Source: a virus. Taken from it: a DNA stretch of 30,960 nucleotides. The DNA lies in the IMG/VR virus record IMGVR_UViG_3300007276_000184, positions 1 through 30,960 of that record; one strand, 5' to 3'. A program made the position numbers and the translations under genes. This document shows, in pieces, positions 1-30,960 of the stretch. The notes beneath the pieces are model-generated. The model searched no databases and was not told where the DNA came from. It worked only from the letters and a program-made list of their open reading frames with translations. Each line of letters opens with the position of its first letter. Position 1 is the stretch's first letter.

Positions 1-155
1 TATTAGATATACTAGAGGAAATAATCGGCAATAAAAATCTCGAAGCAAAAGCGAATCAGATTATTAAAGAATATAAAGAAAGGTACGGAAGAAATAGTGG
101 AAAGCCGCACGAAGTATCAGTAGGAGATTACTTAATTGAAAATTTTAAGAAATGA
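1..155 (+). CDS. C-terminal end of an unrecognised protein (partial)
   Basis: An open frame runs in from the left edge (codons from position 3) and stops at TGA 153-155. The visible 50 residues are charged and helical, starting LDILEEIIGNKNLEAKANQ and ending VGDYLIENFKK. I recognise no motif. The reading has no internal stop and looks like normal coding sequence (many Lys/Glu, good amphipathic pattern), so I treat it as a real gene whose start lies outside the window. The product could be a cassette-borne or accessory protein given the hairpin-flanked unit just downstream, but that is inference only. Confidence 0.6.
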   Translation, partial: LDILEEIIGNKNLEAKANQIIKEYKERYGRNSGKPHEVSVGDYLIENFKK

Positions 156-243
156 AAACTTTTATGGTACTTATGCTAATAGTTCAGCAAAGCAAAGATA
201 TGAACAGGCTTTGTGCCGATTCTATAAGCACGTGTTGAAGGCA

Positions 244-296
244 AAAAAACGCTGTGTGTATGTGGTCGTTTTAATGCCATATACACGATGTTGTAA
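244..296 (+). other. attC-like hairpin A (left border of cassette-like unit)
   Basis: A strong stem pairs 256-265 (GTGTATGTGG) with 277-286 (CCATATACAC), with one G-U pair and an 11-nt loop. Outside it, AAC at 248-250 can pair with GTT at 290-292, leaving unpaired bases mainly in the left arm. This is the topology of an integron attC site (outer AAC/GTT box, inner stem, extrahelical bases on one arm). The right box reads GTTGTAA, which does not fit the classical GTTRRRY exactly, so the call is tentative. Confidence 0.35.
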
Positions 297-336
297 ATCT
301 TTAGCTTACGAATTTGAAACACTAAAATTGAATAAT

Positions 337-546
337 ATGAAAGAAGTAATTGAAAAACTAAATGAGGGATTAAAAGACCCTGAGTACAGACAAGGTTGGG
401 TTGCAAATATAGCAATGGCACAAATAGATTGTGAACGATGGTACAGAGAAGAAAACAACAAAGTAGGTAAATACCTAAACACAAAGGATAAACACGCCAT
501 TGCGAACAAAGGAGCTGAATACTTTCTCGAACTACTAAGCAAGTAA
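337..546 (+). CDS. small hypothetical protein, 69 aa, inside cassette-like unit
   Basis: I chose ATG 337. The frame is open back to a TTG at 136, but that upstream part overlaps the preceding gene, runs through hairpin A and translates to an unlikely Cys/Val/Arg-rich string. From 337 the product is a normal-looking soluble helical protein (MKEVIEKLNEGLKDPEYRQGW...), with AQIDCERWYREE near residue 30 and a C-terminus AEYFLELLSK. No family recognised. The stop codon lies 7 nt before the TTTACAAC box of hairpin B, which is the spacing expected for an ORF in an integron gene cassette. No Shine-Dalgarno is visible, as is common in Bacteroidota. Confidence 0.55.
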   Translation: MKEVIEKLNEGLKDPEYRQGWVANIAMAQIDCERWYREENNKVGKYLNTKDKHAIANKGAEYFLELLSK

Positions 547-553
547 GCTATTG

Positions 554-612
554 TTTACAACGAATAGATAAGTTCTGCGCTTTTTAGCGTTGAATCTTAT
601 CGGCTGTTATCT
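554..612 (+). other. attC-like hairpin B (right border of cassette-like unit)
   Basis: Stem GATAAG (567-572) / CTTATC (596-601), then TTC/GAA and CGCT (578-581) / AGCG (586-589) around a TTTT loop, with a single-base bulge at 595. The left outer box TTTACAAC (554-561) is the exact reverse complement of GTTGTAAA at 290-297, the putative left end of the same unit. This is the relation expected when a cassette's attC R'' box pairs with the cassette's own 5' end in the excised circle. The right box GTTATCT (606-612) fits GTTRRRY poorly. It could instead be a plain terminator-like hairpin, but no T-run follows the stem directly. Confidence 0.35.
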
Positions 613-846
613 TTTTACAATTAAAATATAATGCTAAGGCTATGTTTCGTTGCATTAAAACGAAGCTAATTATTAACTACAAATATTATGAGCAATGACA
701 TCATATCTACTGTTATACATCGTTAATTTGAAACTGACAAAACACAGACACCTCATTTCTAGTGCGTTTGCAAGAGTTTTATACAGATAATAGATAACAT
801 ACCTATACTTTTTTTATAATAGTGGAGATTAAATCATCTTAAAACT

Positions 847-860
847 ATATTTATTATTAA
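847..860 (+). promoter_or_regulatory. candidate late promoter (ATATTTATTATTAA)
   Basis: Matches the ATATTTATWNWWAA motif found at the same distance before several other genes. The core ends 21 nt before ATG 876. No -35 element is evident, as in T4 late promoters, which consist only of a -10 box read by gp55. Confidence 0.4.
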
Positions 861-875
861 AAAATACTTAGTTTT

Positions 876-1733
876 ATGGAGCAGATGATACACAACAGTT
901 ATGTTGCATTATTAGATCAAGACAAAATTACAATCAAGCACCCGACAATCGAGAATAAAAAGGTCACTTTATATCGGACGTGCGCTTTGAAAACATTTAA
1001 ACTTTCAGCATTCGGCATCGTTATTGAAAAAAATACTGTTGGAGGGTATGTGGAAGGATTACATAATCTAGATCCAGAGGCTCCCTCGTGGGTAGGTCAT
1101 CGGTCACGTGTATTTGATAATGCTAAAATTCTGCATGGTTCACTCCTTACAGATAGTTGCGTGGTATTTGGAAATGCAGAAATACGGGCATCAAGGCTTA
1201 AACATTATGCAAGAGTATTGGATCATGCAACAATTATTGAATCAACTTTAGAAAATTTAGTTGAAGTTAAAGATAATGCGACTGTATTAAAGTCTAAAAT
1301 GATTAACTCAACTATGGTATTTAATAATGCAAGCGTTCAAGACTCTACTTTAAAAATGGGATCTTGCGTCAGAGGTGATGCAATTGTATTAAATACTACA
1401 TTAACTGATACAACACAAATTGGCGGGGAAGCTAAAGTCGTGGATTGTAAATTGAGTAATGATGCTAAATTGTTTGATGGAAAACATGAAGGACAAGTTT
1501 TCGACGAGGAACAGGATTTAATTTACGAAACATTTGATGGTAATATTAATGATTTAAAACCTGTATCATTTAATTTTAGTGGTATTGATTATAATGGTTA
1601 TGCGTGGCACATCCCAGGGAAAACTAGATCTTTAGTGTATAAAGATAAAGCAGGTAGGCATATATTAAAAACTAGAAATAGTATGAATTTATCAATAACA
1701 TCAAAACAGTTATATAATACTGATACTTTTTAA
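876..1733 (+). CDS. beta-helix hexapeptide-repeat protein (YdcK-like)
   Basis: A 285-residue protein with a GGYVEGLHNL segment near residues 56-65, followed by repeated short units of the type V-F-D-N-A-K-I, V-F-G-N-A-E-I, V-L-D-H-A-T-I and V-F-N-N-A-S-V up to about residue 200. This GG(W/Y/F)(V/I)E...NL lead plus x-A-x-(V/I) repeats is typical of phage and bacterial proteins annotated as YdcK-like or polymer-forming hexapeptide proteins, which fold as a left-handed beta-helix. The C-terminal 80 residues are not repetitive. A structural or host-surface-related role is inferred; no catalytic residues can be assigned. It is followed by the gene at 1737 with only 3 nt between them. Confidence 0.65.
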   Translation: MEQMIHNSYVALLDQDKITIKHPTIENKKVTLYRTCALKTFKLSAFGIVIEKNTVGGYVEGLHNLDPEAPSWVGHRSRVFDNAKILHGSLLTDSCVVFGNAEIRASRLKHYARVLDHATIIESTLENLVEVKDNATVLKSKMINSTMVFNNASVQDSTLKMGSCVRGDAIVLNTTLTDTTQIGGEAKVVDCKLSNDAKLFDGKHEGQVFDEEQDLIYETFDGNINDLKPVSFNFSGIDYNGYAWHIPGKTRSLVYKDKAGRHILKTRNSMNLSITSKQLYNTDTF

Positions 1734-1736
1734 AGT

Positions 1737-2234
1737 ATGAGTTATAATGCATTCAAAGTTGAAGTGCTTAGCGGCCTCCAAACAGCGCATGGAGATAAAA
1801 TTCGCGGATCTAGAGTTATGGCTCAAGCGTATATCAATCTGATATCCCGCCATATGGAAATAATAACTGGTGGCGGTTCTGTTATAGGTATGCCTGCGGG
1901 CCTTCCTGCATTACAAGCAGGATTACAAACTATATTTTTACAAAGTTGGACAAGCCAGACTACTATGCAATCACAATTTAATATGTGGGCACCGTACATT
2001 TATACAGCTTGGGCAGGACAAATGATTGTAGGGCCTACAGGATTTGTTGCAGTATTAAATACAGGATCTTGGGCAGGACCTCCAATACCTCAAAATTTAG
2101 ATCCTAGGCTTTGGTTAGATGTATTAATTGCAGTAATAACTACACATATAATATCATTATCAGGCACTTATACAAATTATTTTACAGGTATGACGACACC
2201 ATGGTCAGGTGCATTGTTACAAACATTCCCGTGA
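1737..2234 (+). CDS. hypothetical protein, 165 aa, hydrophobic/Gly-rich
   Basis: Starts 3 nt after the previous stop, so it is probably translationally coupled. The sequence is rich in Gly, Ala, Trp and aromatic residues with few charges (GGGSVIGMPAGLPALQAGLQ around residue 45-64; VLIAVITTHIISL near residue 130-142). It lacks a clear signal peptide and its hydrophobic parts are not classical membrane helices. Lying before the endolysin, it could be a virion or lysis-associated protein, but I recognise no family. Confidence 0.6.
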   Translation: MSYNAFKVEVLSGLQTAHGDKIRGSRVMAQAYINLISRHMEIITGGGSVIGMPAGLPALQAGLQTIFLQSWTSQTTMQSQFNMWAPYIYTAWAGQMIVGPTGFVAVLNTGSWAGPPIPQNLDPRLWLDVLIAVITTHIISLSGTYTNYFTGMTTPWSGALLQTFP

Positions 2235-2258
2235 TAGTTATCTGTAAAAGGATAAATT

Positions 2259-3269
2259 ATGTTGGTATTAGGTGAGAAGGGGTTGGATGTAGTCATTATA
2301 CAACAGCTGTTAGGCGTCGAGCCTAGCGGGGAATATGATGAACATACACAAGCAGCAGTTAAGAATTTCCAATTGAGAGTTGGGGAGCCAGCGACTGGTA
2401 ATGCTGATAATAAGACATTAGAATTGATTTTAAAGCGATTAGGCAGTGATATTGATACTACTGTTAATGATGAAGTTCAAGTAGAAGATTTAGAAGCAAC
2501 CACAGACCTTGCAGAAATCACCGCTACGGTCACAATAGACGAATATTTATTACCTGATGATGAATATGTAACTGACCAAGGTGAAATTTTAGATAAAAAA
2601 TATATTATCATACATCACACCGCTGGAGGTGCAGATCCATTCAAAACAATTGATGATTGGGCTAATGACGCTAGAGGTAGGATTGGAACTCAATACATTA
2701 TAGGTGGGATTGATATCCGTGATAGGGATGCTGAAAATGACGGTCGGATTGTTAAATGTATACCGGATGAATATTTTGCATTCCATTTAGGGGGTTATAA
2801 AAGTCATAATATTGACAGATTTATGCATAAACATTCAATCGGAATTGAAATTTGTAATTTCGGGTGGTTAACAGAACGTGATGGCGAATTCTATACATAT
2901 ACTGGACAATTGATAGATACTGAATATGTTGATGATTTAGGATTTGCATTTAGAGGACATAGATATTGGCATAAATACACTGAAGAACAAATATCAAGCT
3001 TACAATTTTTAATCGAATCACTCTCAGAAACATATAATATTGATATTTATAATGGCTTAAAGGAGAGATTGGAATCATCCCACCCAGGAGATGCTTTTGA
3101 GTTTTATGAGGAAGCTGTACATGGAGAAATTCGTGGATTGTTATCACACACATCAATTCGTAAAGATAAAACGGATGTTTCTCCACAAGCACATTTAGTG
3201 GAAATGATACAGAATTTAAACAATATGGGGTTAGATGAATCGGATTTTTCAGAACCTATACTAAGTTAA
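2259..3269 (+). CDS. endolysin: N-acetylmuramoyl-L-alanine amidase with N-terminal PG-binding domain
   Basis: Cuts the amide bond between N-acetylmuramic acid and L-alanine in the host wall at lysis. Residues 1-62 form a PG_binding_1-type domain (LGEKGLDVVIIQQLLGV, then a T-Q-A-A-V-K-N-F-Q helix). Residues about 112-310 are an Amidase_2 domain: YIIIHHTAGG with zinc-ligand His 119/120, SIGIEICN at 193-200, a His at 297 and the K-x-D element at 304-306 in SHTSIRKDKTDVSP. An acidic linker (65-100) joins the domains. The order is unusual in that the binding domain precedes the catalytic one, but this is known in other phage lysins. AAAGGA about 5-9 nt before ATG serves as ribosome binding site. 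The next gene is a possible holin. Confidence 0.85.
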   Translation: MLVLGEKGLDVVIIQQLLGVEPSGEYDEHTQAAVKNFQLRVGEPATGNADNKTLELILKRLGSDIDTTVNDEVQVEDLEATTDLAEITATVTIDEYLLPDDEYVTDQGEILDKKYIIIHHTAGGADPFKTIDDWANDARGRIGTQYIIGGIDIRDRDAENDGRIVKCIPDEYFAFHLGGYKSHNIDRFMHKHSIGIEICNFGWLTERDGEFYTYTGQLIDTEYVDDLGFAFRGHRYWHKYTEEQISSLQFLIESLSETYNIDIYNGLKERLESSHPGDAFEFYEEAVHGEIRGLLSHTSIRKDKTDVSPQAHLVEMIQNLNNMGLDESDFSEPILS

Positions 3270-3302
3270 CATATTAAAAATATATAATTTGTAGGAATTA
3301 GA

Positions 3303-3989
3303 ATGGGATTAACTTGGGTGAACGTATTATTTGGCGTAGGAGGTGTGAGCATGGTGAAGGTGTTATGGGATGTTATTAAATATTTTATCACACGACGTGA
3401 CAGTCAAGTTGCTAAACTTGACAAATTTTCTGTAAAGCAAAAAAACATTGAAAGGTTATTAAATTCTGTAATCAACGATTCAGTACAAATTCAGAATTTA
3501 CTCAGTACATTTGTCGACACTACTGAAATAGATAGGATTTCTGTTGTCAAATTTGAAAATGGTGGTGGTGTACCACAATTGGGAACTAAACAACACATTA
3601 CCATTTTATATGAAGCAATAGACAAAAAAGCGGAAGGGCTATATAATTTAAAGCCGCTAAAACCTGATTTTGATCGTTACGAAATTGACGCTAGTCATCA
3701 GCAAATATTATTAGATGTCATAAACAAAGGATCGTCAATACAAATAACAGAATCTATGCCAGAAGGTGAAGTTAAAAATCTTTTAATGTCATACGGGATA
3801 ACTAAAAATATTGTTGTTCCTATAATACACATTCCACAGCTTGAAGGTACAACTTCAGGATTTTTTTTATATTTATCAATGAATCAATTCAATAGAATTG
3901 ACACTGATAGTCTTGACGGTAAAATATCAATTTTAAAAAATAAGATATCAAAAATATTTAAATCATTTTATGTTAGACGAGTTGTCTGA
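3303..3989 (+). CDS. membrane-anchored GAF-like protein; possible holin or lysis regulator
   Basis: The 228-residue product begins with a hydrophobic stretch (about residues 2-26, GLTWVNVLFGVGGVSMVKVLW) followed by basic residues (FITRRD), suggesting one N-terminal membrane anchor with a cytoplasmic remainder. From about residue 75 the pattern DRISVVKFENGGGVPQLG, then VVPIIHIPQ...GFFLYLSMNQFN, resembles a GAF-type sensory fold. Similar anchored GAF-like proteins with an N-G-G-G segment occur in other large marine phages, from memory and not checked here. Position directly after the endolysin suggests a role in lysis timing. A start at Met17 is also possible and would remove half of the anchor. 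Confidence 0.5.
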   Translation: MGLTWVNVLFGVGGVSMVKVLWDVIKYFITRRDSQVAKLDKFSVKQKNIERLLNSVINDSVQIQNLLSTFVDTTEIDRISVVKFENGGGVPQLGTKQHITILYEAIDKKAEGLYNLKPLKPDFDRYEIDASHQQILLDVINKGSSIQITESMPEGEVKNLLMSYGITKNIVVPIIHIPQLEGTTSGFFLYLSMNQFNRIDTDSLDGKISILKNKISKIFKSFYVRRVV

Positions 3990-4008
3990 TAAAAATATAT
4001 AATATCAT

Positions 4009-4040
4009 TTGGTAGTCTGAAATCTTTTACTTATATTTAG
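4009..4040 (+). promoter_or_regulatory. host-type promoter P1 (TTG-N20-TATATTTA)
   Basis: TTG at 4009-4011 and TATATTTA at 4032-4039, with exactly 20 nt between. The spacer carries GTCTGAAATCTTTT, shared with the copy at 5522. The layout matches the Bacteroidota vegetative promoter (TTTG at -33, TAnnTTTG at -7). It lies in the 85-nt gap before the gene at 4075, giving a leader of about 30 nt. Confidence 0.65.
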
Positions 4041-4074
4041 TATAAATTATTAAATAAATTAAAATTTTCAGAAA

Positions 4075-4353
4075 ATGGTTAGATTCAAATTACAAGAACG
4101 CATTATCGCAGTACACAATGGCGTAAATCGTGTAGGTATTATCGTCGATAGAACAACTAAACTCAAAAGGCGTGTCTTTAATATCCGAATGGAAGATGGA
4201 ACTCAAAATTTATATGTGCCAGTTGACGCCGTTGACGAGTCAATATATATAGATTCCGCATTATCAAAAGCGATAGCGCCACTCATTAAAACAAATTTAT
4301 CAATATCTACTAATGGAAATATCAGAAAAGTGCGTTCATCTGTACCTTTATAG
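4075..4353 (+). CDS. hypothetical protein, 92 aa, beta-rich
   Basis: First gene after promoter P1. The product is small and basic with alternating hydrophobic residues (MVRFKLQERIIAVHNG, then VGIIVDRTTKLKRRVFNIRM, then LYVPVDAVD), a pattern that suggests a small beta-barrel of the SH3/KOW kind; this is a fold guess only. The C-terminal third is Ser/Ile-rich and probably less ordered. No recognisable family. ATG 4075 is the only plausible start after the promoter. Confidence 0.6.
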   Translation: MVRFKLQERIIAVHNGVNRVGIIVDRTTKLKRRVFNIRMEDGTQNLYVPVDAVDESIYIDSALSKAIAPLIKTNLSISTNGNIRKVRSSVPL

Positions 4354-4367
4354 ATATTTATTAATAA
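4354..4367 (+). promoter_or_regulatory. candidate late promoter (ATATTTATTAATAA)
   Basis: Lies just past the stop of the preceding gene. The core ends 21 nt before ATG 4383 and it shares the ATATTTATWNWWAA pattern with the copies at 847, 9340, 10785 and 21135. Confidence 0.45.
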
Positions 4368-4382
4368 CCAACAAATATTACA

Positions 4383-5147
4383 ATGAAAAAGTTTTCAGAC
4401 TTAATAGATGCAGAAGATTCTGTGGCTGTTATGCAAGAAAGACCTTCCGAGGTTAAAGTTAATGCTCCAGTAGAGCCAGACGAAAAAAGAGAGGTGGAAA
4501 TTCCACCTGAACAAAAGACGATGTTAACGTCTACAATGCCAGATCATTTATTGAATGACCCACAATCTGTAGGATATCCTGATCAACAGACTCAGGAAGA
4601 TATTTACCGCAATGCTGTATTTGGAATATTAGCAGGCGGTCCTGAGACTGTTTTAGATGTCGGCTGTGGACGTGGAGATTTCGGACATTATATCCGTTCC
4701 ACTATAAGCTCTGATATTATATATCAAGGTATTGACACAAATGATATAATGATTGAAGCAGGTCGACAACGGTATGCTGATATGTTATCTACTAGTGATG
4801 GTAAATTCAATTTAGAAACTAAATTATTTGATGTTGAAGATCTAACAGAAACTCAGAATAAATATGATTGGATATTCCATGTCACAAATATGACAGTGAA
4901 TTATGGATACATAGTTCCCTTTGACCAATATGAGTATTTAGAGCGAGTAATTGACAAGTCAATACGAGAAAGTAATAAAGGATCAGTTTTTGTATTATTG
5001 AATGACCACAATTCTACAGATACTTATTTACATTATAATATAGGAGCAATAGCTAATATGTTACATGAACGTGGAGTTAAATTTGCAATAGACAATTCAG
5101 ATTTTCCTAATATGTTCAAATTAATAATATTCAATAATCCTTTTTAA
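4383..5147 (+). CDS. class I SAM-dependent methyltransferase
   Basis: Transfers a methyl group from S-adenosylmethionine; substrate unknown. Motif I is VLDVGCGRGDFG at residues 90-101, the acidic end of strand 2 is D118 in YQGIDTND, and YDWIFHVTNMTVNYGYIVPF follows as the motif IV region. Residues 1-70 are a charged, Pro/Glu-rich, probably disordered extension. No DNA-methylase DPPY/NPPF motif is seen, so a small-molecule, protein or cap-like target is as likely as DNA. It ends LIIFNNPF 11 nt before the next gene. Having both P1 and a candidate late promoter upstream suggests expression at more than one stage. Confidence 0.75.
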   Translation: MKKFSDLIDAEDSVAVMQERPSEVKVNAPVEPDEKREVEIPPEQKTMLTSTMPDHLLNDPQSVGYPDQQTQEDIYRNAVFGILAGGPETVLDVGCGRGDFGHYIRSTISSDIIYQGIDTNDIMIEAGRQRYADMLSTSDGKFNLETKLFDVEDLTETQNKYDWIFHVTNMTVNYGYIVPFDQYEYLERVIDKSIRESNKGSVFVLLNDHNSTDTYLHYNIGAIANMLHERGVKFAIDNSDFPNMFKLIIFNNPF

Positions 5148-5158
5148 AATTTAAACAA

Positions 5159-5422
5159 ATGGGTGTTAATCACAGACATAGTTACGACAAGACAAAAGTT
5201 GAGAGAATGGGCAAAATTTTTGCAACTATTGATTTTGAGCGTAATGAAAAATATTTAAGCGAGCAATACAGAAATAGAGATAAAGCAGCTCCGTGCGGCA
5301 CATTCACTATAGGCGGAAAAGAATTTCAAGTCTCCGTTGCTGAATTGCGAAAGATAGCCGAAACAGCAGAGGCAGGTGCTGAAATTGTAGAAAAGTCATA
5401 TAAACTAGGTATGTTGGCTTAA
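5159..5422 (+). CDS. hypothetical protein, 87 aa
   Basis: Begins 11 nt after the methyltransferase stop and ends 29 nt before a strong terminator, so it is the last gene of the P1 transcript. The N-terminal half is basic and polar (MGVNHRHSYDKTKVERMGK); the centre has a short beta pair (CGTFTIGGKEFQVSV); the C-terminus is a helix (AELRKIAETAEAGAEIVEKSYKLGML). No family is recognised and nothing marks it as an enzyme. Confidence 0.6.
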   Translation: MGVNHRHSYDKTKVERMGKIFATIDFERNEKYLSEQYRNRDKAAPCGTFTIGGKEFQVSVAELRKIAETAEAGAEIVEKSYKLGMLA

Positions 5423-5451
5423 TAATCAAGATACAAAATACAATAAATGAT

Positions 5452-5479
5452 AGCTCAGCAGTAATGCTGGGCTTTTTTT
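5452..5479 (+). terminator. Rho-independent terminator
   Basis: AGCTCAGCA (5452-5460), GTAA loop, TGCTGGGCT (5465-5473) with one G-U pair, followed by an unbroken T-run to 5479. It closes the 4075-5422 transcript and isolates promoter P2 just downstream. Confidence 0.85.
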
Positions 5480-5521
5480 ATATACTGAAATAAATTATTT
5501 TGAAAATAAATCATGAAAGGC

Positions 5522-5552
5522 TTGGACGTCTGAAATCTTTTATTTACCTTAG
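5522..5552 (+). promoter_or_regulatory. host-type promoter P2 (TTG-N20-TACCTTAG)
   Basis: TTG 5522-5524 and TACCTTAG 5545-5552 with a 20-nt spacer containing GTCTGAAATCTTTT, identical to the spacer block of P1. It points into the tandem-repeat region and the gene at 5768. Confidence 0.6.
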
Positions 5553-5595
5553 ATTTGTTAATTGTTTGAGAGAAGGAGAAGATGATGAGTATTTG

Positions 5596-5679
5596 AAGAG
5601 TGTGAATGTGACGACGTAGTTAAAAGAGCGTGGTAGAAAGAGTGTGAATGTGACGACGTAGTTAAAAGAGCGTGGTAGA
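5596..5679 (+). repeat. perfect 42-bp tandem duplication (two copies)
   Basis: Copy 1 is 5596-5637 and copy 2 is 5638-5679, identical throughout; flanking bases differ on both sides. The unit begins AAGAGTGTGAATGTGACGAC and ends AAAAGAGCGTGGTAGA. It is non-coding in all forward frames. Perfect identity suggests a recent duplication or selection on an RNA or protein-binding element. Confidence 0.9.
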
Positions 5680-5730
5680 CGATATATATTATTGGATTAT
5701 TGTCGGTAATGATTGCTAGAGAGGAATACT

Positions 5731-5752
5731 CAATATACTGATTTCAGTATTG
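5731..5752 (+). promoter_or_regulatory. small hairpin in the leader of the gene at 5768
   Basis: CAATA-CTG (5731-5735, 5738-5740) can pair with CAG-TATTG (5745-5752) around a 4-nt loop with a 2-nt bulge. It ends 15 nt before the start codon. No T-run follows, so it is not a typical terminator; it may affect translation, or be chance. Confidence 0.3.
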
Positions 5753-5767
5753 TAAAATAAAAAAAAA

Positions 5768-6676
5768 ATGAATAAATACTTACCATATTTAATATTATTA
5801 TCAGCACTATCTGTAAGTGGATCTGCAGCATTTTACTCAGTATATGGTTTGAGTCAATTATTCTCAGGAGCATCTACAGAAGTTATAATAATGGCTACTA
5901 GTCTAGAAATATCTAAATTAGTGATAGCTACATTATTACATCATTACTGGAATACAATAAATGCATTATTGAAAATATATTTAACAATAGCTACATTAAT
6001 ACTTGTTATTATTACTAGTGCAGGAATTTACGGATTTTTAAGTGGTGCATATCAAATTACAGCAAATGCTGATAAGATAGTTACTCGACAGATTGAATTA
6101 GTTGAAACTAAGCAACAAATATATATTGATCAGAAGACTGAATTTCAATTAGAAAAAACGCAATTGATAAAATCTATCTCAGAATTAAGAGACGGGTTAT
6201 CTAATCCTGGACAGATTCAATATATTGATAAAGATACTGGTGAAAAAATAACCACATCTTCTTCTTCAGCACGTAAATCATTAGAACGTCAATTAGCTGA
6301 TGCATTATCAGACCGTGATAATATTACACAGAAGATTCAAATAGCGACTGACAGTATTGGTAACTATGAAATTCAAAAGGTGGGGTTATTAAATGATTCA
6401 GATACTGCAGCGGAATTAGGACCACTAAAGTATTTAGCAGGTATTACAGGAATATCAATGGATAGAGTCATTAACTATTTTCTCTTACTAATTATATTTG
6501 TATTTGACCCTTTAGCTATCGCATTAGTATTGGCAGCAAACTTTGCATTCGGATTAAATAAAAGAACAATACTACCAACAGTATCTCCTAATATTCCAGA
6601 CATTACAGTAACTAAATCTGAAGATGACTCAGTAGAGAAAATGTTAGATGATCTCTCCAGTAAAAAAAAGTTATAG
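5768..6676 (+). CDS. polytopic membrane protein with central coiled coil, 302 aa
   Basis: Four hydrophobic segments can be seen: residues 6-28, about 38-58, 68-94 and 235-260 (FLLLIIFVFDPLAIALVLAANFAF, with an Asp in the middle). Between helices 3 and 4 is about 135 residues of charged heptad-like sequence (KIVTRQIELVETKQQIY, then a Ser-rich TTSSSSARK turn at 162-170 and SLERQLADALSDRDN), likely an antiparallel coiled coil. The C-terminal tail is acidic then basic. I recognise no named family; an inner-membrane phage protein that remodels or protects the host membrane is a guess. It is the first gene after the repeat-bearing leader. It ends in an A8 run, but the frame closes normally. Confidence 0.7.
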   Translation: MNKYLPYLILLSALSVSGSAAFYSVYGLSQLFSGASTEVIIMATSLEISKLVIATLLHHYWNTINALLKIYLTIATLILVIITSAGIYGFLSGAYQITANADKIVTRQIELVETKQQIYIDQKTEFQLEKTQLIKSISELRDGLSNPGQIQYIDKDTGEKITTSSSSARKSLERQLADALSDRDNITQKIQIATDSIGNYEIQKVGLLNDSDTAAELGPLKYLAGITGISMDRVINYFLLLIIFVFDPLAIALVLAANFAFGLNKRTILPTVSPNIPDITVTKSEDDSVEKMLDDLSSKKKL

Positions 6677-6693
6677 GATCCCAACCTCCTAAA

Positions 6694-6846
6694 ATGGAAA
6701 AGGTTAGAGTGATTGTTAAACAAACTCCTCGTGGAGAAATAGTTACTGAGGAAAAAGAAATACCAATTACTCCCAATTTGAGTGCTAATCAAATACGAAA
6801 TATGTCACACAAGGCAATTCAAAAATATATTAAAAAAACCAAGTAA
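6694..6846 (+). CDS. small basic protein, 50 aa
   Basis: ATG 6694 to TAA 6844-6846 encodes MEKVRVIVKQTPRGEIVTEE followed by NLSANQIRNMSHKAIQKYIKKTK. It has a beta-hairpin-like start and a basic C-terminal helix. The CCTCCTAAAATGG context has no Shine-Dalgarno, but codon use resembles its neighbours and it fills the gap between the membrane protein and promoter P3. Function is unknown; nucleic-acid binding is possible from charge alone. Confidence 0.6.
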   Translation: MEKVRVIVKQTPRGEIVTEEKEIPITPNLSANQIRNMSHKAIQKYIKKTK

Positions 6847-6850
6847 ATAC

Positions 6851-6881
6851 TTGGACTTCTGAATACTTTTTCTTATATTAA
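6851..6881 (+). promoter_or_regulatory. host-type promoter P3 (TTG-N20-TATATTAA), leaderless start
   Basis: TTG 6851-6853, spacer of 20 nt with TTCTGAATACTTTTTCT, TATATTAA 6874-6881. ATG 6886 follows only 4 nt after the -7 element, so the expected transcription start is at or next to the start codon. Confidence 0.65.
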
Positions 6882-6885
6882 TTAT

Positions 6886-7410
6886 ATGCAAAATATATAT
6901 AACGAAGAATCAATTCCTTCTAGGATTGACAAACGAGTTCCAGATAAAGCATATCCGCACGATAAGATTATCAATATCAACTCAATAGACAGCCCGTCAC
7001 TCGGAGAAATAACTACTATAGTACGCCGACATATTATTGAATGTGAAAAATCAGAAATTAATCCACATATAACATTTAACTTTTGTTTAGATTTAATAAA
7101 TCAGAGGACTGTAGAAAATTTATGTACGGTATCTACACAGAAATTTGTATCACTTGCGGAATATTTGATGGATATGCAAAAACTAATGCCAGGCATACAA
7201 TTTGTAGCTGGGGTTAGAGGTTATTTCCTATGGTGTATGTTACCAATATTATTTGTCGGTATGCCAATAAAGGTGAGTAAATATACAAAATTTATATTAA
7301 ATCCAGTTACTGGATTTGATGACATGGTACAATTCTTGAAAGACAATAATGGAGATATTAATATGACGGAAGAACATATAATTCAAAAACAATTAATAAT
7401 TAAAGACTAA
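6886..7410 (+). CDS. ClpP-fold-like protein lacking the catalytic serine (tentative)
   Basis: 174 residues. By eye the middle follows the ClpP/crotonase pattern: NPHITFNFCLDLI (about 59-71) for the strand before the oxyanion loop, VSLAEYLMDMQKLMPGIQFVAG (about 88-109) for helix plus strand, then GYFLWCMLPILFVGMPIKVS for the helix that in ClpP carries the nucleophile, and KFILNPVTG for the strand ending in the catalytic His (HQP). The G-x-S-x-(G/A) nucleophile and the His are replaced, so it would be a pseudo-enzyme or scaffold. The resemblance is pattern-level only and could be wrong. It is the first gene after P3 and 2 nt from the HD protein. Confidence 0.4.
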   Translation: MQNIYNEESIPSRIDKRVPDKAYPHDKIININSIDSPSLGEITTIVRRHIIECEKSEINPHITFNFCLDLINQRTVENLCTVSTQKFVSLAEYLMDMQKLMPGIQFVAGVRGYFLWCMLPILFVGMPIKVSKYTKFILNPVTGFDDMVQFLKDNNGDINMTEEHIIQKQLIIKD

Positions 7411-7412
7411 AA

Positions 7413-8213
7413 ATGGCAAAATTCAATTTAACAGCGGAAACAATCAAAGGTAATTATGCAAAGTTTATCTCTATGATAGACAAAATGTTCCCTACTAGAT
7501 CTGAACGTATAAAGGCAATGTATAAAGCATTAGGTGAAGAGCGATTATTATTCGCACCAGCATCATCTTTCGATCATTTTCATAATGCTATTCCAGGAGG
7601 ATATATTGATCACGTATTAAGAGTGATGGCATTTGCTTCTAAAGAATATAAACATTATGTTGAATTAGGAATGGATGTTAGCGGTTTTACAAAGGAGGAA
7701 TTAATGTTTGCAGCTATGCATCACGATTTAGGAAAAATGGGGTTTGTCGGTGATGGCAAAGAGGGATATGTTCCTAATCCTAGTGATTGGCACCGAAAGA
7801 ATCAAGGGAAAGAATATACAGTGAATGAGCATATACCTTTCGCACTTGTCCAAGATAGATCATTATTTTTATTACAACAATTTGGAATACAATGTTCTTG
7901 GAATGAATTTGTTGGAATTAGAATTCATGATGGAGTTTATGATGACGCAAATAAGTCATATTGGATGAGCTATCGAGCCTCGTCAAAATTGAGAAATACA
8001 TTACCTCAAATCTTACATAATGCCGATATTGCCGCAAGTAGATTTGAATTTGAGAGATGGAATAAAGTAGCAGGAAATTTAAGAACAGGTAGATTGGAAG
8101 ATGTTGACTTGACTGAATTTGCTGAATCGAATAAAGTTAAACAAACTAAAACAAAAGCTAAAGCTGATATGGGTGCTAATTTAGCAAATGTTTTCGGTGA
8201 TGTATTTAAATAA
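7413..8213 (+). CDS. HD-domain phosphohydrolase
   Basis: Metal-dependent phosphohydrolase of the HD superfamily, acting on nucleotides or phosphoesters; the substrate cannot be named. The ligand set is visible: H67 in GGYIDHVLRV, HHD at 103-105 in FAAMHHDLGKMG, candidate extra His at 140 and 172, and D205 in ILHNADIAAS. The C-terminal 40 residues are a Lys/Thr-rich tail (KVKQTKTKAKADMG) then a hydrophobic end. Conserved motifs are complete, so activity is expected. A role in nucleotide metabolism during infection is inferred from the family and the adjacent regulatory genes. Confidence 0.75.
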   Translation: MAKFNLTAETIKGNYAKFISMIDKMFPTRSERIKAMYKALGEERLLFAPASSFDHFHNAIPGGYIDHVLRVMAFASKEYKHYVELGMDVSGFTKEELMFAAMHHDLGKMGFVGDGKEGYVPNPSDWHRKNQGKEYTVNEHIPFALVQDRSLFLLQQFGIQCSWNEFVGIRIHDGVYDDANKSYWMSYRASSKLRNTLPQILHNADIAASRFEFERWNKVAGNLRTGRLEDVDLTEFAESNKVKQTKTKAKADMGANLANVFGDVFK

Positions 8214-8229
8214 TGGAAAATAATAAATT

Positions 8230-8574
8230 ATGATTTATGTATTAAGTGTATTATTAATCATATCATGTTATGCATTATATGTTATGTATAATAAAAATGT
8301 ACAATTTGAGGATATTATTAATGCTAACAATAGCGAACTTGTAGATGTAGAAGGGCGAGTTGTAAATTTTATGGAGAATTTATTAATAACATATACTAAG
8401 GTATTGTCTAAATTAGTACTAATTGATAGAAATGGAGGATTTGAATCAGACGATGAAGTTGGATTTGTATTTAAAACATTAAAAAACACTATTGAAGAAT
8501 TGAAAGGTGAAATTGAACATATAACTGCAATTGTCAATGATAATAATATAGAAGGTGATGGAGCAAGCGAATAA
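8230..8574 (+). CDS. small membrane-anchored protein, 114 aa
   Basis: A single N-terminal membrane helix (IYVLSVLLIISCYALYVMY, residues 2-20) is followed by a soluble, acidic helical region that could form a coiled coil (NSELVDVEGRVVNFMENLL; VFKTLKNTIEELKGEIEHI). No cleavable signal peptide is evident. The end overlaps the start of the sigma-factor gene by 17 nt in another frame, suggesting translational coupling. Family unknown; spanin-like or membrane-tethering roles are possible but unsupported. Confidence 0.6.
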   Translation: MIYVLSVLLIISCYALYVMYNKNVQFEDIINANNSELVDVEGRVVNFMENLLITYTKVLSKLVLIDRNGGFESDDEVGFVFKTLKNTIEELKGEIEHITAIVNDNNIEGDGASE

Positions 8575-9340
8575 ACTAAAAAATGATACAGGAGTACAAA
8601 TTAAAGTGTCTATACCTAAAAGTGTAGCACGTAGTACTAATAAACCAAAAAAGAAAAAACGTAAGATATATTTTGGTAAAGATGTACAAAATGCTATAAT
8701 TGAATGTAATAATTTAAATCCAGATTTAAAACATCAACGTGATCGGTTATTCAACACAGTGATTTATCCAGCATTCATGAAGTTAACTGAAAATATTATC
8801 AATACGTGGAAATTCCATAGATATGAAACTAACTTCACTGACTTGCAATTAGAAACAGTTTCCGAGTTATATCAAAAGATGCCTGGTTACAATCCTGAAA
8901 AAGGAAGAGCGTATTCATATTTTACAATTATTGCTAAACATTTCTTAATTAAAAGGTCCAAGCAAATATATGCTGCCACTAAAGCTAAAACTGATCTAGT
9001 AATAGTTGATGCTGAACGTAATCTTAGTATGGAGAGAACTATAGAAGGTTATCAGGAATCACTTAAGGATTTTATAAGTCATTGGTGTAATTGGTGCGAA
9101 TATAATTTAGGTAATATGTTCCGATCCTCACGAGATCAAAAAGTGGCTGATGCTATCATTGAATTGTTTAGAACGAGTGATGATATTGATATATACAATA
9201 AAAAATTATTATATGTCTTTATCAGAGAACGTGCTAACGTAGATACACAACACATTACAAAAGTAGTGAAAGTTATGCGAACAAACTTTGTAGAAAAATT
9301 TGAAGAGTATAAAAGTAACGGATTTATAGTTTCTTTGTAA
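8558..9340 (+). CDS. gp55-like RNA polymerase sigma factor for late transcription
   Basis: In T4-type phages gp55 directs host RNA polymerase to -10-only late promoters. The core here is IYPAFMKLTENIINTWKF (about 69-86) and YNPEKGRAYSYFTIIAKHFL (111-130), the sigma region 2-like segment shared by gp55 proteins of marine T4-like phages (Y-x-P-x-K-G-x-A-[FY]-S-Y-F). Residues 29-37 are a Lys/Arg run (KPKKKKRK). I use ATG 8558; a GTG directly upstream (8555) is the alternative. AAGG just before may be the ribosome site. It is the natural partner for the ATATTTATWNWWAA motifs found before structural genes. Confidence 0.8.
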   Translation: MEQANKLKNDTGVQIKVSIPKSVARSTNKPKKKKRKIYFGKDVQNAIIECNNLNPDLKHQRDRLFNTVIYPAFMKLTENIINTWKFHRYETNFTDLQLETVSELYQKMPGYNPEKGRAYSYFTIIAKHFLIKRSKQIYAATKAKTDLVIVDAERNLSMERTIEGYQESLKDFISHWCNWCEYNLGNMFRSSRDQKVADAIIELFRTSDDIDIYNKKLLYVFIRERANVDTQHITKVVKVMRTNFVEKFEEYKSNGFIVSL

Positions 9341-9353
9341 TATTTATTGTAAA
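9340..9353 (+). promoter_or_regulatory. candidate late promoter (ATATTTATTGTAAA)
   Basis: Starts on the last base of the sigma-factor stop codon. The core ends 17 nt before ATG 9365, the first gene of the baseplate block. Confidence 0.5.
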
Positions 9354-9364
9354 GGGGTAAGGTA

Positions 9365-9739
9365 ATGAGTAATATAGATTTTTCGCAAATAGAGATGTAC
9401 GATGGTAAGACTTTTGACACTTTATTAAAACAAATTCATGACAATTCAAATAGTAAGTCTACACAAATTGATGCATTAATTAAACAATTGGCGAGTTTTA
9501 TCAAAAACCCAGACGACGCTTCATTATTAGTTCCTCTATTGGCTGAATATATAGAAGTGTCAGTTAAAAATGACGACCAGTTAATTAAAATGGCTGGAAT
9601 CATACAACGATTCGTCAAAGGTGCATCAGTTAATGACGATTCAACAGTTGGGACTTTATCTGAAGCTGAGAAGGAAGAAATTCGCAAAAATGCAAAGGAA
9701 ATGACTAAAGGTAGGATAATAAAGATGGAGGCAGGTTAA
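9365..9739 (+). CDS. hypothetical protein, 124 aa, upstream of the baseplate hub gene
   Basis: Soluble, helical and acidic. Residues about 45-85 (NPDDASLLVPLLAEYIEVSVKNDDQL) form amphipathic helices, and the end is charged (LSEAEKEEIRKNAKEMTKGRII). Its stop codon overlaps the ATG of the gp5-like gene (TAATG), so translation is coupled. A Shine-Dalgarno-like AAGG precedes ATG. From the context, an assembly helper or small virion protein is possible; I recognise no named family. Confidence 0.6.
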   Translation: MSNIDFSQIEMYDGKTFDTLLKQIHDNSNSKSTQIDALIKQLASFIKNPDDASLLVPLLAEYIEVSVKNDDQLIKMAGIIQRFVKGASVNDDSTVGTLSEAEKEEIRKNAKEMTKGRIIKMEAG

Positions 9740-10785
9740 TGTTTCAAACAGGCGAGGTGGTGGAAACCGCAAAGGCTTATAAGACTAAACAAAAAGACGA
9801 AAACGGTAATTTATTATATGATGGCTCAATTCAAGTACGCGTCGGAGCTAACGACGCATCGTTGGGCCAAATTCGTACTGTATGGTGCGCTCCTGCTGTA
9901 TTTAATAGAAAATTGCCATTGATAGGAGAACAAGTATTAATATTTTCAGCTCATGGTACGGAAGTATCATCCGCAGATGAAAAGAGAGATCGGTGGTATT
10001 ATTTCAATTCATATAATAGTGTTGATGATGTGACACTACACAACTTTCCAAAATTCTGGAGGCGTAGTTCTCATGCAAAAGGTTCACGGCCTACATCACC
10101 TGGATTGAATGATAAAGGTGAAGTTGGATATACATTATCTAAATCAGTAGTGGGTGCTAAAAAACTCCAACCATTTGAAGGCGACGATTTATGGGAAGGT
10201 AGATTTGGGCAGTCAATAAGATTTACTCGACACCTCACTGGCGAAAATTCCCCAGGATTAAACATTTATGAAAAGCAGCCTACTTGGGATGGTTCCACTG
10301 CAAATGATCCTATACTTATTATGCGTGTGAACAACACACAATCAGGAGAAGGGTACGGGGTTGAGGATTTAAAAGATGACGCTGCTAGTATTTATCTAGC
10401 ATCTAACCATAAATTGCCTAAATTACAAGTAGGATTCAGGAAAAACTTAGATGTGATTAAAATTCCTAATTATAGTAACAGTCCACAACTAGTATTAGAT
10501 TCCGCGAGGATAGTTATTAATGCGAGTTCAGATAAAGCATTTTTAATTGGAAAGACTGAAACAGTTATTACTGCAGAGAAAGTTCTTATGCAATCTAAAA
10601 AACACAAGGTTGATTTAGATGATTTGATGGAATGGATAAACTCATTAGCGGCAGAATTGTGGAAATTAACTACAGCACAGGCAAGTTATACAACATTTAT
10701 GGGACCAACAGGCCCAGCAACAAATGCAGGCGCCGTTACAAAAATTCATAAGGCTGATTTCGTGTCCAAATTTAAAGTTCCTTAA
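9739..10785 (+). CDS. baseplate hub/central spike protein, gp5-like (OB-fold)
   Basis: The N-terminal ~130 residues carry the OB-fold signature of gp5/gpV-type hub proteins: an opening F-x-T-G-E-V-V strand, a Gly-rich turn, GSIQVRVG, VWCAPA and LPLIGEQVLIFSAHG. The middle (DPILIMRVNNTQ; SIYLASNHKLP; ARIVINASSDKAFLIG; TVITAEKVLMQS) is beta-rich and fits a spike-type repeat. The last 70 residues are a helix plus Thr/Gly/Pro-rich tail. Unlike T4 gp5 I see no lysozyme domain inserted. GGAGG about 8-12 nt before ATG is a good ribosome site. It forms the tip of the tail tube in related phages. Confidence 0.75.
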   Translation: MFQTGEVVETAKAYKTKQKDENGNLLYDGSIQVRVGANDASLGQIRTVWCAPAVFNRKLPLIGEQVLIFSAHGTEVSSADEKRDRWYYFNSYNSVDDVTLHNFPKFWRRSSHAKGSRPTSPGLNDKGEVGYTLSKSVVGAKKLQPFEGDDLWEGRFGQSIRFTRHLTGENSPGLNIYEKQPTWDGSTANDPILIMRVNNTQSGEGYGVEDLKDDAASIYLASNHKLPKLQVGFRKNLDVIKIPNYSNSPQLVLDSARIVINASSDKAFLIGKTETVITAEKVLMQSKKHKVDLDDLMEWINSLAAELWKLTTAQASYTTFMGPTGPATNAGAVTKIHKADFVSKFKVP

Positions 10786-10798
10786 TATTTATAGTAAA
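10785..10798 (+). promoter_or_regulatory. candidate late promoter (ATATTTATAGTAAA)
   Basis: Overlaps the final base of the gp5-like gene. The core ends 18 nt before ATG 10811 and fits the ATATTTATWNWWAA pattern exactly. Confidence 0.5.
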
Positions 10799-10810
10799 TA
10801 ATAAAATATA

Positions 10811-11338
10811 ATGACAAAACAAGAATTACTTAAAGTTGGAAAACTAATAGAGGCTATCGTCAAAAAAGAAGTGACAGCAGCAACAAAGCCATTATTAGCG
10901 GAAGTCAAACTGCTTAAACATTTAGCAGAAGACCAGAAATCTATGTTCGGACAGATGATTGTAGAACAGATGAATACATCAAAACCACAACCTCCTCCAT
11001 TAAATGATGTGATACAAGGAAACGGTAGCGGTTATGTTGCAGAACAATCGTCAGCTAGGCGATCTGACAATTACTATGCTGATAAAGCTGCAAGTGGTGG
11101 ATCATCACCTTTATATTCAATATTGGCTAACACAACACCACTATCAGAATCAGATCAATCTTCTGCGGGTGAATCAATATTAGATATACCAGTCGAGCAA
11201 TTAGATGAACTAGATACTCCAGCAGCAAAAATGTTAAAAAACGTATTAAACCCAGAAAAGTTAAAACGGACATTAGGTATAATGGAACGAGCTGCAGGAG
11301 TTCATAAAAATTCATCAGCAAATAAATCTGGATCATAA
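10811..11338 (+). CDS. hypothetical virion-region protein, 175 aa, low complexity centre
   Basis: The N-terminal 50 residues are a Lys-rich helix (LLKVGKLIEAIVKKEV; LLAEVKLLKHLAEDQK). A Pro/Gly/Ser-rich, probably disordered middle follows (SKPQPPPLNDVIQGNGSG; SGGSSPLYSILANT), then a C-terminal helix (AAKMLKNVLNPEKLKRTLGIMERA). Its stop is directly followed by the TTG start of gp25. The place between gp5 and gp25 suggests a small baseplate or chaperone-like component; no family recognised. Confidence 0.6.
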   Translation: MTKQELLKVGKLIEAIVKKEVTAATKPLLAEVKLLKHLAEDQKSMFGQMIVEQMNTSKPQPPPLNDVIQGNGSGYVAEQSSARRSDNYYADKAASGGSSPLYSILANTTPLSESDQSSAGESILDIPVEQLDELDTPAAKMLKNVLNPEKLKRTLGIMERAAGVHKNSSANKSGS

Positions 11339-11806
11339 TTGAGAATTAATAGCAAAATATACCCAGCAGATTTTAATAAACCATATGGAACACTTGGAAT
11401 AAAGTTCCCTATGAATGCCCTTCAGTCAAATAATGTTTCAGGGGTGTTTAACATGTCATATACTACAGAGGATCAAGCAATAAGTAATTATGTCAATTTA
11501 CTTATGACTAAAAGTGGTGAACGTTATATGCAGCCTAATTTTGGCGTGGGGTTATGGTTTTATATATTTGAATCAAATACTGCAGAACACCGAATATTGT
11601 TGAAAAACGATATCGAATTACAAGCTGATAGGTGGCTGCCATATATAGTAAATCATGATATCCAAGTGGAAGATCAAGCAGATATAGATGATCAAGGACA
11701 TGGTTTGAATATTAGAATTGTATTTTCTGTAACAGAGCACGGAGCAAATAAGACGATGACGATATTTACAGGGGCTGAACGGTCGTTAAACATAGAGATT
11801 ATATAA
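11339..11806 (+). CDS. 25: baseplate wedge subunit gp25 (GPW/gp25 family), TTG start
   Basis: A 155-residue protein of the gp25/lysozyme-like wedge family, part of the inner baseplate and sheath initiation. Family features are AISNYVNLLMTKSGERYMQPNFGVGLWFYIFE around residues 49-80 and the final beta part LNIRIVFSVTEHG. The start is TTG immediately after the previous TAA. The next in-frame ATG is about residue 25 (MNALQS) and would remove conserved N-terminal sequence, so TTG is preferred. The stop overlaps the gp6 ATG (TAATG). Confidence 0.85.
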   Translation: MRINSKIYPADFNKPYGTLGIKFPMNALQSNNVSGVFNMSYTTEDQAISNYVNLLMTKSGERYMQPNFGVGLWFYIFESNTAEHRILLKNDIELQADRWLPYIVNHDIQVEDQADIDDQGHGLNIRIVFSVTEHGANKTMTIFTGAERSLNIEII

Positions 11807-13695
11807 TGGGTAGAACATCATTAACAGATAAAGTCAACCGCGAGGTTAAATACACAAATAAAGATTTTGGTGAACTGCGCCGATCACTTATAAATCACGC
11901 TAAAAATTATTTCCCAAACACATACAGTGATTTCAACGAATCAAGTCCTGGCATGATGATGATTGAGCAAGCAGCATATGTTGGGGATGTATTAAACTTT
12001 TATGCTGACACGCAATTGCAAGAGTCCTTTTTATATACAGTTAATGAGAAGATAAACTTATATAATTTGGCGCAAGGCATGGGATATAAGCCTAAAACAT
12101 TAGTTCCAGCTCAAGTCGATTTGGATGTTATGCAACTTGTACCAGCAATAGGTGCGGGGACAGAAACAAAACCAGATTTTAATTATGCGTTGATTATAAA
12201 CGAAGGTATGCAAGTATCAACCGCAGGCGATAAATACTTCAGGACAGTGAGCCCAATTAATTTTAAATATAGTAGTAGTCTTGACCCAACTGAAGTGAGT
12301 GTGTATTCTGTATTACAAGACGGTACAGTTGAATATTATATTTTTAAAAAGTGCGTCAAAGCAGTCGAAGGTGAGCTTTTAAGTTCAACATATACATTCA
12401 CAGATCCTAAATTATATGATAAAATTGTTATACAAGATTCTAATGTTAGTGAAATTGTAAGCATAACAGACTCAGATGGTGAAAATTGGTATGAAGTTCC
12501 ATATTTAGCTCAAGACTTAGTCCCAATGTCAATGCGCAATGTGCCATTTAATGATCCTGAATTAGCACAATATGGTGATTCAACACCATACTTATTGTGT
12601 TACAATCAAACTGAAAGGCGATATGTTACCAGGCTGCGTAAAGACGAATTATTGGAAATACAATTCGGGGCAGGATTAGGACAGGAAGCTGATGAAGAAA
12701 TATTACCCAATCCTTATAATGTTGCAATTGGGTTGGATTATTTTAAAAGAGTGGAAGATGTAAGTATAGATCCTATGAATTTCCTATACACTAAAACATA
12801 TGGACGGGCACCTAATGATACAACATTAACAGTAACTTACACAAAATCATCAGGACTTGATGGGAATGTGAGGAGTAACACAATTGATTCTGTACAAAAT
12901 ATTGATGTAGTAAATCCAATTGAAAATGTGAACTCTACAGTATTACAATCAATTGTTGATAGTGTTACAGTAAACAATCCGCAATCAGCATATGGCGGTC
13001 TAAATAAAAAGGACTTGGATGTCATCAGGGAAGAATCAATGTCTCACTTTGCTGCACAGAATAGAGCAGTGACAAAGGAGGATTATATATTGCGATGTTA
13101 TACAATGCCTGATCGATTCGGGGCAATTGCAAAGGCATATGTTGAACAGGATTTACAAATAAGTAAATGGAATGATAAAGATGTGATACCTAACCCGTAT
13201 GCATTAAATTTGTATATATTAACATTTAATGGAGAAGGGCAATTTGTTCCAGCAAATATCGCAATTAAGGAAAATTTAAGGCAATACTTACGTCAATATA
13301 GGTTGATGACTGATGCGATAAACATCAAAGATCCATTTATTATCAATATTGGTATAAACTATGAATTAGTTACTAGACCAGATACAAATAGTCATGAAGT
13401 GTTATTAAGATGTAATAATCGCTTAATTGAATTATTCCAACAAAAGAATATGGATATAAATGCGCCAATTATGCTTAGTAAACTAAGAACTGAGATTGAC
13501 AAACTAGATGGAGTGCAAAGCGTACAAAATGTTGAAATTATTAACTTATACGATACAAACCTCGGATATTCAGGTAATGTTTATCCATTAGCAGAAGCGA
13601 CGAGAAACCAAGTGGTTTATCCATCCAAAGATCCGTCAATTTTTGAAGTTAAATTCCCTAAAATGGATATACAAGGTCGAGTGATAGATTTATAA
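11806..13695 (+). CDS. 6: baseplate wedge protein gp6 (baseplate J-like)
   Basis: 629 residues, close to T4 gp6 (660). The N-terminus has the conserved YTNKDFGELRRSLINHAKNYF and the following FNESSPGMMMIEQAAYVGD, typical of gp6/baseplate J proteins. The later AQNRAVTKEDYILRCYTMP (about residue 420) is the second conserved block. In T4, gp6 dimers connect the wedges around the hub. The ATG overlaps the gp25 stop, giving coupled translation and the conserved order gp25-gp6. Nothing appears truncated. Confidence 0.85.
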   Translation: MGRTSLTDKVNREVKYTNKDFGELRRSLINHAKNYFPNTYSDFNESSPGMMMIEQAAYVGDVLNFYADTQLQESFLYTVNEKINLYNLAQGMGYKPKTLVPAQVDLDVMQLVPAIGAGTETKPDFNYALIINEGMQVSTAGDKYFRTVSPINFKYSSSLDPTEVSVYSVLQDGTVEYYIFKKCVKAVEGELLSSTYTFTDPKLYDKIVIQDSNVSEIVSITDSDGENWYEVPYLAQDLVPMSMRNVPFNDPELAQYGDSTPYLLCYNQTERRYVTRLRKDELLEIQFGAGLGQEADEEILPNPYNVAIGLDYFKRVEDVSIDPMNFLYTKTYGRAPNDTTLTVTYTKSSGLDGNVRSNTIDSVQNIDVVNPIENVNSTVLQSIVDSVTVNNPQSAYGGLNKKDLDVIREESMSHFAAQNRAVTKEDYILRCYTMPDRFGAIAKAYVEQDLQISKWNDKDVIPNPYALNLYILTFNGEGQFVPANIAIKENLRQYLRQYRLMTDAINIKDPFIINIGINYELVTRPDTNSHEVLLRCNNRLIELFQQKNMDINAPIMLSKLRTEIDKLDGVQSVQNVEIINLYDTNLGYSGNVYPLAEATRNQVVYPSKDPSIFEVKFPKMDIQGRVIDL

Positions 13696-13699
13696 AAAA
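13686..13699 (+). promoter_or_regulatory. near-match late-promoter motif (AGATTTATAAAAAA)
   Basis: One core mismatch to ATATTTATWNWWAA. The core ends 16 nt before ATG 13710, the same spacing as the perfect copies. Overlaps the end of gp6. Confidence 0.25.
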
Positions 13700-13709
13700 A
13701 AAGAATACT

Positions 13710-14030
13710 ATGAAGATAATAAATGAAATTAAAAGGCAGATTTTAAACGAGGCAGATGTTAGTCAATATATTTCTATGGCAAAAAAACATGACTGGTTTT
13801 ATTTTTATTCAGACTCAAACCAAGTTTATGAGCGAGGCAGAGAGTCTGAAGATAAATTGAAAAAGATATATGACGGTCTATCAGATGATGATAAAATGAC
13901 TGCAGGTAAATGGTTCCAAGATTTTTATAAAACAGACGATGGATCGAGTCATTCAAATGCGGTAAAAAAATGGGATGTTGAACGTGATGGAGTTGACGGA
14001 TTTGATGGGGTACATTTAAGTATAAAGTAA
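13710..14030 (+). CDS. small protein with candidate capsid-targeting N-terminus, 106 aa
   Basis: The first 15 residues (MKIINEIKRQILNEA) form a basic amphipathic helix ending in L-N-E-A. That fits the (L/I)-x-E cleavage rule of the T4 prohead protease gp21, as seen in T4 internal proteins. The rest is a charged, aromatic-rich soluble domain (KKHDWFYFYSDSNQVYERGRESE; AGKWFQDFY) without known family. It lies between baseplate genes but could be an internal head protein. The targeting idea is inference from the pattern shared with the genes at 25999 and 28865. Confidence 0.6.
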   Translation: MKIINEIKRQILNEADVSQYISMAKKHDWFYFYSDSNQVYERGRESEDKLKKIYDGLSDDDKMTAGKWFQDFYKTDDGSSHSNAVKKWDVERDGVDGFDGVHLSIK

Positions 14031-14033
14031 ACT

Positions 14034-15131
14034 ATGTATAAAATTTTATATCCGAGGAGAGATTCAACAATATATGAGAAGAACCCAAATAGAAATACTG
14101 GGATTGACGAAATATTGGAACTTACCAAATTTACGGTAGGTGAGCCGTACGATGATGTTATAGACGAAAATGCTAGTTGGGATAGGAACTTTAATTCTAG
14201 AATATTATTAGATTTTGATGTGAGTGACTTGACAAATATAGATACAAGTTCTGCTCAATATTATCTATCAATGATGTCAACTGAATCTGAAGCGTTGCCT
14301 GTTGAATATACAATGGAAGCCCGCCCACTATCTGAAAATTGGACAAATGGAAACGGTCATTACAATTCAGATCCAGAAGTTAGAAATGGAGTGTCATGGC
14401 ATTTTGTTGATAGTGAACAAGACCAGACCTTATGGGACACAGGATCAGGAGTTGTAGAATATGCTTCAGTTACAGGCGGCGGTTCTTGGAACTCTTTATA
14501 TTATGCATCACAATCATTTTCATACGACACACCAGACGTGTTAATGGACGTATCGCCAATCGTCTCACAATGGATAAGCGGTTCTATACCTAATTATGGG
14601 TTCTTGATAAAGCACACAGCAGAAGCCGAGACAAGTGACGAAACGTATGGCACAGTTAAATTCTTCGGAAAGGATACACATACTATATACCTCCCAACTT
14701 TAAAAGTTTTCTGGGATAGTGGAGATGTGTATACAGGTAGTTTTATAAATAATACAGAAATAACGAATGACTATGTTATTTATATGCGTAACCTCCGCAA
14801 CAAATACACAGAAGGTGAAAATGTGAAATTACGAATAGGTGTGAGAGACATGTTCCCGACTAGAACATATGTTACATCAGCGACGCCAAACACACAATTA
14901 AAATTACCGGCAACATCGTATTTTTCAATTGTTGATTATGTTACAAATACTGAAATTGTCCCATTTAATACTATTGGAACAAAAATCGATACAGATGATA
15001 TAGGCCATTACATCAAATTGGATTTAACAAATTTCTTGCCAACTAGATATTACAAGATACTGTTTAAAATTATTTTAGATGGTGACACACATATAATTGA
15101 TAACAATTTTAATTTTAGAATTGAAAAATGA
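14034..15131 (+). CDS. tail/baseplate structural protein with DNRLRE-like domain
   Basis: The first ~230 residues look like a DNRLRE-type beta-sandwich: YPRRDSTIYEKNPNRNTGID, RILLDFDVSDL, Tyr/Leu-rich strands, DVSPIVSQWISGSIPNYGFLIKH and GTVKFFGKDTHTIYLPTLKVFW. DNRLRE modules occur in surface and carbohydrate-binding proteins. Residues 240-365 form a second beta domain. It begins 3 nt after the preceding stop and overlaps the next gene by 4 nt (ATGA). Following gp6, it takes the place of T4 gp7/gp8-type wedge genes but is not recognisably homologous. Virion location is inferred from context. Confidence 0.6.
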   Translation: MYKILYPRRDSTIYEKNPNRNTGIDEILELTKFTVGEPYDDVIDENASWDRNFNSRILLDFDVSDLTNIDTSSAQYYLSMMSTESEALPVEYTMEARPLSENWTNGNGHYNSDPEVRNGVSWHFVDSEQDQTLWDTGSGVVEYASVTGGGSWNSLYYASQSFSYDTPDVLMDVSPIVSQWISGSIPNYGFLIKHTAEAETSDETYGTVKFFGKDTHTIYLPTLKVFWDSGDVYTGSFINNTEITNDYVIYMRNLRNKYTEGENVKLRIGVRDMFPTRTYVTSATPNTQLKLPATSYFSIVDYVTNTEIVPFNTIGTKIDTDDIGHYIKLDLTNFLPTRYYKILFKIILDGDTHIIDNNFNFRIEK

Positions 15132-15775
15132 TAAAGGCTTCCGTTAATCTCTTAGATAGTACAATCAACTATGTTGATATTACTGACCCTAATACTCCAA
15201 TACCTGTGATGTTTGAAACATTAATGCCGAAGGATAACGAAACATTAGGATCAGAAACTGATGCAGAAATGAAAGCTAAGCATCCAATTGCATCAAAATT
15301 GTCAACACGTAATTTTAGGGATACATATATTGTACCAGAAGAAATGCAACAAGTGTATATTAATTTTATCCCTTCAAAAAACTTTGTAACTGATTCAGAT
15401 TTGGATTATGTGTTAGATACTAAATTTGAATATTTTGTAGAACCAGCACCAACAGTGAGTGAGTTGCCTCAATTTACATTAGTTGATGGAACAATATATA
15501 GAATTACTGGTAATGGATTTAAAGACGTTAAAGATTATTCATATTATGCGATTGTAGACGATGAGGTACAAACTATACCAAATTACAAAACAGTTGAGGT
15601 TATGTTAGCAGAGCGTGGACAGATTGTCGATGCTATACGAGTAGTCACACCAGGACAACATCAAGATTTATTAATGCATTCAGATACTGTTGCATTAGTC
15701 AAAGGTGGAATGCCGTTAGCAGACGCAGAGTTACTTGTTTCTAACGGCGGCGGTGTATTATCAGGAGGGTCATAA
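15128..15775 (+). CDS. hypothetical tail-region protein, 215 aa
   Basis: Overlaps the previous gene by ATGA. The protein is acidic, with mixed beta strands (SVNLLDSTINYVDITDPNTP; QVYINFIPSKNF; TIYRITGNGFKDV) and a final helix plus Gly-rich tail (LLVSNGGGVLSGGS). No family recognised. Tight coupling with its neighbours on both sides suggests that it works with them in tail or baseplate assembly. Confidence 0.6.
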   Translation: MIKASVNLLDSTINYVDITDPNTPIPVMFETLMPKDNETLGSETDAEMKAKHPIASKLSTRNFRDTYIVPEEMQQVYINFIPSKNFVTDSDLDYVLDTKFEYFVEPAPTVSELPQFTLVDGTIYRITGNGFKDVKDYSYYAIVDDEVQTIPNYKTVEVMLAERGQIVDAIRVVTPGQHQDLLMHSDTVALVKGGMPLADAELLVSNGGGVLSGGS

Positions 15776-16090
15776 ATGGCGATACAAGACAGATCATCAG
15801 AATGGACCGAGGAAATGGGTCAAGTAACTTATTTGGAATCATTTGCCGCTATGCAAGTAGTATCCAATTCAGCAGCGGATCTTGCAGCTGCTGCCACAGC
15901 TGAGTCACAAAAAAATATTGATGCTATTAAAGTTGAAAATGAACGGTTAAAAGCAGAAGCAGATGCAGCAAAGGCAGAAGCAGATGCAGCAAAAGCAGCG
16001 TCTGATGCAGCAACAGCAGCAGCAGATGAGGAGAGAGCGAGATTGGAATACGAACGTGAGTTATTAGAAATTTATCAAAATGGAAACTAA
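15776..16090 (+). CDS. Ala-rich coiled-coil protein, 104 aa
   Basis: Residues about 42-95 form an extended heptad-type helix (AESQKNIDAIKVENERLKAE, then EADAAKA units) predicted to be a coiled coil. AGGAGG 8-13 nt upstream gives an unusually strong ribosome site, suggesting high expression; the ATG follows the previous stop directly. The stop overlaps the next ATG (TAATG). Probably a small structural or oligomerising component next to the giant tail protein. Confidence 0.65.
   Translation: MAIQDRSSEWTEEMGQVTYLESFAAMQVVSNSAADLAAAATAESQKNIDAIKVENERLKAEADAAKAEADAAKAASDAATAAADEERARLEYERELLEIYQNGN
15953..15994 (+). repeat. 21-bp tandem repeat inside the coiled-coil gene
   Basis: Two copies (15953-15973 and 15974-15994), differing only in the last base, encode two AEADAAK heptads. 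A degenerate third and fourth unit follow (ASDAATA, AADEERA). Confidence 0.85.
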
Positions 16091-19000
16091 TGAGTTTATC
16101 TAGATATACAAATGAAGATTATATAAAGATATCGAATGCTCCACAATTCGGCCAAATATTTTTAGACGTAGATTTAAAAAACCTGTCGTCAGAAATGTTA
16201 ATTCCAACTATCAGTTCGCTAGAAGCTAGTAAAGGTCGCCTTTTACCTGAAGTACACATTTATACATTCAATGGTGATTATATCGGGTCAGCATATGATA
16301 ATGAATTGATATTAGAACATGATTCAAATAGTTTATTATTTGATGTACGTCAAGTATTTAAACTTGCTAATATTGATCGTGGGAGTTATAAAATTGTTTT
16401 CAATCTTATGTCTCCTTTGTTTGGACGGGCAGGGCGAGGAACTGATGCAGAATCTTGGCCAGCATTTGCCAGGGAAATATCTCCTGATCGTACGGAAGTA
16501 AAAATGACGATCAAAGACGCTAGTCAAGGAGTCGCATTGCAACAATTCCGTGAGTTTACAAATGATTTAACGAGTATTGACCTTTTAAATAATTTAGTCG
16601 TTAACTTTGGATCTAATCAAATTTACAAAATTCTTAAAATTAGATTTGATAAAAACGATCAAAATGTATTCTATTTAAAATTATACAAAGAAATTGACCG
16701 TTCAGTTGAAAACTTGTCAAAGGCATTTTTCGCATTGGAACCAATGGATCCATATATTGATACAGTTATATTAACTTCTAAAGTACAACAATCATATACA
16801 CAACATGTTAAAGGTCCTAATTTTGATATGGATGTTGACGATTGGGATTCCCAAGCGACAGTTTATCAAAGTTGGAATGATTTACTTGACACAAACGCTC
16901 AAACAGCTCAAAAAATAATCGACGGCGTAATATCAGGCTCAGGACAAGCTACATTAAATATTGATTACAGCAATTACGAAAACTTTGTATTTTATAGTTC
17001 AGCAAAAGAGCGATTAGAAAATTTCCATTACAAAATGGAATTAATTGAATCATATAGTGCAGATATCAATAGTGTTGAACAAACTTTAATATCATCATCC
17101 GAATTGATTACTAATGGAGATTTCGATTCAGATTTATCAGGATGGTCATATACAACCAGTCCACCGATTACTTGGTCTGCTGGAGCTGCTCTTAACTTCC
17201 AAGATCCAGCATTCGCAACAAATCATGATGGGATAATTTCACAATCGGTAACTACAATTGTGGGGGATGAATACACATTGTTCTTTTCCGAAAGCTTTGA
17301 TTATGTAGGCCAAGGCGGATCAGAAATGGTAATGCGAGTGTATGTAAATGGGATTCAAAAACATTACAGATCAACAAATGGTAGCCAATCTTGGTTCTCC
17401 TCCACATCATTCACGGGATCAGGAACTGATGAAATAAAATTCCAATTAGAAGTTAATGGTATAGGCTACCCAAACGGTTATGGAGGAACTGTACGATTAG
17501 ATTCTGTGTCAATTCCACAAAACACTATTATAACTAGTGGACCACTTGCAGGATTCTCAAATGCAGATATAGCAGTTACCCAACAGCGAATTGACACGTT
17601 GCGTAATAGTTTCGATCCAATGGAACGTTGGTTGTATTATCAAGATACAGGATCATTATTTACTCACGGCGTCAGTGGATCTTTAACGCCTTGGCCAAAA
17701 TATAAAGTTGGCAACGAATATGTGTTACATGACGTAACTAGCAGTATTTCCAGTAACTGGTATAACGCTAATTTACAAGAAGCTGAATCTTTTGATAAAC
17801 TTAATGTTAATAGTTTATGGTGGTCCATTCCTGAGCACGTGCTTATGGATTCAAACAATTCTGAATATATTACATTTGTTAATATGGTCGGACAACATTT
17901 CGATGTCATGTACAGTTATGTTGATGCATTAACACAAATACATAATAAAGATGAACACCCAGAGCGTGGACCGAGTGGTGATTTGTTGTACCACATTGCA
18001 AAGTCATTCGGTTGGAATTTACAAAATACAAGGCAATTAAGCAGTCTTTGGTTATATAAATTAGGGACTGATGACGAGGGCCAACATTTCACATCAAGTG
18101 GGATGGATGTAAAACCGCATGAGGAACAGACAAAACAAATATGGAGGCGGATTGTTAACAACCTCCCGTATTTATTAAAAACAAAAGGTACATCTAGATC
18201 TATTAAAGCGTTGATGTCAATATATGGCATCCCTCAAACTTTAATATCAATAAAAGAATACGGAGGTCCAGGAGTTGATAGTGATAGACCGATTGCAATC
18301 GAAGAAACATTTGCGTATGCTTTAAATGTTGATACTGGATCGTATTTGAAAATACCTCAAGATATTGTATCGGCTAGTAGTAACGGATGGGGATCTGGAT
18401 TATGTAATAGTGGTGGTATAGTCGAGGAAAGTCTTGCAGATCTTGCAGACTGGAATCAAACACCCGTTGGACAGGTTACGTTTTTCGATGAATTTATAAC
18501 CCCATATGCATCTTCAACCGCAACAATTGATGATTCGGTGATATTAATCCCTGGAAAGGAATACACATTAACAGGGGAGGTGATAATAGCTCCACTTGGC
18601 GATCGTGCTAGTGTTGAATTTTTCCATAATGATAATTTAATAATAGAATACGAACCCGATGATTTAGTCCAATTTATAAACTATACATTTACTGCAACAG
18701 ATGTAGATACGTTTAAGTTTAGAATGATTAATGATACTGGTACAGCAGCTGTCGGTAAATTAACATTAGTTGGGGCATATGAAGGCAGTGTGGAAATGTT
18801 CCCTAGAACTCCTGACACATATGAATTTAGATTTAGTACAAAACAATCTGGATCTTCTGGAGCAAATGTAATATTTGCACATCAAGGAGCGACAACGGGA
18901 TCGAGTGATCTTAGATCTGTATTATCTTTAGTGTCATCTCAAGAGCTCATAGGCTCAGCTTCAATATCAGGCTCGGAAAATTATGGTAAGGTGTTGTATG

Positions 19001-21114
19001 AGACATATAATAGCACTACACCACAATATGGATATTCAGATTGGCTTCCAATATTCGACGGGGACTTATGGACGGTTAGAGTTTATGACGAAACTCCGAT
19101 AAGTGGTACACATAGGAACGATAGAATTCATATTGCAAGAGCTTCAGATTGTTTATATGGAAGGATAGCACAATCGACATCCATATCAATGTCATATGAC
19201 ACTCAAACTAATGATATTGATTATGTATATTTAGGAGGCGGACTTGACACGAGTGTAATTACAGCGAACACTCAAACATCCCATGACTTTACAACAATTG
19301 ATTTTAGCGGATCAGTTCAAGGATATAAAGAATACTTTACATTATATGATAATGACACATTTTACAATCACGTATTAAATCCGCGTGCATATAATGTGAT
19401 GTCGGCAACGGGGTCATTTTATTCATTGTATAGATATTTACCATTAGGTTTAGATTTACAAAGGGAAGATAGAACAATTGAGACATTTGAATCATCGTCC
19501 CACCCAGATCAAAATGGACAAACTCCTAGCTTAACTGAATATGTAGAATTTATTGGCGATCAAGAATCGCAATATGATACTTGGAATGAAACATTTTATG
19601 CGGAAGTTCCAAAACTAGGCGGAAATGCATTAAGGGGAGAAAAAATTAGATTGGAAGAGTCTTCATTGAAATTCCAATTAGATCCATTAGTGAGAGCAGA
19701 GACTTCAGAATATGACAAAAAAGCGACAGATACCAATCGGTTAGCTATTGTATTTTCATTAGCAGATCAAGTTAACAGGGATATATACAATCATATGGGC
19801 TTTGAAGATCTTGACGATTGGATTGGTGATCCTGAAGATCAATATAATAATAATTATCAGCAATTATTAACACATAACAAGGAATATTTCCAAAAGTACC
19901 AACAGTTTAACGATATAAATTCATTTATACGAATTTTGAGTTTATATGATTACACATTCTTTGAACAGATAAAACAATTAACGCCTGGTCGTGCTGATTT
20001 AATAGCGGGCATACTATTAGAAAATAATATATTACACCGACCTAAAGTTGTATTAGCAAAAAAACCGTCAGTTAATCAACCACAATGGGATGACACTATT
20101 AGATATGAGGTATCACAAAGTGGTTTATTTCCTAATTATAGAACAACACTTGAAATTCCAAGTGAACTTGACGTTGAGGATTGTTACGAATCTGGTACTA
20201 TTGAAATAATAAATGAAGTTGAAATTGATGACTGCTATTTATCAAGCAGTATTCCAGATCCATGCCAAATAACAGGTTCAGAAGTTCCTGTATATTCTGG
20301 ATCAATTCCAACAACTACTCCGTATGATGGATGTACAGGCTCAGTTTATGATGTAATTGACCAACCAGTTCCAGATTGTAGATACATGAAAAAGGAATGT
20401 TATTATTCTGCGTATTTAATCAAGGATTCATTACCCGCTAATAGTATATTGGATGACACGACATTTTGGTTTACTAGTTCATATGTAGAGACAGTATCAC
20501 AATCATTAGCATTTTTAAATGTTGAAACTAACAAATTCACATACGGTCAAAGAATTGAAACTAATTCATATATATCGCAATCAATAGAAACAGTATCAGG
20601 ATCGGAATATTTCCTCAGGTTGTACGCAAGACCATTTGATACAGGCAGTTCGACTGCTGAATTCAGATTTAGTTTAAATGGACTCCAACATAGCACAAGG
20701 CATATCAATTATGGGTCTGCGCAATCGTTAGAATGGATTAATGAGTATAGATTTACATTTACAGGAACTGGAACTGATACAATTCAACTTGAAGCAGTAG
20801 GTGATAATTTAGTTATATACACTGCAGAGGTTTATGATTATTTAACTAAGTGGCAAGAAGGTTGGGTAGAACAATCATATAGATGTTATAATATACCTGT
20901 ATCGTGTACATACACACCATGGCATTATCAAATTGATGAGTGCTCAACTAGGAATCGATCAAGGTTTATAGGTTCCAAGTTGGAAGGTGCAGGGGTGAAC
21001 ATAGATTCACCAAATACAATAAGTGGCGGCCCAGTAATAACTATAACTGAGACGAATCCCAATTCAATATTTACAAATGATGGGAGTTCTGAAGGCAATT
21101 TACGGCTAGACTAA
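16090..21114 (+). CDS. giant multidomain tail/baseplate protein, 1674 aa
   Basis: The largest gene of the window. Residues 1-330 are a beta-rich attachment region. About 336-475 is a carbohydrate-binding-like sandwich (ITNGDFDSDLSGW ... VRLDSVSIPQ). About 570-730 contains the most familiar part: SLWWSIPEHVL, then NNLPYLLKTKGTSRSIKALMSIYG and GIPQTLISIKEYGG, a segment seen in tail proteins of large marine myoviruses and reminiscent of P2 I-type wedge proteins. Further sandwich-like modules follow at about 783-900 and 1466-1587, the last near a Cys-rich section (YRCYNIPVSCTYTPW). A peripheral baseplate or receptor-contacting role is inferred. No frameshift or internal stop. Confidence 0.65.
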   Translation: MSLSRYTNEDYIKISNAPQFGQIFLDVDLKNLSSEMLIPTISSLEASKGRLLPEVHIYTFNGDYIGSAYDNELILEHDSNSLLFDVRQVFKLANIDRGSYKIVFNLMSPLFGRAGRGTDAESWPAFAREISPDRTEVKMTIKDASQGVALQQFREFTNDLTSIDLLNNLVVNFGSNQIYKILKIRFDKNDQNVFYLKLYKEIDRSVENLSKAFFALEPMDPYIDTVILTSKVQQSYTQHVKGPNFDMDVDDWDSQATVYQSWNDLLDTNAQTAQKIIDGVISGSGQATLNIDYSNYENFVFYSSAKERLENFHYKMELIESYSADINSVEQTLISSSELITNGDFDSDLSGWSYTTSPPITWSAGAALNFQDPAFATNHDGIISQSVTTIVGDEYTLFFSESFDYVGQGGSEMVMRVYVNGIQKHYRSTNGSQSWFSSTSFTGSGTDEIKFQLEVNGIGYPNGYGGTVRLDSVSIPQNTIITSGPLAGFSNADIAVTQQRIDTLRNSFDPMERWLYYQDTGSLFTHGVSGSLTPWPKYKVGNEYVLHDVTSSISSNWYNANLQEAESFDKLNVNSLWWSIPEHVLMDSNNSEYITFVNMVGQHFDVMYSYVDALTQIHNKDEHPERGPSGDLLYHIAKSFGWNLQNTRQLSSLWLYKLGTDDEGQHFTSSGMDVKPHEEQTKQIWRRIVNNLPYLLKTKGTSRSIKALMSIYGIPQTLISIKEYGGPGVDSDRPIAIEETFAYALNVDTGSYLKIPQDIVSASSNGWGSGLCNSGGIVEESLADLADWNQTPVGQVTFFDEFITPYASSTATIDDSVILIPGKEYTLTGEVIIAPLGDRASVEFFHNDNLIIEYEPDDLVQFINYTFTATDVDTFKFRMINDTGTAAVGKLTLVGAYEGSVEMFPRTPDTYEFRFSTKQSGSSGANVIFAHQGATTGSSDLRSVLSLVSSQELIGSASISGSENYGKVLYETYNSTTPQYGYSDWLPIFDGDLWTVRVYDETPISGTHRNDRIHIARASDCLYGRIAQSTSISMSYDTQTNDIDYVYLGGGLDTSVITANTQTSHDFTTIDFSGSVQGYKEYFTLYDNDTFYNHVLNPRAYNVMSATGSFYSLYRYLPLGLDLQREDRTIETFESSSHPDQNGQTPSLTEYVEFIGDQESQYDTWNETFYAEVPKLGGNALRGEKIRLEESSLKFQLDPLVRAETSEYDKKATDTNRLAIVFSLADQVNRDIYNHMGFEDLDDWIGDPEDQYNNNYQQLLTHNKEYFQKYQQFNDINSFIRILSLYDYTFFEQIKQLTPGRADLIAGILLENNILHRPKVVLAKKPSVNQPQWDDTIRYEVSQSGLFPNYRTTLEIPSELDVEDCYESGTIEIINEVEIDDCYLSSSIPDPCQITGSEVPVYSGSIPTTTPYDGCTGSVYDVIDQPVPDCRYMKKECYYSAYLIKDSLPANSILDDTTFWFTSSYVETVSQSLAFLNVETNKFTYGQRIETNSYISQSIETVSGSEYFLRLYARPFDTGSSTAEFRFSLNGLQHSTRHINYGSAQSLEWINEYRFTFTGTGTDTIQLEAVGDNLVIYTAEVYDYLTKWQEGWVEQSYRCYNIPVSCTYTPWHYQIDECSTRNRSRFIGSKLEGAGVNIDSPNTISGGPVITITETNPNSIFTNDGSSEGNLRLD

Positions 21115-21134
21115 AGGAAAATGATATCATTATG

Positions 21135-21148
21135 ATATTTATACATAA
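21135..21148 (+). promoter_or_regulatory. candidate late promoter (ATATTTATACATAA)
   Basis: In the 49-nt gap before ATG 21164; core ends 21 nt before the start. Preceded by the 12-bp palindrome AATGATATCATT at 21120-21131. Confidence 0.5.
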
Positions 21149-21163
21149 AACAGAGAAATAACT

Positions 21164-21388
21164 ATGGCTGGTATTAAAGATGTGGATAAAGTACAACGTG
21201 AGTTGGCGAAAGTCCAACGTGATATTAAATCTACATTGAAAAATTATAAAAATAGTGAAGGCGACAAGCGTACTAGATATGTAGAAAAATTAAAAGACTT
21301 ACAAACTCGTAGAAAAGAGTTAGATGCTAAATTGGAAGGTATTATTGGCTCACTGCATCAAAATGCAGAACTTGAGACAGAAGACTAA
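21164..21388 (+). CDS. small coiled-coil protein, 74 aa
   Basis: Almost entirely helical and charged (VQRELAKVQRDIKSTLKNYK; RYVEKLKDLQTRRKELDAKLEG), with heptad spacing of Leu/Val/Ile. Preceded by a candidate late promoter. Probably a minor virion or assembly protein; no family recognised. Confidence 0.65.
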   Translation: MAGIKDVDKVQRELAKVQRDIKSTLKNYKNSEGDKRTRYVEKLKDLQTRRKELDAKLEGIIGSLHQNAELETED

Positions 21389-21422
21389 CTAAATATACAA
21401 TTAATAAAAAAAGAACAATAAC

Positions 21423-22109
21423 ATGGGTTATTTAGATAATTCATCTATCGTCGTAGATGCAATTTTAACAAGGAAAGGCCGCGAACTTTTAGCGCGGGGG
21501 CAAAATGAATTCAATATTACCCACTTTGCATTAGCAGATGATGAAATAGATTACACACTATGGAATCCAGACCATCCATTAGGGTCTGCATATTATGGTG
21601 CCACTATTGAAGCTATGCCAATCACGGAAGCAGTTCCAGATGAAACGCAAGTGATGCGATATAAATTAGTAACATTACCTAAGAAAACAGTAAGGATACC
21701 AGTTGTAGCTGTCCCAAATAATAGCGTGACATTGAACGCAGGGCAACAAGATCTTATCAAGCCGTCAACAATTAATTATGCTGAAGGTAATACAACATAT
21801 GGTTATACAGCGGTATTGGCTGATAGCGATGTTTGTGTACTTGAAGTAGTTGAACCTGCAATGGGCACAACTTATATGGTTGCACCACCAATATCCGACA
21901 TGGAGGCTGGCCAAGCAATTACATTGTCAGGTAAGACATTTAGAATTAAAGCTAAATCAGCTATCGCCGCTCCTAAGACAACAACAATAACATTATACGG
22001 AAATGAAACTGGCGGACAGACAGTAATTACAGTTACTGTTAATAAGCAGAGTATTAATACTACTCCAGGCACACCATTAACAGGACAGCCTCCGATTACA
22101 TTACCATAA
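21423..22109 (+). CDS. virion structural protein, 228 aa
   Basis: Opens with MGYLDNSSIVVDAILTRKGR followed by ELLARGQNEFNITHFALADD and EIDYTLWNPDHP. This is a signature I associate with a conserved structural protein of T4-like marine phages (M-G-[FY]-L-D-N-S-S ... DAILT-K-G-R). The rest is beta-rich, ending in a Thr/Pro tail (NTTPGTPLTGQPPITLP). An exact role is not known to me; tail or baseplate decoration is likely from the position. It is followed 30 nt later by the first fibre-like gene. Confidence 0.6.
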   Translation: MGYLDNSSIVVDAILTRKGRELLARGQNEFNITHFALADDEIDYTLWNPDHPLGSAYYGATIEAMPITEAVPDETQVMRYKLVTLPKKTVRIPVVAVPNNSVTLNAGQQDLIKPSTINYAEGNTTYGYTAVLADSDVCVLEVVEPAMGTTYMVAPPISDMEAGQAITLSGKTFRIKAKSAIAAPKTTTITLYGNETGGQTVITVTVNKQSINTTPGTPLTGQPPITLP

Positions 22110-22139
22110 TAGAATATAAAACAAAAGCGAGCATAAAAT

Positions 22140-23693
22140 ATGGCAGTACCATTTTTTAATAACAATAGCGGCAAAACGGGCGGCGGAATGTCTTCACAAA
22201 CTTCTGGATACGATGCAAGGATGGTTCTTGATGCAAGTATCATTGCAGCATTAACTTCTTCTGGGTATATATTGACACCCACTAGTTATAACGCCTCTAC
22301 AGATTTTGGACAATTCCAACCAATTAGAAAAACTGTAATTAACGGAAAAACAATTCCAGCATTACAAGATTCTGCAGGTAATGTGTATGTCATAGACGAA
22401 CGTAATGTGATTTATTTATTGGAAAAATCCAAAGTGAATCCGAATACTGGCACTCCACTTGGCAGCGCACCTCCGAGCAGCGGTCCTGCGGCTCCTCAAG
22501 GACGTACACCAGTCATGAGTGTCGGATTACTAGATCCAAATTGGAGTGGAAACGGCGGCGGAATTATACCTCCAGCCCCTCCTGGTGGAACTATAGGATC
22601 TGGAAAGGTATACACACAATTTGCGATTGATGATATAGTGCCTAATCAACAAGAAGTTGTAACAAGGGCATTGTGGAGTAATAATGTTGGTAATTTGACA
22701 ACATTTTATACTAGTTCAGCAGAAACAGCAACACAAAAGAGATATTATTACGAAATTTGGAATAGTGGATCTCAAGGCGATTGCGGTGCACAACCACAAT
22801 TTAGTATTGCGTACGGAAACAAATTAGGATCTGGATCTAACGATGAAGGCGGCCAAATTGAAGATACACCTTCAAGAGCGATTTATGGGCAGAATAGATT
22901 ATTGTGCTTAGATCAAGATGCTGAATCATTTACAATCAACGGAACAACTACAGATTCAATATATGTTATAAATGTTAATAGAGCTCGTATGAGAGAATAT
23001 CTCGACGAAGGTAATATAGAAATCAATTTAGCACATCTATCAGGATCTGAATTTATCGCAGGAGGAGGAGACGCTGATGCACACACTGGTAGTAATGTTA
23101 CATTAGCAGGCGACGGTTCAGTATTAAGACTTATTGACGATTCATCGTTAAATCCTGCAACAATTATGCAGAGTGGTGAAGTTTACAATATTGTATCAGG
23201 ATCTATTGAAGATGGTGTTTATAATTCGTCATCTCCAAATGTATACGGATTATTATTTAGAAGGAAAGGTATAATTATTCTTGATGCAACTAGATTAGAT
23301 GTATCAGCATCATTCGCGACAGTAACAGGTAGAGAAGTACCAGGCGATAATCCAATGAAATTATTTACAGCTATGTCAGGAGCGGCGCAATATAATGATG
23401 GTTCAGGAGATCCATTAGGATTTGCAGGAAGGGGAGCAGAAAAGGTAAAGAGTACACATTATTTCGTCAGGGCGAAAAATGCAGAATACAACTTTAGTAA
23501 CAATCCGACATTTGTCACAGGTTCAGAAGGTGATTTAAGGCATCCGAGTATGTATAGCGATCCTAAATCATATATAACGACTGTAGGTTTATATAATCCT
23601 AGTAAAGAATTGGTAGCAGTTGCGAAATTATCTCAAGCTCAACAAAAATCATTTACTAAGGAAGCTCTAATTGAAGTAAAATTAGAATTTTAA
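22140..23693 (+). CDS. fibre-like structural protein 1 (shared C-terminal module), 517 aa
   Basis: Residues 1-95 are a small N-terminal domain; about 100-152 is a Pro/Gly-rich linker (GSAPPSSGPAAPQG; GGGIIPPAPPGG). From SGKVYTQFAIDDIVP (about 153) to the end it is paralogous to the next gene: a GLLFRRKGIIIL strand pair, SGDPLGFAGRGAEK, NFSNNPTFVTGSEG and the closing ITTVGLYNPSKELVAVAKLSQ (about 478-498). This closing motif occurs in structural proteins of many T4-like marine phages. A surface-exposed trimeric fibre or baseplate appendage is inferred. No catalytic motif seen. Confidence 0.6.
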   Translation: MAVPFFNNNSGKTGGGMSSQTSGYDARMVLDASIIAALTSSGYILTPTSYNASTDFGQFQPIRKTVINGKTIPALQDSAGNVYVIDERNVIYLLEKSKVNPNTGTPLGSAPPSSGPAAPQGRTPVMSVGLLDPNWSGNGGGIIPPAPPGGTIGSGKVYTQFAIDDIVPNQQEVVTRALWSNNVGNLTTFYTSSAETATQKRYYYEIWNSGSQGDCGAQPQFSIAYGNKLGSGSNDEGGQIEDTPSRAIYGQNRLLCLDQDAESFTINGTTTDSIYVINVNRARMREYLDEGNIEINLAHLSGSEFIAGGGDADAHTGSNVTLAGDGSVLRLIDDSSLNPATIMQSGEVYNIVSGSIEDGVYNSSSPNVYGLLFRRKGIIILDATRLDVSASFATVTGREVPGDNPMKLFTAMSGAAQYNDGSGDPLGFAGRGAEKVKSTHYFVRAKNAEYNFSNNPTFVTGSEGDLRHPSMYSDPKSYITTVGLYNPSKELVAVAKLSQAQQKSFTKEALIEVKLEF

Positions 23694-23705
23694 TAAAGGG
23701 AATAT

Positions 23706-25730
23706 ATGATAGATCCAGGATCACGTGAATTTAGGGATAGTCAACAGCCTACATATCGACCACCTCCAGTCTCTTTAGGTCCAGACCCAGTAATGGTAGC
23801 AAGTGGTGGCCCTACATTAGGATTTCCAGCAGCGTCACCAGGACCAGATCCTACATTAGTAGCAAGTGGAGGACCTACATTAGGATTTCCAACAGGTACA
23901 GATGGCGGACCTGTACGGAATATACGCGACACTGATGGTCCAATAAAACAAAATCCAATTCCGCCTCCTGGATATGACGGACCTATAAAACAGATTCCAG
24001 AGCCACCTCCGAATTACGACGGTCCTATAAGACAAACACCAAATGATCCAGGTCCGACAGTGGAGCCTCCGTTAGTTTTTCCACCGTCTACAAGTGGACC
24101 AACTCCACCTGTCCCGCCTATATATACTGCAGATCCAATTCCGAATAATCCATGTATAGATTTACACAATTACGGTCATGTATTATGGGAGAATAAATTT
24201 CAATGGAGTGCTGAAGTTTCTTCTTTTTTAAGTCAGCCAAGTGTACATAAGGTTGCAGCATTTAGTGATATTGCTCTCGAGTGGGTTGTCAGTGAACGCA
24301 ATAAAGAACTTTGGCCTACAACATATGGAGTAGGACCTGGTGGACGACAATATAAAATAATATGTACTGGATATTTCATCAGAGATTTTTTATGTAAAGT
24401 TAAAAGCACACGATACTTTAATTTAAGAAGTGTAAATGTAGCATTTGCTAAATTCAAGTTTACTGATTCTAGATTACCTGGAGAATATTATATCTCATCG
24501 TCAGGTAAAATATGTAGATTGATACTAATCACAGATCCAGACAATCCAGTGTATCCTGATTTAGGTGATGAAGTTGACCCACCATATGATGATACAATAC
24601 CAAACGGACCATCAGGACCTAATTTAGGATCAGGACAGGTTTATGCACCAATATATTCAGGCGACATAGTAAATTGTCCAGAAGTGGAGACAGGACCGTT
24701 ATGGTCACAAGAAGCGAAATATTTAGCAACACCAATATCAGCTAGTTTTGCATCCGATACAGGATCTGCAAATTATTGCGTCGGCGTACACAATTTACCT
24801 CCAACCGATCCGTGTTCAGAACTCCAATATAGATGTATTTATGCAGATTATGAAGGCAAGGGTGACAAGGATTTAGGCGGTAGAGATGACGAGACTTTAT
24901 CCAAGGCGATGTATACACAATATTCGCATATATTACTCCCTAAGGGCCAAGATAAATTCATTATTAATGGCATTGAAGAGGATTATGTTTATATAATTGA
25001 TGTAAAACGTGATAGGTACAAGCAGATAATGGATCCAGGCAATTGGCAATTATCATTATACTCATTAAATATACAAACACCGACAGCATCAAATGTGCCA
25101 AATGATATTGTTAGGGACGCATTATATGACAGAGGTACTGTAATTGACTCTAGTAGGTTTATAACACAATCTATAAACTTTACAAATAAATCATGGGATA
25201 TCATCCCAGGAACAATTGAAAATGGTCCATATATAACACCTAACGATACAGAATTGTCAGGATCAAATACAGGGTCATTAGGTATCTTTTATCCAAATCA
25301 CGGAATGATTGTACTCGCTGGCTCAACATTGGATGTAGATTTCGGCTTTGAAACAAATAGGAATGTTGAAGTTGATGGTTTGAATGCATTAAGGTTATAT
25401 GAGTCATTGATAAGTTCAGCAGTCGAGGGAGATACAGATTCGTCAGGAGATCCATTAGCATTTTGGGGCAGATATGCTGAAATGAAATACAACAAAATGT
25501 ATTTTGTTAGAGTTAAAAATCAAATATTTAATTATACAAATAATCCTACATTTACATCAGGGTCGGAAGGCATTATACTAGACACCTTAGCTAATCAAGA
25601 GCGCGCATATTTCACATCCATTGGGCTATATAACCAATCAAAAGATCTATTAGCTGTTGGTAAGGTATCACAGCCAATGATTAGTGCATGTAATAAAGAA
25701 CGATTATTCAAAGTCAGAATAGGGCATTAA
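23706..25730 (+). CDS. fibre-like structural protein 2 with Pro-rich repeats, 674 aa
   Basis: Residues 1-150 are Pro/Gly-rich and repetitive: two 21-residue units (GPDPxxVASGGPTLGFP) and three 14-residue units (DGPI[KR]Qx-P). A unique domain follows (about 152-290, with paired Cys), then from SGQVYAPIYSGDIVNC (about 308) the module shared with the previous gene, ending TSIGLYNQSKDLLAVGKVSQ (about 637-656). SGDPLAFWGRYAE and FNYTNNPTFTSGSEG match the paralogue closely. The Pro-rich arm suggests an extended stalk. Tail-fibre function is inferred. Confidence 0.6.
   Translation: MIDPGSREFRDSQQPTYRPPPVSLGPDPVMVASGGPTLGFPAASPGPDPTLVASGGPTLGFPTGTDGGPVRNIRDTDGPIKQNPIPPPGYDGPIKQIPEPPPNYDGPIRQTPNDPGPTVEPPLVFPPSTSGPTPPVPPIYTADPIPNNPCIDLHNYGHVLWENKFQWSAEVSSFLSQPSVHKVAAFSDIALEWVVSERNKELWPTTYGVGPGGRQYKIICTGYFIRDFLCKVKSTRYFNLRSVNVAFAKFKFTDSRLPGEYYISSSGKICRLILITDPDNPVYPDLGDEVDPPYDDTIPNGPSGPNLGSGQVYAPIYSGDIVNCPEVETGPLWSQEAKYLATPISASFASDTGSANYCVGVHNLPPTDPCSELQYRCIYADYEGKGDKDLGGRDDETLSKAMYTQYSHILLPKGQDKFIINGIEEDYVYIIDVKRDRYKQIMDPGNWQLSLYSLNIQTPTASNVPNDIVRDALYDRGTVIDSSRFITQSINFTNKSWDIIPGTIENGPYITPNDTELSGSNTGSLGIFYPNHGMIVLAGSTLDVDFGFETNRNVEVDGLNALRLYESLISSAVEGDTDSSGDPLAFWGRYAEMKYNKMYFVRVKNQIFNYTNNPTFTSGSEGIILDTLANQERAYFTSIGLYNQSKDLLAVGKVSQPMISACNKERLFKVRIGH
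23778..23891 (+). repeat. 63-bp coding repeat (two copies)
   Basis: Copies start at 23778 and 23841 and encode a GPDP...VASGGPTLGFP unit. Synonymous differences between copies (GGTGGCCCT versus GGAGGACCT) show the protein sequence is being kept while DNA drifts. Confidence 0.85.
23934..24059 (+). repeat. 42-bp coding repeat (three copies)
   Basis: Units at 23934, 23976 and 24018 encode DGPI(K/R)Q followed by Pro-rich spacer (x-P-x-P-P-P-x-Y in the first two), in the stalk of fibre-like protein 2. Confidence 0.85.
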
Positions 25731-25731
25731 A

Positions 25732-25986
25732 ATGGAGAAAATACTAAAAAATTCGTATAGGGAACTAATTATTGAAAACTCAATAAATGAAAAGTTTTTT
25801 AATGCGAATCCCCAACAAACGATGAAGGAGTTGATGGATCTGCGAGCAATGCTTAAAGATGCTAATGACATGAAACAATTAGCTGTTGGAATCCAAGCAT
25901 TATATGCTGAAAGTCCAAAGAAACTCGGAGAAATTACAAGGATGGTATCTGGGTTGAATACTGCAATACTTAAAATGCAACAATAA
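25732..25986 (+). CDS. small helical protein, 84 aa, possible targeted virion protein
   Basis: Starts 1 nt after the previous stop. The N-terminus MEKILKNSYRELIIENS is a basic amphipathic helix like those of the genes at 25999 and 28865, though its I-I-E-N only partly fits the gp21 cleavage rule. The rest is helical (TMKELMDLRAMLKDANDMKQ; KLGEITRMVSGLNTAILKMQ). Located between two fibre-like genes. Function unknown. Confidence 0.6.
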   Translation: MEKILKNSYRELIIENSINEKFFNANPQQTMKELMDLRAMLKDANDMKQLAVGIQALYAESPKKLGEITRMVSGLNTAILKMQQ

Positions 25987-25998
25987 TAAAGAGACAAT

Positions 25999-26265
25999 AT
26001 GAAAACACATATATTAGCGGAAAATTACAAACGGCTATTTAAAGAATCTTTAAAAGAGTCTGACAGTGATTCTAGTTATGATGAGCTTGAACTTGCAATA
26101 GAAGAATTGAAAGCACTTGTCAAAAAATGGTCTGCAGGATTACAAAATCGGGTTGATTTTAGCGCAATTGCAGAAGAAGAATCAGCTTCAGAAATGCGAG
26201 ACAATTATTATGAAGTGATTAATGATCTATTTGATGAACACTTATATGATCTCTTTGAAGATTAA
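25999..26265 (+). CDS. small acidic protein with reused N-terminal tag (HILAENYKR), 88 aa
   Basis: The first 18 residues (MKTHILAENYKRLFKESL) are nearly the same as in the gene at 28865, while the remaining sequences differ. The tag has L-A-E and, further on, L-K-E-S, both fitting the (L/I)-x-E prohead-protease rule. The body is acidic and helical (DELELAIEELKALVKKWSAG; NDLFDEHLYDLFED). A capsid-targeted internal protein is the working idea; there is no known family. It ends 16 nt before the third fibre-like gene. Confidence 0.65.
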   Translation: MKTHILAENYKRLFKESLKESDSDSSYDELELAIEELKALVKKWSAGLQNRVDFSAIAEEESASEMRDNYYEVINDLFDEHLYDLFED

Positions 26266-26281
26266 ATAAAAACATAACTGG

Positions 26282-27973
26282 ATGGCAATACCTACTACGT
26301 TCGCTCCTATAAAAACACAAGACTTTACGTTGACGCCAATAAAGGTGAACAAAAAGTTTCAGTTTAACCAGGACGAATTGGAAACCACAGCTAGTGGATA
26401 TCATTTAGTTGAAGGGTATTATACAAGTTTATTAACACCTGTTGGTGCAAGGAAAGCAGCAAATGATCCTATCAATTTAGTTGACGGAACATATAAACAT
26501 ATTATTTGGAAGCAGATAAATCATATGTATTATGCAGATCCTTATAACCCATTCAATACATTTGAACATCATAATAAAAGATATGCGTATAAAGAATTGA
26601 ATATGACAGCGTCATATCTTTCAATACCGTATCTTGATTATGGAGAAAAGATAAAACCAGGTTCAGTGGTTATTACAAATACTGACACAGGCATTATATT
26701 AAATGACGATGGTAACGGTAATTTATACGACCCAGCGATTGAGCAAGAATTCGATACTGGAGATTTTCCAGGATATAACCGATATAATATAGTAGGATAT
26801 TGGGGCTTTAACCAAGAGTTTAGAAATTTCAAGTACAATTATGGCATAGTCGATAGCGGCAAATATGAATATGCTGCATATCAATTTTCTCCAGGAAATG
26901 TTCCGAGTATAATACACAATACCAAATTCGGTCCAGGATTTGAATCAGGAAGTACACCAATTGGATTATCAGCGCAATGGGATAGTAATTCTGATGGTAG
27001 TAATTTCGGGTGGATGAAAACACCAAATAACGACTCATTTAATTTTGATTCAACAGAAGGGTTTACAATATCGTTTTGGATTAGACCAGAAACGTCAGAT
27101 GATCCTGGAGCAGTCATATCTAAAAATGGTACTGTATTTAGAAATAAATTAGGAACCCATGACAGGATTCTAAATTCTGGACAAATTACAACAGACAAAT
27201 ATATAAGTAGTTCATATGTAGATGAACCAACTGATATTTATCCATTCGATGTCACATATGATTCTGGTAGTTTGATTGTAAAGCGGAGTGATGGTAGTAG
27301 AACAGCAGAAATAACTGGTTCATTAACTGATGGGATTTGGCAACATATAACTGTAGTCCGCTCATATGTAGCGCCAGAATACAATTTGGGATTATTTGTA
27401 GATGGGACATTGGTTGATTCAGCACCAGACCCAACACGTAATCCAATCAATAAGCATGAATTGATGTTTGGCAGTAGAAACCAACATGGATTGGATTCAT
27501 TTTCAGGATCAATAGATGAGGTTAGATTTATTAACAGGTCTCAAGACGATTTAGATGCTGATTATTATCTTCAAGCTGCAAATCAAGACCTAACATTGAA
27601 CACATCAGTTGTAGGAAATGTGTTTTATCGCCGCGGGAATATTGTAATATCACCACTCAATCCAAAATATAATGATGTATTTAGTGGATCATTCAATGTT
27701 GAATATAGAGGTACACATACAATTTATCAATATGAGATTTTATGTAGGATTAAAAAGGGTGATTTCAATTTAACACGTAATGTGACAGCATTACAATCAC
27801 CAAAATCAGATTTATTAATTAATGAAATGACTGGCTCATTATTAGCACCATACTTCACTACAATTGGTATGTATAATGACAAGGGACAGTTAATGGTCAT
27901 AGGGAAAATGGGTCAAGCTATACAAGTGCGCTCAGATGTTGATGTGAATGTCGCAGTTAGATTTGACGGGTAA
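26282..27973 (+). CDS. fibre-like structural protein 3 with LamG/concanavalin-like domain, 563 aa
   Basis: Residues 1-220 are an attachment region rich in Tyr/Asn. About 228-425 is a LamG-type lectin sandwich: GFTISFWIRPE (about 260), GIWQHITVVRS (about 350), LGLFVDGTLVD and GSIDEVRFINRSQ (about 408). The C-terminus shares with the two upstream fibre-like proteins a GNVFYRRGNIVISP strand pair and the closing TTIGMYNDKGQLMVIGKMGQ (about 526-545). LamG domains usually bind glycans, so host-surface binding is likely. The ATG has no strong Shine-Dalgarno. Confidence 0.65.
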   Translation: MAIPTTFAPIKTQDFTLTPIKVNKKFQFNQDELETTASGYHLVEGYYTSLLTPVGARKAANDPINLVDGTYKHIIWKQINHMYYADPYNPFNTFEHHNKRYAYKELNMTASYLSIPYLDYGEKIKPGSVVITNTDTGIILNDDGNGNLYDPAIEQEFDTGDFPGYNRYNIVGYWGFNQEFRNFKYNYGIVDSGKYEYAAYQFSPGNVPSIIHNTKFGPGFESGSTPIGLSAQWDSNSDGSNFGWMKTPNNDSFNFDSTEGFTISFWIRPETSDDPGAVISKNGTVFRNKLGTHDRILNSGQITTDKYISSSYVDEPTDIYPFDVTYDSGSLIVKRSDGSRTAEITGSLTDGIWQHITVVRSYVAPEYNLGLFVDGTLVDSAPDPTRNPINKHELMFGSRNQHGLDSFSGSIDEVRFINRSQDDLDADYYLQAANQDLTLNTSVVGNVFYRRGNIVISPLNPKYNDVFSGSFNVEYRGTHTIYQYEILCRIKKGDFNLTRNVTALQSPKSDLLINEMTGSLLAPYFTTIGMYNDKGQLMVIGKMGQAIQVRSDVDVNVAVRFDG

Positions 27974-28002
27974 ATTTAGAAAAATACAAAATAATTTTAA
28001 TT

Positions 28003-28521
28003 ATGGATATAGATTTAGAATTGGACAAGTTAACAGGAGATTTAGAGTCTGCGGTTAAAAATGCAACTACATTAGTGGCTAAGAAACAAAATGAAGCCAT
28101 ATTGACGAGCGCATTGGGATTAGTATTATCTGGACCGTTCATGATAAAAATTGTAGGTAATACAATTAATAAGGCTAAGAAATTAATATCAAAATCAGGT
28201 GATAGTTCTAAAATAGGTGATGCAATTGTTGCATTTGGTGATAAAATGCATCATGTTACTGAAAAGCCGTTTAAATTATTAGCTAAAACATTCACAAAGG
28301 ATCCTAAAAAACAAGCAATATTTGCCCAAGCTTTAATGGCTGGAATAATCGCAATATTATTGGTTGATAGCGGGCTATCATTTGCTAAATATGCACAAAA
28401 GATGAATATCAAATCGTCAATGTTGTATGGTGCAAAATCAGCAATTAAGAGCACTGAGTTACGTGGAATGATTGCGGAGCTTGGATTATTTATTAAACAA
28501 ATATTAACAAAGGTAATATAA
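28003..28521 (+). CDS. hypothetical membrane protein, 172 aa
   Basis: Two hydrophobic segments are visible: about 32-50 (ILTSALGLVLSGPFMIKIV) and about 105-122 (AQALMAGIIAILLVDSGL), separated by basic amphipathic helices (INKAKKLISKSGDSSK; KPFKLLAKTFTKDPKK). No signal peptide or known motif. It could be a membrane-associated infection protein or a head/tail component such as a pilot-like protein; the sequence does not decide. Confidence 0.55.
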   Translation: MDIDLELDKLTGDLESAVKNATTLVAKKQNEAILTSALGLVLSGPFMIKIVGNTINKAKKLISKSGDSSKIGDAIVAFGDKMHHVTEKPFKLLAKTFTKDPKKQAIFAQALMAGIIAILLVDSGLSFAKYAQKMNIKSSMLYGAKSAIKSTELRGMIAELGLFIKQILTKVI

Positions 28522-28545
28522 TAACAAAATAACAGGAAACAACTT

Positions 28546-28842
28546 ATGAAAGTAGAACAAGTAAAACGTATTGTGGAAAATGTCGTCCGTAAGAAACTAA
28601 AACAACTACATGAAAATTTTGATTTCATCGACGAAGATGGATGGGATGAGGATTCAATAGCTAATACAGGTCTATTGGAAGTATTGAATAGATTTAGTAA
28701 AATAGAATACGAAATTAAAAATTCCCCGCGAGGTGTGTATGCAGTTTCAGGAGACACTGTACAAGATTTAGTTACTGACTTGGAGGAACTTAAGGAGGAT
28801 TTGGAAGACGCAATTAACGATTTACAATCACCGCCTCGTTAA
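28546..28842 (+). CDS. small protein with basic N-terminal helix, 98 aa
   Basis: The N-terminus MKVEQVKRIVENVVRKKLKQ is a strongly basic amphipathic helix, followed by L-H-E-N and an acidic body (FIDEDGWDEDSI; LVTDLEELKEDLEDAINDLQ). It has the same basic-tag/acidic-body layout as the genes at 25999 and 28865, without their exact tag. Function unknown. Confidence 0.6.
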   Translation: MKVEQVKRIVENVVRKKLKQLHENFDFIDEDGWDEDSIANTGLLEVLNRFSKIEYEIKNSPRGVYAVSGDTVQDLVTDLEELKEDLEDAINDLQSPPR

Positions 28843-28864
28843 ATGATACATTAAAATACATATT

Positions 28865-29164
28865 ATGAAAAAACATATTTTAGCAGAAAATTACAAACGA
28901 TTTTTCAAGGAAAATTTATTGGAAGAATCTGGGGATTTTGATATAGTATTAATGGATGATCCAATCATTGTAGATCGATTCAATGAATTGCTTGATGATG
29001 AATCGCGAACTCATTATACAGAGGGAGACGATTATGAATGGATTATAGGCCGTGGGGACGATTACCCAAACACATTAGTTATATTATCTGATACAATGCA
29101 AAAAGATGATAAATTTATTAAAATTATCCGAGCTGAGTTAGAAGATGAAGAAATAGATTATTAA
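28865..29164 (+). CDS. small acidic protein with reused N-terminal tag (HILAENYKR), 99 aa
   Basis: Starts MKKHILAENYKRFFKENL, matching the gene at 25999 in 14 of the first 18 residues, including nearly the same codons. Then L-E-E-S gives a second (L/I)-x-E-S site. The body is unrelated to 25999: acidic with short strands (FDIVLMDDPIIVDRFNELLD; NTLVILSDTMQKDDKFIKII). A targeting tag on a different cargo is the best reading. The stop lies 3 nt before the nuclease gene. Confidence 0.65.
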   Translation: MKKHILAENYKRFFKENLLEESGDFDIVLMDDPIIVDRFNELLDDESRTHYTEGDDYEWIIGRGDDYPNTLVILSDTMQKDDKFIKIIRAELEDEEIDY

Positions 29165-29167
29165 ATA

Positions 29168-29629
29168 ATGAGTCATTGGTTTTACAATAATAAAGAAGTT
29201 ACAGAAGTCCCCGAGGATGCATTTGGATTTGTATATATGATAACAAATACAAAGTCTGGTAGGAAATATATAGGTAGAAAGTATCTGCAGTCTACACGCA
29301 GGAAAGCACTAACCGCTCAGCAGAAAAGAGACGGTAAGAAGCGGCGTACAAGAGTCACAACAGAAAGTAATTGGAGAACGTACACTGGATCATCCAAGCC
29401 ATTACTTGCCGACATCAAGGAGCTTGGAAAGGATCATTTTAAATTTGAAATTCTCATATATGGGAATTCAAAGGGACAAGTGAATTATTTAGAAATGAAA
29501 TTCCAATTCATTAATGACGTCACATTAGACCCATTATATTATAACGATACGATAGGGAGCGGTAAATTCGCCACCTTGAAAGACTCTGATTTACTTCTTG
29601 AAAATATTCAACAAACTTTTTCAAAATAA
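29168..29629 (+). CDS. GIY-YIG-like endonuclease, 153 aa
   Basis: The GIY-YIG core reads GFVYMITN (residues 20-27) and GRKYIGRKYL (31-40); a Lys/Arg-rich insertion follows (TRRKALTAQQKRDGKKRRTR, 43-62), then NWRTYTGSSKPL and the probable catalytic Glu109 in NYLEMKFQ. This looks like a free-standing phage nuclease of the type often found in T4-like and cyanophage genomes, either a homing endonuclease or a host-DNA-degrading enzyme. The key residues are present, so activity is plausible. It starts 3 nt after the previous stop and lies just before the primase promoter. Confidence 0.7.
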   Translation: MSHWFYNNKEVTEVPEDAFGFVYMITNTKSGRKYIGRKYLQSTRRKALTAQQKRDGKKRRTRVTTESNWRTYTGSSKPLLADIKELGKDHFKFEILIYGNSKGQVNYLEMKFQFINDVTLDPLYYNDTIGSGKFATLKDSDLLLENIQQTFSK

Positions 29630-29641
29630 ATGGTTAAATAT

Positions 29642-29672
29642 TTGGTTGTCTGGAATAATTTCCTTATATTAA
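29642..29672 (+). promoter_or_regulatory. host-type promoter P4 (TTG-N20-TATATTAA), near-leaderless start
   Basis: TTG 29642-29644, 20-nt spacer beginning GTTGTCTGGAA, TATATTAA 29665-29672. The primase ATG is at 29679, 6 nt beyond, so the leader would be zero to a few nucleotides. Confidence 0.65.
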
Positions 29673-29678
29673 TACTAT

Positions 29679-30620
29679 ATGGCAAATACCACTGGTGTAA
29701 TAAAACTATTAGAGCGGCTGATTGGGCAGTCTTCACTTAAGAGCAAAGGTAATTACGCCTTTCGTTGCCCCTTTTGCCATCACGCTAAAAAGAAATTAGA
29801 GATACACCCAGAGTTACAACATTGGAATTGTTGGACGTGTGGTACTAAAGGTAAAAGTCTATTTACATTATTAAAGAGGCTTAATGCTAAGAAGTATTTT
29901 TATACTGAATTACAAGATCTTGTACCAAAAGGTAAGAGGCAGTTTTCATTTCCACAAGGAACAACTCCAGATAAAATTTGTAAATTACCTGACGAATACA
30001 TTCCGCTATGGAAACCTGAATCGCAAGATTTTTATTGGAAACGGTGTATTGAATATTTACGAGGTAGAGGTATAAGTAAACAAGATATTTTAAAATACCG
30101 AATCGGGTATGCGACTGATGGTAAGTATAAAGATATGATCATCTTTCCTAATTTTAATAAACTGGGACAGTTAACATATTTTACAACTAGAACCTTTTCA
30201 AATAGAAATTCTATAAAATTTGTCAATCCACCATTTAGTAGGGATGTCGTTGGATTTGAGTTACAACTAAATTGGGACTTGCCTATTGTATTAGTAGAGT
30301 CTGCATTAGATGCGATGGTTGTAAGGAGAAATAGCAGTCCGCTATATGGTACAACTTTACCTAAATCCTTAAAGGAACAAATTTTAGAAAATAAAGTACA
30401 AGATTTATATTTAGCACTAGATCCAGATGCATTACGCAAGTCAATTAAATATGCGGAATATTTCATGGGTTTTGGTATTAACGTATATTTTGTAGAGATA
30501 CCTCAAAATACAGATCCTAATAAATTAGGTCACACTAAGATGTGGGAATTAATAAAGTCAGCTGAATGTATGACTGATAATAAGTTATTTGAATATAAAA
30601 TACAAGATTTGATTGCATGA
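29679..30620 (+). CDS. 61: DNA primase, T4 gp61-like
   Basis: Synthesises RNA primers for lagging-strand replication with the phage helicase. A zinc-binding domain is formed by C30-x2-C33 (FRCPFCHH) and C51-x2-C54 (WNCWTCGTKGK). The Toprim core has the acidic strand VLVESALDAM (Glu207) and LALDPDA (Asp248/Asp250). Length (313) is near T4 gp61 (342). The last bases overlap the next gene's ATG (ATGA). It is the first gene after promoter P4, as expected for a replication gene expressed before the virion genes. Confidence 0.85.
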   Translation: MANTTGVIKLLERLIGQSSLKSKGNYAFRCPFCHHAKKKLEIHPELQHWNCWTCGTKGKSLFTLLKRLNAKKYFYTELQDLVPKGKRQFSFPQGTTPDKICKLPDEYIPLWKPESQDFYWKRCIEYLRGRGISKQDILKYRIGYATDGKYKDMIIFPNFNKLGQLTYFTTRTFSNRNSIKFVNPPFSRDVVGFELQLNWDLPIVLVESALDAMVVRRNSSPLYGTTLPKSLKEQILENKVQDLYLALDPDALRKSIKYAEYFMGFGINVYFVEIPQNTDPNKLGHTKMWELIKSAECMTDNKLFEYKIQDLIA

Positions 30621-30960
30621 AAGTGAAAAAGATTTATCACATTGCCGATGTACATATAAGAAACTTTAAAAGGCATAAAGAATATAGAGTAGTATTTAAA
30701 AAACTCCTAAAATATTTGAAGGATAATGTTGATGAGCATTCATTAATATATCTAGCAGGTGACATTGTTCATTCCAAAAACGATATGTCTCCTGAATTGA
30801 TAACACTTGTCTCCGAGTTGTTTAAAGGCTGCGCTGATATAGCACCCACTATTGTAATTACAGGCAATCACGATGCGAATTTAAACAATGACGCACGATT
30901 AGATGCGTTAACGCCAATTGTCGATGCAATGAATCACCCAAATTTGATGTATTGGAAAGA
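30617..30960 (+). CDS. 47: recombination nuclease subunit, gp47/SbcD/Mre11-like (partial)
   Basis: Runs off the right edge after 114 residues. Calcineurin-like phosphoesterase motifs are in order: IYHIADVHIRN (D-x-H), IYLAGDIVHSK (G-D) and VITGNHDAN (G-N-H-D), the metal-binding set of Mre11-family nucleases. In T4, gp47 works with the ATPase gp46 in recombination-dependent replication and end processing. ATG overlaps the primase stop by 4 nt, so translation is coupled. Confidence 0.85.
   Translation, partial: MKVKKIYHIADVHIRNFKRHKEYRVVFKKLLKYLKDNVDEHSLIYLAGDIVHSKNDMSPELITLVSELFKGCADIAPTIVITGNHDANLNNDARLDALTPIVDAMNHPNLMYWK

Follow-up and report, generated by a model that had tools for sequence, protein, structure and literature searches.

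A reused N-terminal leader on unrelated small proteins of T4-like phages as a probable prohead-targeting sequence

Two small genes of an uncultivated phage share an N-terminal leader, MK[TK]HILAENYKR[LF]FKE (hereafter the ENY leader), in front of different bodies. We consider it highly probable that this is a prohead (capsid) targeting leader, T4-like in action and cleaved by a gp21-type protease. Head targeting is proposed because the leader is reused, an [LIVM]xE motif follows it, tagged genes lie in the gp20/gp21 neighbourhood, and bodies are exchanged with a leader of T4 pattern. In the proposed mechanism, the short basic amphipathic leader would bind the prohead core during head assembly, an S77 (gp21-type) protease would release the body inside the head by cutting after the [LIV]xE that follows the leader, and the bodies would stay there, many of them entering the host together with the ejected DNA. 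We infer binding, cleavage, packaging and delivery from sequence. With moderate confidence, we expect that the two proteins described here are delivered to the host. The packaging of small cargo proteins had been suggested by a sequence-only reading of this DNA, and that idea is upheld in part: the reused leader, the motif excess, the S77 protease of relatives and the exchange with the T4-patterned leader support it, and one insecure member (25732) and the acidity of the bodies count against it.

The window, that is, the whole stretch of DNA analysed, is a 30,960-base viral contig (IMGVR_UViG_3300007276_000184) in which T4-type baseplate proteins were matched; the products of the genes at 11339 and 11806 match baseplate wedge subunits. 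The 11806 protein is 47.5% identical to a protein of Microcystis phage Mel-JY01, whose gene order parallels that of the window, and 41% identical to a protein of Flavobacterium phage immuto. A GIY-YIG-type protein is encoded at 29168 and a primase at 29679. The 31-kb window contains no head genes and no gp21-type protease, and the head region of the phage falls outside it; the link of the window genes to the head runs through relatives. The T4 late promoter TATAAATA occurs 5 times in the window versus 8 expected, and enrichment was not seen. Features are listed in Table 1.

Table 1. Leader-bearing genes, leaders and related features in the window and in phage immuto (a hyphen within a sequence marks the putative cut)
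Feature	Position	Strand	Details
Tagged small gene, 88 aa, acidic body	25999..26265	+	starts MKTHILAENYKRLFKESLKESDSD
Tagged small gene, 99 aa, acidic	28865..29164	+	starts MKKHILAENYKRFFKENLLEESGD
ENY-type leader, residues 1-20	25999..26058	+	MKTHILAENYKRLFKESLKE; predicted end LKE-S
ENY-type leader, residues 1-20	28865..28924	+	MKKHILAENYKRFFKENLLE; candidate cuts LLE-E or LEE-S
Probable leader-bearing gene	28546..28842	+	leader 28546-28614, MKVEQVKRIVENVVRKKLKQLHE
Probable leader-bearing gene	13710..14030	+	start MKIINEIKRQILNE-ADVS; slot behind gp6
Doubtful member	25732..25986	+	MEKILKNSYRELIIENSINE-K
Neighbour gene	28003..28521	+	product resembles the C-terminal part of a Mel-JY01 protein whose gene immediately follows that of the major capsid protein
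Variable slot	26282..29629	+	flanked by the gene at 26282 and the GIY-YIG/primase genes
immuto first reused tag, four genes	NC_055915 1806, 103806, 117634, 118635		each protein continues with [LI]xE
immuto second reused tag, two sites	NC_055915 25061, 111675		LSEQFRRMQKLAGIITE

The claim that the genes at 25999 and 28865 carry the same N-terminal tag on differing bodies was confirmed: both genes are present, and their bodies fall into separate clusters with no BLASTP match to each other. The codons of the shared start had also been called near-identical, which is overstated, as 40 of the first 48 nucleotides and 9 of 16 codons are identical; five of the seven differing codons are synonymous. 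The similarity starts at the ATG because the sequences upstream of the two genes are unlike each other. The (L/I)-x-E motif reported behind the tag was found in both proteins. The 25999 protein has no Pfam, PHROG or phage-collection match. The 28865 protein has no Pfam match; for its body, matches were found to phrog_23411 and to an untagged protein of 76 aa from Cellulophaga phage phiST. The structure of the 28865 protein was predicted with low confidence (mean pLDDT 44). No ART domain was detected in either protein. The bodies have net charges of -15 (25999) and -18 (28865), and the pI values are 4.4 and 4.2, respectively, compared with 8.9-9.5 for the internal proteins (IPs) of T4. The body of the 28546 protein is also strongly acidic.

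The tag was sought in 2.9 million viral contigs with degenerate DNA patterns, and chance matches were removed. At least 50 distinct tagged sequences were kept, including the two of the window, and those long enough to cluster formed at least 30 body clusters with no between-cluster BLASTP match at E<1e-3. Restriction of the tag to two genes by simple duplication, the alternative raised in the sequence-only reading, was therefore rejected. The motif L/I/M-x-E-N-Y/F-x-R/K was found away from the N-terminus in 2 of 3,192 distinct proteins of related loci, and in one of these two cases the tag has an in-frame ATG upstream of it. The tag is thus far beyond chance, given this rarity and the number of unrelated bodies. 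In the contig L138 (7673-8200), an upstream in-frame ATG opens a reading frame in which the ENY tag comes after about 70 residues; either that start is wrong or the gene is a fusion. When leaders from the same contig have diverged, synonymous codon changes are in most pairs more numerous than nonsynonymous ones, and the two leaders of L306/L375 are identical at 44 of 45 nucleotides, which indicates recent copying in that case. The ENY tag and its MNLQENY form had no meaningful match in the cultured-phage collection, nor had a leader-A/GEPLPT composite (a query pieced from several loci), and the tag pattern had no match in bacterial and archaeal genomes.

The [LI]xE-type motif behind the reused leader exceeds what shuffling produces. 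Among the matches listed, [LIVM]xE starts at residues 13-36 in 27 of 30 clusters; when residues 13-40 were permuted in 5000 trials, the mean was 13.0 and 27 was never reached. This control matters because LxE motifs readily arise by chance in Glu-rich helices. After the putative cut, different residues occur (A in 7, S in 3 and G in 1 of the 27 counted, among the matches listed), a point against the proposal.

The genomic setting of tagged genes in relatives points to the head. Among the matches listed, 25 tagged sequences are within 6 kb of head genes, 18 are near gp32/UvsX-like genes, 7 are near tail genes and 8 are unplaced, counts that are approximate because some alternative starts were counted twice and related contigs are redundant. 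In many contigs, the portal gene gp20 and the S77 prohead protease gene gp21 flank the tagged gene. In L008, the window's own tag type is directly upstream of a Peptidase_S77 match (7.4e-27), with portal (PF07230) and Gp23 (PF07068) matches close to the tagged gene. Two tandem genes of L306, with the near-identical leaders MNTLTENYKRFFKENLNE-A and MNTLTENYNRFFKENLNE-A (ending LNE-A) on different bodies, stand immediately before the protease gene gp21, and L380 contains several tagged genes in 5.4 kb. The gp21-type protease that the sequence-only reading had asked for was thus found beside tagged genes in relatives, and an S77 protease is present in Mel-JY01, immuto and the tagged contigs. Contigs related to the window place a tagged gene elsewhere, between the homologues of 8555 and 9365 in G013 and between those of 21423 and 22140 in L024, and some of the near-tail tagged genes sit in contigs syntenic with the window.

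A second leader, leader A, connects the ENY leader with T4. Its consensus, MIKLKDLLxE, fits the T4 capsid-targeting pattern (hydrophobic residues at 4 and 7, [LI] at 8, E at 10), in which residues 4 and 7 matter for targeting and 8 and 10 for processing (PMC9026906). Of 1,075 non-redundant small proteins, 74 begin with this pattern, which occurs 0-5 times per start offset from 9 to 40. Among these 1,075 proteins, an [LI]xE motif whose E falls exactly on residue 10 was found 91 times versus 28 expected from column frequencies; this positional test is independent of the leader patterns, which we wrote ourselves to set the ENY and leader A classes, so that the class counts are not independent of that choice. 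The leader A pattern was detected in 61 of 873 proteins of T4-like loci and in 4 of 219 control proteins, an imperfect control set in which three of the four matches come from the contig L398, with T4-like leaders such as MKTFQEFITE-A. In L398, this leader precedes a short motif that is also found behind MIKLKELISE (60% over 43 aa, leader included). The T4 spacing occurs in 0 of 25 window proteins, and the ENY leader is without it. The ENY leader and leader A occur with shared or related bodies: L046/L042 are 95% identical over 61 aa, L047/L042 60% over 258 aa and L035/L023 58% over 150 aa, part of this homology being a REFGDPLPT module adjoining the leader. Because the same or related bodies are exchanged between them, the ENY leader and leader A would do the same job. 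A second module, REFGDPLPTFEDVMKKHQ or similar, was also observed behind different leaders (L013 180, L015 333, L023 7951, L026 13254 and L308 3489), often followed by an xNE motif.

In 35 major capsid proteins of the group that were inspected, QL[VI]xE is shared at about residues 55-70, with A or S as the usual next residue, which is consistent with cleavage after [LIV]xE. This site was read directly from the sequences, as the T4 cleavage column was put in the wrong place by automatic alignment to gp23 of T4; the T4 counterpart is FLTE-A. Phage immuto (NC_055915), which infects Flavobacterium sp. LMO8 and has an S77-type protease, carries a tag of its own, of FLxENKLT type, on four different proteins (MENTFDLKKFLVENKLTNNSRLLE; MENFDLKKFLVENKLTTNSKILKE; MENFDLKKFLVENRLTYNSKLINE; MADNFNLRSFLTENKLTKNAQLLKE), and a second reused tag at two further sites (Table 1). 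In about 40 loci, the scaffold-like proteins whose genes precede the capsid gene have a conserved C-terminus of KLAG/KLAN type, for example RFKKLAGLIK. Since this segment resembles the second leader of immuto, leaders may mimic a scaffold docking segment, which we offer as a lead.

Three other window genes had been proposed as tag bearers; 28546 and 13710 are plausible members of the leader-bearing set and 25732 is doubtful. The leader of 28546 clearly resembles MKITKTRIKRIVENVVRRKLQE, with which a head-cluster gene of L008 begins. In L143, the slot of 13710 is occupied by a different gene with a similar start, MKLKKIIYQYLNE-VTQS, and no match was detected between the 13710 protein and the protein of that slot. 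The gene at 25732 was set aside, because residues 4-82 of its protein could be aligned with residues 64-136, in the interior of a relative's protein; the start of 25732 may be a domain rather than a leader. The window's tagged genes lie in a variable slot, which contains other small leader-bearing genes in relatives; in L142 and L143, the genes of this slot have homologous bodies (E 2e-31) and different leaders. The product of the neighbour gene at 28003 is 25% identical to its Mel-JY01 counterpart (residues 6-172 versus 75-240, E=3e-10).

Two observations concern other genes of this region. The tail-region proteins encoded at 22140-23693 and 23706-25730 match the same proteins in relatives, one of which is also weakly matched by the product of 26282-27973. 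Because these matches are common to them, the three products may be paralogues. The best PHROG family of the 29168-29629 product is labelled NAD synthetase; this label is probably wrong, because the product also matches several homing-endonuclease families and the GIY-YIG protein of Mel-JY01.

Comparison with T4 clarifies what the ENY leader resembles and what it does not. T4 IPI, IPII and IPIII (MKTYQEFIAE-A) likewise consist of a short N-terminal leader on unrelated, small and variable bodies; [LI]xE stands at the leader end, a gp21-type S77 protease is encoded in the ENY relatives as in T4, and IPII and IPIII share one leader, as the tandem genes of L306 do. A conserved capsid-targeting sequence with variable bodies in T4-like phages is an idea already published (PMC3012670, PMC9026906). 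By inspection, however, the ENY leader has no resemblance to MKTYQEFIAE beyond the MK start, and it is therefore described as working like the T4 capsid-targeting sequence, not as its homologue. It is also longer, about 18-26 residues, whereas the T4 spacing is one of 10 residues. ENY bodies are far more numerous and often acidic, whereas the T4 IPs are basic, and ENY-tagged genes often adjoin gp21, whereas the T4 IP genes lie apart from the head cluster. In the giant phage SPN3US, head and ejection proteins inside the head are reported to be processed by the prohead protease (PMC5694885), a likeness to the scheme proposed here.

The position between gp20 and gp21, where many relatives have a tagged gene, is that of gp67 and gp68 in T4. 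This favours another reading, in which head targeting is as described above and the leader docks the proteins as components of the prohead core; they would shape the head in the manner of gp67/gp68 and then be cut up or retained, with no action in the new host. It keeps real weight because the window bodies are acidic, unlike the basic T4 internal proteins, and the sequence of T4 gp67 is rich in D/E; some of the 25999, 28865 and 28546 products may be prohead-core components and not injected proteins. Unlike gp67/gp68, however, ENY-tagged bodies are not conserved but highly diverse and exchangeable, many tagged genes are found away from the head cluster, with replication or tail genes nearby, and related leaders carry effector-like domains. 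We therefore regard this reading as possible, though rather unlikely. It is improbable that the leader docks proteins on the tail or another non-head structure, as might be thought from the place of the window genes among tail genes and from the seven near-tail tagged sequences among the matches listed, some of them in contigs syntenic with the window; tagged sequences near head genes (25 among the matches listed), the exchange with the T4-patterned leader and the [LIVM]xE motif behind the leader argue against it. Copying of gene starts by recombination, with no targeting role for the leader, would fit the L306/L375 pair and is very improbable in view of the at least 30 unrelated bodies, the mostly synonymous differences, the near-exclusive N-terminal position and the motif excess.

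Among 99 leader-bearing proteins, Pfam matches were to Zeta_toxin (10, best 1.6e-18), MPTase-PolyVal (3) and ART-PolyVal (1, 3e-6), with one weak KptA/PARP match under the curated cut-off; the structure of an ART-like leader-bearing protein was predicted with low confidence (mean pLDDT 41). Kinase-like P-loop proteins (L287 2148, L289 2496, L272 2060, L256 11697 and others) start with leaders such as MISLVQLLKE, and in aquatic T4-like contigs several of their genes are close to a primase homologue. T4 Alt and polyvalent-protein domains count among the effectors that are known, or have been proposed, to be injected (PMC5512222, PMC9503650). The leader-bearing bodies of some relatives that match ART-PolyVal and MPTase-PolyVal resemble Alt, head-packaged ARTs and polyvalent proteins in this respect, and differ from them in being small proteins behind a short leader; the tagged bodies of the window are without such a domain. 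IPI of T4 inhibits a restriction enzyme; IPIII that lacks its leader and is produced by the host can still restore infection, which places its action in the host cytoplasm (PMC3012670, PMC9391042).

We lean towards the view that several leaders of aquatic T4-like phages that are unrelated in sequence but interchangeable (ENY, MIKLKDLLxE and FLxENKLT of immuto) form a single code for loading the prohead. The cargo, delivered at infection, would be a large set of proteins with rapid exchange of its members, toxin-like kinases, ARTs and peptidases among them. The repeated tags of immuto, which is in culture, make the idea directly testable. If it is true, new capsid-targeting tags exist besides that of T4, and the leader would serve as a search key, genes that start with it being predicted head cargo. 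Many hypothetical genes of uncultivated phages would then become candidates for effectors of the first minutes of infection or for counter-defence proteins.
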